DNA of 64,000 nucleotides from Verrucomicrobiia bacterium (GTDB lineage Bacteria > Verrucomicrobiota > Verrucomicrobiia > Limisphaerales > DSYF01): contig DASTWL010000003.1 in the NCBI GenBank assembly GCA_035765895.1, positions 1 to 64,000 on the forward strand, given 5' to 3'. Every line of letters begins with the position of its first letter. Within the stretch, counting starts at the first letter, position 1. Made by a program: the position numbers and the translations under genes. The notes below the pieces were generated by a model. The model was not told the origin of the DNA and made no database searches. It saw only the letters and a program-made list of their open reading frames with translations. Positions 1 through 64,000 of this stretch are shown here, piece by piece.

Positions 1-1
1 G

Positions 2-808
2 TCGGCGCCCGATTGGGCAAAGCTCCAACGGGACGACTTTCGCGCCTACCTGCGCTTTCTGGGGCGGCAAAACCTCGGGCGGGCGGCAACGCAACTGCGT
101 TTCAGCGCACTGCGGACGTTCTACAAATTTCTGGTGCGCCACGGCGTGGTGGAGGTGACGCCCATCCGCAGCCTCGCTCTGCCCAAGCTTCCGAAGCGGC
201 TGCCCAAATATCTGACCGTGCCGCAGATGGTGGATTTGTTGAACACGCCGCTCAGGGTGCTGGATGTGCCCAAGGAAAAGCAGCGCGGCCGGCCGGTGTC
301 CGTGGCGGCGGCGCATCGCGATGTGGCGGTGCTGGAGACGATTTACTCCTGCGGCCTGCGCATCAGCGAGCTGGTGGGTTTGCGCGTGTCCGACGTGGAC
401 TGGAATGAGCAGCTCGTCCGTGTGCGCGGCAAGGGCAAAAAGGAACGGCTGGTGCCGATTGGCCAGACTGCGCTGGCGGCCATCGAAAAGTATTGGACGC
501 ATCTGTCCGCGCGGCCTGCGGGGGATGCGCCGGTGTTTCTGTCCGAAACGAAACGGCGTTCGCCGGTGAATGCCGTCATGCTGGCGCGGCGGTTGAAAAC
601 CTATCTGGCCCTGGCCGGGCTCGACCCGGCCATCACGCCGCACAAACTCCGGCACAGCTACGCCACGCACCTGCTGGATGCGGGCGCGGATCTGCGCAGC
701 GTGCAGGAACTGCTCGGGCACGCCCACCTGGAGACGACCCAGGTTTACACGCACGTCACCACCGAGCGCCTGAAGAAGGCTTACAACGCCGCGCATCCAC
801 GGGCATGA
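2..808 (+). CDS. Tyrosine recombinase, XerC/XerD type (5' end outside window)
   Basis: Site-specific tyrosine recombinase, most like the chromosomal XerC/XerD enzymes that resolve chromosome dimers at dif. The reading frame is open from base 2, so the N-terminus is missing; an in-frame GTG at 134 is internal, because the preceding codons encode a typical SAM-like core-binding domain (FRAYLRFL, then LRTFYKFLVRHGVV). The catalytic domain shows the expected tetrad: Arg in CGLRISELVGLR, the HKLRHSYATHLL box, the LLGH box and the Tyr in TTQVYTHV. No att-like repeat or phage gene lies beside it, so a housekeeping Xer role is more likely than an integrase role, but the missing end prevents a firm XerC or XerD assignment. 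Confidence 0.9.
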   Translation, partial: SAPDWAKLQRDDFRAYLRFLGRQNLGRAATQLRFSALRTFYKFLVRHGVVEVTPIRSLALPKLPKRLPKYLTVPQMVDLLNTPLRVLDVPKEKQRGRPVSVAAAHRDVAVLETIYSCGLRISELVGLRVSDVDWNEQLVRVRGKGKKERLVPIGQTALAAIEKYWTHLSARPAGDAPVFLSETKRRSPVNAVMLARRLKTYLALAGLDPAITPHKLRHSYATHLLDAGADLRSVQELLGHAHLETTQVYTHVTTERLKKAYNAAHPRA

Positions 809-845
809 GGCGAGGGCCATTCGTCGTCGGCGGCGCAAAACAAAC

Positions 846-868
846 AGCCCCGCCGATTCGGCGGGGCT
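846..868. terminator. Hairpin between convergent genes
   Basis: A near-perfect inverted repeat (AGCCCCGCCG, loop ATT, CGGCGGGGCT) lies between the recombinase stop at 808 and the stop of the convergent thioredoxin gene at 902. It is preceded by an A-rich stretch (CAAAACAAACA), which reads as a U-rich tail for the minus-strand gene. It probably ends transcription from the right and possibly from both sides. Confidence 0.7.
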
Positions 869-901
869 GGTGCTGATGAAGCTGATTTGCCGGAGCAGTG
901 G

Positions 902-2152
902 TTACTTGCCTTCCTTGGCTTTGGCTTCGTATTTGTCGAGCGTCTTCTGCATCTCGCCCTTCATGTCCTCGTCCTCCACGAGTTCGATGGCCTTTTTCTG
1001 CTGGGCAATCGCCTCGGTGGTTTGACCGTTGTCAAACAGCGCCCGGGCATACGTGTCCAGCACGCCGGGTTCCTTGCTCTCGGTGACGTCGGCGGCGCGC
1101 TTGGCGAACTTCAGGGCCAGTTGGGTGTCGCGGGCCTTGATGGAATCGTCCGTCAAAATGGTCCAGGCAATGTCATTGAGCAGTTGCGGGTTCTTGAGTT
1201 CCAACGCTTCCACTTTCTTGGCGAGTTCGGCCGCCTTGGCCGCGTCGCCGTTTTCGCCGACGGCCGTCATGTAGTCGCGGAAGAGCTCCTTGACCTGGCC
1301 CATTTCCTTGTTCCGTTCGATGGCCTGCTGCATGCCGGCCTTGAACTTGGCAAAATCCAAATCCTTGGGTGCCGTCGCTTCGAGCTGCTTTTCGAGGTCG
1401 GCCAGTTCATTGGTGTCGCCGTTGCCCATGGCCGCCTGTTGATATTTCTGGAGCAGCTGGCTGAATTTGATGCGGGCGCGGATGTCGGCCGGATCGAATT
1501 TCTTGCCGTTCATGATGCCGCCAACTTCCTGGTCGAGCGCGACGAGTTCGTCCTCCAGTTTCTTGATCTCGTCCGCATCGCCGCCCTGCAGGCTGAGCTG
1601 GATGTATTTCTGGAGTTTTTCCTGCGCTTCGCCGGCCTTCCTGGCTTTGGCCATGTCATACTTGCCGTCAATCAACGCCTGCACCGTTTCCTCGAGGTGA
1701 TCCATGGGATGACCGTGCCAGACGATTTTGCCCTCCTTGTCCACGACGAAGGCGTGCGGGATGCCGTTCACGCCGAAGGCCTCCATGTAGGCGGTGGACG
1801 TTTTCCCGCCGTCGATGGCCACGTGGTAGTCCATTGTGTCGCCCATCTTCTCGACGAATTTTTTCACCACGTCGGGCTTCTCGTCGGTCACGCCGACGAA
1901 GACCACGCCCTGGTCCTTGAACTTCTTTTGCAGTTCGGTCAGGTGCGGAATGCTTTCGCGGCAGGGCGGGCACCAGGTGGCCCAGAACTCCACGACGTAG
2001 ATGGTCTTGCCCTTGCCGGCGCTGAGATCAACCGGGCCGCCTTTGACCCATTCCTTGATGTCGAGCGGCTGGGCGGCGTCGCCCAACTCGGCGGCGCGCA
2101 AGCCCGCGGCGCACAGCAGGGACAGCAGGCTGGTGAAAATGAACTTTTTCAT
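902..2152 (-). CDS. Exported thioredoxin-fold protein (TlpA/ResA-like) with long helical C-terminal domain
   Basis: Predicted thiol-disulfide oxidoreductase of 416 residues. The start at 2152 is chosen because it gives a clean signal peptide (MKKFIFTSLLSLLCAAGLRA). A redoxin domain follows (about residues 30-175) with the active site WCPPC (Cys61 and Cys64) and the cis-Pro region GIPHAFVVD. Residues from about 180 to the end are Lys/Glu/Ala-rich and helical, consistent with TPR-like or coiled-coil repeats, ending in a charged tail. The family reduces or oxidises cysteines outside the cytoplasm, for instance in cytochrome maturation; the partner here is unknown. A longer in-frame start at 2251 would bury the signal peptide and is less likely. 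It is unpaired, convergent with the recombinase and divergent from the EF-hand gene. Confidence 0.85.
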   Translation of the reverse strand: MKKFIFTSLLSLLCAAGLRAAELGDAAQPLDIKEWVKGGPVDLSAGKGKTIYVVEFWATWCPPCRESIPHLTELQKKFKDQGVVFVGVTDEKPDVVKKFVEKMGDTMDYHVAIDGGKTSTAYMEAFGVNGIPHAFVVDKEGKIVWHGHPMDHLEETVQALIDGKYDMAKARKAGEAQEKLQKYIQLSLQGGDADEIKKLEDELVALDQEVGGIMNGKKFDPADIRARIKFSQLLQKYQQAAMGNGDTNELADLEKQLEATAPKDLDFAKFKAGMQQAIERNKEMGQVKELFRDYMTAVGENGDAAKAAELAKKVEALELKNPQLLNDIAWTILTDDSIKARDTQLALKFAKRAADVTESKEPGVLDTYARALFDNGQTTEAIAQQKKAIELVEDEDMKGEMQKTLDKYEAKAKEGK

Positions 2153-2357
2153 AGAGGGATCCGTGGATGCGTGATGAATGATGTTTCCGTCAAAAACGAC
2201 GTTAGCCGCGGCTTGGGGACGAGTCAATGGCGGCGCCGCCGCACCAGCCATTGCGCTGCTCGGTGGTGGACAACGGGTTGCGGACGGGCTACTCTCGGAG
2301 CATCAAACCGGGCAACACAACGGCTCCACTTTTCACCCTAAAATCAAAGGACGACCT

Positions 2358-4577
2358 ATGGCAACCAACACCTCACATTCATGGAAATTCGTGCGCATTG
2401 GCGGCGTGGACCAGGTGGTTTTTCGTTCCGGATCCGACGTCGCGAGCGTCGGTGAGTTGGATCAGAAACTCTGGATGGCGCTTGCCATGCCGACGCGCGG
2501 CGTGGAGTTCGACGCCAAAACCGCCGACTTGGTCGACACGGACAAGGACGGACGCATCCGCCCGCCCGAAGTCATCGCCGCCGTCAAATGGCTCGAAGGC
2601 GCGCTCAAGGATCCGGGCGACGTTTTGAAGGGCGGAGATTCCGTCCCGCTCGCGGCGATCAAGGACGCAAACCTGCTGGCCGGTGCCAAACGGATTCTGG
2701 CCAATTTGAACAAGGCCGACGCGTCCGCCATCTCGCTGGCCGACGTTTCGGACACGGTGAAAATTCTGGCCGAGACCAAGTTCAATGGGGATGGCGTGGT
2801 GATTGCCGAAGCCGCCGACAATGCCGCGGTCAAGCAGGCCATCGAAGACATCATCGCCGCGGTTGGCCCGGTGACCGATCGCAGCGGCAAACCGGGGGTC
2901 AACCAGGCCAGACTCGACCAGTTCTTTGCCGAGGCGCAGACCTTGTCCGACTGGGCGGCCAAGGGCGAAGCCGACAAATCGCTCACGCCTTTGGGGCTCG
3001 CGGGAACGGTCGCGGCGTCGGCGGCCATCAAGGCCGTGAAGGCCAAGGTGGATGACTACTTCGCGCGGTGCCGGCTCGCGGCATTCGATGCACGGGCGCT
3101 GGCGGCGCTCAATCGCAGCGAAACGGAATACCTCACACTGGCCGCGCAGGATCTTTCCATCACCGCCCAGGAAGTGGCGGGTTTCCCGCTGGCGAAAATT
3201 GAGGCGAACGCATCATTGCCGCTCGCGGGAGCGGTGAATCCAGCCTGGGCTGGCGCGCTGGCCGCGTTGGCCGAGGCGGCCGTGGTGCCGTTGCTCGGAG
3301 CCGGCAAATCGAGTTTGACCGAAGCCGACTGGGCCGCCGTGCAGGCCAAGGTGGCGGCGTATGACGCATGGACGGCCAGCAAGCCGGCCACGACGGTGGA
3401 AAAGCTCGGCCTGCCGCGTTTGCGGGAGCTGCTCCAGAGCGGAGTGAAGGAGAAGATTGTCGCGCTGATCAAGCAGGATGCCGCGCTTGAAGGCGAATTC
3501 AACCAGATGTCGGGCGTGGAAAAGCTGGTGCGCTTTCAGAAGGATCTGGGGCGGCTGTTGTGCAACTTTGTCAACTTCGCCGATTTCTATGGCAAACGCT
3601 GGGCCGTGTTCCAGGCGGGCACGTTGTTCCTCGACACCCGCGCCTGCAATTTGTGCATCGATGTCACCGAGCCCGGCAAACATGCGGCCCTGGCCGGTCT
3701 GGCGGGGTGTTATCTCGCCTACTGCGATTGCACGCGGCCGGGCAGCGCCAAGCGACAGATTGTGGCCGTCTTCACCGATGGCGACTCGGACAATCTGATC
3801 GTGGGGCGCAATGGCGTGTTCTACGACCGCAAGGGACAGGACTGGGATGCGACGATTGCCAAAATCATTTCCAATCCCATCAGCATCCGGGAGGCGTTCT
3901 GGCTGCCTTACAAAAAGCTCGTGCGCATGATTGAAGAGCTGGCCGCCAAGCGCGCCGCCGCGGCCGAGGCGGAGGCGGACAAAAAACTCGCTGGCGCGGC
4001 CGCTGCCGTCAGCACGGCCGACAAAACCAAGCCGGCCGAGCCCAAGAAAGTGGACGTGGGCACGGTTGCCGCGTTGGGCGTGGCCATCACGGGAGCCATC
4101 TCCGCGTTGACGTTGATCTTGGGCTACGTTCTCGGGCTGAAATGGTGGCAGTATCCGCTCGCGTTGATCGGCGTCATGCTGGTCATTTCCGGACCCTCGA
4201 TGATCATTGCCTGGCTCAAGCTGCGAAAGCGCAACTTGGGACCGATTCTCGACGCCAATGGCTGGGCCATCAACAACCGGGCGCGGATGAACATTCCGTT
4301 TGGCCGGTCGCTCACGGACATGCCCGAACTGCCGGCGGGTTCGGAACGGTCCCTGGAGGATCCGTTTGCCGAGAAGAAGCAGCCCTGGAAGCTCTACTTT
4401 GTGCTGCTGGTGATTGTCGTCCTCGGCCTGTGCTGGTGGCGTGGCAAACTGGATGGGTTCCTCTCCGTCAAATTGAAGAGCACCACCGTCCTGGGAACCA
4501 ACGCGCCGGCCTACGTGGCGCCGCCGCTCACGAACAGCGTGCCCGTTCCGTCCACCAACAGCGTTCCGGCTCAATGA
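2358..4577 (+). CDS. Membrane protein with EF-hand motif, unknown function
   Basis: A 739-residue protein that I do not recognise as a named family. The ATG at 2358 was chosen over the upstream in-frame ATG at 2178 because the Shine-Dalgarno-like AAAGGACGA sits just before it. A canonical 12-residue EF-hand loop starts at Asp60 (DTDKDGRIRPPE, ligand positions D60, D62, D64, I67, E71). The middle is Ala-rich and helical, with a Cys-containing stretch (RACNLCIDV, CYLAYCDC) around residues 430-460. Three hydrophobic segments lie near residues 570-595, 600-625 and 680-700, with a Lys/Ala-rich linker before them, so the large N-terminal part is probably on one face of the membrane. The Thr/Asn/Pro tail is low complexity. 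Calcium binding is inferred from the loop only. Confidence 0.75.
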   Translation: MATNTSHSWKFVRIGGVDQVVFRSGSDVASVGELDQKLWMALAMPTRGVEFDAKTADLVDTDKDGRIRPPEVIAAVKWLEGALKDPGDVLKGGDSVPLAAIKDANLLAGAKRILANLNKADASAISLADVSDTVKILAETKFNGDGVVIAEAADNAAVKQAIEDIIAAVGPVTDRSGKPGVNQARLDQFFAEAQTLSDWAAKGEADKSLTPLGLAGTVAASAAIKAVKAKVDDYFARCRLAAFDARALAALNRSETEYLTLAAQDLSITAQEVAGFPLAKIEANASLPLAGAVNPAWAGALAALAEAAVVPLLGAGKSSLTEADWAAVQAKVAAYDAWTASKPATTVEKLGLPRLRELLQSGVKEKIVALIKQDAALEGEFNQMSGVEKLVRFQKDLGRLLCNFVNFADFYGKRWAVFQAGTLFLDTRACNLCIDVTEPGKHAALAGLAGCYLAYCDCTRPGSAKRQIVAVFTDGDSDNLIVGRNGVFYDRKGQDWDATIAKIISNPISIREAFWLPYKKLVRMIEELAAKRAAAAEAEADKKLAGAAAAVSTADKTKPAEPKKVDVGTVAALGVAITGAISALTLILGYVLGLKWWQYPLALIGVMLVISGPSMIIAWLKLRKRNLGPILDANGWAINNRARMNIPFGRSLTDMPELPAGSERSLEDPFAEKKQPWKLYFVLLVIVVLGLCWWRGKLDGFLSVKLKSTTVLGTNAPAYVAPPLTNSVPVPSTNSVPAQ

Positions 4578-4615
4578 AGCCCTGAGCCGCAGCGCCTCGC
4601 GTTCTTGATACGACC

Positions 4616-4643
4616 AAGCCCGGCCTGATTTCAGGCCGGGCTT
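4616..4643. terminator. Bidirectional hairpin terminator
   Basis: A perfect inverted repeat AAGCCCGGCCTGA-TT-TCAGGCCGGGCTT lies between the stops of two convergent genes (4577 and 4677). T-rich sequence follows on the plus side (GCGTTGTTTTA). It probably serves both genes. Confidence 0.85.
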
Positions 4644-4676
4644 TGCGTTGTTTTACGTCCTGAATGAAGGCGTCCG

Positions 4677-6635
4677 CTACGGGTCCAGATGATACCGGCG
4701 GTTCATGTAGAGGTCGTCCGCGACCTGGAACAGCGCGGTGCAATCCTTCTCCAGTTCCAGTTCGCGTTCGTCGGGAGATTGCAGCGGGCTCACCTCCACT
4801 TTCTTGGGATCGCCTTCGTAATACTCGACGGTTTTTTGCAGGCCGAGCACGATCATCCGGTCCTTGGCCCACATGCCGATGTCGCGGTTGTGATTGATGA
4901 GCACGCGTTCGTGATCGGGATTGCCATGCAACAAATCGCGCCCGAAAAACAGCGAGTCGTAGGGGCGGCCCAGCAGGCCGAGCAGGGTGGGGGCGACATC
5001 GAGTGAACAGCCGAGTTCATCCAGGCGTTTGGGTTCATGCACCACCGCCGGTCCCAGAATTACGAGGGGAATTTCGTAGGACTTGATGGGAATGCTCTGG
5101 CTGCCATAAACGCGCGCTCCGTGGTCGGCCACCACGGCGAAAATCGTGTTCGTCCAGAATGCCTCGTTTTTCACCGACTTGAAAAATTGTCCCAGGCACC
5201 AGTCCGCGTATTTCACGGCGTGCTCGCGCTTTTTCACCTTGGGATCTTCCGGGATGCGCCCTTCTGGATAGGTGAAGGGCTTGTGGTTCGACACCGAAAG
5301 AATGGTGGCGAAGAACGGTTTGCCCTGTTGGGAAAGGGTGCGCATTTCCGTGAGCGCCCGCTTGTAGAGATCTTCGTCCGCCACGCCCCAGGCGGTGGTG
5401 AAGCTCGGGTGGTCAAAGTCCTTTTCTTCGACGAACCGGTCATAGCCGTTCTTCACGGCAAACGACCGCATGCCGTCAAACAACCCCCGGCCGCCATACA
5501 GGAAAATGGTGTTGTAACCGTCCCGTTTGAGGACGCGCGCCACGGTTTCCACGTTTTCCGAGCGGTCACGTTTAACAATGGAGTCGCCCGGGAGCGGGGG
5601 AAACGAGGACAGCACGCCCTCGAACCCGCGCACCGTGCGGTTGCCCGACGCGTAGAGGTTGGTGAAGAGCCAGCCTTCGTCCTCGGCCAGCTTGTCCATC
5701 TCCGGCGTAAGCGTTGCACCGGGGCGGCCCAACGATCCCCAAAACTCCGAGCCGAGGCTTTCTTCGAGAAAAACCACCACGTTCAACCGCGGCCTGGCGA
5801 TGTCGCCGTCGATGTGCCGGCGGATGCTGTCACCGGTTTCCGTGAACTGCGCGTGCGGCTCCGTCAGGAGTTCGCGGGCGCGGGCGTAAGCCGCTTCCTT
5901 GGGCAGCGTGCGGTAAAAGGCGGCGTAGTCCAGGTTGCGCGTCCAGGCTGCGGCCAGAAAGGACATGGGGCCGTTGTTGGCGATTTCATTCAACGTGCGG
6001 TTCGTGCTGAACGACGTGCCCCGGAAATCGAACGTCATCGCCAGCACGGCCAGCACGGCGATGGCCGCAACGAGGTGCAGAAAGCGCTTTCCAGGCGGCG
6101 CCGGATCGTTCCACATGGGACGAAACCAGCGCAGCGCCAGCCACGTCCACGCGGCGCCCAGCAGCAGGCAGACACTGACGATCGGGATGACCGGATAGCT
6201 TTCGCCGATGTTGACGAAGACTTCGTAGGGATAAATCAGGTAGTCCACCGCCACCGTGTTGAACCGCGAATGAAACTCGTCGAAGAAGTAAAACTCCACG
6301 GCGAGCTGGAAGATTTCCCACGAGGCGAAGCCCAAGGTCACCGCGATGAACAAAATGCGATGCCAGGGCCGGCCAAAGGCGCGGTCCCGCAACACCAGCA
6401 GCCAGCCCAGCAGTGGCAGAATGAACGCCACGGCCATAAAGACGTCCCGCACCAGGCCGATGGCAAACATCTGCGCAATCTCACCATACGGCAGGTCGCG
6501 GGGCCCATATTTGGCAAACAGCACAATGCGCAGCACCGTCCAGCCGAGGAGCAGCGATAGCGCGATGGCGGCGGCGAAACCAAAACGGGACTTATGCCAG
6601 TGGGTGGGGACGGCGGGGCGCAGTTGGTCAGACAT
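4677..6635 (-). CDS. LTA synthase-family membrane sulfatase/phosphoglycerol transferase
   Basis: Membrane-anchored alkaline-phosphatase superfamily enzyme of 652 residues, like LtaS/MdoB/OpgB, which transfer a phospho-polyol or phosphoethanolamine group to cell-envelope glycans or lipids. The start at 6635 (MSDQLRPA) is the last Met before the first membrane helix. Five hydrophobic helices fill residues about 18-200. The catalytic domain starts near residue 283 with VVVFLEES (metal-binding Glu291/292), then the Thr nucleophile in NRTVRGFE (Thr334), WGVADEDLY and the metal-binding VVADHG motif. Length and order fit the family. Its substrate cannot be told from sequence; Gram-negative members act on periplasmic glucans or lipid A. 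It stands alone. Confidence 0.85.
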   Translation of the reverse strand: MSDQLRPAVPTHWHKSRFGFAAAIALSLLLGWTVLRIVLFAKYGPRDLPYGEIAQMFAIGLVRDVFMAVAFILPLLGWLLVLRDRAFGRPWHRILFIAVTLGFASWEIFQLAVEFYFFDEFHSRFNTVAVDYLIYPYEVFVNIGESYPVIPIVSVCLLLGAAWTWLALRWFRPMWNDPAPPGKRFLHLVAAIAVLAVLAMTFDFRGTSFSTNRTLNEIANNGPMSFLAAAWTRNLDYAAFYRTLPKEAAYARARELLTEPHAQFTETGDSIRRHIDGDIARPRLNVVVFLEESLGSEFWGSLGRPGATLTPEMDKLAEDEGWLFTNLYASGNRTVRGFEGVLSSFPPLPGDSIVKRDRSENVETVARVLKRDGYNTIFLYGGRGLFDGMRSFAVKNGYDRFVEEKDFDHPSFTTAWGVADEDLYKRALTEMRTLSQQGKPFFATILSVSNHKPFTYPEGRIPEDPKVKKREHAVKYADWCLGQFFKSVKNEAFWTNTIFAVVADHGARVYGSQSIPIKSYEIPLVILGPAVVHEPKRLDELGCSLDVAPTLLGLLGRPYDSLFFGRDLLHGNPDHERVLINHNRDIGMWAKDRMIVLGLQKTVEYYEGDPKKVEVSPLQSPDERELELEKDCTALFQVADDLYMNRRYHLDP

Positions 6636-6818
6636 GTGATGATAAAATCGAACGGCCGGGCCACGGTAGAACCGCCCGCCCGCCGGGGTAAAGGACATTC
6701 AGCGGCACGGAGCGTTCAAAGGAAGGGCTCGGCGGGCAGGTTTTCGAGCGGGCTTCGGCGCTTAAAATTGCTTTGATTTCCGCATCTTTACGGCATCATG
6801 CGCCGCTCGATTTTGCTC

Positions 6819-8627
6819 ATGAAACGGACGCATCATTGCAACGAACTCCGCCCGGCTCATGCCGGTCAAACCGTCACGCTCGCCGGCTGGGTCCACTCGC
6901 GCCGCGACCTTGGCGGCGTGCTCTTCATTGACCTCCGCGACCGCGAAGGTCGCACGCAGACGGTGTTCGATCCTGCCGATCTCTCGAAGGAAACGTTCGA
7001 TGCCGCGACGAAGCTGCGCAGCGAATCGGTGATTCACATCACCGGCAAGGTGCGCGTCCGCCCCGCGGGCACGGAGAACTCCAAAATCCCCACCGGTCAG
7101 GTCGAAGTGCTCGTGAAAGACCTCACGGTGCTGAACGAAGCCGCGCCGCTGCCGTTCCAGATTGATGACCCCGAAGCCGCGTCGAAGGTGAACGAAGAGG
7201 CGCGCCTCCAGTATCGCTACCTTGACCTCCGCCGGCCCGAGATGACGCGCAACCTGCGGCTCCGCTCAAAGGTCGCCATCGCCACGCGCAGTTACATGGA
7301 CGAGCAGGGCTTCCTCGAAGTCGAGACGCCCACGCTGTTCAAGTCCACGCCCGAAGGCGCGCGCGAGTTTCTCGTCCCGAACCGCCGTGAGCCCGGCACA
7401 TTCTACGCGTTGCCGCAGTCGCCGCAGCAGTTCAAACAGATCCTCATGGTCAGCGGCGTGGAGCGTTACTTCCAGCTCGCGCGCTGCTATCGCGACGAGG
7501 ATTTGCGCGCCGACCGCCAGCCTGAGTTCACACAGGTGGACATCGAGATGAGCTTCATTGACCGCGAGGACATCTACGCGCTCATCGAGGGTCTGCTCAA
7601 GCGCGTCTGGAAAACGGCACTCGACATGGACATCCCGACGCCGTTCAAGCGCATCAGTTTCGAGGAAGCGCTGAACCGTTGGGGCATTGACAAGCCCGAC
7701 ACGCGCTTCGGCATGGAACTCGTGGACTTCACCGAAGAGTTTCGCGCCAGCGCGTTCAAGGTGTTCGCGGGGGCCGTGCAGCACGGCGGCGTGGTGAAGG
7801 CCATCAACGCCCGCGGCCTCGCCGGCGCGACGCAGGGCCAGATCGAGACGATGACCGAAACCGCCAAGAGCTTTGGCGCGAAAGGCCTCGCCTACATCAA
7901 GGTCGAGAACGGCGAATGGAAATCGCCCATCGTGAAATTTTTCTCGGACGCCGAAAAGCAGGCGCTCACGACCAAGCTGCAAATCCAGGAAGGTGATTTG
8001 ATTCTCTTTGCTGCCGACCAGTGGCTGAATGCCTGCGAAATCCTCGGCAAGATTCGCCTCTACTGCGCCGACGTGCTCAAGGCGCAGGGCAAGCTGACGA
8101 TTGACCCGAACCGCTTCGACTTCCTCTGGGTCGTGGATTTCCCGCTCCTGAGCTACGACAAGGAACAGAGCCGGTGGTATTCGAGCCATCATCCGTTCAC
8201 CGCGCCGGTGGCGGAGGACATCCCGCTGCTCAAGCAGGACCCGAAGAAGGTCCGCGGCCAGCACTACGACATCGTGGTAAATGGCGTCGAACTCGGCGGC
8301 GGCTCGATTCGTATCCACCAACCCGACGTGCAGAAAACGATTTTCGAGGACATCCTGCAAATCCCGCCGGACGAGACGCAACTGCGCTTCGGCTACATGC
8401 TGGAGGCGTTCAAGTATGGCGCCCCGCCGCACGGCGGCATCGCGCTCGGCTTCGACCGCCTCTGCGCCATCCTCTGCGGCACCACAAGCATTCGCGACGT
8501 GATCGCGTTCCCGAAGACGGCCAAGGGCGTCTGCCTGATGACCGATTCGCCGTCGCAGGTTTCGCCGCGTCAGCTCCGCGATCTTTACCTCGAAGTGAAG
8601 ACGGCGAAGAAGCCGGAGGCGAGCTGA
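6819..8627 (+). CDS. aspS: Aspartyl-tRNA synthetase, bacterial type
   Basis: Charges tRNA-Asp with aspartate in the cytoplasm. At 602 residues from the ATG at 6819 it matches the bacterial family length; an ATG at 6798 in the same frame would add seven residues not seen in the family. Visible parts are the OB-fold anticodon domain (VTLAGWVHSRRDLGG), the class II motifs TPEGAREFLVP, YRDEDLRADRQPEFTQVD (motif 2) and GIALGFDRL (motif 3), and the bacterial GAD insertion in the middle. Residue 31 is Leu, as in Escherichia coli, where non-discriminating enzymes usually carry His. This suggests, but does not prove, an enzyme specific for tRNA-Asp. The gene starts about 180 bases from the divergent sulfatase. 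Confidence 0.97.
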   Translation: MKRTHHCNELRPAHAGQTVTLAGWVHSRRDLGGVLFIDLRDREGRTQTVFDPADLSKETFDAATKLRSESVIHITGKVRVRPAGTENSKIPTGQVEVLVKDLTVLNEAAPLPFQIDDPEAASKVNEEARLQYRYLDLRRPEMTRNLRLRSKVAIATRSYMDEQGFLEVETPTLFKSTPEGAREFLVPNRREPGTFYALPQSPQQFKQILMVSGVERYFQLARCYRDEDLRADRQPEFTQVDIEMSFIDREDIYALIEGLLKRVWKTALDMDIPTPFKRISFEEALNRWGIDKPDTRFGMELVDFTEEFRASAFKVFAGAVQHGGVVKAINARGLAGATQGQIETMTETAKSFGAKGLAYIKVENGEWKSPIVKFFSDAEKQALTTKLQIQEGDLILFAADQWLNACEILGKIRLYCADVLKAQGKLTIDPNRFDFLWVVDFPLLSYDKEQSRWYSSHHPFTAPVAEDIPLLKQDPKKVRGQHYDIVVNGVELGGGSIRIHQPDVQKTIFEDILQIPPDETQLRFGYMLEAFKYGAPPHGGIALGFDRLCAILCGTTSIRDVIAFPKTAKGVCLMTDSPSQVSPRQLRDLYLEVKTAKKPEAS

Positions 8628-8675
8628 AGGCAAGGACTGCTTGCCGGGTGAAGGGGGCGCGCCTACGCTGTTCCC

Positions 8676-8951
8676 ATGGCTGCGGAGCACGATGAATTGC
8701 GCGAAGTGGCACCACCCATGCCGGCTCCGGCGGAGTTGTGCAAACGTGCGGCAGACGTGGTTCGCAAGCATCCGGAATGTTTTTGGTTCTGGCATCCGGA
8801 CGTCTTGGCGCATCCTGAGCGTCACGTGCGCGAGATCGAGGATGTGCGTCTGGTGATTGAGCAATTGCGCAAACACGGTGACCGGCGGGCCTGGCAGGAC
8901 GCCCAAGAATTGCAACGATGCCTCTCACCACTTTTCAAAAGGAAATTCTAG
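8676..8951 (+). CDS. Small helical protein preceding AbiEii-like nucleotidyltransferase
   Basis: A 91-residue acidic and helical protein with a Trp/His-rich centre (ECFWFWHPDVL) and a long amphipathic C-terminal helix. It overlaps the next gene by 34 bases in another frame, so the two are translationally linked. I recognise no named domain and no DNA-binding motif. Because small genes in front of nucleotidyltransferase genes often encode the partner or antitoxin of the enzyme, that role is possible, but it is inferred from position only. Codon use resembles the neighbours. The intergenic gap to aspS is only about 50 bases, so it may be read from the aspS promoter. Confidence 0.65.
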   Translation: MAAEHDELREVAPPMPAPAELCKRAADVVRKHPECFWFWHPDVLAHPERHVREIEDVRLVIEQLRKHGDRRAWQDAQELQRCLSPLFKRKF

Positions 8952-9727
8952 CCGTCCTTGCGGCGAACCGCAGCGAGGAAAGCCATTTCGCCGGCGGCAT
9001 TGTTTTGAATGCTGCCGATGATTCGCCTCGCTTCTCGCACGACTTTGACATCTTCCACGAAATCGCGGAGGAAGTGGCCCGTTCCAGCGATCGGGACGTG
9101 GCCGCGCTTCGCGCCGCGGGATTTCAGGTGACGATTGCTTCGCCTCGCGGTGAGTGGGAGCAGGACGCCGCTTTCCGGAAGGCAAGAGTGAGCCGAGGGA
9201 ACGACTTGGTCGAGATTGACTGGGCGGCGGATTCCGCATTCCGCTTCTTTCCCATCGAACGCGATCCAGTGTTGGGCTGGCGGCTTCATTTATTCGACGT
9301 CGCGACCAACAAAGCGCTCGCTCTTTCCGCTCGCACCGAAACGCGCGACTACGTAGATATCGTGGAACTGAACAAGTCGTTTCCGCTGGCGGCAATCTGC
9401 TGGGCGGCCTGCGGCAAGGATCCCGGTTTCACTCCGCTCTCGCTGCTCGAAATGATGAAGCGTTTCGCGCGGATCAATCCCACTGATCTCGACAAAATCA
9501 AGGCACGCGCCTTGGACCCCGTGAAACTCAAGATGGCCTGGATTGAAATGAGCGACGCGGCCGAGGCGGACATGATTCGCGTGGCCGACGAACAGCCGGA
9601 TCTGCCCATTGGCGTCGCCTTCGTGGATGTCAGCGGCAGGCCGGGATGGATCGGTAACGACCCGAAACTTCGGGTGCATGCACCGTCTGTGCGTGGCTGC
9701 TGGCCGACGATGCATGGCGTGGAATGA
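8918..9727 (+). CDS. Nucleotidyltransferase-fold protein, AbiEii/AbiGii-like
   Basis: Protein of 269 residues that looks like the nucleotidyltransferase AbiEii/AbiGii toxin family: an N-terminal helix, then FAGGIVLNAADDSPRFSHDFDIFHE. Here SHDFDIF stands in place of the usual R-x-S-x-D-x-D core and keeps two aspartates. Further typical parts are VEIDWAADSAFRF, the VATNKALALSART helix and a YVDIVEL stretch. The usual GGT start of the family is changed to GGI. Known members act as toxins of type IV toxin-antitoxin or abortive infection systems, but many relatives have no known role. The start ATG overlaps the upstream small gene by 34 bases, and the stop overlaps the next gene (ATGA), giving a three-gene unit with the small protein and the methyltransferase. 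Confidence 0.7.
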   Translation: MPLTTFQKEILAVLAANRSEESHFAGGIVLNAADDSPRFSHDFDIFHEIAEEVARSSDRDVAALRAAGFQVTIASPRGEWEQDAAFRKARVSRGNDLVEIDWAADSAFRFFPIERDPVLGWRLHLFDVATNKALALSARTETRDYVDIVELNKSFPLAAICWAACGKDPGFTPLSLLEMMKRFARINPTDLDKIKARALDPVKLKMAWIEMSDAAEADMIRVADEQPDLPIGVAFVDVSGRPGWIGNDPKLRVHAPSVRGCWPTMHGVE

Positions 9728-10563
9728 GCGACACCCTTTTCAAAGGCTGGGCCAAGCCGGGACCAATTCCGCCCGGGCTTGCTTCGGGCGTGCAAGTGGA
9801 GCCGCACGAAACGCTTGATGCCGTCAGCGGGCATTTTCGCTTGTTCCAACTGCGCAACGGACATCGCTTCTCGACGGACGACATCCTCACGGCGTGGTAT
9901 GGCACGAGCTGGTGTCCGACGGCGCGGACGGCGCTCGATCTCGGCAGCGGCATCGGGACGGTGGGGATGATTTGCGCGTGGCGTTTGCCGGGTGCGCGGT
10001 TCGTGACGGTCGAGGCGCAGACGGAGAGCGTGACGCTGGCGAAAAAGTCGGCGCGGTATAACGGACTGACGGAGCGCTACCAAATCCGGCATGGAGATTT
10101 TCGCGACGCGGATGTTATCAAGGCTGACGAAAAGTTTGATCTCATCACCGGCAGTCCACCGTATTTCCCGCCGGGCACGGGCGTGGAAAGCGAGCACCCG
10201 CAAAAGCTCGCGTGCCGCTTTGAACTGCGCGGCACGGTGGCTGATTATTGCACCACGGCGGCCAGGCATCTCACGCTCGGTGGTTTCTTCGCCTGTGTTT
10301 TTCCCACCGAACCAGCGCAACTCGCGCGGGTGGAGCAGGGGGCACGTGCGGCCGGACTGGTGATCGTGCGCCGTCGTCCGGTGGTGTTCCGCGAAGGCGA
10401 GCCGCCGTTGGTGGCGTTGTTCGGCCTGATGCGCGCGGCGGATTTGCCAGAATGGTTTCGTGGACAAACCTGGGTCGAACCGGACCTCATCATCCGCACG
10501 CGGGACGGAAAAATTCACCCTGAATATTCCGCGCTAAAGCCTGCCATTGGCTTCCCGCCATAA
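9724..10563 (+). CDS. TrmN6-like SAM-dependent methyltransferase
   Basis: Rossmann-fold methyltransferase of 279 residues, closest in layout to the tRNA1(Val) adenine-37 N6-methyltransferase family (TrmN6/YfiC). The SAM-binding motif DLGSGIGTVGM is at residues 72-82, the acidic loop VTVEAQ follows, and the catalytic motif is SPPY at 144-147 where the family normally has NPPY. The N-terminus with RFSTDDILTAWY resembles the family's substrate-facing segment. The start ATG overlaps the stop of the upstream gene by four bases. tRNA modification is the likely role, but the Asn to Ser change leaves the exact target open. Confidence 0.75.
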   Translation: MSDTLFKGWAKPGPIPPGLASGVQVEPHETLDAVSGHFRLFQLRNGHRFSTDDILTAWYGTSWCPTARTALDLGSGIGTVGMICAWRLPGARFVTVEAQTESVTLAKKSARYNGLTERYQIRHGDFRDADVIKADEKFDLITGSPPYFPPGTGVESEHPQKLACRFELRGTVADYCTTAARHLTLGGFFACVFPTEPAQLARVEQGARAAGLVIVRRRPVVFREGEPPLVALFGLMRAADLPEWFRGQTWVEPDLIIRTRDGKIHPEYSALKPAIGFPP

Positions 10564-10908
10564 TCGCCGGTAACCCGCAGCAGCGTTGTCGCTTATACTG
10601 TGTAATTTCGCTGGCGTCGCGGCCTTGGTTTGCTAGAACTCAACTGCCTCAAAGGCGGGCTTTTCCAAGCCGTGCTCCGGGAAAACCGATCCCCCGTGAA
10701 CCACCGGTTGTTCGTCGCGCCATGCGTTTGGGGCAAGCTGCATGAACATCACTGCTTGCTTCCGGCTTGGGCCAACGAGTGGCCGGCACAGTAGTTCGCG
10801 CGCCGACCGTGGCCGCAATAAAGCTGTGCGCCTTGCTGCCGGGGCAGGAGCATCATGTCAGCGGTGGTATTGTCACCGTCCGCCCATTCCCGACAAATAA
10901 CCCTGCGC
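10564..10908. other. Intergenic region and leader of the Ehr operon
   Basis: About 345 bases with no convincing gene. The 3' part must hold the promoter and leader of the 10-kb operon that follows. I see short GC hairpins but no riboswitch consensus I can name. An in-frame ATG at 10855 would extend the first operon protein by 18 residues; this is judged non-coding because the paralogue downstream aligns from 10909. Confidence 0.5.
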
Positions 10909-12858
10909 ATGATCCCCGGGCCATTCTTCCTCGTCGCCGCGTTCAGCCTGCTCGCGGCCATTCTCGTCGGGCGCCGCGCGCCGCGGGCGTGGCTGGCGGC
11001 CACGCTCGGAGGACTGGGGGCCGGCCTGCTCGCCGCCGTGGCTGTGCTGCTTGGGGGCGCGGAGTGGAACTGGCGCAGCACATTTCCCGTGGCGGGCGAA
11101 CCGCTGCACCTGCGGCTGGATGCCTTGAGCGCCCTGTTCCTCGCGCTGTTGGCGGTCGTGGGCGCCGCCGGCAGCGTGTATTCCCGCGAGTATTGGGCGG
11201 ATCGGGCGCATCCGCGGTCCGCCCGCTCGGGCCGCGTATGGTGGAGTGTGCTGTTGCTGTGCATGGGGCTCGTGCTGCTGTCCTCGAACGGGCTGCATTT
11301 CCTGATGGCGTGGGAGCTGTTCACCGTCAGCAGTTATTTCCTGATCACCCTCAACCGTCAGCCGCGCGCGGTGCGCGCGGCGGGCTGGCTTTACCTTGCG
11401 GCGTCGCATGCGGCGACCCTCTGCCTGTTCGCCTTCTTCGTCACGCTGGCGGCGCGCACCGGCAGCTGGGAACTCGGTCCGATGCGCGAACAGGCGGAAC
11501 TGGCCCCGTTGTTCTGGCTGGCGCTGGTTGGTTTCGGCGTGAAGGCCGGCGTGTTTCCGCTGCACATCTGGCTGCCTTCGGCGCATGCCAATGCGCCCAG
11601 CCACGTTTCGGCCATCATGTCCGGCGTGACCATCAAGCTGGGCATCTACGGACTCGTGCGTTTCAGCAGCTGGCTGCCCGTGCCGGCGGCCGCCGGTTGG
11701 GTGGTGGTCGCGTTGGGCTTGGCCAGTGCGGTGTTGGGCGTTGCGTTTGCGCTCGGCCAGCATGACCTGAAACGACTGCTCGCCTATCACAGCGTTGAGA
11801 ACATCGGCATCATTCTCATCGGGCTCGGGTTTGCCCTTGTGGCCGTGGAGCACGGACAACTGGCCTGGGGTGGACTAGCCTTGGCGGGCGGACTGTTGCA
11901 TGTCTGGAACCACGGCTTGTTCAAATCCCTGTTGTTCCTCGGCGCGGGTTCGGTGCTGCACGCCACCGGCACGCGCGAAATGAGCCGGCTCGGCGGGCTG
12001 TGGCGGCACCTGCCGTGGACGGCCGGGTTGTTCGCGCTCGGCGCCGTGGCCATCGCGGGTCTGCCGCCCTTGAACGGCTTCGTCAGCGAATGGCTGGTCT
12101 ATCTCGGCTTGTTCGACGCCGTCAACGCGCACGCGAATGCCGCGTTGCCGGCCGTCCTCGCGGTGGTGCTGCTGGCGCTGACCGGCGCGCTGGCGCTGGC
12201 CTGTTTCATCAAGGTCTGTGGCGTCGTGTTTCTCGGCGCGCCGCGCACGGCCGACGCCGAACACGCCCACGAATGCGGGCTCGGGATGCGCGGGCCGATG
12301 CTCGCGCTGGCGGCGGGCTGTGTTGTGACCGGTCTGGTGCCCGTGGTGTTCTGGCCGGCGCTGGCGCGGGCGGTTGTCGTGTGGAATCCCGCCTGGAGCG
12401 GCCTCGATCGCCCGGTCTCGCTGAACACGCTCGGAACGTTTCACCTGGCCCTGGCGCTGGCCGCGGTGCTCGCGGCGTGGCTGCTTCGGAGCCGCACACG
12501 GGCAAATGGCTTGCGCCGCACGGTGACGTGGGACTGCGGTTACGCGGCTCCGACGGCGCGCATGCAATACACGGCCGGTTCGTTCGCGGCCACCATCACC
12601 GGCTGGTTTGACTGGATTCTGCATCCGCATCGCCACGAACGGTGCCCCGAGGGAACGTTCCCAACCCGCGCAAGCTTTGCGGAGCACACGCCCGAGACGG
12701 TGCTTGAGGAAGTAGTGGCACCGGGGGCCGGACTCGTGATGCGCGTGGCCGCCGTCGTGCGACGGCTCCAACACGGGCGGGTGCAGGCTTACGTGCTTTA
12801 TCTCGTCGCCGGCCTCGCCGCACTGGCGATCCTGGTCATGATCGGAGGTGGCCTGTGA
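10909..12858 (+). CDS. Antiporter-like membrane subunit, HyfB/NuoL type (copy 1) of Ehr complex
   Basis: Proton-conducting membrane subunit of 649 residues related to HyfB of formate hydrogenlyase and to NuoL/M/N and Mrp antiporter subunits. About 15 hydrophobic helices are seen. Conserved family features are the Glu in LMAWELF (TM5), the loop WLPSAHANAPSHVSAIMSG followed by Lys in TM7 (TIKLGIYG), and HVWNHGLFKSLLFLGAGS (TM8). The ATG at 10909 makes it exactly as long as the second copy and aligns the starts (MIPGPFFLVAAF against MTPGVLLLIAAC). It is the first gene of an eight-gene run reaching 20912 and presumably moves protons or sodium when the peripheral arm transfers electrons. Confidence 0.9.
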   Translation: MIPGPFFLVAAFSLLAAILVGRRAPRAWLAATLGGLGAGLLAAVAVLLGGAEWNWRSTFPVAGEPLHLRLDALSALFLALLAVVGAAGSVYSREYWADRAHPRSARSGRVWWSVLLLCMGLVLLSSNGLHFLMAWELFTVSSYFLITLNRQPRAVRAAGWLYLAASHAATLCLFAFFVTLAARTGSWELGPMREQAELAPLFWLALVGFGVKAGVFPLHIWLPSAHANAPSHVSAIMSGVTIKLGIYGLVRFSSWLPVPAAAGWVVVALGLASAVLGVAFALGQHDLKRLLAYHSVENIGIILIGLGFALVAVEHGQLAWGGLALAGGLLHVWNHGLFKSLLFLGAGSVLHATGTREMSRLGGLWRHLPWTAGLFALGAVAIAGLPPLNGFVSEWLVYLGLFDAVNAHANAALPAVLAVVLLALTGALALACFIKVCGVVFLGAPRTADAEHAHECGLGMRGPMLALAAGCVVTGLVPVVFWPALARAVVVWNPAWSGLDRPVSLNTLGTFHLALALAAVLAAWLLRSRTRANGLRRTVTWDCGYAAPTARMQYTAGSFAATITGWFDWILHPHRHERCPEGTFPTRASFAEHTPETVLEEVVAPGAGLVMRVAAVVRRLQHGRVQAYVLYLVAGLAALAILVMIGGGL

Positions 12859-13006
12859 ATCATTCAACCACGGCTGGCTGCGGATCAACCGGGATGAACG
12901 GGGCGCGGACCAGAGTCTGCATTTCTCTCGATCCGTGGCCCTCCGTGGCTGCCCACCGGTTGGATTTTCCAGGGCCATGTTTACGAACCACGTTGCTTCC
13001 GCCGTC
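12859..13006. repeat. Possible degenerate dispersed repeat between operon genes
   Basis: A 148-base gap, unusual in this overlapping operon. It contains AACCACGGCTGGCTGCGGAT, then ATCAACCGGGATGAACGGGG and TCGATCCGTGGCCCTCCGTG. These look like decayed halves of the ACCACGGAT/ATCCGTGG family of intergenic inverted repeats I associate with this phylum. No intact palindrome is left and no second clear copy is seen in the window, so this is a weak call. No gene is seen. Confidence 0.3.
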
Positions 13007-13699
13007 ATGTATCTAAACCTCATCCAGATTGCCGAGTCGTTCGGTGTTTCGGAAAAGGTCGTCGAAGACTGGATCCGCAAGGAGGGGCTGCCATCCACGC
13101 CGGATCGTGGCCGGCTGTTGTTCGACCGCGGGCAAGTGGCCACGTGGGCCGCTTCGCGCGGTCTCGCGGCGCAGGCGGGGTTCCTCGCGCCGGGAAGTCC
13201 GGTCATCACGGCCGGCTGGCGGCTGGAATCGTTGCTGCGCGCCGGTGGCATCTGGCGGAACGTTGAGAAGGGCGCCGTGACTGATGTGTTCGAGAAGATT
13301 GTCTCCGTGCTGCCGGGCGCAACCCCGCCGATTCGGCAGCTCCTCGCCCGGCGTCTGCGCGCCCGGGACGGCGTGACGTTTGCACCGGTGGGGGGTGGAT
13401 TTGCCCTGCCACATCCGAGCATGCGCGTGGCGCTGGGGCGTGATTCCGGCGTGGTGGCGCTGCTGCTCCTGCGCGAACCGCTGGAACTGGCGGAACCGGC
13501 GCCCGACGACGAGCCGGTGACACGCTTGATCTTCTTCATCGCGCCCTCGCCGCGCGCGCATCTTGATTTGCTGGGCCGGCTGAATCGCGTGCTGGCGAGT
13601 GGCCCGTTGCGGGAACTGGTGATGCGGGGCGCCCCGGATTCGGAGATTTTTCAAGCACTGACAAAGGCCGAGGGGGCGGGCCGGGAGGTGAAACTGTGA
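13007..13699 (+). CDS. HTH-EIIA (PtsN-like) fusion protein inside Ehr operon
   Basis: Soluble 230-residue protein with two parts. Residues 3-50 form an excisionase/MerR-like helix-turn-helix (LIQIAESFGVSEKVVEDWIR, then GRLLFDRGQVATWAA). Residues about 75-220 form a PTS EIIA domain of the PtsN (nitrogen) type, with the phosphorylatable His136 in GGGFALPHPSMRVAL. The ATG at 13007 starts right at the HTH domain; longer in-frame starts run into the repeat-like gap. Its GTGA overlap with the second antiporter gene shows it is translated with the complex. EIIA-Ntr proteins regulate transporters and kinases by binding in a phosphorylation-dependent way, so it may tune the complex or control its expression; that is inference. 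No EI or HPr gene is present here. Confidence 0.85.
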   Translation: MYLNLIQIAESFGVSEKVVEDWIRKEGLPSTPDRGRLLFDRGQVATWAASRGLAAQAGFLAPGSPVITAGWRLESLLRAGGIWRNVEKGAVTDVFEKIVSVLPGATPPIRQLLARRLRARDGVTFAPVGGGFALPHPSMRVALGRDSGVVALLLLREPLELAEPAPDDEPVTRLIFFIAPSPRAHLDLLGRLNRVLASGPLRELVMRGAPDSEIFQALTKAEGAGREVKL

Positions 13700-15645
13700 C
13701 TCCGGGCGTGTTGTTGTTGATTGCGGCGTGCGGCGTGATCGCCGGGCTCGTGCTGGGCCCCTGGCGGCCGCGATTGTGGCTGGCGCTGACGTCGGCGGGC
13801 GCAATTGTGGCGCTGGTCGCGGCACTGTGGGTGCTCGTGGGCGCGACGGATTGGGAATGGCGCAGCGGGTTTGCCGTGGCGGGCGAACCGCTGCACCTGC
13901 GGCTCGACGGCCTCAGCGCATTTTTCCTCGTGCTGCTCAGCGTGGTGGGCGGCGCGGGCGCGGTTTATGCCCGCGAGTATTGGGCGGACCAACAGCATCC
14001 GGATTCGGCCGGTCGCGGGCGGCTGGCCTGGAACGCCATCAGTTTGAGCATGGGGGGCGTCCTGCTCATATCAAACGGACTGCATTTCCTCATCGCGTGG
14101 GAACTGTTCGCCATCAGCGGTTACTTTCTGATTGTGCTGGAACGCCAGCGGCGCGAGGTGCGCACGGCGGGCTGGCTGTATCTGGCGGTGTCGCACGCGG
14201 GAACACTTTGCCTGTTTGCCTTTTTTGTCGCCCTGGCGGCGCGCACCGGCAGTTGGGAACTCGGCCCGCTGCGTGCGCATGCGGAATTGGCGCCGCTGTT
14301 TTGGCTGGCACTCGCCGGATTTGGAGTGAAGGCAGGCCTGTTTCCGCTGCACATCTGGCTGCCCTCGGCGCACGCCAACGCGCCGAGCCATGTCTCGGCC
14401 ATCATGTCGGGCGTGGCGATCAAGATGGGGCTCTACGGGATCATCCGTTTTGGCGGCTGGCTGCCGGTGCCGCCGGCGGCGGGCGGCGTGGTCATCGGGA
14501 TCGGCGCGGTCACGGCCCTGCTTGGCATTGCATTCGCCTTTGCCCAAAACGATCTCAAACGGCTGCTCGCGTATTGTTCGGTCGAAAACGTCGGCATCAT
14601 CGCCATCGGCCTCGGTGGGGCGCTGCTCGGCGTGCGGCACGGGGATGCGCCGTGGGGCCGGCTGCTGCTGGCGGGCGCATTGCTGCACGTGTGGAACCAC
14701 GGCGCGTTCAAGGCGCTGCTGTTCCTCGGCGCGGGCTCGGTGTTGCATGCCACCGGCACGCGCGAGCTGAGCCGGCTCGGCGGACTGGCCCGCGTGATGC
14801 CCTGGACGGCGGGATTGTTTGCGCTGGGGGCGGCCGCGATTTCCGCCCTGCCGCCGCTGAACGGCTTCGTCAGTGAATGGCTGCTGTATCTCGGCCTCTT
14901 CGACGCGGCGGCGAGCCGGAGTCACACGGCCTGGGCGGCGATGCCCGCGGTGATCGCGCTGGCCACGGCGGGGGCGCTGGCGCTGGCCAGTTTCGTCAAG
15001 GCATCCGCGATGATTTTCCTCGGCGCGCCGCGCACCGAAGCGGCAGCGCACGCCCACGAATGCGGCCCGTGGATGCGCGGGCCGATGCTCGCCCTGGCGG
15101 GCGCCTGCGTCGGGATCGGCCTGGCACCCTGCGTGTTCTGGCCGGCGGTGGCGCGGGCGGTGGGCGCGTGGAACCCCGCGTGGGCCGGGGCCGAAATGCC
15201 TGCGCCGCTGTTCACCTTGAGCGCCGTGCAGTTTGCCCTGGCGGGGCTGTTCATCGCTGGCGGAACGTGGTTGTGGCGGCGGGCGCGCGCCAATGGACTG
15301 CGGCGGGCGTTGACGTGGGATTGCGGTTACGCCCGGCCGACCGCGCGCATGCAATACACGGGCGGGTCGTTCGCGGGCATCGCCGGCGGATGGTTTGCCT
15401 GGATTCTGCAGCCCGAGCGCGCGCTGCGTCGGCCGCGCGGCCCGTTCCCCGGGCGCGCGAGCCGGATCGAGCGCGTTCCCGAGACCGTGCTGGAACGCGG
15501 CATCGAGCCGGCGGGGCGCGTCGTGATGCGCGCGTCCGCGGCCGTGCGCCGGTTGCAGCACGGGCGGTTGCAATTCTACATCCTTTACCTCGCCGCCGGG
15601 GTGGCGGTGCTCGCGATGCTCGTCTGGTTGGAGGGAAGACCATGA
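13696..15645 (+). CDS. Antiporter-like membrane subunit, HyfB/NuoL type (copy 2) of Ehr complex
   Basis: Second 649-residue HyfB-like subunit, a close paralogue of the first: long identical runs include GEPLHLRLD, REYWAD and HIWLPSAHANAPSHVSAIM. The GTG start overlaps the upstream TGA (GTGA). TM5 Glu (LIAWELF), TM7 Lys (AIKMGLYG) and TM8 HVWNHGAFKALLFLGAGS are kept, so both copies look functional as ion channels. The C-terminal stretch (TWDCGYARPTARMQYTGGSFA, continuing to about residue 649) is also shared and resembles the HyfB extension. Having two long subunits plus the HyfF-like one gives the complex three antiporter-like modules, as in complex I. Confidence 0.92.
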   Translation: MTPGVLLLIAACGVIAGLVLGPWRPRLWLALTSAGAIVALVAALWVLVGATDWEWRSGFAVAGEPLHLRLDGLSAFFLVLLSVVGGAGAVYAREYWADQQHPDSAGRGRLAWNAISLSMGGVLLISNGLHFLIAWELFAISGYFLIVLERQRREVRTAGWLYLAVSHAGTLCLFAFFVALAARTGSWELGPLRAHAELAPLFWLALAGFGVKAGLFPLHIWLPSAHANAPSHVSAIMSGVAIKMGLYGIIRFGGWLPVPPAAGGVVIGIGAVTALLGIAFAFAQNDLKRLLAYCSVENVGIIAIGLGGALLGVRHGDAPWGRLLLAGALLHVWNHGAFKALLFLGAGSVLHATGTRELSRLGGLARVMPWTAGLFALGAAAISALPPLNGFVSEWLLYLGLFDAAASRSHTAWAAMPAVIALATAGALALASFVKASAMIFLGAPRTEAAAHAHECGPWMRGPMLALAGACVGIGLAPCVFWPAVARAVGAWNPAWAGAEMPAPLFTLSAVQFALAGLFIAGGTWLWRRARANGLRRALTWDCGYARPTARMQYTGGSFAGIAGGWFAWILQPERALRRPRGPFPGRASRIERVPETVLERGIEPAGRVVMRASAAVRRLQHGRLQFYILYLAAGVAVLAMLVWLEGRP

Positions 15646-16550
15646 TCGCAATTCTGGAAATCATTCTGCGCCTGGCGCTCTGGCTCGTGCTCGCGCCGCT
15701 GCTGCCGGGCATCATCAACAAGGTGAAGGCCTGGGTGGCCGGGCGAAAAGGCCCGCCCGTGCTGCAACTCTATTACGACCTGGCGCGCCTGTGGCAAAAG
15801 GGTGTCGTGCTGAGCACGCTGGCGTCGCCGGGGTTCATCGCCGGTCCGGCGGTGGCGTGGGTGGCGCTGGTGGGCGCGGCGTTGTTGCTGCCGCTCGGTC
15901 CCGCCGGGAGCGCGCTGAGTTTCCGGGGCGACGTGCTGCTGCTGGTTTACCTGTTTGCCGTGGCGCGGTTTTGCACCGCGTGGGCCGCGCTGGAAACGGG
16001 CTCCGCCTTCGAGGGCATGGGCGCGGCGCGCGAGGTGAGCTACGCCGTGCTGGCCGAAGCGGCGCTCATCACGGGGATTTTGTCGCTGAGCGTGCAGACG
16101 GGCAGCGTCACGCTGGCGGCGATGCTGTCACAACCGGTGGGAGCAGGCGCCGTGCTGCTGGCCGCGGGCTTGTTCGCCGTGCTGCTGGCGGAGAATTGCC
16201 GCGTGCCCTTTGACGATCCGAACACGCACCTGGAACTGACGATGATCCACGAAGTCATGGTGCTCGATCACAGCGGGCCGCCGCTCGCGGCGGTGTTGCA
16301 CGGGGCGGCGGTGAAGCTGTTGCTCTTCGCCGTGCTGTTGAGCCAGGCGGTGTTGCCGTTGAACGGCCTCCCGCCGTTGCTGGCCGCCGTCACGCTGGGG
16401 GCAGCCGTGCTGGTGGTGACCGTGGGCGTGGGCTTGGTGGAATCGTTGCTCGCGCGGTTCGCCTTCCGCCGCGTGCCGCTGCTGCTGACGACGGCATTTT
16501 TGCTTTGCCTCTTCGCCCTGCTGCTGGCGTGGAAAGGCGGCGCGACATGA
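15642..16550 (+). CDS. NuoH/HyfC-like membrane subunit of Ehr complex
   Basis: Membrane subunit of 302 residues that connects the peripheral arm to the antiporter-like subunits, homologous to HyfC/HycD and to NuoH of complex I. Eight or so hydrophobic helices are seen. Signatures are KGPPVLQLYYDLARLW near residues 35-50, ETGSAFEGMGAAREVSY, and the strongly conserved loop ENCRVPFDDPNTHLELTMIHE around residue 185-205, which faces the quinone/hydrogenase interface. The ATG overlaps the previous stop (ATGA) and has a good Shine-Dalgarno, GGAGGGAAG, seven bases upstream. Confidence 0.92.
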   Translation: MIAILEIILRLALWLVLAPLLPGIINKVKAWVAGRKGPPVLQLYYDLARLWQKGVVLSTLASPGFIAGPAVAWVALVGAALLLPLGPAGSALSFRGDVLLLVYLFAVARFCTAWAALETGSAFEGMGAAREVSYAVLAEAALITGILSLSVQTGSVTLAAMLSQPVGAGAVLLAAGLFAVLLAENCRVPFDDPNTHLELTMIHEVMVLDHSGPPLAAVLHGAAVKLLLFAVLLSQAVLPLNGLPPLLAAVTLGAAVLVVTVGVGLVESLLARFAFRRVPLLLTTAFLLCLFALLLAWKGGAT

Positions 16551-17188
16551 ACACAACAGTGAATCTTTTGATCGGCCTCGCGATGGGGCTGAATCTGCTC
16601 GCGCTGGGCAGCAGCCGGCTGCCCTCGATCATTCGCGCCATGTCGGTGCAGGGGATGGCGCTGGGGTTGCTGCCGTTGCTGCTGGAACACGAACTCGACT
16701 GGCGGGTGGTGGCGGTCGCGCTGGTCACGGTGGCGGTGAAGGGGTTTGTGATTCCGCAGCTGCTGCGGCGGGCGATGCGCGCGGCGAACATCGAGCGCGA
16801 GGTCGAACCCTTCATCGGTTTCGTGCCGTCGCTGTTGCTCGGGGCCGCCGGGACGGTTGCGGCGGTGGCGGGCGCGCGGGCGCTGCTGTTGCTGCCGGAG
16901 CATGCCGGCACGCTGCTGGTGCCGGGCGCGCTGGCCTCGATTTTCACCGGGCTCATCCTGCTCGTGGCGCGGGCGAAGGCGATTTCGCAGGTCTGCGGTT
17001 ATCTGATCATGGAAAATGGCATCTACCTGTTCGGGCTGCTGCTCATCCACTCGACGCCGCTGCTCGTCGAGTCGGGCATTCTGCTCGACGTCACGGTGGG
17101 CATCTTCGTGACCGGCATCATTGTGGACCGCATCCAGCGGGCGTTCGACTCGCTCGACACGCGCAAACTGACGGTGCTCCGAGAATGA
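16547..17188 (+). CDS. HyfE-like membrane subunit of Ehr complex
   Basis: Protein of 213 residues with about seven hydrophobic helices, like HyfE of hydrogenase 4, whose C-terminal half corresponds to NuoK of complex I. The family hallmark is the late segment ISQVCGYLIMENGIYLFGLLL, in which the membrane Glu of the NuoK-like part is kept. The ATG overlaps the preceding TGA (ATGA). The tail (DRIQRAFDSLDTRKLTVLRE) is cytoplasmic. It belongs to the proton-translocating arm between the NuoH-like and HyfF-like subunits. Confidence 0.88.
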   Translation: MNTTVNLLIGLAMGLNLLALGSSRLPSIIRAMSVQGMALGLLPLLLEHELDWRVVAVALVTVAVKGFVIPQLLRRAMRAANIEREVEPFIGFVPSLLLGAAGTVAAVAGARALLLLPEHAGTLLVPGALASIFTGLILLVARAKAISQVCGYLIMENGIYLFGLLLIHSTPLLVESGILLDVTVGIFVTGIIVDRIQRAFDSLDTRKLTVLRE

Positions 17189-18627
17189 AAGAACTCTTGC
17201 TCATCATCGTGCCGCTGGCGGGCGCGGCGCTGGCCGCCCTCTGGCCCGGCGAGCGCACCCGGCCGTGGCTGTTGCCGGCGGTCGGGTTGGTGCATTCGGT
17301 GCTGGCGTTCTGGCTGCTGCTGGAACCGCCGCGTGTCGCGCCGGATGCATGGCTGGCATTCGATCCATTGGCGCGGGCGGTGTTGCCGGCGGTGTCGTTG
17401 TTGTTCCTCGTGTGCGCGGCCTATGGCGTGTCCTACCTGCGCATCCGGGCGGAGCGGTCCAACCGCGTGTTCGTGGCGTCGCTGCTGGCGATGCTGGGGT
17501 TGCTGAGCGCCGGTCATCAGTCGCGGCATCTGGGGTTGCTGTGGATCACGACGGAGGCGCTCACATTGACCGCGGTGCCGCTCCTGCATTTCAACGGCAC
17601 GGCGCGCGCCTTTGAAGCGACCTGGAAATACCTGCTCGTCGGCGGCACGGGCATCGCGATGTCGCTGCTGGGCTCATTTTGCCTGGGTTATGCCTCGCTG
17701 TATGGGGGCGGGACGGGCGACCTGACGTTTGGCGCGATGATGGCCCAGGGCGCCGGCCTGTCGCGGCCCTGGGTGCTGATCGCCTGGGTGCTGTTGCTGG
17801 TTGGCTACGGAACCAAGATGGGCCTCGCGCCCATGCACACGTGGAAGCCCGATGCCTACGGCGAAGCGCCGGGCATCGTGGGCGCCATGCTCGCGGGCGG
17901 CGTCACCACCGTGGCGTTTACCGCCTTGTTGCGCGTGCGCGCCGTGGTGGACGCGGCGGGAGCCGGCGCCATCGCCGACCGCACGCTGCTCGTCATCGGG
18001 CTCTTTTCCGTGGTGGTGGCGGCGTTGTTCCTGCTGGGAACCCGCGATTTCAAACGGATGCTCGCGTATTCGAGCGTCGAGCACATGGGCATTCTGGTCA
18101 TCGGCGCCGGGCTCGGCCGCGCGGGAGTGTGGGCGGCGCTCTTCCATGTCTGGACGAACTGCCTCACCAAGGGAACGCTGTTTCTGAGCGCGGGCAACAT
18201 TCGGCGGGCGGCGGGCGCGCGCACCTGCGATGAAGTGAGCGGCATGGCGGTGGTCACGCCCCAGTCGGCGGCGCTCTTCGTGGCCGGTCTGTTCGCCGTC
18301 ACCGCGTGTCCGCCGTTCGGCCCGTTCTTCAGTGAACTGCGCGTGCTGCGCGCGGCGATCGAAGGCGGCCACTGGGCCGCGACGGGTGTGTTCCTGGGCG
18401 GACTCCTGTTCGCCTTTTTCGGTCTGACGCGGCTGGTGTTTGCCATCGTGGATGGCCGGCCGCGCACGCCGGCCCGGACGGGCGGCGCGCATCTCCGTGA
18501 AAGCATCGGCGTCATCCTGCCGCCGCTGGCGTTGCTCGGCTTTTCCCTGTGGCTCGGCCTGGCGACGCCGGCGGTGCTGCGCGACGCCTGGACGGCGGCT
18601 GTTGCCCAACTTTTCCCCGCGTCATGA
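17185..18627 (+). CDS. HyfF-like antiporter subunit of Ehr complex
   Basis: Third antiporter-like subunit, 480 residues and about 14 helices, closest to HyfF of hydrogenase 4 and NuoN/NuoM. Typical segments are LLWITTEALTLTAVPLLHF (TM5 Glu), GTKMGLAPMHTWKPDAYGEA, and LLGTRDFKRMLAYSSVEHMG (conserved Lys and the SSVEHMG loop), then FHVWTNCLTKGTLFLSAGN. The ATG overlaps the preceding TGA by four bases. It ends in a run overlapping the large-subunit gene. It is less similar to the two HyfB-like copies than they are to each other. Confidence 0.92.
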   Translation: MKELLLIIVPLAGAALAALWPGERTRPWLLPAVGLVHSVLAFWLLLEPPRVAPDAWLAFDPLARAVLPAVSLLFLVCAAYGVSYLRIRAERSNRVFVASLLAMLGLLSAGHQSRHLGLLWITTEALTLTAVPLLHFNGTARAFEATWKYLLVGGTGIAMSLLGSFCLGYASLYGGGTGDLTFGAMMAQGAGLSRPWVLIAWVLLLVGYGTKMGLAPMHTWKPDAYGEAPGIVGAMLAGGVTTVAFTALLRVRAVVDAAGAGAIADRTLLVIGLFSVVVAALFLLGTRDFKRMLAYSSVEHMGILVIGAGLGRAGVWAALFHVWTNCLTKGTLFLSAGNIRRAAGARTCDEVSGMAVVTPQSAALFVAGLFAVTACPPFGPFFSELRVLRAAIEGGHWAATGVFLGGLLFAFFGLTRLVFAIVDGRPRTPARTGGAHLRESIGVILPPLALLGFSLWLGLATPAVLRDAWTAAVAQLFPAS

Positions 18628-20105
18628 GCACCACCTCGCCCTTTGCCCTGCTGGCCAATGCCACGAGTCTGCCGTGGGCCGATGTGCCCGCGTGGACGGT
18701 GGCGGAGTTCGTGCGCCGGACCGCGGCGGAACTGGCGCGCGGCGCGCGGCTGTGCGCGTGGTTTGGTGTGCCCGATCACGACGCCGTGCGGCTGGTGGCC
18801 GTGCTCGCCTTTGACGCCGACAACACGCTGGCCGTCGGGCGCAGCGCGCCGGTGACGGGCAGCTACCCGTCCCTCACCGTGATGAATGCGCAGGCGCATC
18901 TGTTCGAGCGCGAAGTCTGGGAACAGCATGCGCTCGTGCCGGAAGGCCATCCCTGGCTGAAACCCGTGCGACGCAGTGCCGGCACGGCGCCGGCGAACGG
19001 CGATTTTTTCCGCGTGGACGGGCCTGAGATTCACGAGGTCGCCGTCGGGCCGGTGCATGCGGGCGTCATCGAACCGGGGCATTTTCGTTTTCAATGCGCC
19101 GGCGAGGAAGTGTTGCACCTGGAGATCGCGCTGGGCTATCAGCATCGTGGCGTGGAGGAGGCGCTCGTGGGCGGACCGCATCTGGCCACGATGTGCCAGA
19201 TGGAAACGGCCGCCGGTGATTCGACCGTGGCGCACGCGACTGCGCACGCCTCGGTGATGGAAGCGCTCGCCGGCACTGAGGCGCCGTTGCGCGCCCAATG
19301 GCTGCGGGCGGTCGCGCTCGAACTGGAGCGGCTCGCCAACCACACGGGCGACCTGGGCGCGCTGGCGAACGACGTCGCCTTTCTGCCCACGGCCTCGGCG
19401 TGCGGCAAACTCCGCGGCGATTTTCTGAATCTCACCGCGCTGCTTTGCGGCAACCGCTTCGGCCGTGGCTTGGTGCGGCCGGGCGGCTGCCGCTTCGACC
19501 TCGAACCCGATCGCGGCGCGCGAATGCGCGAACGCCTGCGCCCGGTGCTGGCCGACACTGAGCAGGCCGCCGTCTGGTTGTGGGACGCCGCATCGGTCCG
19601 GGCACGTTTCGAGAATGTGGGCAAGGTGTTTGCCCGACAGGCCGCCGAAATCGGCCTGGTGGGCCTGGCGGCCCGGGCGTGCGGGCTGGTGCGCGACGTG
19701 CGTTATGATCATCCGGCGGGCTGGCATCGCTTTGCGCAGATGCCCGTGGCGGTGTGGCCCGATGGCGACGTCTTTGCGCGGGCGCGGGTGCGCTGGCTGG
19801 AAATTCAACGCTCGGGAAAATTTCTTGAAGAACAACTCGCGGTGCCGCCCGAGGGCGGGGTGCGCATCGAACCCGGACCGCTGGCCGGCGACACCCTGGC
19901 GGTGGCGCTCACGGAAGGCTGGCGCGGCGAGGTCTGCCACGTGGCCTTGACGGATGCCGGGGGCCGGTTCCGCCGCTACAAGATCGTGGACCCTTCGTTC
20001 CACAACTGGACGGGCATGGTGCTGGCGCTGCGCGGCCAGGCGATCTCGGATTTTCCCATCTGCAACAAGAGCTTCAACCTCTCGTATTGCGGCTTCGACC
20101 TCTAA
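18624..20105 (+). CDS. Hydrogenase large-subunit/NuoCD-like protein without NiFe ligands (Ehr)
   Basis: Fusion of a NuoC-like N-terminal domain (about residues 1-140) and a NuoD/HyfG-like domain (about 150-493). The N-terminal [NiFe] motif, normally RVCGIC, is replaced by ETAAGDSTVAH, so both cysteines are gone; the C-terminal DPCxSC region is KSFNLSYCGFDL, which keeps only one shifted cysteine. It therefore cannot bind a NiFe site in the normal way and fits the energy-converting-hydrogenase-related (Ehr) proteins. Conserved fold residues such as YQHRGVEE, LERLANHTGDLGAL and LSYCG remain. The electron donor or acceptor is unknown; no hyp maturation gene is present. The ATG overlaps the HyfF-like stop. 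Confidence 0.9.
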   Translation: MSTTSPFALLANATSLPWADVPAWTVAEFVRRTAAELARGARLCAWFGVPDHDAVRLVAVLAFDADNTLAVGRSAPVTGSYPSLTVMNAQAHLFEREVWEQHALVPEGHPWLKPVRRSAGTAPANGDFFRVDGPEIHEVAVGPVHAGVIEPGHFRFQCAGEEVLHLEIALGYQHRGVEEALVGGPHLATMCQMETAAGDSTVAHATAHASVMEALAGTEAPLRAQWLRAVALELERLANHTGDLGALANDVAFLPTASACGKLRGDFLNLTALLCGNRFGRGLVRPGGCRFDLEPDRGARMRERLRPVLADTEQAAVWLWDAASVRARFENVGKVFARQAAEIGLVGLAARACGLVRDVRYDHPAGWHRFAQMPVAVWPDGDVFARARVRWLEIQRSGKFLEEQLAVPPEGGVRIEPGPLAGDTLAVALTEGWRGEVCHVALTDAGGRFRRYKIVDPSFHNWTGMVLALRGQAISDFPICNKSFNLSYCGFDL

Positions 20106-20117
20106 CCCTGCCCACCC

Positions 20118-20912
20118 ATGTTCGTCCTCAATACTCTTGCCCACCGGCTTCGGAACGGTTGCCAGACGATGGCGTATCCTGACGGCCCGGCTCCGGCGCT
20201 GCCGGACCGCCACGGTGGGGCCCTGCGCGTTGAGGCCGCAAAATGTGCCGAGGGGTGCCGCGAATGCGTGCCCGTCTGCCCGACGCAGGCCATCACGCGT
20301 CCCGCGGGCCGCGCCGTCTCATTGGATCTGGGCCGTTGCATTTTTTGTGCGGCATGCGTCGAGGCGTGTCCAGCCGGAGCCATCACGCAAACCGGCGACC
20401 ATCGCATGGCGGGACGGCGGCGGGAAGACCTTGTGCTCGGCCGTCCCGGCGACGAGCAGGTCCGGCTGGCCGTGGCGCTGGATGGAAAACTTCGCAGGCT
20501 GTTTGGCCGTTCGCTGCGCTTGCGTCAGGTCAGTGCGGGCGGTTGCAACGCCTGTGAGGCCGACACCAACGTGCTGGGCACCATCGGCTGGGATTTGGGA
20601 CGTTTCGGCATTCAATTCGTTGCCTCACCCCGGCACGCGGATGGGTTGCTCGTTACCGGGTGTGTGAGCCGCAACATGGAACTCGCCCTGCGCAAGGCTT
20701 ACGAGGCCGTGCCGGAGCCCAAGATTGTCATCGCGGTCGGCGCGTGTGCCATTGCAGGCGGACCGTTCGTTGGCCATCCCCAAATTCGGGAGGGCGCGTC
20801 GGCGGTGGTGCCGGTGGACTTGTTTGTCCCGGGCTGTCCGCCCCATCCGCTGACGATTCTTGACGGCTTGTTGCGGTTGTTGGGGCGGTTGGAGGAATCA
20901 GCTGGAAAGTGA
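20118..20912 (+). CDS. Fused two-cluster ferredoxin and NuoB/HyfI-like small subunit of Ehr complex
   Basis: Protein of 264 residues joining the HyfH (NuoI-like) and HyfI (NuoB-like) subunits. The ferredoxin half (about 35-100) has CAEGCRECVPVCP, with one extra residue between the first two cysteines, and a standard CIFCAACVEACP, so two [4Fe-4S] clusters are likely. The NuoB-like half (about 130-255) keeps the N2-type cluster ligands in GGCNACEAD, VGACAIAGG and PGCPPHP. It closes the operon, 12 bases after the large subunit. It carries electrons between the ferredoxin-like site and the membrane arm. Its fused form is discussed in the findings. Confidence 0.9.
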   Translation: MFVLNTLAHRLRNGCQTMAYPDGPAPALPDRHGGALRVEAAKCAEGCRECVPVCPTQAITRPAGRAVSLDLGRCIFCAACVEACPAGAITQTGDHRMAGRRREDLVLGRPGDEQVRLAVALDGKLRRLFGRSLRLRQVSAGGCNACEADTNVLGTIGWDLGRFGIQFVASPRHADGLLVTGCVSRNMELALRKAYEAVPEPKIVIAVGACAIAGGPFVGHPQIREGASAVVPVDLFVPGCPPHPLTILDGLLRLLGRLEESAGK

Positions 20913-21091
20913 TGGCCGGCTGGGGCGATGCCCCCGTTCCCGCTGCCCAAACCGTGGGCGGCTCGTTGAACGACGGCCAGGCAAACCGATTTGGGCGTTT
21001 TCTTTCCTTGTCTGGACGGGCGGCAAACGGTTTTCTTAACCCATATTTTGACGCGGCAATCGTAAATCTGACATCGTAACTCATAAATCTC

Positions 21092-22360
21092 ATGGCCTAT
21101 ACAACATGCACCGTCCCCAAGGGCGGCAAAATTTCGATCCAAAACGGCAAACTGAACGTCCCTGATCAACCGATTGTTCCCTTCATTCGCGGCGACGGCA
21201 CGGGGCCGGACATCTGGGCGGCCTCGGAACGCGTGTTTGATGCGGCCGTCGCGAAGGCCTACGGCGGGAAGCGCAAGATTTCCTGGATGGAAGTGTTCGC
21301 CGGCGAAGCGGCGTTCACCAAGTTCAACAACTGGCTGCCCGACGACACCGTCGAGGCGTTCAAGGAGTTTCTGGTCGGCATCAAAGGCCCGCTCACCACA
21401 CCGGTCGGCGGTGGCATCCGCTCGCTGAACGTCGCGTTGCGCCAGCTGCTCGATCTCTACGTCTGCCTACGCCCCGTGCAGTATTTCCAGGGGGTGCCCA
21501 GCCCGGTGAAGCATCCCGAAAAAGTGGACATGGTCATCTTCCGTGAGAACACCGAGGACATTTATGCAGGCATTGACTTCGAGGCCGGCAAGGAGGCCGC
21601 AACCAAGACCCTCGAATTCCTCAAGGCCGCCTTCCCGAAGGAATTCAAAAAAATCCGCTTCGGCAACGAGGCGGCAGAGTTCGTTGGCGTCGGCATCAAG
21701 CCCGTCAGCAAGCCCGGCACGGAACGTCTCGTGCGTTCAGCCATCCAATACGCCATCGCCAACAAAAAGAAGTCGGTGACGATTGTCCACAAGGGCAACA
21801 TCATGAAATACACCGAGGGCGCCTTCCGCGACTGGAGTTACGCGCTCGCCAAGAGCGAGTTTGGCGCGGTGGAAATCGACGGCGGTCCGTGGTGCAAGAT
21901 TCCGGAAGGCAAACCCGGCGCGGGCATCGTCATCAAGGACGCCATCGCCGACATCACGCTCCAGCAGGTGCTCACGCGGCCGACGGACTTTGATGTGATC
22001 GCCACGTTGAATTTGAACGGGGACTACTTGAGCGACGCGCTCGCGGCGCAAGTCGGCGGCATTGGCATCGCGCCCGGCGGCAACATCAACTACCTCACCG
22101 GGCACGCCATTTTCGAAGCGACGCACGGCACGGCGCCGAAGTATGCCAACAAGGATGTCGTCAACCCCGGTTCGGTGGTGCTCTCCGGCGAAATGATGCT
22201 GCGCCATCTCGGCTGGACCGAGGCGGCTGATCTCATTCTCAAGGGCCTGAATGGTGCCATTGGCTCAAAGAAGGTGACCTATGATTTTGCCCGCCTGATG
22301 GAAGGCGCCACGGAAATCAAGTGCTCGGCGTTCGGCGACAACATCGTCGCCCACATGTAA
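21092..22360 (+). CDS. icd: Isocitrate dehydrogenase, NADP-dependent type
   Basis: Oxidatively decarboxylates isocitrate to 2-oxoglutarate in the TCA cycle. The protein has 422 residues, the usual length of the bacterial homodimeric enzyme. Visible signatures are [14 protein letters not shown]-like [15 protein letters not shown], the substrate-binding [33 protein letters not shown], the catalytic [21 protein letters not shown], the Asp pair in [17 protein letters not shown], and the coenzyme motif [20 protein letters not shown]. The Lys/Tyr/Arg set for NADP use is suggested by the latter loop but was not checked by alignment. It stands alone, with a terminator downstream. Confidence 0.96.
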
Positions 22361-22394
22361 GGGCGTCCCCGTCGGCAAGCGGATGATTACGCAC

Positions 22395-22430
22395 AGCGGC
22401 CTCTTCGCGGGGGCCGCTGCTTCGTTTTTT
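22395..22430 (+). terminator. Rho-independent terminator after icd
   Basis: Hairpin of AGCGGCC (22395-22401) and GGCCGCT (22412-22418) with a short loop, followed by CTTCGTTTTTT (T-run 22425-22430). It lies 35 bases after the icd stop. Confidence 0.85.
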
Positions 22431-22522
22431 GTGCGGGGTGATTCCTCTTGCACCCTCAAAGTGCGGCGCGATACTCCCGGACAATCTGCATCAAGTTCGC
22501 CACGGCATAGCCACACCACATA

Positions 22523-23302
22523 ATGACGCGCCCATCCAAAGACAAGACCGCCTCGCAACGCCAGCGCGACCAGATGCTCAAACTGGTGGCCAAGGGATTT
22601 TACAACGAGCTGGTCAACTACGGCGTCGAGAAGGGCGAAATCCTGCGCGTGGCGTCCCACCTGCTCGACAACCTCATGGCCCAGCAGCAGAAGCCCGGTG
22701 ACGGCGCCGACCATTACAGCGATCTCTTCACGCTCAAGACCGTCCGGGACGAATGGCCCGGGCAACGGCAGCTCAGTGTGCAGCACGTCACGCTCCGGCC
22801 GCTCCGGCTCGAACTCATTCCCCAGGTGGCGGCCTGGCTGGACGCTCCCGGCGTGCGCGAAAGCTTTGTGCCCGCCTTTCCGGACAGGGCGGAGGAACTT
22901 CAGCGTTATTTCGCCCATCCCACCCGCGAATATTTCGGCATCTATTTTGAAGAACGTCCGGTGGGCATTGTGGGCGCGGAAAACATCGACCCGGCGGCGG
23001 GCAAGCTGGAGATGAAAAAGCTCGTCGGCGAAACCGGCCTGCAAGGGAAGGGCGTGGGCAAGCGGGCCACCTTCGCCTTTCTTTACTACGCTTTCATGAT
23101 TCGCGATGTGAACAAGGTTTACATCCACTCGCGCGACATCAACCTGCGCAACCTGAACCTCAATTCACGGTTCGGCTTCGAACTCGAAGGCGTCTTCCTC
23201 GAAGACCTGAACATCGGCGGCAAACGCCAGGACGTCGTGCGCATGGCGTTGTTCAAGCCGCTGTGGCAGCAGATTTTTGCGGGCGACGGCGCGCCGGCCT
23301 GA
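22523..23302 (+). CDS. GNAT-family N-acetyltransferase
   Basis: Protein of 259 residues; the N-terminal 70 residues are a helical extra domain (QRDQMLKLVAKGFYNELVNYGV), followed by a RimJ/RimL-like GNAT domain (about 85-250). The acetyl-CoA loop shows as KLVGETGLQGKGVGKRATFAF and the C-terminal motif as INLRNLNLNSRFGFELEG. The substrate is unknown; the family acetylates small amines or protein N-termini. The ORF begins with an ATG about 160 bases after the icd terminator and is independent of it. Its 3' end abuts the remnant sigma gene on the other strand. Confidence 0.85.
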   Translation: MTRPSKDKTASQRQRDQMLKLVAKGFYNELVNYGVEKGEILRVASHLLDNLMAQQQKPGDGADHYSDLFTLKTVRDEWPGQRQLSVQHVTLRPLRLELIPQVAAWLDAPGVRESFVPAFPDRAEELQRYFAHPTREYFGIYFEERPVGIVGAENIDPAAGKLEMKKLVGETGLQGKGVGKRATFAFLYYAFMIRDVNKVYIHSRDINLRNLNLNSRFGFELEGVFLEDLNIGGKRQDVVRMALFKPLWQQIFAGDGAPA

Positions 23303-23465
23303 GGTGTGCATCTTTGCGGGCTGCTGCTGCCACCATGTCCTCCGCTTCGGATGCGCGCCCCCGCATCCGGCAGGCGATGCCGAAGAGCAGCGGGTGATGT
23401 TCGTTGAAGGTTCCTATCACGAGGCGCGCTTGCGGCCGATGGATTCCAGCTCGTCTGCGGGTCAC
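23303..23465 (-). pseudogene. Remnant of an ECF sigma factor (SigJ-like) gene, region 2 only
   Basis: Minus-strand frame starting with GTG at 23465, which overlaps the stop of the NmrA-like gene (GTGA). It encodes FNEHHPLLFGIACRMRGRASEAEDMV, which looks like the start of ECF sigma factors of the SigJ group (F-x-x-x-R-P-x-LFGIAYRMLGSVAEAEDVV). After EDMV the sequence turns into Ala/Arg-rich shadow translation, and there is no room for sigma region 4 before the GNAT gene. It is best read as a truncated remnant of a regulator gene once next to the reductase. Confidence 0.6.
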
Positions 23466-24253
23466 ATAGTGACGCGGACGGATGTTTGCGCTTTGAGGCC
23501 CTCAAGCCAGTCACGAAAATGTATTTTGCCGAGGCGCAGGTTCGCACCGGGTGTCGGCGTCAAACTCTGGTCGTTGATGACCGAACCGAAATACGGCGCC
23601 TGCGGGTCGGTGACGACCGTGCGCGTGTCGCCGGTGGCCTGGAACAGTTGCCGCGCCAGTTCGTCCTGGGCGATGGCTTCCGGTCCGGCGAGCTCGACGA
23701 TGCCGTTGACGGGTGATCCCACCGCGAAGTCCGCCACGGTCCCGGCGACCTCTTCGGCGGCGACGGGCTGCATGAGCGCGGCGGGCAGGGTGGTCGTCTG
23801 GCCCTGCGTTGCGACGTCGGCAATCCCCTTGGTGAACTCGAAGAACTGCGTGGCGCGGACGATGGTGAAGGGCAGGCCGCTGGCGCGAATCAGGTTCTCC
23901 TGCACGAGCTTTGCGGCGAAGTAATAGTTGTCCGGCAGGCGGTCCGTGCCGACGATCGAGAGCGCGACGTAATGCTGCACTCCGGCGGCCTTTCCGGTGG
24001 TGATGAGATTGCGCGTGGAATGCTTAAAGAACTCCCGCACCGCCGCGGGGGCGAAGGACGGCGAGTTCGCCACGTCCACGACCACCTGCGCACCGCTCAG
24101 GGCGGCGGCCAGACCTTCACCGGTGATGGCATTGACGCCCCGGGAGGGTGAAGCCGCCACGGCCTCGTGTCCCTGCTGTTGGAGGCGCGCCACCACCTGC
24201 CTGCCGATGAGTCCGCTGCCGCCAATCACCACGATCTTCAGTTTCTTTGTCAT
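23462..24253 (-). CDS. NAD(P)-binding NmrA-like reductase (atypical SDR)
   Basis: Protein of 263 residues with a Rossmann fold: KIVVIGGSGLIGRQVVARL near residues 5-23, then YVALSIVGTDRLPDNYYFAAKLVQENLIRASGLPFTIVRATQFFEF, where the active-site Tyr/Lys pair of the SDR family is replaced by YY-AAK. This is the pattern of the NmrA/quinone-oxidoreductase-2-like proteins that bind NAD(P)H. The start at 24253 (MTKKLKIVV) puts the nucleotide motif at the N-terminus. Such genes often neighbour a SigJ-type sigma factor, as seen in the remnant downstream. Substrate unknown. Confidence 0.85.
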   Translation of the reverse strand: MTKKLKIVVIGGSGLIGRQVVARLQQQGHEAVAASPSRGVNAITGEGLAAALSGAQVVVDVANSPSFAPAAVREFFKHSTRNLITTGKAAGVQHYVALSIVGTDRLPDNYYFAAKLVQENLIRASGLPFTIVRATQFFEFTKGIADVATQGQTTTLPAALMQPVAAEEVAGTVADFAVGSPVNGIVELAGPEAIAQDELARQLFQATGDTRTVVTDPQAPYFGSVINDQSLTPTPGANLRLGKIHFRDWLEGLKAQTSVRVTM

Positions 24254-24408
24254 AGTCTTGTTTGCATTGAACGTTCGACCGTCAGCAATCCAGACGATTG
24301 AACCCTTGGCGGTGTGACAAAACGGGGAAAATCCATTTACGGGATGGGAAGGGCCAGTCGGTTCACCCAATGATGTCCGGGTCGGCCCGGACGGAGCCTT
24401 GTCGGGCG

Positions 24409-24743
24409 GAAGGATGGAATCCCGGCCTACTCCCCCCAGGAGAAGGAGAAACGCTCCCAGCTTTTGCCGCCAACCTGTGGCCAGCTCGGTTCAACCGTTT
24501 GCGAGCAGCCTATCCCGAAGGGATTGAGTCATTAAGCCCAGGGTTGGAGCGGAGCGACTACTTTGGGCGGGCGTGAAAAGGAAATCACAACCCCAATGGG
24601 GTTGCAGCGGGGAAATTGGGGATTGTTTGGTGGCCGTGCGCCAGAACCAACCCCTTCAGGGTTGAGGTAATGTTTGGGGCGTTGACCCAGGGTAGCGCGT
24701 GCCGCGCAACCCTGGGCTGAAGGATGGAATCCCGTTGGGATTC
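24409..24743. repeat. Palindrome-rich intergenic repeat element
   Basis: A non-coding block of 335 bases with the 16-base direct repeat GAAGGATGGAATCCCG at both edges (24409-24424 and 24719-24734). Inside are CAACCCCAATGGGGTTG (24588-24604), CAACCCCTTCAGGGTTG (24648-24664), a long inverted repeat CCCAGGGT/ACCCTGGG (24686-24716) and GAATCCCGTTGGGATTC (24727-24743). It contains words (AGCCCAGGGTTG, CCGAAGGGATTGA) that I recall from dispersed intergenic repeats of Verrucomicrobia and Planctomycetes genomes. No transposase is seen. The gap around it (24254-24785) holds no gene. Confidence 0.65.
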
Positions 24744-24785
24744 AAAATGGCTGGGGTGTGTCACGCGGCGAGAACCGGGCTAAAA

Positions 24786-25766
24786 TTAGCTGATCACGTT
24801 TGACACAATTGCCGAGAGGGATGACCACCGAATTCGTTCGATGGACGGCTTTCTGAACACGTTTTTGCAAATGTGTGACCAGTCATATCTAGATACTCCT
24901 TTACTGCTTGCGTAGATGCTTCTTTTAGGCGTGTCAGAGATTTCTGGAAACCCCAATCGTTCCATGTTTTTAGAATGATAACCAAACCCAAGAAACACAA
25001 AATTGTCTGATGCTTTGAGCAAACTGCGGGCTGCAGAGAATGCAGCGGTCTTTGTGTTTGCCTCAGAAATGACGACGATACTTTTTGACGCCAACTTTAT
25101 TCTTTCGTATTGGTCAGGCCGTTCCATCGACATCCAGTGTAGGTGTTCACCCTTATACTTTCCGAGCGTTCCGTGCGGATGGACAACAAACTCCTCGGTT
25201 AACCATTCGGCGGCCTTTGACCTGCTGACGCGAAGATTGTTTGCAATCACGCCACAAAAATAGCACTCAAAAGTTCTATCATAATTGAAGGTCACCACCC
25301 TCACCCTTTTCTTTTTCAGTGCCGACCATGAGTTGCAGTTTAGAGACTGCCAGAGAGACTCATACCAGTGATCTCTGGGATGATTTGGAGGAAAAAGTTT
25401 TTCTTCGTTCTCTTTACCATCTAAGGCCATGGCCATGGCTATTTTTCCAACCGTCATCCAGGTGGGACGCTTTTCAAGAAAGGAATCCACGGTGGAAATT
25501 GCTGACATTTGTAAGTCAGCCCGAAATCCCCGAAAGTCCTCTTGTGAAATATTAAATTGCTTCAGCAGTTTCAGATTTGAATCCGTTGTCCGAATCTTTA
25601 ATACCAAATCCCGCAATTCACGCCCAAGCGGCAAGCCATAAGGTTTGCTTGCCCCAGCCCCAGCTATTATGACAGTCGACTCGGAAGCAGAGTTTGATTG
25701 ATGTTTTAGCATCCGATCCAAACTTGCTTTCAAGTTCGCATCTGTCACGGATCTGCTCGAGACCAT
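24786..25766 (-). CDS. SIR2-like domain protein, AT-rich gene
   Basis: Protein of about 326 residues with SIR2-family features: VIIAGAGASKPYGLPLGREL (NAD-binding GAGAS loop) near residues 32-51, VVTFNYDRTFE (conserved Asn in the TFNYD motif, near 161), VVHPHGTLG (His of the HG motif, near 198) and a late VFLGFGYHSKNMERLG. The two catalytic-type residues are thus kept. The ATG at 25766 is preferred over a GTG at 25814. Base composition is clearly AT-rich (25 of 60 G+C in the line at 24841), unlike both neighbours, so it is probably a recent arrival. Stand-alone SIR2 proteins often deplete NAD in anti-phage defence, which is a possible role but only inferred here. It lies just downstream of ilvD on the same strand. 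Confidence 0.75.
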   Translation of the reverse strand: MVSSRSVTDANLKASLDRMLKHQSNSASESTVIIAGAGASKPYGLPLGRELRDLVLKIRTTDSNLKLLKQFNISQEDFRGFRADLQMSAISTVDSFLEKRPTWMTVGKIAMAMALDGKENEEKLFPPNHPRDHWYESLWQSLNCNSWSALKKKRVRVVTFNYDRTFECYFCGVIANNLRVSRSKAAEWLTEEFVVHPHGTLGKYKGEHLHWMSMERPDQYERIKLASKSIVVISEANTKTAAFSAARSLLKASDNFVFLGFGYHSKNMERLGFPEISDTPKRSIYASSKGVSRYDWSHICKNVFRKPSIERIRWSSLSAIVSNVIS

Positions 25767-25820
25767 GTCTGCGTATTCATCTAGGGGGGTGCGAGATGGA
25801 GGGCGAGCGCGCACAAAAAT

Positions 25821-27572
25821 TTACAACTTCAAATCCTTATCCGTCACCGCACCTTCGCTGGCGCTGGTGACGTGGGCGGCGAATTTGGCGAGCACGCCGC
25901 GCGGGTAACGCGGAGCAGGTTTCTTCCATGCTTTCTTGCGCTTGGCCAGTTCCTTCGCGGACACGTCGAGGGTGAGCGTGCGTTTCACGGAGTCGAAGAT
26001 GATTTTGTCTCCGTTCTTCACGAGGGCGATCGGGCCGCCGACGTAGGATTCCGGCGTCACGTGGCCGACGACGAAGCCGTGGCTGCCGCCGCTGAAACGT
26101 CCGTCGGTGATGAGGGCGACGTCTTTGCCGAGGCCTTTGCCCATGATGGCGCTGGTGGGGGCGAGCATTTCACGCATGCCCGGTCCGCCTTTCGGTCCTT
26201 CACCGCGGATGACGATGACATGGCCGGCCTTCACCGTGCCGTCGAGGATGGCTTTCAGCGCCTTCTCTTCGCCTTCGAACACGATGGCTTTGCCCGTGAA
26301 ACCCGTGCCTTCCTTGCCGGTGATCTTTCCGACCGCGCCTTCAGGGGCGAGGTTGCCGTAGAAGATGACAAGGTGGCTGTCCTTCTTGATGGGGTTGTCG
26401 AGCGGGCGGATGATCTGCTGGCCGTTCGGATAGGGCTGCACGTTGGCGAGCGTTTCGGCCATGGTTTCGCCGGTGACGGTGAGGCAATCGCCGTGGAGCA
26501 ATCCGGCGTCGAGCAGCGTCTTCATGAGCGGACGAATGCCGCCGATGGCGACGAGCGCGCTCATGCTGTATTTGCCGCTGGGCTTGAGGTCGGCGAGCAC
26601 GGGCACGCGTTTGCCGATGCGCGTGAAGTCGTCGATGGTGAGCTTCACGTTCGCCGCGCTTGCGATGGCGAGCAAATGCAGCACGGCATTGGTCGATCCG
26701 CCGAGCGCGATGACAACGGTGATGGCGTTCTCAAACGCCTTCTTCGTGAGGATGTCGCGGGGACGAATGCCCTTGCGGAGCATGTCCACGACGGCGGCAC
26801 CGGCGCGGCGGCAATCATCCATCTTCGCGGGGGAAATGGCGTTTTGCGCGGAGCTGTTGGGCAGGCTCATGCCGAGCGCTTCAATCGCGCTGGCCATGGT
26901 GTTGGCGGTATACATGCCGCCGCAGGAGCCCGGCCCCGGAATCGCGCAGGATTCGACCGCGTGCAGTTCTTCGTCGCTGAGCTTGCCCGCAGCGTGTTGA
27001 CCGACCGCTTCAAAGACGGAGACGATGTCGAGCTCCTTGCCTTTTTCCAGCGAGCCCGCGGGCGGATTGGTCAGGCAGCCGGGCAGAATCGTGCCGCCAT
27101 AAACGAACACGGCGGGGCGGTTCATGCGGGCCATGCAGATCAGTGCGCCGGGCATGTTCTTGTCGCAACCGCCGATGGCGACATAGCCATCCATGCCGCC
27201 GCAACCCACGACGGTTTCGATGGAGTCGGCGATGACTTCGCGCGAGACGAGCGAGTATTTCATGGCTTCGTTGCCGTTCGAAATGCCGTCGGAAACGGTG
27301 ATGGTGTTGAAGATGATCGCCTTGCCGCCGCCGGCGTTCGCGCCTTTCTCGGCTTCGAGCGCGAGCTTATCAATGTGCATGTTGCACGGCGTGACGTTGC
27401 CCCACGTCGAGGCGATGCCGATGAGCGGCTTCTTGAAATCTTCCTCCGTGAAGCCGACGGGATAAAGCATGGAGCGGGCGGCAGCGCGGTTTGGTCCGTC
27501 CAGCAACGGGCCGGAAAAGGGCCGGAGGTTGATGTTGTTGGCAGTTTTGGCGGAACCAGATTTCTTTTTCAT
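25821..27572 (-). CDS. ilvD: Dihydroxy-acid dehydratase
   Basis: Makes the 2-oxo acid precursors of valine, isoleucine and leucine by dehydrating dihydroxy acids; Fe-S cluster and Mg dependent. The 583-residue product from ATG 27572 (MKKKSGSAK) has the family length. Signatures are the [13 protein letters not shown] segment, the GCDKNMPGA cluster-ligand motif, [15 protein letters not shown], and the end motif [18 protein letters not shown]. An in-frame stretch extending the frame to 27956 is not coding, as it overlaps the divergent cytochrome gene. The gene is single, and its promoter lies in the 122 bases shared with that divergent gene. Confidence 0.96.
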
Positions 27573-27694
27573 CGGGCGCGCAGTTTCATCAAAAATCACG
27601 ATGGGAGCAAGTGGGCACATCGCGGAGGCGGGCAATAGGTGGCTGCGGATGAATCCAGCTTGAGCCGGGTCCGCGTTGCAGGACAGAATCGGGC

Positions 27695-30004
27695 GTGTCT
27701 CGCAAATCCACACCGGCGGCCGCCCGTTTGCCACGCGCCGTGTCCAACGGGCTGTTGCTCGTTGCCGTGCTCGGGCTGGGCGGTGTGATTTGGTGGTGGT
27801 CGCAACGTGGCGCCCGCCCAAAAGCGGTCGGGAAGCACGGAAGTTCGGCGTCAGCCTTCCACCTCGAAAATGCCACGAACGTGTATGCCGCCTACGGCGG
27901 TTCGGCCAGCTGTCAGGAGTGTCATGCCGAGGAATACGACGCCTGGAAAGATTCACATCACGGACTGGCGGAACGCGCCCCGCTCGCGGCTTTCGATGAC
28001 GCGGCCTTCGTGCCCGGACGCACCTTCCATCACGGCACCCAGCAAACCACGGTGGGGGCCGCGGGCGGCCGGTATCAACTCACCACTGTGGGATTGCGCG
28101 GCAGCAACGAAACGTTCGCCGTGCAACGCGTCATCGGCGTGAATCCGCTGCGACAGATGCTGGTGGCCTTTCCGGGCGGGCGGTTCCAGGCAACCGAGGC
28201 GGCCTGGGATCCGCGTTCCAATCAATGGTTCAACGTCTATGGCAACGAGGACCGGAAGCCGGGCGAGTGGGGCCATTGGACCGGTCGCGGCATGAATTGG
28301 AATTCGATGTGCGCCGAGTGTCACAACACGCGTTTGCGCAAAAACTACGATGCCGCCACGGACACCTACCACACGACGATGGTGGAAAGCGGCGTTGGTT
28401 GTGAATCCTGCCACGGACCGATGAAGGCCCACAACGACTGGCAGCATGCGAACAAGGGCAAGGGAATGACCGATCCGACCGTGCGCAAGATCACGCGCGA
28501 GCAGATGTTCGACACCTGCGGCGACTGTCATTCGCGGCGGGCGGAAATCACCGGTGACCCGAAACCCGGCGACAGTTATTGGGATCATCACCTGTTGTCG
28601 ATCGTGGATGAATCGGATTTGTTCTATCCGGACGGGCAGATTCATGACGAGGACTACGAGTTCACCGCGTTTCTCGGCAGCCGGATGTATAACAAGGGCG
28701 TGCGGTGTGTGGATTGTCATGACTTTCACACGATGAAGACGCGGCTGCCGGGGAACCTGTTGTGCCTGAGCTGTCACGCCGTGGGCATGACCAACGCGCC
28801 CAACATCGAGCCGGAGAAACACAGCTTTCACCAGGCCAGCAGCGCGGGAAACCTTTGCGTGAACTGCCACATGCCGCAGACAGTTTACATGCAGCGCCAC
28901 TGGCGGCACGATCACGGGTTCACGATTCCCGATCCGTTGCTCACCAAGCAATTCGGCATCCCCAACGCCTGCGAACGCTGCCACGCAGACAAGGGAACGG
29001 ATTGGAACCTGGGCTGGGTGGAAAAATGGTATGGCACGAACATGAACCGTCCCTACCGACAGCGGGCGGAAACCACGGCCCGGGCCCGGCTCGGGGACGA
29101 CGCGGTGCGCGGTCCCTTGCTCACGATGCTGGCGCACGATGATTATCCGTATTGGCGCGCCGTGGCGGCGAACCTCCTGCAACGCTGGGTGGGGCAACCG
29201 GACGTGGCCCGCGCCCTGGTGGTGCAGTTGCACGACACCAACGCGCTGGTCCGTCAGATGATCGTGCAATCGCTCGGGACGCTGGCCGAGGCCGGCCGCA
29301 CCGACATGGTGGCGACGGTGCAGGCGCAGTTGCAGGATCCGTCCCGCAACGTGCGCATCGAGGCGGCGCGACACCTCGGCACCACGTTGGACACGAATTC
29401 CCTCGCGGGCTCCGAATATCTCTTTTTCCTCGATCACATCAGTGACCAGCCGCTGGGCCAGATGCAGGCCGGCGTGTTCGAGTTGTTGCGGGGCAACCCG
29501 ACGAACGCGCTGGCGCATTTTCAAAAGGCCGCAAAATGGGATCCGTATTCAGCCGGCATCCGGCATGAACTGGCCATCGTGCTCAGCCAGTTGGGGCGCG
29601 TGGACGACGCCGTGGCGGAGCTGGAAACCGCCGTCAAGCTGGAGCCGCGCAACGCGGAGTTTCACTACAAGCTGGCGCTGGCGTTGAACGACGCCGGCGC
29701 CGTGGGCCGCGTCCTGCCCGAGCTGGAGCAGGCCGTCAAACTGGACCCGCAACACGTTCGGGCATGGTATAATCTCGGCCTTGCCCGCAGCGGTCGTGGC
29801 GATGACGCGGGCGCCGTGGAGGCGCTGGTGCGGGCCGAATCGATTGACGGCTCCGATCCGCGCATTCCCTACGCCCGGGCCACGGTGCTGGCGCGGTTGG
29901 GCCGGCTGGCCGAGGCGCGGCGCGCGGCGCAACGCGCGTTGGAACTGGCTCCCAACGACAGCGCGGCGCGCGCCTTGTTGCAACAACTGGGCGATGTGCC
30001 GTAG
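27695..30004 (+). CDS. Octaheme c-type cytochrome with HEAT- and TPR-type repeats
   Basis: Protein of 769 residues anchored by one N-terminal helix (about 18-38). Eight CxxCH heme-binding motifs occur between about residues 70 and 430 (CQECH, CAECH, CESCH, CGDCH, CVDCH, CLSCH, CVNCH, CERCH), so eight c-hemes are expected. A HEAT-like helical stretch follows (about 450-560), then TPR repeats (about 590-760; [20 protein letters not shown] and others). GTG start. Related proteins are annotated as multiheme/TPR cytochromes in this phylum; its electron partner is unknown. Periplasmic, since the hemes follow the anchor. Its divergent neighbour is ilvD. Confidence 0.88.
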
Positions 30005-30087
30005 CGCTTCGGCCGGGAGGGGGCCATGATTTTTATTCTCTCCCGCCGGACATTTGCTTTAATCCCGGCGCCAGACCGAAGTCCGGT

Positions 30088-31269
30088 GTGAAAACGCTTC
30101 ATCTCTACATTCTCCGGCAGGTGATCGCCACGTTGCTTATGACGGTGGTGGTGTTCACCTTCGTGCTGCTGTTGGGCAACGCGCTGAAGCAAATCCTGGA
30201 TCTCATCATCGCGGGGCAGGTGACGGTGGGAGTGTTTACCCAGGCCGTGGGCCTGCTGGTGCCGTGGATTTGGGCGTTCGCGTTGCCCATGGGCATGCTC
30301 ACGTCCACGCTGCTGGTCTTTGGGCGTTTCAGCGCGGACCAGGAACTCACTGCGGTCCGCGCCAGCGGCATCAGCTTGATTTCGCTCGTGACGCCGGTGT
30401 TGCTACTGAGCCTCGCCATGTGCGGCGTCAGCACGCTGGTCAACATGGAGATCGCGCCGCGCAGCCGCGTCGCTTACAAGAATCTCCTGCTTCAACTGAA
30501 GGTGGATTTGTCGTCGGTGGTTCTGCCGGAGGGACGTCCAATCAAGGACTTTGAGAAAAACGGCTACATATTTTATGTCGGCAAGAACCGCAACGGCCAG
30601 TTGCAAGACGTCACAGTGCTGTTGCTGCCCGACAAGACCAATGTCACCACTACCATTAATGCCCCCCGTGGACAGGTCTTGATCGATGGAACCAACCAGC
30701 AACTGCGCATCAAGTTGTTCGACGCACAGTCGGTCATGTTAAACGGGGGCAACGTTCAGAGCATGCTTTTGGGGCAGGGTGACGTGGAGATCGGCCCCAT
30801 CGATCTTCAGCCCAAGGCCAAACAGACGGAAAAGCCCAGCATCAGCAACATGACCTTCGAACAATTGCGGGCCGAGTTGCGTGATGTGGAGCAGCATTTC
30901 AATCTGGCGCCGGACGCGTCGCTGTCCCGGGAGAAGCTGCGCGAACTCAAGGCGCAAATCCAGAAGGCCCGTGACGATTTCACGACGCCGATTCGCGTGC
31001 AGTTGCACCGGCAACTGGCGTCGTCCTTTGCCTGTTTTGGTTTTACGTTGCTCGGGATTCCGCTCGGCATTCGCGTGCACCGCCGTGAAACCAACGTGGG
31101 CTTCTTCATCGCGCTGATTTTGGTCATGGTTTACTACGGCCTGCTGCTGGTCGGCGCCGGGCTGGACACCCGCCCGGAGTTTGCGCCGCAAATCATCGTG
31201 TGGGTGCCAAACTTTCTTTTCCAGGCCATCGGCGCCGTGCTGCTCTGGCGGGCCAACCGCGGGATCTGA
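30088..31269 (+). CDS. LptF/LptG-type permease
   Basis: Inner membrane component of the lipopolysaccharide export ABC complex (LptBFG), 393 residues. Typical features are the N-terminal helix start LHLYILRQVIATLLMTVVV, the strongly conserved ALPMGMLTSTLLVFGRFSADQELTAVRASGIS, a periplasmic beta-jelly-roll domain (about 130-250), a charged insert (about 255-310), and C-terminal helices with FGFTLLGIPLGIRVHRRE. GTG start. Only one of the LptF/LptG pair is present and there is no lptB or lptC nearby, so F or G cannot be told apart. The 83-base gap from the cytochrome gene suggests its own promoter or read-through. Confidence 0.88.
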   Translation: MKTLHLYILRQVIATLLMTVVVFTFVLLLGNALKQILDLIIAGQVTVGVFTQAVGLLVPWIWAFALPMGMLTSTLLVFGRFSADQELTAVRASGISLISLVTPVLLLSLAMCGVSTLVNMEIAPRSRVAYKNLLLQLKVDLSSVVLPEGRPIKDFEKNGYIFYVGKNRNGQLQDVTVLLLPDKTNVTTTINAPRGQVLIDGTNQQLRIKLFDAQSVMLNGGNVQSMLLGQGDVEIGPIDLQPKAKQTEKPSISNMTFEQLRAELRDVEQHFNLAPDASLSREKLRELKAQIQKARDDFTTPIRVQLHRQLASSFACFGFTLLGIPLGIRVHRRETNVGFFIALILVMVYYGLLLVGAGLDTRPEFAPQIIVWVPNFLFQAIGAVLLWRANRGI

Positions 31270-31336
31270 ACTTTTCCGCATTGACCGCGCGGGCGGGAGG
31301 CGTTGTATTCAAGCAACCTCAAATCATTCCAAGCAC

Positions 31337-31873
31337 ATGAAAACTCTCTGCTGTCTTGCGGTTCTCGTGGTGTTGCTGCGCGCGGGCAATGTCCACGCGG
31401 ATGAACTGGCATCCGCCGGTGAAGGCGATGCCGCGCGGCGCGCGGAACTGGCGCCGTTGGAGGGGCATGTGGCACCGGCACTGCAGGTCACCAACTGGGT
31501 CAACGGCAGCGCGACCAAGCTGGCGGATTTGCGTGGGAAAATCGTGGTGTTGGATTTTTGGGCCACGTGGTGCGGCCCCTGCATTGCCAGCATTCCGCAC
31601 AACAACGCGCTGGCCGCCAAGTTCAAGGACCGGGGGGTGGTCTTCATCGGCGTCTGCCACCCGCGGGGTGGTGACAAGATGGCCGAGACGGTGAAGACGA
31701 AGGATTTGAAATACCCCACCGCGTGCGACGCGGACGGGACCACCATCAAGGCCTACCACGTGGACAGTTTTCCGGATTACTACATCATCGACCGCCAAGG
31801 AAATTTGCGGCTCGCCGACTGCCGGAACGATCAGGTCGAAGCGGTGATTGAAAAGCTGCTCAAGGAACCCTGA
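31337..31873 (+). CDS. TlpA-like thioredoxin-fold protein, exported
   Basis: Exported thioredoxin-fold protein of 178 residues. The start (ATG 31337) gives a signal peptide (MKTLCCLAVLVVLLRAGNVHA). The redoxin domain has WCGPC (Cys79 and Cys82) in VLDFWATWCGPCIASIPHNN and a late cis-Pro in VDSFPDYYIIDRQGNL. It is shorter than the 902-2152 protein but in the same family. The function is likely disulfide reduction in the periplasm; partners are unknown. It lies between the lptF/G-type gene and the convergent SDR. Confidence 0.88.
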   Translation: MKTLCCLAVLVVLLRAGNVHADELASAGEGDAARRAELAPLEGHVAPALQVTNWVNGSATKLADLRGKIVVLDFWATWCGPCIASIPHNNALAAKFKDRGVVFIGVCHPRGGDKMAETVKTKDLKYPTACDADGTTIKAYHVDSFPDYYIIDRQGNLRLADCRNDQVEAVIEKLLKEP

Positions 31874-31890
31874 AGCCGCGTGCCGGTGAA

Positions 31891-32673
31891 TCAGCCCGCC
31901 GTCCGGCGGTGGATTTTGTGCATCGCCGCCTGGTCCGTCGGCTTGATGATCATTTCGTCAATGTTCACATGCGCCGGCCGGCTGGCGACCCACAGCATGG
32001 CTTCGGCAACATCTTCGGCCGTCAGCGGGTTCATGCCTTCATAAATCTTCGTGGCGCGGGCCTGGTCCCCTTTGAAACGCACGTTCGCGAACTCGGTGTG
32101 CGCGGCGCCGGGATCGATGGTGGTGACGCGGATGCCGGTGCCGTTCAGTTCCAGCCGCAGCACGCGCGTGATTTGCAGTTCGCCGGCTTTTGCGGCGCAA
32201 TAGACGGCGCCGCCTTCGTAAGCCACGTGTCCGGCCGTCGAGCCGATGTTGATGATGGAACCGCCTGCCGCGTGCCGGAGCAGCGGCAGCGCGGCGCGGG
32301 TCATGCGCAACACGCCCAGCACGTTGGTCTGGAGCATGGCTTCCCAGTCTTCATCCTTGCCGTCGGCAACCGGATCCAGTCCCAGCGCGCCGCCGGCGTT
32401 GTTGATCAACACGTCCAGTTGAGGAGTGATGGACTTCACCCAACGCACGAATTCCTGAACGCTGGCCGTGTTTGTCACATCGAGCGGATGGCACGATGCG
32501 CTTGCCGCTCCGGCCTCGCGCGCGATGCGGGTGACTGTTTCCAAACGGTCGGTCCGGCGTGCGCCGAGCAACAGGTGGGCGCCGGCGTGTGCGAAAACCT
32601 TGGCCGCCGCCGCGCCGAAACCGCTGGAGGCGCCGGTGATCAAAACCCATTTGCCATGCAAGTTGGTGCTCAT
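31891..32673 (-). CDS. Short-chain dehydrogenase/reductase, YdfG-like
   Basis: NADP-dependent oxidoreductase of 260 residues. Classic SDR motifs are the GxxxGxG loop in LITGASSGFGAAAAKVF, NNAGG, the catalytic Ser in NIGSTAGHVAYEGGAVYCAAK (Tyr and Lys of YxxxK), and a C-terminal segment (VNIDEMIIKPTDQAA) typical of YdfG, which oxidises 3-hydroxy acids such as L-allo-threonine or serine. The substrate is inferred from that resemblance only. It converges with the TlpA-like gene, with only 17 bases between stops. Confidence 0.9.
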   Translation of the reverse strand: MSTNLHGKWVLITGASSGFGAAAAKVFAHAGAHLLLGARRTDRLETVTRIAREAGAASASCHPLDVTNTASVQEFVRWVKSITPQLDVLINNAGGALGLDPVADGKDEDWEAMLQTNVLGVLRMTRAALPLLRHAAGGSIINIGSTAGHVAYEGGAVYCAAKAGELQITRVLRLELNGTGIRVTTIDPGAAHTEFANVRFKGDQARATKIYEGMNPLTAEDVAEAMLWVASRPAHVNIDEMIIKPTDQAAMHKIHRRTAG

Positions 32674-32755
32674 GCGAAGATGTCGATTTTCCGCCCGCAG
32701 CGTAACGCACGGGGTTTCGATTTGGGAAGTTTCATTCGCGCCCGCCGGCGGGATG

Positions 32756-33220
32756 CTACCGGAGGCGCCGGCTTGAACCGTCCGCCTGGACTTCGATTGC
32801 CTGCGTGCCGTGCCAGGGAAATTCGTTGCTCACAATGGTCAGCGCGCGCGGCAGCATTTGAATGTCCACGCCGCCCACGTGCAACACCACGGTGCCGGGC
32901 AGAAAGGTTGTGTCCTGGAAGATGCATTGCCCGACGGGAACATCAAAGGGCACGGGCCGCGGCTGATTAAAGGCCATTTCCGTGCGCGACAGGGGGGCGT
33001 TGGTCACAGGCGCCGCGAACTGAATGACGACGGGGCCAAGCTTCAGGCTTGGCTCGCTGATTTCCAGCGTCAACCGGTGGTCGGCATCGACGGTGAACGC
33101 GGTCTGCCACGGCGCGTCAACGGTGCGGCGGCTTTCAATGAACCAGTAACCGACGACATACAAAGTCAGGGCGGCGAGGAAGGCGATGAGCAGGTGTCGT
33201 GACAGCCGGTCTCGGTTCAT
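32756..33220 (-). CDS. Small membrane-anchored hypothetical protein
   Basis: A 155-residue protein with one N-terminal membrane helix (RHLLIAFLAALTLYVVGYWF) and a beta-rich C-terminal domain, probably outside the cytoplasm. The ATG at 33220 is taken because the longer reading runs into the tRNA gene. No known domain is recognised. It lies between the SDR gene and the tRNA-Ala, on the same strand as both. Confidence 0.6.
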   Translation of the reverse strand: MNRDRLSRHLLIAFLAALTLYVVGYWFIESRRTVDAPWQTAFTVDADHRLTLEISEPSLKLGPVVIQFAAPVTNAPLSRTEMAFNQPRPVPFDVPVGQCIFQDTTFLPGTVVLHVGGVDIQMLPRALTIVSNEFPWHGTQAIEVQADGSSRRLR

Positions 33221-33271
33221 GGATAAACGCTTGGGACGAAAGAAGGAGTTTGAGCAACGCAACGGGCGGTT

Positions 33272-33347
33272 TGGTGGAGCCGACAGGAATCGAACCTGCG
33301 ACCTTCTCATTGCGAACGAGACGCTCTACCAACTGAGCTACGACCCC
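33272..33347 (-). tRNA. tRNA-Ala (anticodon CGC)
   Basis: Full cloverleaf read on the minus strand. The acceptor stem carries the G3-U70 wobble pair that marks alanine tRNAs; the anticodon loop TTCGCAA gives CGC, reading GCG codons; the T-arm is GCAGG-TTCGATT-CCTGT and CCA is encoded. Length 76 including CCA. Confidence 0.93.
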
Positions 33348-33459
33348 ACAAAAACCACCCGCACAAGGTGCGGCGAACGGCCAGACTATGGTGGGAAGCG
33401 CCGCGCTTAGGCAAGATTAAAGGCGGCGTCAGGCGGTAATTTTGGGACGGGCTGCCGGG

Positions 33460-33795
33460 TCAGATCCCGTCCGGGTCCGGTCCGGCAGTAGCGGGCTTTT
33501 TCCGTCGCCAAAGCATCCAGGCGGTTGTGGCCAGGCTTAACACGGGACGCAACAGGCGCAACGCCCCACGGCGCTCGCCGCCGAGCGAGCGCCCGGCCAA
33601 CAGGCCTGCGACCGAAAGGGCGGGCACGAGCCACGAACTGAATTGCCGTGCGCTTTTCAAGGCCTGGTCAAACTGCACGGTTGCTTTCCGGATGTTCTCC
33701 GCCTCGGCGCGGAGCACCATCCGGTTCAGCCCGCTTTCAAGAACGAGCGCCTTTTTCTGTTCGCTCAACTCTCGGAATGCTTTTCCTCCAACCAT
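33460..33795 (-). CDS. Small membrane protein, YqjK-like
   Basis: A 111-residue basic protein with a helical N-terminal half and one likely membrane segment (FSSWLVPALSVAGLLAG) and a positive tail. It overlaps the upstream holin-like gene by 31 bases. Its place as third gene after yqjD-like and yqjE-like genes suggests the YqjK role, which is itself uncharacterised. Confidence 0.6.
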   Translation of the reverse strand: MVGGKAFRELSEQKKALVLESGLNRMVLRAEAENIRKATVQFDQALKSARQFSSWLVPALSVAGLLAGRSLGGERRGALRLLRPVLSLATTAWMLWRRKKPATAGPDPDGI

Positions 33796-34163
33796 TCGCG
33801 ATCCTTTCGAAGCTCAGCCCGGGTGGCTGGAAATGCGGTCCAGTTTTTCAGCCTGGCCTGCAAATACCAGACGGCGGCGCCCGTGACGCCTAAATACAGC
33901 AACGTCATGATGATGGCGGCCGCCAGCCGGTGCTCTTCTCCTACGGCGAAGAGAATCGTGAAGGTCAGCATGATGAGCGACAACAATCCGAAGCCGATCA
34001 CCAAACCGACCAGCAAAAGCAGCCCCGCCAGCTTCATGCCCTCTTCCTGTAGCTCAAGGGCAAGCAACTCGGCGCGATTTTGCACAATCGCCGCCACCGT
34101 GCGGAGCAACTTCGCTGCGGAGGCGATTACTCCTGGCGGAGAATCGTCTGGAGTGTTGGCCAT
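33765..34163 (-). CDS. YqjE-like/phage-holin superfamily III protein (DUF1469)
   Basis: A 132-residue membrane protein with two hydrophobic segments (MKLAGLLLLVGLVIGFGLLS and AAAIIMTLLYLGVTGAAVWY) separated by a short loop, following a helical N-terminus (ELLALELQEEGMKL). This is the DUF1469/YqjE pattern. Despite the holin name these chromosomal proteins are not phage lysis genes. It is the middle gene of a three-gene unit with the DUF883 gene upstream and a YqjK-like gene downstream. Confidence 0.8.
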   Translation of the reverse strand: MANTPDDSPPGVIASAAKLLRTVAAIVQNRAELLALELQEEGMKLAGLLLLVGLVIGFGLLSLIMLTFTILFAVGEEHRLAAAIIMTLLYLGVTGAAVWYLQARLKNWTAFPATRAELRKDREWLEEKHSES

Positions 34164-34166
34164 CGT

Positions 34167-34460
34167 TTAGCGGCGCGCAACCAGCACGCCAATCAGCAGT
34201 CCAACACCAAAGGAAATCCCGATCGATTCATACGGATGGGCGCGAATGACCTTGTCCGTTGCCTTGGCGGCTTCCACCGTTTTATCCTGCAACGTCAGGC
34301 ACGTGCTTTTGGCCGATTCCAGCGCGCTGGCCAGACGGCTGCGCACTTCGGCCACCTTATCGCTGGCCTGACCGGCGGTGGCCTTTAGAAGATCTTCCGC
34401 GTCCCGCATCACGACCTTGAGATCACTGCTGAGTCTCTGATTTGCTTCCTGTGTGGTCAT
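34167..34460 (-). CDS. YqjD/ElaB-like protein (DUF883)
   Basis: A 97-residue protein with a long amphipathic N-terminal helix and a C-terminal membrane segment (SIGISFGVGLLIGVLVARR), as in YqjD and ElaB, which bind ribosomes at the membrane in stationary phase. The ATG at 34460 is preceded by GGAAAGGA at good spacing, so it is preferred over the ATG at 34475. First gene of the yqjD/E/K-like unit. Confidence 0.8.
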   Translation of the reverse strand: MTTQEANQRLSSDLKVVMRDAEDLLKATAGQASDKVAEVRSRLASALESAKSTCLTLQDKTVEAAKATDKVIRAHPYESIGISFGVGLLIGVLVARR

Positions 34461-34799
34461 GTTTGTCCTTTCCATTCAGATGGTTTTTGCCTGCGGTTCC
34501 CACGGTGGCCGTGATGGCCGGCGGAGCCGCGGCGGTTGTCTCATCTTTCCATTATGTCCATGGGCCTCCGATTGTGAGGTCAGGTTGTCACTGCCATCGC
34601 GGGATCGTGCCGCCCGACCTCCAGGTTTGAGAGTCACCGTGACTGCTCCCGTGCCCGGGGCACCTTCGCCCTTTGGGCGGCGCGAAACAATCGGTTGTCT
34701 CCTGATAGCGCGTGGGCGCTTCGCGGAGACGTCTGCGCCAATCGCTTAGGCCACGTTCGAAACCCGGCAGGGAAAATGATGCGAATAGTCTGTCAGGAT
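34461..34799. other. Intergenic region without visible gene
   Basis: About 340 bases. The left part holds the promoter and Shine-Dalgarno of the yqjD-like gene. Otherwise only short GC-rich hairpins (for example CCCGTGCCCGGGGC near 34650) are seen. No gene or named RNA is supported. Confidence 0.5.
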
Positions 34800-35231
34800 T
34801 CAACCCGGCGCGCTTTGCTCCTGCACCAGTTGGTCGATGTAAGTGAGCCAGCGCAGTCCCACGAGGATGCGCGCCCGCAGTTCGACGGGGTTGTGCGGCT
34901 TGATGAGGTAGTCATCGGCGCCGCTGGCGAGGCCTTCCTCGATTTCGGGAAGGTGATTCATCGCGCTGCGCAGCACGATGTAACAATACGGCATCAGGTA
35001 ATCCCGACGGATGTTCTGGGCCAGTTCCAAACCCGACATCGAGTCGCGAAACCGGCGGTCGGTGATGACGATGCGGGCGGGGTGTTGCTGAAAAACCGGC
35101 CAGAGTGATTCCGCGCTGGGGAAGGAGCGGACGCGGAAACCGTCCAGCACGAGCGTGTCTTCAATGTGGGAACGGTCTTCGGACTGGCGGATGGCCAGAT
35201 AAATCAGCGTGTCTCGGGGCACGGCTGTCAT
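34800..35231 (-). CDS. Response regulator receiver protein, no output domain
   Basis: A 143-residue single receiver domain. The phosphorylation-site Asp58 (VITDRR) and the conserved Lys111 (YLIKPHNP) are kept. The usual acidic pair in the first loop is weak here (LAIRQSEDR), so Mg binding may be altered. With no output domain it would act by protein contact, like a CheY-type protein. No kinase gene lies next to it. Confidence 0.85.
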   Translation of the reverse strand: MTAVPRDTLIYLAIRQSEDRSHIEDTLVLDGFRVRSFPSAESLWPVFQQHPARIVITDRRFRDSMSGLELAQNIRRDYLMPYCYIVLRSAMNHLPEIEEGLASGADDYLIKPHNPVELRARILVGLRWLTYIDQLVQEQSAPG

Positions 35232-35438
35232 GGCTCAAGGTTGCCGGCGCAAAGCCGTCGTTGGACGAGCCGGTGCGACGGACGACTGGGATTCGTGAGA
35301 GTGATAGCCCCGGTGGGGGAGGGAAGCAATCTCCTTTGTGCCATTCAACTTTGTCCGGGGGCGGTGCGCGGTTGCGTGTGCCTCGCGCATTGCCAATTGT
35401 CGGCGGTCACCTAAATTGCCCGCCAGACATCAGCCACC

Positions 35439-36410
35439 ATGAATCGCTTCTACGAGGAACTCGTCCGGGCGGCGACGGCCGGCACGCCCTTTGTGCTGGC
35501 GTTGATAGCGGGCGTCAAAGGTTCCAGTCCGCAACGGCAGGGGGCGAAGGCGCTGTTCTTCGCTGATGGTCGCGTGGTGGGCACGCTGGGCGGGGGATGT
35601 CTCGAAGCGGAAGTGCATGCCCGGGCCCGCAAGGCATTGCAGACCGGGCAGCCAGCGCGCTTTGAAATGGTTTTGGATCACATCTTCGGTTGGGACGATG
35701 GATTGATTTGCGGCGGCAGCGTGCATGGTCTGATCCTTCCCCAGGCGGCGGGCGCCGTGGAAATCTGGCGAATGGCGGCGGCAGCCGTCGAGCCGCGTGA
35801 ATGGGGCGTAACCAAGGATTATTCCATCGACTGGGTTGGCAACGAGGCGGGCGTCGACTGGTTGTATCGGGAAACCGTGGCCGCGCCGCCCCGCTTGTGG
35901 ATTGCCGGCTCGGGGCACGTCGCGCAGGCGGTGGTTCCGTTGGCGCTGCAACTGGAGTTTGCCGTGACGGTGTTCGATGACCGGCCTGAGCTGGCGAATC
36001 ACCAGTGGTTTCCGCCGGCGACCGAACTCCGGGTGGGCGGCTGGCATGAACTCTTGAAGGTGCCGTTGCCGGCGCAGCCGACGTATGGTTTGATCGTCAC
36101 CCGCGGCCATCAACACGATGCCCTGGTCCTGTCGGAATGGATTCACCGGCCGTTCGTTTTTCTGGGCATGATCGGCAGCCGCCGCAAGGCCCGGTTGATT
36201 CGTGAACAATTCCTCCGGCAGTCGGTTGCAACCGTGGAGCAGCTGGATAAAGTATCCTGTCCGGTCGGCCTCGACATCCGGGCGCGAAGCACGCCGGAAA
36301 TCGCGGTCAGCATCCTGGCGCAATTCATCCAAAAGCGAGCCGAACATGTCAGCGACAAAGAACCTCTTCATCAGCCTGTGTCTAAGCCTCAGCTGGCTCG
36401 CGGCGTCTAG
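35439..36410 (+). CDS. XdhC-type molybdenum cofactor insertion chaperone
   Basis: Binds and inserts the sulfurated molybdenum cofactor into a xanthine-dehydrogenase-family enzyme. The 323-residue product shows both XdhC/CoxI halves: ALIAGVKGSSPQRQGAKALF and TLGGGCLEAEV near the N-terminus, and the Rossmann-type APPRLWIAGSGHVAQAVVPLA with FLGMIGSRRKARLIREQFL at the C-terminus. It is the first gene of a unit going through the three molybdenum hydroxylase subunits at 37737-41435, its natural client. Its 3' end overlaps the next gene by 65 bases. Confidence 0.92.
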   Translation: MNRFYEELVRAATAGTPFVLALIAGVKGSSPQRQGAKALFFADGRVVGTLGGGCLEAEVHARARKALQTGQPARFEMVLDHIFGWDDGLICGGSVHGLILPQAAGAVEIWRMAAAAVEPREWGVTKDYSIDWVGNEAGVDWLYRETVAAPPRLWIAGSGHVAQAVVPLALQLEFAVTVFDDRPELANHQWFPPATELRVGGWHELLKVPLPAQPTYGLIVTRGHQHDALVLSEWIHRPFVFLGMIGSRRKARLIREQFLRQSVATVEQLDKVSCPVGLDIRARSTPEIAVSILAQFIQKRAEHVSDKEPLHQPVSKPQLARGV

Positions 36411-37071
36411 CACGCTCGCGGGACAACCGCAGGGAAAACTCATCGAACTGCATTCCTGCGAAGTTTACGCGGGTGCATGCACCGTGTCCGGGCAGGTCAC
36501 CTTGAGCGGTCGCCACGTGCTGCAAATTTGGGATGTGACGGCCGGGGACTGGCAGGGCGTCAACCTTGCCGGCCTGCGATTTGCGGTATTGGCGGCGGGC
36601 CGGGAAAATCTGGCGGCGGAAAACTCGCATGCCGATCAGGCGGTTGTTTATCTGCCGGACCAGGCCAGCCACGTCCAGCAACGGGCGCTCGTGGACTGGG
36701 TCAAGACGCGCAATCCACAACTTGCGGCCGCGCATCTGCAGACGCGCGTGGTGCCCATCTCGTTGACGAGTTCTACCAACGGCGCCGCGTTCCAGGCCGG
36801 TGCCTTTGTCGCGCTCAGAACGGCTGCGTTGGGCAACTGTGAGAACCGGGTTTGCGGCGAATCGCTCTGGTATCAGCCCAGCACGCCGACTTCCGTTTTC
36901 ACCGTGGCGCTGAACGAGAGCTCGACGATTCAGGAGCCGCTGATGAAGCTGACTTGGGAGGACTTTGGGAAACGCAGCGTGTTCGTGGCCCGCTTCGGCG
37001 TCACGGAAACGGCCAGCAGCCACTTCGTTCAGTCTTCCGACTGGTGCGGTGCGTCGGGCGTTCTTTTTTAG
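36346..37071 (+). CDS. Exported hypothetical protein in molybdenum hydroxylase operon
   Basis: A 241-residue protein with a signal peptide (MSATKNLFISLCLSLSWLAASSTLAG) followed by a Cys-bearing beta-rich domain (ELHSCEVYAGACTVSG, NCENRVCGESLWY, SSDWCGASG). It resembles DUF1326-like proteins loosely, but I do not claim a family. The start ATG lies 65 bases inside xdhC, and the next gene starts directly at its stop, so it is an integral part of the unit. With its signal peptide it probably acts outside the cytoplasm, as does the Tat-exported 2Fe-2S subunit. Function unknown. Confidence 0.75.
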   Translation: MSATKNLFISLCLSLSWLAASSTLAGQPQGKLIELHSCEVYAGACTVSGQVTLSGRHVLQIWDVTAGDWQGVNLAGLRFAVLAAGRENLAAENSHADQAVVYLPDQASHVQQRALVDWVKTRNPQLAAAHLQTRVVPISLTSSTNGAAFQAGAFVALRTAALGNCENRVCGESLWYQPSTPTSVFTVALNESSTIQEPLMKLTWEDFGKRSVFVARFGVTETASSHFVQSSDWCGASGVLF

Positions 37072-37740
37072 ATGCGACCCGACCGGAGCACGAGTCCCAT
37101 GGCATCGGAATCACTCCCCGCAAGCGGACCCGCGCTGGGGGTGGTGATTCTTGCCGCCGGCGCTTCCGTGCGCATGGGCCGCCCCAAGTTGCTGCTGCCG
37201 TGGCGCGGCACGTCCATCATCGGTCACCTGATTGCCCAATGGCACGAACCGGGCGCGGCTCAAATTGCTGTCGTTTGCCGGCCAGGCGATGCAGCGATGC
37301 AAGCCGAACTGGATCGGCTGGCTTTTCCACGGGCGGACCGAATTCACAATCCGAACGCCGGGCAGGGGATGTTCAGTTCGGTTCAATGTGCCGCCCGCTG
37401 GCCCGGCTGGCGGGATGCCCTGACGGGATGGGCCGTTGTTTTGGGTGACCAGCCCCATCTTCAAACGGGCACGCTCCGGCAGCTTGTTGCGTTGCATGAA
37501 AAGCATCCCGCCGCCATTGGTCAGCCACGTTTCGGAGAGCGGGTGGGTCATCCGGTGATTCTTCCGCGGACCGCTTTTGCCGGCTTGCGAACCACGGCGA
37601 CAGCGACGCTGAAGGACTTTTTAAGCGAAACTATCGGTGAAAAGATTGAATGCGTCGTTGACGACGCCGGTCTCAGACTTGACTTGGACCGGCCCGAAGA
37701 TTACGAGAAGGCATTGAACCTCTACTCCCGCACCTCATGA
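37072..37740 (+). CDS. MocA-like molybdenum cofactor nucleotidyltransferase
   Basis: NTP-transferase of 222 residues that converts molybdopterin cofactor to its cytidine dinucleotide form. The GT-A/NTP-transferase motif is GVVILAAGASVRMGRPKLLLPW; the Mg-binding region is VVLGDQPHLQ, and the family signature GHPVILPR is near residue 160. A Met ten residues in (37099) is an alternative start. It begins right after the upstream stop and overlaps the 2Fe-2S gene by four bases (ATGA), matching the need of PaoABC-type enzymes for MCD cofactor. Confidence 0.88.
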   Translation: MRPDRSTSPMASESLPASGPALGVVILAAGASVRMGRPKLLLPWRGTSIIGHLIAQWHEPGAAQIAVVCRPGDAAMQAELDRLAFPRADRIHNPNAGQGMFSSVQCAARWPGWRDALTGWAVVLGDQPHLQTGTLRQLVALHEKHPAAIGQPRFGERVGHPVILPRTAFAGLRTTATATLKDFLSETIGEKIECVVDDAGLRLDLDRPEDYEKALNLYSRTS

Positions 37741-38402
37741 GCGATTTTGACTCCGCCCAACCGGGTTCGTTCTCCCGCCGTAATTTCATCAAAAGCCTCG
37801 GCACCACGGCCGTCGCCACCGCCGCCGCCCGGGCGCAGGCGGTCGCCGCCGAACTGGAAAAGGTCAATGGCGAAAAAATCGTGGGGCCCGAACCGGTGCC
37901 CGTGGCGTTGCAGGTCAACGGCGAAACCCTGCGGTTGCAACTGGAGCCGCGCGTCACGCTGCTGGATGCCTTGCGGAATTATTCGAGCCTGACCGGCGCC
38001 AAGGAAGGTTGTGATCGCGCGGGCTGCGGCGCGTGCACGGTGATGCTGGGCGAGGTGCCGGTTTACGCCTGCCAAAAACTGGCCATCGAAGCGCAGGGCC
38101 AGCCCATCACCACGGTGGAAGGACTGGCCAAGAATGGTGAATTGACGCCGGTGCAGCGGGCCTTTTTGGAGAAGGACGCGCTCATGTGCGGTTATTGCAC
38201 GCCGGGATTTGTCATGAGCGTGACGGCGTTGTTGAAGAAGCATCCGCGGCCCACGGCGGAGCAGGTGCGGCACGTCTGCGCGGGGAATCTCTGCCGGTGC
38301 GGCACTCAGCCGCGCATCATCGAGGCCGCGTTGCAGGCGGCGGGCGTCAATCCGGTTCGCACCACCCAAACGGAGGTCATCGACTATGCCCAGCTGGCCT
38401 AA
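37737..38402 (+). CDS. Molybdenum hydroxylase 2Fe-2S subunit, Tat-exported (PaoA/YagT-like)
   Basis: Small iron-sulfur subunit of a xanthine-dehydrogenase-family enzyme, 221 residues. The N-terminus holds a Tat signal (SRRNFIKSLG). The plant-type ferredoxin domain binds with CDRAGCGAC and a later Cys, and the second cluster has CGYCTPGF and CAGNLCRCG. As in the E. coli periplasmic aldehyde oxidoreductase PaoABC, the enzyme is probably folded in the cytoplasm and exported as a complex. Overlaps mocA-like and the large subunit gene. Confidence 0.92.
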   Translation: MSDFDSAQPGSFSRRNFIKSLGTTAVATAAARAQAVAAELEKVNGEKIVGPEPVPVALQVNGETLRLQLEPRVTLLDALRNYSSLTGAKEGCDRAGCGACTVMLGEVPVYACQKLAIEAQGQPITTVEGLAKNGELTPVQRAFLEKDALMCGYCTPGFVMSVTALLKKHPRPTAEQVRHVCAGNLCRCGTQPRIIEAALQAAGVNPVRTTQTEVIDYAQLA

Positions 38403-40470
38403 GGAAACGAAATACATCGGCCACGAGACGCATCGCATCGATGCGCCCGTCAAACTGACCGGCAAAGCCCGTTACTCGTCCGACATCCAGGCCGAGGGCT
38501 GGCTCTACGGCATGATCCTGCGATCAAAGTGGCCGGCGGCAAAAATCACGAGTCTCAATCTGGCCCCGGCGTTGAAGGTTCCGGGCATCAAGGCCGCAGT
38601 CACCGTCAAGGACGGCGAGCGCATCGTTCGCTACTACGGCGAGGAACTGGCGGCCGTGGCCGGCACCTCCAAGCAAGCCTGCCTCGATGCGTTGCACGCC
38701 ATCGAAGTCGAGGCGAAGGAGCTGCCGTTCGTAGTGCATGAGCCGGACGCGATGAAACCCGATGCACCGGGCGTTTGGGAAGGTTCGGCCAACGCCTCGA
38801 AACCGCGCGTTCGCGAACAGGGGGAAGTGGACAAGGCGTTCTCTGAGTGCGCGGCCGTCATTGAAGGTTTTTATACGACGCCCGTGCAGATTCATCATCC
38901 GATGGAAACGCACGGCGCCACCGTTTCGTGGACGGATGAAGGTGTTACCGCGTGGGCTTCCACCCAGGGCATCAGCAGTGTGCGCGACGGTCTGGCCGGT
39001 GGCTTGCAACTGGACCACAGCCGTGTTCGCGTCATCACCGATCACATGGGCGGCGGGTTTGGCGCGAAGTTCGGGGCCGGCGTCGAGATGCTGCTTGCGG
39101 CGCGCCTGTCCCGGGAGGCCAAGGCGCCGGTTCGTTTGATGCTGACCCGCTTTGATCAGGGGCTGTCCGTGGGCAACCGTCCGTCGAGCTTTCAGAAGAT
39201 CAAACTGGGTGCGAAGGCGGACGGCACGTTGCACGCCTACGAACTCGACAATTACGGCACAGCAGGCATCGGCAGCGGCGGCGCCTCCGAAGGCGGTGGT
39301 TCGGGGGTGGATTTTCCGGCGCCCTACATTTACCGGATTCCGAACACCCGCGTGAATCACACCGTGGTCGCGGTGAACGCCGGTTCTGCGCGGGCGTTCC
39401 GCGCGCCGGGCCACCCGCCGGCATCCTACGGAATGGAGTGCGCGATGGACGACCTGGCGGTGAAACTGGGCATCGATCCGCTGGCCCTGCGCATCAAAAA
39501 TGACTCCAGCGAAATTCGCCAGCGCGAATACAAGCTCGGGGCGGAGCGCTTTGGCTGGAAACAAAAATACCGTCCACCCGGCACGTCGCCTGGGCCAATC
39601 AAAACCGGCGTTGGTTGTGGCGCGGCCACGTGGGGCGGGGGCGGCAGCCGGAGCACGCGGGGTGAAGCCCAGGTCAATCCTGACGGCAGCATTGAGGTGC
39701 GCCTGGGGGTGCAGGACATTGGCACCGGAACCCGCACGGTGATTGCCGTGATTGCCGCCGAGCTGCTGGGCCTGCGGCCCGACCAGATAACCGTCAAAAT
39801 CGGCGACACCAATTACCCTCCCGGTCCGGGCAGCGGGGGCAGCACCACGTGTGCATCGGTTTCGCCCACGGTGCATGACATCTGCACGAAGGCGCTGGAA
39901 CAGTTGCAGACGCAGACGGGCGTCGCGGATGCGCGCGGCGCCAACTGGTTCGCCACCTGCAAGAAGCTCGGCGTCGAACCCATGATTGTTCACGGCGGCT
40001 GGCAGCAGGGCCTTTCCTCCAGTGGCGTGGGCGGGGTGCAGTTTGCCGAAGTTGCGGTGGATACGGAAACCGGCCTGATCACCGTCAAGAAAATCACGTG
40101 TGTGCAGGATTGCGGGTTGATCATCGACAAGCTGACCGCCGAAAGCCAGGTGAACGGCGGCATTATCATGGGCATGGGATACGCGCTTTACGAAGAGCGT
40201 GTGCTGGATGCGCTTTCGGGGGTGCTCCTGAATCCCAACTTCGAAACCTACAAGTTGCCGGGCATTGCGGATGTGCCGGAGATTGACGTGGTGCTTTTGA
40301 ACATGCCTGAACGGGGTGTCATTGGCTTGGGTGAGCCCGTGACGATTCCCACCGCCGGCGCCATTGCGAATGCGGTGGCCAACGCCATCGGCACGCGCGT
40401 GCCCAGTCTGCCCATCACGACCGCCAAGGTGCTGGCCGCACTGGGCAAAGTCCCCAAAGCCAGTTCCTGA
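38386..40470 (+). CDS. Molybdopterin-binding large subunit of aldehyde/xanthine dehydrogenase (PaoC/YagR-like)
   Basis: Catalytic subunit of 694 residues without its own signal peptide. Family parts are the start motif VKLTGKARYSSDI, GGGFGAKFG (cofactor contact), ARAFRAPGHPPASYGME, the Gly-rich GPGSGGSTTCASVSPT, and the C-terminal GLGEP with the catalytic Glu near residue 650. It probably oxidises aldehydes or aromatic compounds to acids, passing electrons to the Fe-S and FAD subunits. The ATG lies 17 bases inside the 2Fe-2S gene, and the FAD subunit follows after two bases, so the three are co-translated. Confidence 0.93.
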   Translation: MPSWPKETKYIGHETHRIDAPVKLTGKARYSSDIQAEGWLYGMILRSKWPAAKITSLNLAPALKVPGIKAAVTVKDGERIVRYYGEELAAVAGTSKQACLDALHAIEVEAKELPFVVHEPDAMKPDAPGVWEGSANASKPRVREQGEVDKAFSECAAVIEGFYTTPVQIHHPMETHGATVSWTDEGVTAWASTQGISSVRDGLAGGLQLDHSRVRVITDHMGGGFGAKFGAGVEMLLAARLSREAKAPVRLMLTRFDQGLSVGNRPSSFQKIKLGAKADGTLHAYELDNYGTAGIGSGGASEGGGSGVDFPAPYIYRIPNTRVNHTVVAVNAGSARAFRAPGHPPASYGMECAMDDLAVKLGIDPLALRIKNDSSEIRQREYKLGAERFGWKQKYRPPGTSPGPIKTGVGCGAATWGGGGSRSTRGEAQVNPDGSIEVRLGVQDIGTGTRTVIAVIAAELLGLRPDQITVKIGDTNYPPGPGSGGSTTCASVSPTVHDICTKALEQLQTQTGVADARGANWFATCKKLGVEPMIVHGGWQQGLSSSGVGGVQFAEVAVDTETGLITVKKITCVQDCGLIIDKLTAESQVNGGIIMGMGYALYEERVLDALSGVLLNPNFETYKLPGIADVPEIDVVLLNMPERGVIGLGEPVTIPTAGAIANAVANAIGTRVPSLPITTAKVLAALGKVPKASS

Positions 40471-40472
40471 AC

Positions 40473-41435
40473 ATGAAAGCCTTTGAATATGCCACCGCCC
40501 TGTCCACGGACTCCGCCCAGCAAATGGTGGACGGGCACGGCGAATACCTTGCCGGCGGCAACGATTTGCTGGGGCGGCTGAAGGATTACCTCACCGACGC
40601 CGGCCGGCTCGTCAACATCAAGTCGCTGCCTGGACTGAACCGCATCGAAAAGGGCGGCACGCATTGGACTCTTGGCGCGCTCGTGACCATCGCCCAACTC
40701 GAGGACGACCCGGAGCTCGGCCGGACGTTTCCGGGCCTGCAACATGCGGCGGCTGAAATCGCCTCACAGCAAATTCGCAACGTGGCCACGGTCGGCGGAA
40801 ACCTCGCGCAACATTCACGCTGCTGGTATTATCGTCAGCGCGACACGGTCTGCCTCAAGAAGCACGGCGACCTCTGTTACGCCCGTCACGGCGACAATCG
40901 CTACCACAGTCTGTTTTCCGGCAACACCTGCATCAGCCCGGTCGTTTCCAATCTTGCCACCATGCTGGCCGCGCTCGACGCAACGGTGCTGGTGCAGCGG
41001 GAAGGCAAGCCCGTGCGCCTGAGCATTGCCGAGCTTTACGAGCGCGCATGGGAGAATCCCACCGCCCACAACTCGTTGCAGCATGGCGACCTGATTTTGC
41101 AGGTGGAAATTCCGACCGCCCGGCCGCAGAGCGCCTACCTGCAGGTGAGCGACAAGCACGAGTTTGACTGGGCGCTGGTCAGTTGCGCCGCCGCGGCGAA
41201 GGTCAGCCAGGGCAAACTCAGTCAGGCCCGCGTGGCACTGGGTTGCATAGCCCCGGTTCCGCATCAAGTTCAGGCCGCAAATGTGTTTCTGGAAGGCAAG
41301 GTCCTGGATGAGGACACCGTCACGCACGCGGCCGATTTGATTCTGAAGGACGCGCAGCCGCTGGCGTTCAATGGTTACAAAGTGCCGCTGGCGCATGCGC
41401 TCATCCGCCGCACCCTCCTAAAGTTGAAAGGCTGA
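40473..41435 (+). CDS. FAD-binding subunit of molybdenum hydroxylase, with 4Fe-4S cysteines (PaoB/YagS-like)
   Basis: Middle subunit of 320 residues that binds FAD and passes electrons on. FAD motifs are EYLAGGNDLLGRLK near residue 30 and QIRNVATVGGNLAQHSRC. The following loop (CWYYRQRDTVCLKKHGDLCYA) has the cysteine pattern of PaoB, which holds an extra [4Fe-4S] cluster. Together with the Tat signal on the small subunit this supports a PaoABC-type aldehyde dehydrogenase. The small Cys-rich gene follows four bases after the stop. Confidence 0.92.
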   Translation: MKAFEYATALSTDSAQQMVDGHGEYLAGGNDLLGRLKDYLTDAGRLVNIKSLPGLNRIEKGGTHWTLGALVTIAQLEDDPELGRTFPGLQHAAAEIASQQIRNVATVGGNLAQHSRCWYYRQRDTVCLKKHGDLCYARHGDNRYHSLFSGNTCISPVVSNLATMLAALDATVLVQREGKPVRLSIAELYERAWENPTAHNSLQHGDLILQVEIPTARPQSAYLQVSDKHEFDWALVSCAAAAKVSQGKLSQARVALGCIAPVPHQVQAANVFLEGKVLDEDTVTHAADLILKDAQPLAFNGYKVPLAHALIRRTLLKLKG

Positions 41436-41439
41436 AGCC

Positions 41440-41643
41440 ATGAACCGCCCACTTTGCAAACATCTCCGCACCAAATCCCTTTACGTTGGCGTTGCGCCGC
41501 AGGACGCCTTTGCGGACAAGGAAGGGGAACGCGCGTCACCATGCCATTTTTGGTGCAACCGGACCCAGACCGTCGTGGGTGTGGATGACCGGCCCGTTCA
41601 CAAGGCCACGTGCGATTCCTCGCGTTCATGCTTCGAGGATTGA
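41440..41643 (+). CDS. Small Cys-rich protein at end of molybdenum hydroxylase operon
   Basis: A 67-residue protein starting four bases after the FAD subunit. It has five cysteines (6, 35, 39, 58, 64) and no signal peptide. The layout CKHLRTKSLYV, SPCHFWCNRTQTVVGVDDR and TCDSSRSCFED looks like a small metal-binding or redox protein, and I recall similar short ORFs near PaoABC-type genes, but cannot name a family. The gene is too tightly placed and well ordered for a chance ORF. A role in assembly or electron transfer of the enzyme is a guess. Confidence 0.7.
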   Translation: MNRPLCKHLRTKSLYVGVAPQDAFADKEGERASPCHFWCNRTQTVVGVDDRPVHKATCDSSRSCFED

Positions 41644-41824
41644 AGTTCTGCTTTGCAATCGCTGCGCTCAAGTTGGGGTTTGCCGCGAGCAATGCGCCTG
41701 TTTGTCTTCAAGCTTGGGAATGTTCACTTGACGAACCGCAGATAGGCCGCTTTGCTGGGCGCCGTTCGCTTTAGGGCGGACTTCAGTCCTCCGGCAATTT
41801 AGTTTCTCCGCCGGGTCTTCGGAC

Positions 41825-41899
41825 GCCAGCTTAGCTCAGTGGTAGAGCAACGGTTTTGTAAACCGTCGGTCGTCGGTTCAAATCCGACAGCTGGCTCCA
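41825..41899 (+). tRNA. tRNA-Thr (anticodon TGT)
   Basis: Complete cloverleaf: acceptor GCCAGCT with AGCTGGC, D-arm GCTCAGTGGTAGAGC, anticodon loop TTTGTAA giving TGT (ACA codons), T-arm GTCGG-TTCAAAT-CCGAC, discriminator T and encoded CCA. Length 75. Confidence 0.94.
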
Positions 41900-42166
41900 G
41901 TTCTTGATGCCCGGGTGCCAGAGATTTTCACCAACGGCTGTCGCCTGTCATTCATCGACGGATAAAAGGACGATTCAAACTTGCAGTGATGCCGTCGCCT
42001 GCGGCGAGATGTTCCGGGTTGCTTTTGACTTCGGGAGGCTGGGTTGCGACGGCAGCGGGGGGGGGGCATATAAGGGAGTTTGCCAGGCTGACAATTGGAC
42101 ATTTCGATTTTGGATGTTTTCCTCTCTTGCACAAATCGCCCACGAGGTGCTTCCCTCCGTAAGCAT

Positions 42167-43084
42167 CTATTCGACGCTTCCGGCGCGGGCCTTGCTTTGC
42201 GCACGTTCGCGCCAGGTGCCGGGTGTCAGGCCGACTTTCTTGTGGAAAATCCGGGAAAAGTATTGGGGATCTTCGAAGCCGATGCGCAGCGCGATTTCCT
42301 TCAGGGAGAGGCTGCTTTGACTCAGCAAGTCACGGGCGCACGCCAGGCGTATGTCCAACAGGTAGTGATGCGGACTCAAACCGGTGTGGTGAGTGAAGGC
42401 TCGGCGGAACCAGCGATAGCTGACGTTGAGTTCGGCTGCGAGTTCGGTCATGTCAATTGGTTGCTCCAAGGACGCGCGCAGCCGCTCCATCGCGCGATGG
42501 ATGATTCGTTGCCCGGGATCCTCGCCGGTGAACTTGGATTGCTGCACGGAATACAGCCGTGCCAGGATCTGCAAGGTCGTGCCGGCGAGCTGTTGTTGGA
42601 GCGCCGGAGCATTGGCGCGGACGGACGCCATGATGTCGCTGAACAGGCTCAGCATTTTGGCTTCGGTGCCCGAGCGCAGCACGGGTCGGCCGGTGGTGAA
42701 AAATCCGTTTCGCACCAGATGCCGGGCCAGGTTGCCGTTGAACCCGATCCAATGCTCCGTCCAGCCCGTGGCGGGGTCGGGGGCGTAGCTGTGCCATACG
42801 CCGGGGAAGAGCAGGAAAACGGTGCCTGCCTCGATGGTTGAACGCCGGGAGGAGCCAGACTTGAACCAGCCCCGGCCGGCGGAGATGTAAACAATCTGGT
42901 GTTCCTGCAGCACGCGGCCTCCGGGCATTTGAAAGCGATATTTTTTCGGATGGGTGGCTGGAGGGTAGGCGGTGCCGGGACCAAGGTGGGATTCGCCCAC
43001 CGTGGTGACGAAGAGGCCCCAATCCCGGTCGCGCTCCGCAACGGGGAAATAGCGATAGAAAGTTCGGCTGCTGTCCACAGGCAT
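42167..43084 (-). CDS. AraC-family transcriptional regulator
   Basis: A 305-residue regulator with an N-terminal cupin sensing domain (PGGRVLQEHQIVYISAGRGWF, then VFLLFPGVWHSYAP) and a C-terminal double helix-turn-helix (about 205-300) with DMTELAAELNVSYRWFRRAF and LKEIALRIGFEDPQYFSRIF. The start at 43084 begins the cupin part. It lies 170 bases downstream of, and on the same strand as, the arabinose-isomerase-like gene, so it may control sugar use in that locus. The ligand is unknown. Confidence 0.88.
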   Translation of the reverse strand: MPVDSSRTFYRYFPVAERDRDWGLFVTTVGESHLGPGTAYPPATHPKKYRFQMPGGRVLQEHQIVYISAGRGWFKSGSSRRSTIEAGTVFLLFPGVWHSYAPDPATGWTEHWIGFNGNLARHLVRNGFFTTGRPVLRSGTEAKMLSLFSDIMASVRANAPALQQQLAGTTLQILARLYSVQQSKFTGEDPGQRIIHRAMERLRASLEQPIDMTELAAELNVSYRWFRRAFTHHTGLSPHHYLLDIRLACARDLLSQSSLSLKEIALRIGFEDPQYFSRIFHKKVGLTPGTWRERAQSKARAGSVE

Positions 43085-43253
43085 AGTTGCCCCCGCAACT
43101 GCAAGGCCGGATGCCGCGGGGCCATCTCCTGCGTTGCGCCGGAACGCGCACTGGCCATTCAACCGAAGTCATCACCAGTGCGGGGTGGAAAACCTATAAC
43201 GACGCCCTTCCGGACGCGCAATGGCTTTTTGCGGTTTCAGTGCAGCAAGGTTG

Positions 43254-44837
43254 TCAGCATACTTGGGTGCACTCGATGCCCAGGAGCGCCGCCAGTTTAT
43301 GCAGCTTGTGGGCGATGTGGCCGACGCCCACCGCACAGTGATGCGCGGGGCCATGGGCATTCCACTCAGTGACGAAGCGTCGGGCTCCAATTGGAAACCG
43401 GTAACGGCTGTTGGTGTTGCCAATTTCGAGAATCGGTCCGGGCACGGACTCGGCTTCGGCGGTGAGCAGTTTGAGCCGTCCTTCAGCCGTTTGCACCACG
43501 GCGAGCAGGGTCACCGGCCCATGCTTGACGGACATTTCCACGGACAAGCCGCGGCCGACCTTGCCATGATAAACGCGCAACGGCCGCACCTTGGTCCTGC
43601 CTTCGGCAATGGCCATGTGGCCCGGCCCGTCGTGCCCCATCAGCACGACATCGTGGTTGAAGTCCATCGTGTAGTATTCGGTGAATGAACCGCCGGCTCC
43701 GAAGCTGTCCATGATCTTCATCGCTTGGGCGTTCTTGACCTCGTATTCGCCGGCCACGGGGATGCCCCGTGCGGTGAGCAGCGAGGTGCCGAGAATGATG
43801 GAGCTGATGGTGTCGGCGTTGTCTGGCTGGCCGGTGCCCTGGTAGTAATACGCCAGGGAACCCAGTTTGTGCGACGCCACCAGGCGGTCCAGCGCGACCG
43901 AAGTGCGGGCTGCCCGTTCGAGTTCCGTCGGGGCGCAATCGGGCTGGATCTCGAAGGCCGCCCGAAACTCCGCCAGTTTGCGTTTGATGGCGTCGGCGCG
44001 GACTTCCCGGCGCAACGCGGCCAGTTCATCCACTTCGATGATTTCCGCATGGCCGCCAAAAACGGCGCATTGCAGCGTGACATCCGAGTAAATGTCGAGC
44101 ATGCCGCCGTAGTAATGCCCCATCAGGCCGAGCCGGTTGTGGAACATGATCTGGGCCACGCGCGCCGCGTCAATCCACGCATCGATTTCCTCCCAGGCGG
44201 ATTCATTATCGAGAAGTGTGCCGGTGATTTGGTGAAAACCGATTCTTGCGCGATGAAACACATTGGCCAGCTCCGGCACTGGACAGGCTCCGCAATGCGC
44301 CAGCCATTCGCCCGTCATGGCGGTCCGATCTCCCATCCGATTGAAACGGTCATAATCAATCGCAGCCGCCGGCTGAAGATTGAGCACGATGACCGGAACT
44401 TTCGCCCGTTGCACAACGGGCAGCACGGTCGAAGACAGCGCATAGGTCGTGGCTTGGAGAAAAATCAGGTCCACGTCCTCCTGGCGGAAGCGGTGCCCGG
44501 CGGCCAGCGCCTTGGGTGGGCTGTCAATGAGACCGAGATTGACCACTTCCACTCCGTCGCGTTCCAACCGGCCATGCGTCACCCGCAGATACCCTTCGAG
44601 CCGCCGTTTCAGGCCCTTGAATTGGGACCAATACGCTTCGAGCCCGATGCCAAACAGACCAACGCGGAGAGGCGGCAAATCCTGCTGGGAAACGCTCCAT
44701 CGCGCTCCTTCCGCGACTGGTCGCCGCACGGTCGCCGATGCCAAACTCTGGCGCCGTTGGGAGGTTTTCGCCCGAGCGAGGCGACCAACAGGTGGGGCCG
44801 TGTTTCCGCCCCTGGTGGTTCGATGGTTCATAGTCAT
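43254..44837 (-). CDS. L-arabinose/L-fucose isomerase-like protein
   Basis: A 527-residue protein of the L-fucose/L-arabinose isomerase superfamily. Middle and C-terminal parts look like AraA: LGLMGHYYGGMLDIYSDVT, the Glu-bearing AVFGGHAEIIEVDE, GEYEVKNAQAMKIMDSFGAGGSFTEYYTMDFNHD, GPGHMAI and the late His in VTEWNAHGPAHHCAVG. The two Glu and two His metal ligands of the family seem kept. The first 45 residues are a basic, unordered leader (start ATG at 44837) and not typical of AraA. The substrate could be arabinose or another pentose; no araB or araD is near. An AraC-type gene follows downstream. Confidence 0.8.
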   Translation of the reverse strand: MTMNHRTTRGGNTAPPVGRLARAKTSQRRQSLASATVRRPVAEGARWSVSQQDLPPLRVGLFGIGLEAYWSQFKGLKRRLEGYLRVTHGRLERDGVEVVNLGLIDSPPKALAAGHRFRQEDVDLIFLQATTYALSSTVLPVVQRAKVPVIVLNLQPAAAIDYDRFNRMGDRTAMTGEWLAHCGACPVPELANVFHRARIGFHQITGTLLDNESAWEEIDAWIDAARVAQIMFHNRLGLMGHYYGGMLDIYSDVTLQCAVFGGHAEIIEVDELAALRREVRADAIKRKLAEFRAAFEIQPDCAPTELERAARTSVALDRLVASHKLGSLAYYYQGTGQPDNADTISSIILGTSLLTARGIPVAGEYEVKNAQAMKIMDSFGAGGSFTEYYTMDFNHDVVLMGHDGPGHMAIAEGRTKVRPLRVYHGKVGRGLSVEMSVKHGPVTLLAVVQTAEGRLKLLTAEAESVPGPILEIGNTNSRYRFPIGARRFVTEWNAHGPAHHCAVGVGHIAHKLHKLAALLGIECTQVC

Positions 44838-45266
44838 CGGGTAATTTTACCCCGCCGCGAACCGTTTCCGCATTGGACGTGCTGGCCATTTCGTTGGACT
44901 TTCTGACCGGGTTGCTCTTCCTGCGGTTCAGCAGCTTGGACGGCGTATCGTGGGAAGCCGCCGGAGACCAACAAACGAACGCGGGGGAAAACCGCTTCGG
45001 ACGGTTGATCCCGGTGAGTTGAATCGGACCCGACGAAGGCGCTGGCTTTGAATCGGTGCGATCCGTGGCTCGAAGTCTTCTTCTCCGCATCGAGTTTGCC
45101 TTTCCGCGCCGGGTGAATGCGCCGTGACCACACATCAAGGGTGTCAGAAACCGGGAAGGGTTCGGGACGAAATTGTCAGACGATTCCGTTTGTTGTTGGC
45201 CACGAAGGCAATTGTGAGATTCACCATTCTTCTGGTGAATTGCCCGGGCGTTTGCCTGCATTGGCG
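44838..45266. other. Intergenic region without visible gene
   Basis: About 430 bases. Short chance frames on both strands are not supported. There is a trace of ATCCGTGGCTCGAAG near 45062, perhaps a remnant of the same kind as in 12859-13006. The promoter of the isomerase gene must lie in the first part. Confidence 0.45.
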
Positions 45267-46016
45267 TCACTGCCGGAAAATTTCGATCAGCAGGGTCGAG
45301 CCAACCACGAGCAGCCCGGCAAAAATAACCCGATAAAATCGCCGGCCTTCCATGCGCTGATTGGCGATGCGTCCCAACAGCACTGCCACCACCAGGCCGG
45401 GAAGTGACCACACATAAAACCGGCTTACGTCGCGCGTCCAGAGGCCCGCGTTCCAGAGGCCGAACATCACCACGGCGCTGGCCACGAGAAAATAACCCTG
45501 CAGGGTCGCGCGAAATCGCACCGGCGACCACTTGCACAAGGCGCCATAAACGACCAGCGGCGGACCATTCATTCCGTAGGCGCCGCCGAGGATTCCCGAC
45601 GTGAAACCAAACAGCCACGCGAACCGGTCGTCGCTCAGTTCGCCCGCCGTTCCGCCGTGCAGCGAGTAAATTGAGAACGCCAGAATCATCAGTGCGAGCA
45701 GCGCTTTGACCGCGGCTTCGGGCGTCACTTGGAGCAGCCACAATCCGACCGGAATGCCGAGCAGGCTGGAGATGATCAATTTGCCGGCGCTGAACACATG
45801 CACGTGCTTCCAATCCTGCGCCACAACCATCGCCGCGATGGTAATGGACGCGAGAACCGCCAAGGGGACGGCAATTTTGACGGGGACCATCAAGGCCAGC
45901 ACCGGCACGCTGACGAGCGCTTCGCCGAAGCCGAACGTGGAACGGACCAGCGTTGCCCCGAACAACACCAGCGGCACGACAATCGCAAGGAAATCTGGCC
46001 GTGACGCGACCGTCAT
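45267..46016 (-). CDS. TauE/SafE-family sulfite/anion exporter (TSUP)
   Basis: A 249-residue membrane protein with about eight hydrophobic helices and the TSUP repeats: LVRSTFGFGEALVSVPVLALM near the start and GFTSGILGGAYGMNGPPLVVYGAL in the second half. TSUP proteins export sulfite, sulfonates or related anions. Its ATG overlaps the DUF488 stop by four bases (ATGA), putting it at the end of the nitrate reductase unit. Confidence 0.85.
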   Translation of the reverse strand: MTVASRPDFLAIVVPLVLFGATLVRSTFGFGEALVSVPVLALMVPVKIAVPLAVLASITIAAMVVAQDWKHVHVFSAGKLIISSLLGIPVGLWLLQVTPEAAVKALLALMILAFSIYSLHGGTAGELSDDRFAWLFGFTSGILGGAYGMNGPPLVVYGALCKWSPVRFRATLQGYFLVASAVVMFGLWNAGLWTRDVSRFYVWSLPGLVVAVLLGRIANQRMEGRRFYRVIFAGLLVVGSTLLIEIFRQ

Positions 46017-46378
46017 TCCCCGAACCTCGTTTTCAATTTCCCTTCCAGGTAAATCTTCAACACCGCGGCGTTGTTGTGTTCGAGGTCGTGCGCACCGAAC
46101 AACAGCGTCACGTCGCCGGATTTGGCAGCGTCCAGCAACGGCCGCCACGCGGCAGGCTGCCCGTCGAGTTCGATGCGGTAGCGGCGCTGAAATTCCTTCC
46201 ACTTCGCCGGATCGTGATTGAACCACTGGCGCAATTCCTTGCTGGGCGCTGCGTCTTTGATCCAGGCGGTCAGGCGGAGCGCCTCTTTTTTGACGCCACG
46301 CGGCCAAAGACGGTCCACCAGGAAGCGGCGCCCGTCCGCCTTCGCAGGGGGCTCATAGGCTCGCTTGGTTCGAATCAT
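46013..46378 (-). CDS. DUF488-family protein
   Basis: A 121-residue protein of the DUF488 (YeaO-like) group: IRTKRAYEPPAKADGRRFLVDRLWPRGVKKE near the N-terminus and HNNAAVLKIYLEGKL at the C-terminus. Function is unknown. The ATG at 46378 lies 25 bases inside the upstream small membrane protein gene, so it is translated as part of this operon. Confidence 0.85.
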   Translation of the reverse strand: MIRTKRAYEPPAKADGRRFLVDRLWPRGVKKEALRLTAWIKDAAPSKELRQWFNHDPAKWKEFQRRYRIELDGQPAAWRPLLDAAKSGDVTLLFGAHDLEHNNAAVLKIYLEGKLKTRFGE

Positions 46379-46667
46379 GACGCGTATTGGCAATTGGTTT
46401 CGTTTCGTCCGGCGGGCGGCCCTCATTCGAGTTCCGCGCCTCCGAGTCCACCCGGTTGACGAACAAGTAGAGACCGGTGCAAGTCAGCAGAAGCAGGCCG
46501 GAGACGATTGCCGCGGGCAGCGCCACGGAGCGGTGGCCGGCGAGATACGCTTCGAGCGTCGCGGTGAGCAGCCACATCTGGACGATCAGCAGCAGCGCAA
46601 TCAGCGCCAGCGCGCCGTCAATGGCGGTCAACCCTTGCTTGCGGGTCGGCGGGGTTCGCTCGGACAT
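46353..46667 (-). CDS. Small two-helix membrane protein in nitrate operon
   Basis: A 104-residue protein with two hydrophobic helices (GALALIALLLIVQMWLLTATLE and AAIVSGLLLLTCTGLYLFV) and a charged C-terminal tail. I recall a DUF6755-type gene in this place in other nitrate reductase clusters, but did not verify it. It starts three bases after the Rieske gene stops and overlaps DUF488 by 26 bases. Confidence 0.65.
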   Translation of the reverse strand: MSERTPPTRKQGLTAIDGALALIALLLIVQMWLLTATLEAYLAGHRSVALPAAIVSGLLLLTCTGLYLFVNRVDSEARNSNEGRPPDETKPIANTRHDSNQASL

Positions 46668-46670
46668 GAC

Positions 46671-47186
46671 CTAACTTTCAGTTGTCGTTTCCATCGCGAC
46701 GGCGACCAGGTGGTCGCCTTCCCGCTTCAACACCACGCGAGGCAGCGGGCGGGTCGGCGGTCCTTGGAGGACATTCCCGGTTTTGACCGCAAAGTAGCCT
46801 TCGTGACACGGACACTCGATGCGTTTCCTTTCCGGGGCGTAATAGACTGCGCACGACAGGTGCGTGCATTTCTGGCTGTAAGCCACGAAGGTTTCTGCGT
46901 CGGGACGAATCAGGATGCACGGATCTTTTTCCGTGGGATAACGAAACAGGCGAACGCCTCCGACCGGGATTTCATTCACGTCTGCCACGGTTTTTTGAGG
47001 ATAAACCGGCTGCTTGTATAACCAGGCGCGGACGGTGATCCACACGTTGCCCACGAACATTCCGAGGCTCGTCAGGACAAGGAACTTGGTGAACTGGCGA
47101 CGGCTGACATAGCGTTCGTCCGCAGCGCGAATGGAAAACTCATCCTGCCACAGCGGTTCTTTGCTCGTTTGTCGAAACAGTTTCAT
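46671..47186 (-). CDS. Rieske 2Fe-2S protein with twin-arginine N-terminus
   Basis: A 171-residue Rieske protein. The Fe-S ligands are in CTHLSC and CPCHEGYF (Cys-His pairs). A twin-arginine stretch (SRRQFTKFL) and one membrane helix ([17 protein letters not shown]) precede it, so the domain probably lies outside the cytoplasm or is anchored in the membrane. The ATG at 47186 overlaps the preceding ferredoxin stop. It probably moves electrons between the membrane cytochrome domain and the ferredoxin-like protein. Confidence 0.88.
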
Positions 47187-47761
47187 GGTTTTGCCTCCCA
47201 GATGTAATCGGCGACGTCCACCGAAACGGCGTTTTCGTCCGGCGGCACCATCATGTGGACCTTGGTGGTCACCCGCTGCCTGCCGAATTGAAAAACGTTT
47301 GTCGGCTTTTCGCGACGGCTTCGTTCGATCTGCTCGCGCGGCACGAAAGCCAGCGCCTGACTCGGACAAACGGTGGCGCACATGGGGCGCTTGCCGGCCG
47401 AGGTCCGGTCGTAGCACATGTCGCATTTCATCATCTGCTCCAGCTCGGTCATCATCTTCGGGATGCCGAAGGGGCATGCCAGCACGCAATTCGAACACGC
47501 GATGCACCGCGGCTTGAGCGAGGACTGCACCACGCCGTCCTCGGTCTTCTTGATTGCGTCCGCCGGACAAACCTTGGCGCACGTCGGGTCGTCACAGTGC
47601 ATGCAGACAAACGGGACGGTCGCGATGGTGTTCGCCCGATCCAGATAATCCACATGAATCATGGGCGTGCCGCGATGCGTTTCGCATTCGGCACACGCGT
47701 TCACGCACGACTGACAGCCGATGCAGCGTGAGGGGTCAACGTAAAACTCGTAGCCGAACAT
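47183..47761 (-). CDS. Four-cluster 4Fe-4S ferredoxin subunit (NrfC/DmsB-like)
   Basis: A 192-residue electron-transfer protein with four cysteine groups: [40 protein letters not shown] and [21 protein letters not shown]. This is the usual four-cluster subunit of DMSO-reductase-family enzymes. It has no signal peptide, so it is likely cytoplasmic. It lies between the catalytic subunit (10-base gap) and the Rieske gene (four-base overlap). Confidence 0.92.
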
Positions 47762-47771
47762 CTCAGTTTCC

Positions 47772-49971
<2,200 letters not shown>

Positions 49972-49979
<8 letters not shown>

Positions 49980-52203
49980 GGTGTTGCTCCTTCATTCTCA
50001 ATTGTGCCGATGCGATGGCTTTGCGTTTGCACGCCGGGCAAAGTCCCTGCCAGTGTCCGGCTGGTCCGGGCATGGAATAGTCGAAACCGAGTTGCCCCAA
50101 CACGATGCGCAAATCATCCACGTGCATTCGCGAGGCAAAGCGCTCACCACAGCGTGCGCAGTGGGTTCCTTCATCCTTGTCGCCGGCTGCGTGGTAAAAC
50201 TTCACGCCCAATTGGGCGGGCCGCTGGAAAATGTGAAAGAACTTGCCGAACGGCAGGAACAACAGCGCGGCTATGACCGTGATCGCGTGGAGAATTGAAA
50301 GGAAGCCGTAATAATTGCCGCGCAGCCAAAGCGTCGAAACCGTCAATGCCAGACCGGTAATCGAAATCGCGAACAGGAGAATGATCGGCAGAAAATCCAT
50401 CGCGAAGGATTGCACCGCCTGCGCGCCGCGATCCAGCATGCGGCGCCACAGCGACAGCGCGATGCCCGTGATCACCAGAAGCGCGGCGAAATCCAGTCCG
50501 TGAAAGATTACCCACGAGACGATGGTGCGGATTTTGAACCACATCGCCGGAAAGCCAAAAAGATAGCCGATGTAGGTCATCTGGTCGTTGGGCGCGGATT
50601 CAAAATAAATCCATCCAAACACGAGCGGGAAGGTGATGGCTGCGGCGAGCACGCAGCCCCAAAACAAGAACTGATGCATCCACCAGCGCAGCCGCGAACG
50701 GCGGTAAATGAATGTCTGCCAGGCAATGTTCCGCGTCGCCAGCACGGAGGTTCGTGTGAGCGCCCGGAAAATCCCTTCCTTCCGGAACATCTCCCAGCCA
50801 CGCCGCCAGAAGAGTTTTGTGGGCGGCTTTTGCAACCAGACGTAATAGTGATAGGTCACGCCCCACCAGGAAAAAATGCACGCGAACGTATAGACGACCA
50901 GGGCGGCATCAAACGTTTCGAGATTTCGCGAGCCAACCACAATCGCCGCCACGAGAATGCCGGTCCACATCGTGGCCCAGGCGGCGGCGCGCAGGCGGTC
51001 GGCGGTTCGCGTGAACTCCGCCGGCAAACGCAATTCGACCTGCTCCTGGCGCGACAGGAAGACTTTCCGGTTGATCAACCACAGGACAACTGCGGTCGCT
51101 GAAAACAGCAGGAAACCCGGCCAGATGATGTTGAACTGCTGGCGAAAGAACCCGAGCAGCAACGGCGGGAAAAAACCTCCAATTCCGCCCAGCGCGCCGA
51201 CCAAGCCGCCGACCGTTCCGGTTTCCTTCGGGAAAAACTGTGGCACAAGCTTGAACACGGCGCCGTTCCCGAGCCCCAGCAGCGCGGCGCATCCCAGCGC
51301 GCCGACCGTGAACGGGACGATTGCGGGCCAGGCAAGCAGCAGCGCAAACAATGCGATGCCCAGAAACACACCGGCCAGAACACGAGCCCCACCGATGCGG
51401 TCCGAAAGCCATCCACCAACCGGTCGCAACAGGGTGGCGACGACCACAAAGCCCGCCGCGCGAAAACCCGCGTCCATGATGCTCAACCCGAAATCATCGC
51501 GCAGCAACAGTGGCAGATAGATCGAGAAGGCAACGAATCCACCGAAGGTCAGGAAATAAAACGCTGCCAGCGCCCAGGAAAGTTTCTCCCGGACGAGAAC
51601 GCCGACCATTTCACGGACTGTGGCCGGGCGTCGCGTCGCCGGTGCGTTTCGAGCGAGCAAAGCGAAAACAATCGCCCACACGATCAGCAATACCGCTGTT
51701 CCCCGATACACCGATTGCCAACCCACCGCCGCGGCGATCACCGGGCCCAGGAATACCGCCGCCGATTGCCCGATGTTGCCCAGGCCATAAACGCCGAGCG
51801 CGCCGCCTTGTTTCGCCGCGGGCGTCCAAGGCGAAACGTATCCGATGCCGACCGCGAACGATGATCCAGCAAGGCCCAGAAAGAAACCGACCGTCAGAAG
51901 TTGAGAATAACTTGCCGCCCACGGCACGATGAAGGCTGGAATCGCGCTCACCACCATCAGCACGGAGAACACGCCCCGGCCGCCCCAGCGGTCCGTCAAC
52001 ATGCCCATGGGAATTCGCGCCAGCGCACCCAAAATGACGGGCGCCGCCACGAGCGCCGCGCTCTGCGTCGGAGTCAGATTAAAAATGCGCCGAAACTCGG
52101 GCGCGAAAGCGCTGATCAAACCCCAGACCGCGAAGCAAAGCGTGAACGAAACGGTCCCCAACGCCACGTGGCCTGCAAACGACTGCTTGTCCTCGTTTTT
52201 CAT
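49972..52203 (-). CDS. NarK-type nitrate transporter fused to NarI-like cytochrome domain
   Basis: A 743-residue fusion. Residues about 1-395 are a 12-helix MFS transporter of the NarK/NasA kind ([18 protein letters not shown] at the start, [19 protein letters not shown], and the late [20 protein letters not shown]). A linker follows, then five or so further helices (about 415-690) with repeated His residues ([54 protein letters not shown]) like the diheme b-type NarI/HdrE subunits. The C-terminus (about 695-735) has two CxxC pairs ([16 protein letters not shown]). It is the first gene of the operon, presumably joining nitrate import to quinol oxidation. Heme binding is inferred. Confidence 0.88.
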
Positions 52204-52467
52204 GGGCGTTCTAATGTTTGTCTTACGTCATTGCGCCAAGTGCGTCGAGCAAAGATGAAAACTTTTCGATTCAATAGGGCTGGGTTGTCGTCGTTGCGTG
52301 ACATTTCCGCATCTTCACATTCCCAGAGGCCGTAATTTCTCCGGCAACGGCGGCCGATGATCTTGCAGCCACATTCTTGTCGGGCGTTGCGCGGCTCCGG
52401 TTCACGAGAAACACAATCGAACGGGCCATCATCGCGGAGCCTGCGGGGCCGACGCTTTCAAGGCGCG

Positions 52468-53619
52468 TCATGCTTTTCCCAGCGCTTGGGCAAAATCCGC
52501 AATCAGGTCGGCGGTGTCTTCGATTCCGACGGAAGCCCGCACCAGCCCGTCGCTGATGCCGGCCCGACTCCGTTCGGCCGGGGAAAGGGTGCGGTGCGAC
52601 GTGCGCGAAGGAACGCAGATCAGGCTTTCCACGCCGCCGAGGCTCAACGCCGGCAGGAACAGCTTCAGCCGTTCGAGCAGGGCATCCACCCGACCGGCAT
52701 CGTGCAATTCAAAGGACAGCATCCCGCCGAACCCGCGCATCTGACGCGCTGCCAGCGTGTGGTCGGGGTGCGCGGGCAGGCCGGGATAGTTGACCCGCGC
52801 CACAGCCGGGTGGGCTTCGAGAAAACGTGCCAGCGCGAGGGCGTTTTCGTTGTGCCGTTGCACGCGCACGGCCAGCGTTTTCAGGCCGCGTTCCAGCTGC
52901 GCGCAGGCAAAGGCATCAAGCATCCCGCCGAAGTTTACCGCGCTCGCCTTGACCCGTTGGACGATTCCAGCCGAGGCCACCACCACGCCGGCGTTCAAAT
53001 CGCTGTGCCCGTTCAAATACTTCGTGGCGCTGTGGACCACCACGTCAATGCCGAGGGCGAGTGGATTCTGGTTGATCGGCGTGGCGAAGGTGTTGTCAAC
53101 CACCGTCAGAATGCCCCGGCTCCTGCCCAACCGGCCGATCGCCTCGAGGTCCACGCAATGCAGCAGCGGGTTGGAGGGCGATTCGACATAAACCAGCCGG
53201 GTTTCGGGCCGCACGGAAGCGGCGAACTCGGCGGCGTTCGCACCCCAGGAAAGTTGGACGCCCAGCCGTTGCAACTCCCGCGTGACGAATTGCATGGTGC
53301 CGCCGTAGAGATCGCTCTGGAAAATTGCGTGGTCGCCCGGCTGAAGATGGGCCAGCAGCAACGTGGCGATGGCCGCCATGCCCGAGCCGAACACCACCGC
53401 CGCCTCGCCGCCCTCCAAGGCGGCCAGCTTGCGGTTTATGACCTCCTGATTGGGCGTGTTGAAGTAACGCGGATAAATGTTTTCATTGGCCGGATTGGGA
53501 AACGCATAGGCCGTCGAGGTGAAGACCGGACTGCACGCGCCTCCCGTGACAGTGTCCCGGTGCGTGCCCGCGTGGATGCACCGGGTGGAGAAGCCGCCGC
53601 GATGAGGATGGGTGTTCAT
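52468..53619 (-). CDS. Cystathionine gamma-synthase/gamma-lyase family PLP enzyme
   Basis: A 383-residue enzyme of trans-sulfuration. Family motifs are STRCIHAGTHRDTVTGGACSPVFTSTAYAF, FGSGMAAIATLLLAHLQPGDHAI, SNPLLHCVDLEAI and the PLP-lysine motif VVHSATKYLNGHSDLNAGVV, where the Lys binds pyridoxal phosphate. The late LGGVESLICVPSRTSH and HRTLSPAERSRAGI fit the MetB/MetC group, but the exact reaction (synthase, lyase or homocysteine synthase) cannot be told. The ATG at 53619 gives the family start. It faces away from the nsrR-like gene. Confidence 0.9.
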   Translation of the reverse strand: MNTHPHRGGFSTRCIHAGTHRDTVTGGACSPVFTSTAYAFPNPANENIYPRYFNTPNQEVINRKLAALEGGEAAVVFGSGMAAIATLLLAHLQPGDHAIFQSDLYGGTMQFVTRELQRLGVQLSWGANAAEFAASVRPETRLVYVESPSNPLLHCVDLEAIGRLGRSRGILTVVDNTFATPINQNPLALGIDVVVHSATKYLNGHSDLNAGVVVASAGIVQRVKASAVNFGGMLDAFACAQLERGLKTLAVRVQRHNENALALARFLEAHPAVARVNYPGLPAHPDHTLAARQMRGFGGMLSFELHDAGRVDALLERLKLFLPALSLGGVESLICVPSRTSHRTLSPAERSRAGISDGLVRASVGIEDTADLIADFAQALGKA

Positions 53620-53839
53620 GAGATTGAGAACGGTGCCCGCCGCCGATGCGCTCGAACCGCGCGCCCAGGCACCCTGCGACAGGGGACATTGTCCTGCTGG
53701 TGGGCGTGCGGGCACATGGGCTCCGGCAGTTTCAGCGGGGCTGTCCGGTCTGCGGCGGTTGACGTCGGCCAATTCAAATCTGCATTTCCGTTTTGGTCGC
53801 CGTGGTCGGCACGCCCGGGCGTAAAAATGCCCTTGGCAA

Positions 53840-53862
53840 AAGATGTATTACAAGTCCATCTT
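53840..53862 (+). promoter_or_regulatory. NsrR-type operator upstream of nsrR-like gene
   Basis: A 23-base palindrome with the layout 11-1-11. Its outer halves AAGATG and CATCTT are perfect inverted repeats and match the known NsrR consensus (AAGATG-CATTT-n-AAATG-CATCTT); the inner bases (TATTA, AAGTC) agree only partly. It ends 35 bases before the start of the nsrR-like gene, which suggests autoregulation, and may also reach the cystathionine synthase-family gene on the other strand. Confidence 0.65.
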
Positions 53863-53897
53863 TGGATGGCAAGCTTCATTTTGACCACCGGCAAATC

Positions 53898-54329
53898 ATG
53901 CAACTCAGCGCTTATTCCGATTATTCCATGCGGGTGCTCATGCAGGCCGCCCTGCGCAGTCCGGAACGCGTCACCGTTGATCAAGTGGCGGAAACCTTCG
54001 GCATTTCACGCCATCATCTGGTCAAGGTGGTGCATGATCTCGGGCAGCATCATTATCTCCAGACGTTTCGCGGCATCGGTGGCGGCTTCACGCTCGCCCG
54101 TCCGCCCGCGGACATTCGCCTGGGCGATGTCGTCCGTCTGGGCGAGGAGCAGGAAACCGTCATTGATTGCAAGGACGGTTCGAGACGCTCGTGCCGGCTG
54201 TCGCCGGCCTGCCGCCTCAAGGGGGTTCTGGACGAAGCGGCCGCCGCCTTTTTCGAGGTTCTGGACAATTACACGCTGGCGGATGTTGTGAAACAGCCCG
54301 CGCGGATGCGTGGTGTGCTCGGCCTGTAA
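53898..54329 (+). CDS. nsrR: Rrf2-family regulator, NsrR type (NO-sensing 2Fe-2S repressor)
   Basis: A 143-residue Rrf2-family repressor. The N-terminal winged helix (about 1-75: LSAYSDYSMRVLMQAAL, VAETFGISRHHLVKVVHDLG, RGIGGGFTLARP) is followed by three cysteines (91, 99, 105) in CKDGSRRSCRLSPACRL, the NsrR pattern for a nitric-oxide-sensitive [2Fe-2S] cluster. The ATG at 53898 begins the DNA-binding domain; an upstream in-frame start would overlap the operator. It sits near the nitrate operon, for which it is a natural regulator. The IscR-type spacing is different, so NsrR is preferred. Confidence 0.85.
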   Translation: MQLSAYSDYSMRVLMQAALRSPERVTVDQVAETFGISRHHLVKVVHDLGQHHYLQTFRGIGGGFTLARPPADIRLGDVVRLGEEQETVIDCKDGSRRSCRLSPACRLKGVLDEAAAAFFEVLDNYTLADVVKQPARMRGVLGL

Positions 54330-54448
54330 ATTTTGTCCGGCGGGCATTCCGATGGGAATGTGGTAAGCCGTGCGGCTCCGCATCGCATGGTGTCATGCCG
54401 AACTCCGCCGGTCCGCGTTGGCCGTGGGGGCATTCGGCGCACGACGAT

Positions 54449-55336
54449 CTACGGGTTGGAAACGCCATTAGATTCGCGCCGGGGGGAGGTTTGGCGGAAT
54501 GCGCCGGGCGTGCGCCCGGTGTAGCGGCGGAAGACGGTGCTGAAATACTGGCTCGAGTTGAAGCCGACGGAGAGGGCGATGTCCGTCACGGACAACGTCG
54601 TCCGGCGCAGCAGATGGCAGGCGTTTTCCATGCGGACGCGTTGCAGGTAATCATTCGGTGTGAGTCCCATTTCGGCCTTGAAGAGTTCGAAGGTTCGGGA
54701 GCGGCTGTAGCCGAGGTGCCGTGCCAGCGTCGCCATGGAAACGGGTTCCGCGTGATGCTGCCGGAGAAAGTTCACGGCGGCCGCCGCAATCTCCCGGGGC
54801 ATGCGGGCTGGCGACAGGATCTGACGCACCGTTTCCAGCAGGGCACCACAGATGAGGTTGCGCAGCTTGGCCTGCGTCACGGTGTCCTGGGGACGCCGCC
54901 AGTAACCCGCGGTTTCATCCATCAGCTGACGGAGCGTCCAGCGCAGGCTGGAATTGAATGAATGGACCGTCATCACCGACTGGCGGAGCGACTGGCCCAG
55001 ACGAACCGCGTCGGCACGCGTGAAGGGTGAATTTCTCCATGGCAGGACGGGCTGCGAACTGAGCACCAGCCCGCAGATCCGGCAGGGCGAACGCACGTTG
55101 TGGCGGCCCCGGTGCACGGCGCGCGGCGGCACAATCAGGAACTCACCGCCGCGCAATTCCACCGCGCCATGCGCACGGAATTCATAAGTGGTGGCCCCCT
55201 CCAGGAGAAACAGGATCTCGAAGCCGGCATGTTTGTGCCACAGGACGCGGCTGGCGTTGTCGCGCTGCATCACGCCCATCTGTTGCAGGAGATCAAGGTT
55301 GATTGATTTTCCGAGCAGCTTTTCCGGGTGAGGCAT
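54449..55336 (-). CDS. AraC-family transcriptional regulator
   Basis: A 295-residue regulator with a cupin sensor domain (HKHAGFEILFLLEGATTYEFRAHG, then IVPPRAVHRGRH) and a C-terminal AraC helix-turn-helix pair (about 195-290): VSMATLARHLGYSRSRTFELFKAEMGL and VTDIALSVGFNSSQYFSTVFRRYTG. The start at 55336 removes an unsupported, Ala/Pro-rich leader. It is divergent from the propeller-type sensor kinase, and the two share their 5' region, so cross-control is possible. The effector is unknown. Confidence 0.85.
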   Translation of the reverse strand: MPHPEKLLGKSINLDLLQQMGVMQRDNASRVLWHKHAGFEILFLLEGATTYEFRAHGAVELRGGEFLIVPPRAVHRGRHNVRSPCRICGLVLSSQPVLPWRNSPFTRADAVRLGQSLRQSVMTVHSFNSSLRWTLRQLMDETAGYWRRPQDTVTQAKLRNLICGALLETVRQILSPARMPREIAAAAVNFLRQHHAEPVSMATLARHLGYSRSRTFELFKAEMGLTPNDYLQRVRMENACHLLRRTTLSVTDIALSVGFNSSQYFSTVFRRYTGRTPGAFRQTSPRRESNGVSNP

Positions 55337-55448
55337 GAGACCATGCTGGCCTGCGCGGGCACCCGGCGGCACCCCCTCAAACGGAGGGGGCATCAGGTTG
55401 CTTTTCCACTGGTTTTGGTGCGGGCTTTGGTGCTCATTGAATTGCGTT

Positions 55449-58400
55449 GTGCTTCCACCGTTGCGTTCAGGATTTGCGGTCGCGCTGCGCCGCGTGTGTG
55501 CGGCCGGCTGCGGCGTGTTGCTGACCGGCGCGGTCGCCGCCGGGGCGGCACCCGTGCGCCCCGGTCTGGCGGAATACCTGATCGACACCTGGCAGACGAG
55601 TGACGGGCTGCCGCACAATTCAGTGAACGGGCTGGCCGTGGGGCCGGACGGCTACCTGTGGGTGGCCACCGCGGGCGGGGTGGCCCGGTTTGATGGGGTG
55701 CAGTTCACGGCCTATCGTGCGGGCGAAACCGGTTTGCCGGACAGCCGCGCGCTCGCCTTGTTCGTGGATCACCAGCAGCAACTTTGGGCCGGTGTCGTCG
55801 GCGGTTGTGCCCGGTGGACAAATGGGGGCTGGCGTGGCATCGCGCTGGCGGCGGACGGGGTGCCAGGTGACGTGCGCGCGTTTGCCGAGGATGCGGCCGG
55901 TGATTTTTGGTTTGGATCGAACACGGGCCTTGACCGCTGGCGCGACGGGGTGCGCGAGCATTTCACGCCGCCGCGCGGCCCGGCGGAAGCGGTTCGTTCG
56001 CTCCTGCTGCAACCGGATGGCACCCTGCTCGTGCTGACGGTGGCGAGTCTTTATGAATTTCGCGACGGCACGTTTCGCGGGTTCGACGGGATTGCCACCG
56101 CGACAGGCGGCCGGGAGCTTTGGACGCTCGGCCGCGATCAGCACGGCGCCGTGTGGGTGGGAGGCAACAACGTGCTGCTGCGGCGCGAGGGCGACCACTG
56201 GACGCCCATGGACGCCGGAGACGCCTCGCTCGACGGTCATCACGTGGCTTTCCTCGCGGCCCGCAATGGCGACATCTGGGTGGCCACGCGCAATCGCGGA
56301 GTGCACCGCTGGCGCGCCGGGCACTGGTTGCATCTCTCCACGGAAAACGGCCTGGCGCACGATGACGTGCGCGCCTTGTGCGAAGACGCGCAGGGCGACA
56401 TCTGGATCGGCTCGAACGGCGGCGGCCTGAACCGGCTCAAGCCACGGCATCTTGAAGTCCTCTCCCGCGAAAGCGGACTCGGGCATCACGTGACTTCAGC
56501 CCTCACGCAAAGCCCCGATGGCACAGTGTGGATCGGCACTGACGGGGGCGGCGTCTGGCGCTATGCCGCCGGTGCAGTGGAGCCGTTCCACAGCGAACCC
56601 GGTTTCGTGCCGGATGCGTTTGTCTGGTCGTTGTGCGCCACGCACGATGGCGCATTGTGGCTGGGCACGTTCAATCAGGGCTTGTTCCGGCGCGATGCCA
56701 CCGGCGTGCAACAATACTTGAACTCGCACGGCCTGGAGAGCACGTGGCTGACGGCGCTGTTTGAGGACCGGGCTGGGGGCGTGTGGGTGGGCACCCATCC
56801 GGGCGGTGTGTTTCGTTTTGATGGCACCAACTTTGCGGGCGTTCGCCGGGTGGACACCGGCCGGCATGCGGCCATCACGGCTTTCGCCGAAACGCATGAC
56901 GGAACGATCTGGATCGGCACCGGCGGCGACGGTTTGATGTGCTGGGCCGGCGGACAACTGACCTGGTTGCGGGCGACCAACGGAACGCCCGGCAACAACG
57001 TCGCGGCGCTGCACGAGGATGCGGCCGGAACGCTCTGGATCGGCAGCGGCGCCGCCGGTCTGGGCTGGCTGGCCAACGGGCGTTTTGGCCGGATCACCCG
57101 TCGCGATGGCCTGCCGGATGACGCCGTTCTCCAAATTCAAAGCGATGCGGCCGGCAACCTGTGGCTGGGCGGCAATCTCGGTTTGACGCGCGTCAGCCGG
57201 GCGTCCTTGGACGCCTTTTGCGCGGGTCGCAGCCCGCGCATCACCGCCGTGCTTTACGACCGGAGCGACGGGTTGCCGACGACGCAATTCGTGTCCGAGC
57301 ACGCCCCGTTGTCGCTCCGCGCCGCCGATGGGGCGCTGTGGTTTTCCCTGGCGAGCGGCGTGGTGCGGGTGGATCCGGCGAAGGTCGCGACCCAGACCAA
57401 CGCTCCGTGTCTGGTCATCGAAGAGGTGCAGGCCGGGGACCAGTCCCTGCTGCCCGCACCGGTGCGCAGCGATGCCGTTCCACAGTCCGTGGCGCCGCTT
57501 GCCGTTCCCGCCGGGTTGAACAACCTGGAATTTCATTACACGGCGCTGGATCTGGCCAATCCCGGCAAGCTCCGCTTCATGCACAAGCTCGAGGGGCTGG
57601 ACGCAGACTGGCAGCTCGCCGGCGCGCAACGCGTGGCCAATTACCGGTTCGTGCCGCCGGGGAGCTATCACTTCCGCCTCCGGGCGCGCAACGGAGAAGG
57701 CGTGTGGACCGAGCCGGGCGTGGCCGTCGCGTTGCGGGTGTTGCCGCATTTCTGGCAAACGTGGTGGTTCCGCATCGCGATGTTCCTGCTGGCCGCGGCG
57801 GGAGTGGCCGCCGGTGTGCGCCGGGTCTCCCTGCGCCGGCTGCAATTGCGCCTGGCGCGGGCGGAACAGGAACGGCGCGTGCATCAGGAACGGGCACGCA
57901 TCGCCCAGGATTTGCATGATGATCTGGGCAGCAGCCTGACCGAGATCAGCTTTCTCGGAGCGCTGCCGCGCACGGAGGCATTGTCATCCGAGGCTTTGCG
58001 GGAGCGGCTGGGGGCAATTGTGCAACGTTCGGCGCGGCTGACCAAGGCGCTCGACCAAATTGTCTGGGCGGTGAATCCGGCCAACGACACGTTGTCGGCC
58101 ACGGTCAATTATCTCTGCTCGCGCGTTCAGGAAAGCCTGCGGGCGGCGGCGGTTCGTTGCCGGCTCGACGTGGCGGACAACCTGCCCGAAGTCAACCTGC
58201 GGGCCGAGGTGCGGAACAATCTGCTGCTCGCCGCGAACGAGGCCATCAACAACGCGATGAAATACGCCGGCGCCACCGAAATCTGGCTGCGCGTGCACGT
58301 GCGCGAAGGCCGCCTGGAAGTCGTGGTGGAGGACAACGGCCGTGGGTTCGTGGTCGCGGCGGTGGCCGACGCGGGCAATGGCCTCGGGAACATGCGCCGC

Positions 58401-58490
58401 CGGTTGCGGGAGATTGGCGGAGACTGCGCGGTGCAAAGCACGCTGGGACATGGCACGAGCGTGAGCTTCCGCATGCCGTTGCCCGACTGA
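55449..58490 (+). CDS. Two-component sensor kinase with beta-propeller sensor (Reg_prop/Y_Y_Y/HisKA_3)
   Basis: A membrane sensor kinase of about 1013 residues. A signal peptide precedes a seven-bladed or larger propeller built of Reg_prop repeats (repeated LWVGTxxGGVxRF-type motifs such as GYLWVATAGGVARFDG and DGTIWIGTGGDGLM), then a Y_Y_Y domain, one membrane helix (WWFRIAMFLLAAAGVAAGV, about residue 770), HisKA_3 with the phospho-His in ARIAQDLHDDLGSSLTE, and the ATPase domain (NEAINNAMKYA, EDNGRGF, GNGLGNMRRR). The frame opens at ATG 55335, but this would overlap the AraC start; GTG 55449 is used. The response regulator follows. The propeller probably senses an extracytoplasmic carbohydrate-like ligand. 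Confidence 0.88.
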   Translation: MLPPLRSGFAVALRRVCAAGCGVLLTGAVAAGAAPVRPGLAEYLIDTWQTSDGLPHNSVNGLAVGPDGYLWVATAGGVARFDGVQFTAYRAGETGLPDSRALALFVDHQQQLWAGVVGGCARWTNGGWRGIALAADGVPGDVRAFAEDAAGDFWFGSNTGLDRWRDGVREHFTPPRGPAEAVRSLLLQPDGTLLVLTVASLYEFRDGTFRGFDGIATATGGRELWTLGRDQHGAVWVGGNNVLLRREGDHWTPMDAGDASLDGHHVAFLAARNGDIWVATRNRGVHRWRAGHWLHLSTENGLAHDDVRALCEDAQGDIWIGSNGGGLNRLKPRHLEVLSRESGLGHHVTSALTQSPDGTVWIGTDGGGVWRYAAGAVEPFHSEPGFVPDAFVWSLCATHDGALWLGTFNQGLFRRDATGVQQYLNSHGLESTWLTALFEDRAGGVWVGTHPGGVFRFDGTNFAGVRRVDTGRHAAITAFAETHDGTIWIGTGGDGLMCWAGGQLTWLRATNGTPGNNVAALHEDAAGTLWIGSGAAGLGWLANGRFGRITRRDGLPDDAVLQIQSDAAGNLWLGGNLGLTRVSRASLDAFCAGRSPRITAVLYDRSDGLPTTQFVSEHAPLSLRAADGALWFSLASGVVRVDPAKVATQTNAPCLVIEEVQAGDQSLLPAPVRSDAVPQSVAPLAVPAGLNNLEFHYTALDLANPGKLRFMHKLEGLDADWQLAGAQRVANYRFVPPGSYHFRLRARNGEGVWTEPGVAVALRVLPHFWQTWWFRIAMFLLAAAGVAAGVRRVSLRRLQLRLARAEQERRVHQERARIAQDLHDDLGSSLTEISFLGALPRTEALSSEALRERLGAIVQRSARLTKALDQIVWAVNPANDTLSATVNYLCSRVQESLRAAAVRCRLDVADNLPEVNLRAEVRNNLLLAANEAINNAMKYAGATEIWLRVHVREGRLEVVVEDNGRGFVVAAVADAGNGLGNMRRRLREIGGDCAVQSTLGHGTSVSFRMPLPD

Positions 58491-58525
58491 GGCCGGCGGG
58501 TCCGGCATCCGGCACGGGCAATGTC

Positions 58526-58550
58526 GCGAAACCATCCGCTTGGGGGGCTG
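58526..58550 (+). promoter_or_regulatory. G-rich motif upstream of response regulator
   Basis: GCGAAACCATCCGCTTGGGG followed by GGCTG, 117 bases before the response regulator start. A closely related word occurs at 59457-59482, upstream of the secreted NHL protein gene. A binding site for the cognate LuxR-type regulator is one explanation; the core in common is AAACCATC, two to three bases, then CTTTGGGGGG/CTTGGGGGG. It is unproven. Confidence 0.4.
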
Positions 58551-58666
58551 TCGCTTCGGCGCGCGGGCGGGACACTGGCCGCGTGAACTCGAGTGACGAC
58601 GCGGTGGCCGGGGGATCGGGATTTTCGCCTGCCCGTCCGGGCGGAGTTGTGTATGGTGAATTGCGC

Positions 58667-59299
58667 ATGCCCCGAATCGCCATCGTGGAAGACAATCGCG
58701 TCATTCGCGAGAGCCTGGAAAAGCTCGTCAATGAACTGCCCGGCTACCGCTGCGTGTGCGCCTGCGACAGCGCCGAGGACGCCTTGCGGGAGATTCCCCG
58801 GCACACCCCGGACATTGTGATGATGGACATCCATCTGCCGAACATGTCGGGCATCCAATGCGCGGCCAGCTTGAAGCAGCGGTTCCCCGAATTCCAAATT
58901 CTCATGCTCACGGTGTATGAGGACGAGGACAAAATCTTCCGTGCCCTGCAGGCCGGCGCGTCCGGATACATTCTCAAGCGGAATGGAACGGATGAAATCA
59001 TCGAGGCGCTCGAGGAACTGCGGCAGGGCGGGGCGCCCATGACCAGCGCCATTGCCCGCAAGGTCGTCGCCTCCTTCCGCAGCAAACCCGCGGCGGCGGC
59101 GATGCCGCATTTGTCGCGGCGCGAAACCGAGATTCTCGATTGCCTGACGCGCGGGCTGGCGAACAAGGAAATCGCCGATCAACTCAACATCAGCGTTGCC
59201 ACGACGCGGTGGCACCTGAAACAAATCTATGAAAAGCTTCATGTGCGCAGCCGCACGGAAGCAGCCATGAAATTCGTCGGGGCGCAGTCAAAGGTTTGA
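58667..59299 (+). CDS. Response regulator, NarL/LuxR type
   Basis: A 210-residue response regulator: receiver domain with Asp54 (VMMDIHLPN) and Lys104 (YILKRNG), and a LuxR-type helix-turn-helix (about 145-205: LSRRETEILDCLTRGLANKEIADQLNISVATTRWHLKQIYEKLHV). ATG 58667 is used, with a GTG at 58649 as alternative. It is the natural partner of the propeller kinase just upstream. Target genes are unknown; the shared motif at 58526 and 59457 suggests itself and the secreted proteins. Confidence 0.92.
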   Translation: MPRIAIVEDNRVIRESLEKLVNELPGYRCVCACDSAEDALREIPRHTPDIVMMDIHLPNMSGIQCAASLKQRFPEFQILMLTVYEDEDKIFRALQAGASGYILKRNGTDEIIEALEELRQGGAPMTSAIARKVVASFRSKPAAAAMPHLSRRETEILDCLTRGLANKEIADQLNISVATTRWHLKQIYEKLHVRSRTEAAMKFVGAQSKV

Positions 59300-59706
59300 C
59301 GCGCTGTTCAACGCCGGGGCTGCGCCCTTCTTCCGTCCGCTGCTTCACCAGCGGCTTCGTCCCGCCGACCTATCCTGCATGCCGACACCGATCCGCCGGG
59401 CTGGCGGCGTTCCCAACTCTCCCGCGACGTGCTCGCCATCCATCGGCCCGGCGGCCGCGGAAACCATCACTTTGGGGGGGTGAAGCCGGCGCGAAGGCTG
59501 GTTAAAGTGGAATCATGTTCACCTCGCCCGTCATGCAATTGCGCCCGGCCGGTCCGGCTGTGGTTGGCAAGGCTGGCGTGTGCAAAATAGTCCGGTGGAC
59601 GATCTCAAACGACAACTGCGTTCATGCGTGCAACGATGCAGCATCCAAAAACGGCCGCCGGCCGGGCACGGCTGCTCGCAGCGCCCGGGACCGCATTGCC
59701 TGATTG
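59300..59706. other. Intergenic region with second copy of G-rich motif
   Basis: About 400 bases without a supported gene. The word GCGGAAACCATCACTTTGGG plus GGGGTG (59457-59482) resembles the motif at 58526-58550 and is 225 bases before the NHL-protein gene. The rest is plain GC-rich sequence with no named RNA. Confidence 0.45.
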
Positions 59707-62100
59707 ATGATGACTTCTTCCCAACCGCAACTTTGTTTCGTCGGCCTCGCCATCGGCGTGCTGATGGCTGGTCTGGGCGCGGCTCGCGCAACCACGGATG
59801 TGCTGGTCTCCGACGGTTTGAACAACGCCGTGCGCGCCTATCACGTCACCGATACGAACTGGGTTTATACGGGTGTGTTCGCGGCGGGCGATTATGCCGG
59901 TGCGCCGCTGACCACGCCCGCCGGCCTGGCGCAGGACGCGGCGGGCAACCTCTATGTGGCCGAGGCGGTGACGAACGGCCGCGTGCTGTGTTTTGACACC
60001 AATGGCGTTTATCTCGGCGCTCTTGGGACCAACGGAGTGCAGTTTGCGGGTGGCAACGCGCAGGCGCTCGTCCTCGGGCCGGACGGCAATCTGTATTTGT
60101 CACTTGCGTTTGGCACGGCTACGGGCAACTGCGTGTATCGCTGCGATCTTCACACCCGCGCGTGGAGCGTGTTCGTGCCCAACAGCGGCGCTGGTTATTC
60201 GTTGAACACGCCGCGCGGTCTGGCGTTTGCCGATGATGGGAATCTTTACCTGGCGGACCGGCAGAACAACGCGATTCGCAAATTCAGCGGCGCCACCGGC
60301 GCGTTTCTCGGCAATCTCGTCACCGCCACGAGCCCGCAGGCGCTGTTCTGGGATGCCGTCAGCAACCGGTTTTTAATGAGCCGCACGTTTACCGGCGTGC
60401 TGGAGAGCATCACCCCGGGCGGAGTGGTGGCGCCGGTTTACACGCAGTCCGGCTCCGACAGTTTTCTGGGCGTGAATCGCGTGGAGGGACGCATCGCGTT
60501 TACCCGCTACGGTTCGGGACGGGTGGATTTGGTGGCGAACACCAACGCGGTCACGCCGGTGGTGAAGTTTCTCAACGGGCCATCGTATTTGCTCGCCGCC
60601 ACGCTGGGGCCGCGCTCGCCGGTGAAGGCCAACGGCTGCCCTGATTTGCCGGGCGTGCCGATTTATTACAGCCCCAACAACACGGGCCGCTACCTGGGTT
60701 CGCCCGCGCTGGTCATTTTGCCGAACGGAGATTACCTCGCTTCGCACGATTACTTTGGCGGCGGCTCCTCGCAGACCACGCTGGGCCAGACCTTCCTGTA
60801 TCGGTCCCCGGACCGGGGCACCAACTGGTCGCGGCTGGGCCAGATCAACGAAATGGTTGCCGGCGCCGCGGACGACGACGGCACGTTTTGGAATCATTTC
60901 CTGCAAATCAACGGCGCGCTTTACTCCCTCGGCAACGCCAACAGCAGCGCCACTGGTTACATGGTCATCCGCCGCTCGACCGACAACGGCGCGACGTGGA
61001 CGTCCGTCAGCGACGGGCCTGACAACACGGGACGCCTGTTCGCCGGCCAAATGTGGGGGCCGGGACATGATTACGTCCTCAAACATGGCCGGGTTTGGCT
61101 GGCAGCGGAGCGCAGTCACGGCAGCGCGTTTGGCGACAATTTCATTGCGGCCATTTCTGCGCCGACGAATTCCGATTTGCTGGCGCCGACCAACTGGGCA
61201 TTGTCCTCAACGGTCGTGCGGGACACCAACTGGCTGGGCGGCACGTTCCGCGGCTGGCTCGAAGGCAACACGGTGGAAGATCCGCTCGGCGGGTTGGTGC
61301 TGGTGATGCGCGTGGACAACCGTTACCCGAACGGCGCCGCGATTGGCGGCAAGGCGGCGGTCATCCGGGTGCAATACAACGCCGGCACGGGCGCCGCGAC
61401 GACCGCCTTCAGCGGCGGTGATTTTGATCCGACTGATCCGAGCAGCAGCGGATTCATTGATTTTCCCGGTGGCACCACGCGCTTCACCATCCGGTTTGAT
61501 CCCGTTTCGCAACGGTATTGGACGCTGTGCAATTACATTCCGCGCAAGTTCCGCAACGCCGCCTACAACGCCGAGCGGTTCCGCGGCATCCTGGCGCTGG
61601 CCAGCTCGCCCAACCTGAATGACTGGACCGTCGAACGCATCGTCATGGCGGACGGGCGGCTTTACAGCGACGACGCCACGGTGGTGGCTTCCGCCTTCAA
61701 CGGAAATCAAACGCGGTTCGGTTTTCAATACGCGGACTGGCAGTTCGACGGGGCGGATCTCGTGGCCACGGTGCGCACGGCGTTTTGCGACGATTACGGC
61801 GATCCGGCCATCGGGCACAACGCGAACTATTACCTGTTTCGCCGCGTGGAAAATTTTCGCGTGAACGCCGGCCCGGGCGCGGTGCGCATTCGGGCGCTTG
61901 ACCACGCGCCGGCCACGGGCACGAGCCTGATTGCCTGCGGCACGCGGCCGGCGCGGCTGTATCACGTGGAATGGTCCGATGACCTGCACACGTGGCAGGA
62001 CGCGGGACAGTCGTGGGAGGGCACGGGGGAGGAAGCCACGTTTGCCGTCACCGGCCAGTTGGCGAACGTTCGTTACTATCGCGTGGTCGAGACGCCCTGA
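59707..62100 (+). CDS. Secreted NHL/BNR-repeat protein, sialidase-like fold
   Basis: A 798-residue exported protein. A signal peptide (MMTSSQPQLCFVGLAIG, cleaved near ARATT) precedes an NHL-repeat propeller (about 30-290; GLAQDAAGNLYVAEAVTNGRVLCFD, GLAFADDGNLYLADRQNN) and a sialidase-like BNR region (about 310-700) with Asp-box words such as YRSPDRGTNWSRLG and RRSTDNGATWTSVS. The C-terminus is a beta-sandwich (about 720-798). The start could be ATG 59707 or 59710. It may be a glycan-related enzyme, but catalytic residues were not identified. Its NHL part is paralogous to the next gene. Confidence 0.8.
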   Translation: MMTSSQPQLCFVGLAIGVLMAGLGAARATTDVLVSDGLNNAVRAYHVTDTNWVYTGVFAAGDYAGAPLTTPAGLAQDAAGNLYVAEAVTNGRVLCFDTNGVYLGALGTNGVQFAGGNAQALVLGPDGNLYLSLAFGTATGNCVYRCDLHTRAWSVFVPNSGAGYSLNTPRGLAFADDGNLYLADRQNNAIRKFSGATGAFLGNLVTATSPQALFWDAVSNRFLMSRTFTGVLESITPGGVVAPVYTQSGSDSFLGVNRVEGRIAFTRYGSGRVDLVANTNAVTPVVKFLNGPSYLLAATLGPRSPVKANGCPDLPGVPIYYSPNNTGRYLGSPALVILPNGDYLASHDYFGGGSSQTTLGQTFLYRSPDRGTNWSRLGQINEMVAGAADDDGTFWNHFLQINGALYSLGNANSSATGYMVIRRSTDNGATWTSVSDGPDNTGRLFAGQMWGPGHDYVLKHGRVWLAAERSHGSAFGDNFIAAISAPTNSDLLAPTNWALSSTVVRDTNWLGGTFRGWLEGNTVEDPLGGLVLVMRVDNRYPNGAAIGGKAAVIRVQYNAGTGAATTAFSGGDFDPTDPSSSGFIDFPGGTTRFTIRFDPVSQRYWTLCNYIPRKFRNAAYNAERFRGILALASSPNLNDWTVERIVMADGRLYSDDATVVASAFNGNQTRFGFQYADWQFDGADLVATVRTAFCDDYGDPAIGHNANYYLFRRVENFRVNAGPGAVRIRALDHAPATGTSLIACGTRPARLYHVEWSDDLHTWQDAGQSWEGTGEEATFAVTGQLANVRYYRVVETP

Positions 62101-62264
62101 AGCCGGCCAATGTTCCTGCATTTCTGTCAACGATCAACAACCAGTAACAAACCATGAAAAGAACCATCCCTAGCATCAACAGTCACGCCGCCCCGGTGGT
62201 GAACGGCGGCCCGGCGGCCGGCCCGATCGCCGGTTTCGGAGCTGCATCCAACGGCAATTTGCTC

Positions 62265-64000
62265 ATGAAACCCGTAAAAATCCTCCTCGCCATGCTCGGT
62301 TTGGGCGCGCTGTTGACGACGGTGACGGCGCACGCCGGCCGGTTCGCATTGGTGGCCGACCAGAACAACGCGCGGGTGGTTTTGTTCTATGTCAACGGGC
62401 AGACGTGGACTTACGTGAAAAACTTCGCCGACACTTCCACGCCCACGGGTGACGCGGCGCCGTTCACGAAGCCCACGGCGGTTGCGCAGGATCCGCAAGG
62501 CCGCATCTACGTGAGCGACCAGACCACAACCGCTGGCCAGAACCGCGTTTTGCGTTTCGACACCAACGGCGTGTTCCTCGACCTGGTGGGTGACGCAACC
62601 ACCGGGCTGAACGGATTCAATGTGCCGGGCAGCGGCCTGGACGACATGATTTGCGGTCCGGACGGGAACCTTTATGGCACGGTCGCCTTCGGGGCGCCGG
62701 GCCAGATTTGGAAATACGTTGTTGCCAGCAACCAGTGGACGCAGCTGGTGGTCAGCAACGCCGCGGTCCGGCTGAACGCGCCGCGCGGCCTGGACTTCGG
62801 CCCGGACAACAATCTTTACGTCTGCAACCGGCAATATGGCAACATGCTGGTCTTTGATACGAACGGCACTTTCCTGCGCACCAACGCGGTCTTCTCCGGC
62901 ACCTACCTAACCACGCCCATGGGCTTGCGCTGGGATCCGGTTGGCAGCCGGTTCATCTGCACCTCGGGCAACGGCGGCTCGGTGGTCTGCGCCTGCACGA
63001 CCAACGGCGTGCTGAGCCTGATCACCGCGCAACAGCCCAGCGGCGATTCCACCAAGAAGAACATTCTCGGGGTGCTGGCGGATGGCACCAACGTCTTCTA
63101 CGGCAGTTTCTCTTCGCCGGGACACATCTATTTGTGCAACAACACGAGCACCACATCCGTGACGCCAGTGGATGCGGGCACCACGCCCACGCTGAGCAGT
63201 TCGCTTTACATGAACTACGCCGTCGGCTTCGGCTTGGGAAGCCTGCAAAGCGTGACGTTGAGCGTGACCCGCACGAACATGCTGGCCGGGACCGTGCAAC
63301 AGGCGCATTTCACGGGCGATTACGTCGCCCAGTCCGGCGTGGACTTGAGCACCGACCCGAACACGGTGTGGAGTTCGAGCGATCCCGGAGTGCTGACCGT
63401 CTCCCCGCAGGGATTGTTGACGGCGGTCGGTCTGGGTTCGGCGACGCTCTCGGTCACGAATGGCGCGTTTAACGCCGCCACCAACATCACCGTCGTTCCG
63501 TTGACGACGACCTTGATTCACCGCTACAGCTTCACCAGCGACGCCAATGATTCGGTCGGCACGGCCAACGGCACGGTGTCCGGCTTCAGCTACAGCTATG
63601 CCAACGGCCAGCTCGCCCTGGCGCCGACGAGCCAATACGACTACACCTACGTCGATTTCGGCCCGAGCCTCATCAGCGGCAACGACGCCCTGACGTTCGA
63701 GGCGTGGGCCAGCTTTGGCACCAACTACAATTGGGCCCGGCTCTTTGACTTCGGTGACAACGACGGCATCAACGGCACCGCCTACGTCGCGCTCACGCCG
63801 CACAGCGCGTCGGGCACCACGCGCGTGGCGCTGAAGACCGGCGCGGGCGGCGAAGTGGCTGTCGATGCCCCCGGCACCCTGGACAACAAGACCAACGTGC
63901 ACATTGTGGCGGTGGTGCATCCGCTGGGCGGCACCATCAAACTGTATTTGAACGGCGTGCTCGCGGCGCAAAAGACGAACATCACCGGCCAGGATCTCGC
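62265..64000 (+). CDS. Secreted NHL/BIG2/LamG protein, C-terminus beyond window
   Basis: The frame stays open to the window edge, so the 3' part is missing (578 codons seen). ATG 62265 begins a good signal peptide (MKPVKILLAMLGLGALLTTV, cleaved near HAGRF); the in-frame ATG at 62154 would give a 37-residue unstructured leader. An NHL propeller (about 30-330) is followed by a BIG2-like domain (SDPGVLTVSPQGLLTAVGLG) and the start of a LamG/concanavalin-like domain (LIHRYSFTSDANDSVGTANG). The NHL part matches the preceding protein over nearly 280 residues. Likely surface or extracellular. It is 164 bases from the preceding gene. Confidence 0.82.
   Translation, partial: MKPVKILLAMLGLGALLTTVTAHAGRFALVADQNNARVVLFYVNGQTWTYVKNFADTSTPTGDAAPFTKPTAVAQDPQGRIYVSDQTTTAGQNRVLRFDTNGVFLDLVGDATTGLNGFNVPGSGLDDMICGPDGNLYGTVAFGAPGQIWKYVVASNQWTQLVVSNAAVRLNAPRGLDFGPDNNLYVCNRQYGNMLVFDTNGTFLRTNAVFSGTYLTTPMGLRWDPVGSRFICTSGNGGSVVCACTTNGVLSLITAQQPSGDSTKKNILGVLADGTNVFYGSFSSPGHIYLCNNTSTTSVTPVDAGTTPTLSSSLYMNYAVGFGLGSLQSVTLSVTRTNMLAGTVQQAHFTGDYVAQSGVDLSTDPNTVWSSSDPGVLTVSPQGLLTAVGLGSATLSVTNGAFNAATNITVVPLTTTLIHRYSFTSDANDSVGTANGTVSGFSYSYANGQLALAPTSQYDYTYVDFGPSLISGNDALTFEAWASFGTNYNWARLFDFGDNDGINGTAYVALTPHSASGTTRVALKTGAGGEVAVDAPGTLDNKTNVHIVAVVHPLGGTIKLYLNGVLAAQKTNITGQDL

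Follow-up and report, generated by a model that had tools for sequence, protein, structure and literature searches.

Why should a gene for a PtsN-like EIIA protein stand between two HyfB-like antiporter genes of equal length, and what kind of membrane complex would such a protein serve? The question is raised by a 64,000-nucleotide stretch of a verrucomicrobial contig (hereafter the window). A sequence-only reading of it had described the duplicated HyfB genes, proposed three antiporter-like modules on one complex and suggested control by phosphotransfer state. The operon concerned spans 10909-20912 on the + strand, with its genes in the order B1, HTH_17-EIIA, B2, C, E, F, G and a ferredoxin-I fusion.

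10909..12858, + strand: HyfB-like antiporter subunit, copy 1 (B1); Proton_antipo_M, 4.7e-48; top NCBIfam match, hydrogenase 4 subunit B; 35% identity to E. coli HyfB over 615 aa.
12859..13006, + strand: 148-nt gap 5′ of the EIIA gene, the sole long gap of the operon; a possible internal promoter or operator, with no motif found in the gap.
13007..13699, + strand: HTH_17-EIIA (PtsN-like) regulator, class R2; PTS_EIIA_2 and HTH_17 matches; PtsN structures 3urr, 4gqx and 1a6j matched by sequence and fold; His136 and His185 conserved.
13696..15645, + strand: HyfB-like antiporter subunit, copy 2 (B2); 66-67% identity to B1; Proton_antipo_M, 1.2e-44.
15642..16550, + strand: HyfC/NuoH-like membrane subunit; NADHdh, 1.3e-25; 33% identity to E. 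coli HyfC.
16547..17188, + strand: HyfE-like membrane subunit; NCBIfam hydrogenase 4 membrane subunit, 1.7e-21, under its curated cut-off.
17185..18627, + strand: HyfF-like antiporter subunit; Proton_antipo_M, 4.1e-45; top E. coli match, HyfF.
18624..20105, + strand: HyfG-like large subunit (30-kDa and 49-kDa domains) without NiFe cysteine motifs; Complex1_49kDa, 2.7e-28; Complex1_30kDa, 3.3e-4; aligned to FHL subunit 5 (7z0s) and relatives.
20118..20912, + strand: two-[4Fe-4S] ferredoxin (HyfH/NuoI-like) fused to a HyfI/NuoB-like small subunit; Fer4 domains; Oxidored_q6, 1.6e-26; CxxC and three more proximal-cluster Cys.

The ORF coordinates and domain matches confirmed that two HyfB-like genes of 649 residues each, without internal stops, flank the EIIA gene. 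B1 starts at ATG 10909, with an alternative upstream ATG at 10855 that would give 667 aa, and B2 starts with GTG. The EIIA start favoured by relatives is ATG 13007, 148 nt past B1, which gives 230 aa. The statement that all remaining genes overlap holds for EIIA/B2, B2/C, C/E, E/F and F/G, each by 4 nt, but not for G and the last gene, which are 12 nt apart.

The type of complex was judged from the large subunit. In group 4 [NiFe] hydrogenases this subunit carries an N-terminal CxxC and a C-terminal DPCxxC as NiFe ligands. Most of the window's HyfG could be aligned to the FHL large subunit (7z0s), yet METAAGDST and SFNLSYCG stood at the two motif sites, with CxxC at neither, and both motifs were missing in all HyfG relatives reaching those regions. 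The hydrogenase reading (Hyf/FHL-2) was ruled out, because no HyfG examined had NiFe ligands. Ehr complexes are defined by group-4-hydrogenase-like subunits that lack the NiFe CxxC motifs (PMC6349859, PMC10284858), and the loss of both motifs thus identifies the complex as an Ehr rather than a hydrogenase. A C-terminal FP(L/I/V)CNKS...LSYCG signature of HyfG is common to the EIIA-linked operons. A second HyfG type ends in SYSG (L095, L096 and the second operons of L073 and L097), and EIIA was never present in SYSG-type operons among the loci mapped.

The small subunit retains the proximal-cluster cysteines and an N-terminal two-[4Fe-4S] ferredoxin, which makes electron input into the complex likely; ferredoxin would probably feed it, and it would pump ions. 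Respiratory complex I, in contrast, is not indicated, since the NADH module genes (NuoE/F/G) are absent from the operon and HyfG has Gly where Tyr87 of T. thermophilus Nqo4, the quinone-site Tyr of the 49-kDa subunit, aligns. Two NuoF-type homologues of the genome lie on other contigs, one of them beside a separate Nuo operon. Since the genome also has two loci of Nuo type and codes for several proteins of the haem-copper oxidase type, the organism is probably able to respire, and the Ehr is a complex that it has in addition.

How did the second HyfB arise? The protein alignment of B1 and B2 covered 648 residues with 2 gaps at 66-67% identity (E = 0), and at the DNA level the two formed direct repeats with a constant 2787-nt spacing. 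Identity by codon position was 0.74/0.81/0.55, values consistent with an old duplication and purifying selection. The window-type HyfB copies formed one clade of 33 with 100% support. The proposed duplication was borne out, as both copies fell inside this clade of similarly arranged relatives and therefore do not come from different sources. Window-type B2 was monophyletic except for the single-copy operon L073, and a single clade of window-type first copies was not rejected (p 0.58). In operons with the order R-B-B (R, EIIA gene; B, HyfB gene), HyfB was duplicated separately from the window type. A single ancient duplication for all paired operons was rejected (AU p 3e-62), as was one clade for the first copies of R-B-B operons (p 9e-57). 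On these trees HyfB duplicated several times independently, the window pair being one local event.

Among E. coli proteins, both copies were closest to HyfB (35%) and next to HyfF, with weaker matches to HyfD or NuoM. In the alignment, B1, B2 and F all retained the Glu of TM5 and the Lys of TM7 that mark the antiporter-like family; the two B copies also had the TM12 Glu found in NuoM/HyfB and the C-terminal tail common to HyfB and NuoL. The significance of the TM5 Glu, TM7 Lys and TM12 Glu is known from complex I. Homology and the TM5 and TM7 residues thus support the three antiporter-like modules (B1, B2 and F) proposed earlier. Three modules are not special, however, because the E. coli Hyf annotation already contains HyfB, HyfD and HyfF; the third place, HyfD's in Hyf, is filled here by a HyfB copy. 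Antiporter subunits have been gained elsewhere, as in MbsH/MbsH′ (PMC7684303); the name EhrA-1 for the NuoL-like subunit of Ehr (PMC7894505) implies a second copy; and some complex I has four antiporter-like subunits, according to work cited in PMC7419157. With extra antiporter subunits known in Hyf, Mbs, Ehr and complex I, the HyfB duplication is ordinary. The new part of the operon is the regulator.

Is the regulator a regular member of such operons? Across 241 genomes sampled from the phylum, EIIA adjoined HyfB in 27 of the 37 mapped loci, one more being cut by a contig end. In 335 genomes of the class, 34 of 38 HTH-EIIA matches lay ≤600 bp from a HyfB gene on the same strand. EIIA is thus widespread in related operons rather than absent from them, and the EIIA-HyfB linkage is, judging from these gene neighbourhoods, old. 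No locus was identifiable outside Verrucomicrobiota in a contig scan reaching close relatives only, three loci being labelled just ‘bacterium’, and a search of the open-licence literature found no report of EIIA linked to Hyf or Ehr.

The EIIA tree split cleanly into two classes, R1 and R2 (support 100/100), separated by a very long branch of 5.4 changes per column. The ancestral class, R1, is the first gene of its operon. The window carries R2 only, which sits between B1 and B2. Gene orders among relatives were R1-B, R1-B-B, R1-B-R2-B, B-R2-B, B-R2, R2-B and R2-B-B, and a repeated EIIA-B-EIIA-B unit was found in L068, L114, L121 and G255. The simplest history would be that an R-B unit was duplicated, the inner R diverged and the outer R1 was lost in Opitutaceae and relatives; we infer this order of gain and loss, as well as separate B2 losses in L117-L120.

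The identification of the product as a PtsN-like EIIA stood up in both sequence and fold, with a PTS_EIIA_2 match of 2.5e-7, above the Pfam cut-off. Its N-terminal ~55 residues match HTH_17 (3.6e-5; 24.4 bits, just short of the Pfam cut-off of 27), a DNA-binding domain that the sequence-only reading had overlooked and that is well conserved in both classes. The predicted model (pLDDT 79, pTM 0.63) also matched SLC4 anion-exchanger regulatory domains in Foldseek. The catalytic His136 and the second His185 were invariant in all EIIA copies reaching that region. R1 and the window's R2 have the active-site Arg of PtsN, whereas other R2 copies often have Lys or another residue there, so that R2 phosphorylation may differ. 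The window's genome encodes EI, HPr and a multidomain HPr-EI-EIIA protein, and fusions of Na_H_Exchanger to EIIA are present in the same phylum. The invariant catalytic His and the encoded EI and HPr make the suggested control by phosphotransfer state plausible; that suggestion had missed the HTH, the Ehr nature of the complex and a promoter repeat in the relatives.

This repeat emerged from R1 upstream regions, where eight-base words exceeded shuffles and resolved into a TGTC repeat with a period of exactly 10 bp and a majority consensus of about ATGTCCACAAATGTCAA. Of 25 R1 heads, 16 had the 10-bp repeat (shuffled mean 0.11, maximum 2), compared with 0-2 heads for each other period from 6 to 15; it occurred in 0 of 9 HyfB operons without EIIA. 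In the 17 loci with visible sites, 19 sites lay ≤110 nt upstream versus 3 in all the rest of these loci, 274 kb in total, a count that measures position and not frequency because only loci with visible sites were used. In genomes outside the discovery set, the repeat occurred in 4 of 15 HyfB-linked R1 heads (shuffled mean 0.09, maximum 3 in 2000 runs; 17 upstream regions scanned in total), and by eye two further heads showed it with one mismatch. Nine of the 25 R1 heads in the first set and 11 of the later 15 lack the exact repeat.

A strict form, TGTCCnnAAATGTC, occurred exactly once per genome in all 6 R1 genomes searched whole, always 5′ of this operon; as the six were picked because the promoter held the site, the information lies in its absence elsewhere. 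A reversed control pattern gave 4 matches in seven genomes, so that chance matches do occur at a low rate. The whole-genome search of the window's genome found no TGTCCnnAAATGTC. In some loci one half-site overlaps a TTGACA -35-like hexamer, which would account for one TGTC but not for the second at 10 bp. The TGTC repeat was absent from R2-only operons, including the head of the window operon; a search of heads and B1-EIIA gaps for a direct repeat specific to R2 gave nothing above shuffles, and an inverted-repeat operator search gave nothing. Related HTH_17 proteins, BldC among them, bind 9-bp direct repeats, one per protomer (PMC5859096), in head-to-tail order (PMC5859096, PMC11963761). Since HTH_17 proteins recognise repeats of this kind, the promoter repeat makes R1 a probable dedicated autoregulator that responds to the PTS.

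Taken as a whole, the explanation that we favour, with some reserve, is an Ehr complex with a dedicated HTH_17-EIIA protein, in which the R1 autoregulator is ancestral and R2 was kept without the operator. The product of the operon would be a membrane complex akin to complex I that translocates ions, is probably fed by ferredoxin, has three antiporter-like modules and lacks a hydrogenase site. The EIIA domain would read phosphorylation by the PTS relay (EI-HPr, and hence PEP/pyruvate or carbon status), and its output would set the amount or activity of the complex, which suggests a pump tied to the phosphotransfer (carbon or energy) state of the cell. For the ancestral form at least, the relatives' promoter repeat speaks for control of transcription: the HTH of R1 would bind the direct repeat of 10-bp period in its own promoter. 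In the window lineage, duplication of the EIIA-HyfB unit and loss of the outer R1 would have left the diverged R2 between the HyfB genes without that operator. R2 may then act through another DNA site or through phosphorylation-dependent direct contact with the antiporter modules.

In a purely transcriptional scheme, the HTH-EIIA proteins of R1 and R2 alike would be ordinary transcription factors that respond to the PTS, and the R2 site would be one that was not recognised here. The predicted operator of R1 operons, the conserved HTH and the frequent position of the gene at the operon head agree with it, but heads and gaps gave no R2 motif and R2 is internal, between B1 and B2. We consider it rather unlikely in this pure form. 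Alternatively, EIIA could be purely a post-translational gate, co-made with HyfB, whose binding to the membrane arm in one of its phosphorylation states stops or uncouples ion translocation; the HTH would then serve as a protein-contact domain. The 4-nt EIIA/HyfB overlap, the repeated EIIA-B-EIIA-B unit, the R2-only operons without operator and the SLC4 match are consistent with such a gate. Direct contact of EIIA with HyfB would also have precedents in the Na+/H+ exchanger-EIIA fusions and in PtsN, which in its unphosphorylated form binds and inhibits the K+/H+ antiporter YcgO (PMC11808508). The predicted direct-repeat operator of R1 operons and the HTH conserved in both classes argue against it, as do EIIA and HyfB copy numbers that are often unequal (R-B-B, or B-R without B2), and we regard the scheme as unlikely. 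A narrower version, to which we give a similarly low probability, is that R2 EIIA is a phosphorylation-dependent gate docked on the duplicated HyfB modules, and that it arose, once the EIIA-HyfB unit had been duplicated, from a transcription factor that regulated its own expression. A non-functional or PTS-independent EIIA, which has lost phosphorylation and is a fixed structural or assembly factor or linked by chance, would suit the strong divergence and variable active-site Arg of R2 but is improbable in view of the invariant phosphoacceptor and second His and a linkage that persists across dozens of families.

We know of no function established for Ehr complexes. If the favoured reading of an Ehr with its dedicated HTH_17-EIIA is true, the conserved PTS-type regulator and its unique predicted operator would offer a concrete handle on that function, naming phosphotransfer, carbon or energy state as the probable controlling signal. 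PTS regulation would then extend from sugar and K+ transport to a machine of the complex I family; with R2 as a gate, PTS state would control a complex-I-like machine directly. Antiporter modules were gained repeatedly and independently within one phylum, the Verrucomicrobiota.

Among known systems, Ehr complexes such as Geobacter GSU0739-0745 likewise have group-4-hydrogenase-like subunits without the NiFe CxxC (PMC6349859, PMC10284858) and HyfE-like and NuoL-like subunits, the latter being EhrA-1 (PMC7894505). No EIIA is named among the Geobacter subunits (PMC7894505), whereas HTH-EIIA is a conserved operon member here; HyfG also differs in ending in a conserved CNKSFNLSYCG. Hydrogenase 4 (Hyf)/FHL-2 shares homologous B, C, E, F, G, H and I subunits and three antiporter-like subunits, but the present operon has a second HyfB in place of HyfD, no NiFe ligands, an EIIA and no HyfR/FocB. 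PtsN (EIIA-Ntr) acting on YcgO is similar in its EIIA-2 fold, catalytic His and genomic tie to a cation/proton-antiporter-like protein. The protein described here has an additional HTH_17, and its candidate partner is a redox-linked multi-subunit complex. BldC/excisionase-type regulators share the HTH_17 domain and, as predicted for R1, direct-repeat sites at about one helical turn per protomer, while HTH_17-EIIA is distinguished from them by its EIIA sensor and, for R1 only, by the 10-bp spacing of TGTC-based half-sites.

A second type of Ehr operon, marked by SYSG at the C-terminal end of HyfG, was observed among related operons, at loci L095 and L096 and in the second operons of L073 and L097. 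EIIA was absent from every SYSG-type Ehr operon at the loci mapped, including the one at L073, which lies within the first Ehr operon there and separates its HyfF from its HyfG:

L073:11280-18613, SYSG-type second Ehr operon without EIIA

At L117 and L121, an EIIA-linked operon is followed by a HyfB from the HyfB clade of the SYSG-type operons, and the downstream parts of these loci are probably SYSG-type Ehr as well. The second HyfB copy was probably lost, or is a short remnant, at L117-L120, where R2, the diverged HTH-EIIA class, was retained immediately 5′ of HyfC; reading frames were broken in L119. HTH-EIIA genes also stand alone, with no adjoining HyfB, at L125 and L135, and the TGTC 10-bp repeat was present close to their starts.

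Other PTS and complex I genes were found in the window's own genome (G000):

G000:C64:53239-55734, multidomain PTS protein (HPr, EI N-terminal and EIIA-2 domains in a single 845-aa frame)
G000:C89:48472-54819, four consecutive Proton_antipo_M antiporter-like genes (frames of 716, 554, 511 and 551 aa)

The C89 run resembles an operon for complex I that carries an additional NuoM-like subunit; contig C39 also carries an ordinary complex I set.

In four Verrucomicrobiota genomes, PTS_EIIA_2 forms the C-terminus of Na_H_Exchanger proteins:

L130:1498-3327, Na_H_Exchanger-PTS_EIIA_2 protein
L131:1532-3286, the same
L132:1597-3447, the same
L133:3035-4789, minus strand, the same

Foldseek matches to the structural model of the window's EIIA (13007-13699) included the regulatory domains of hAE2, band 3 and NDCBE, which are anion exchangers of the SLC4 family, suggesting that an EIIA-like fold recurs as a regulator of ion transporters.
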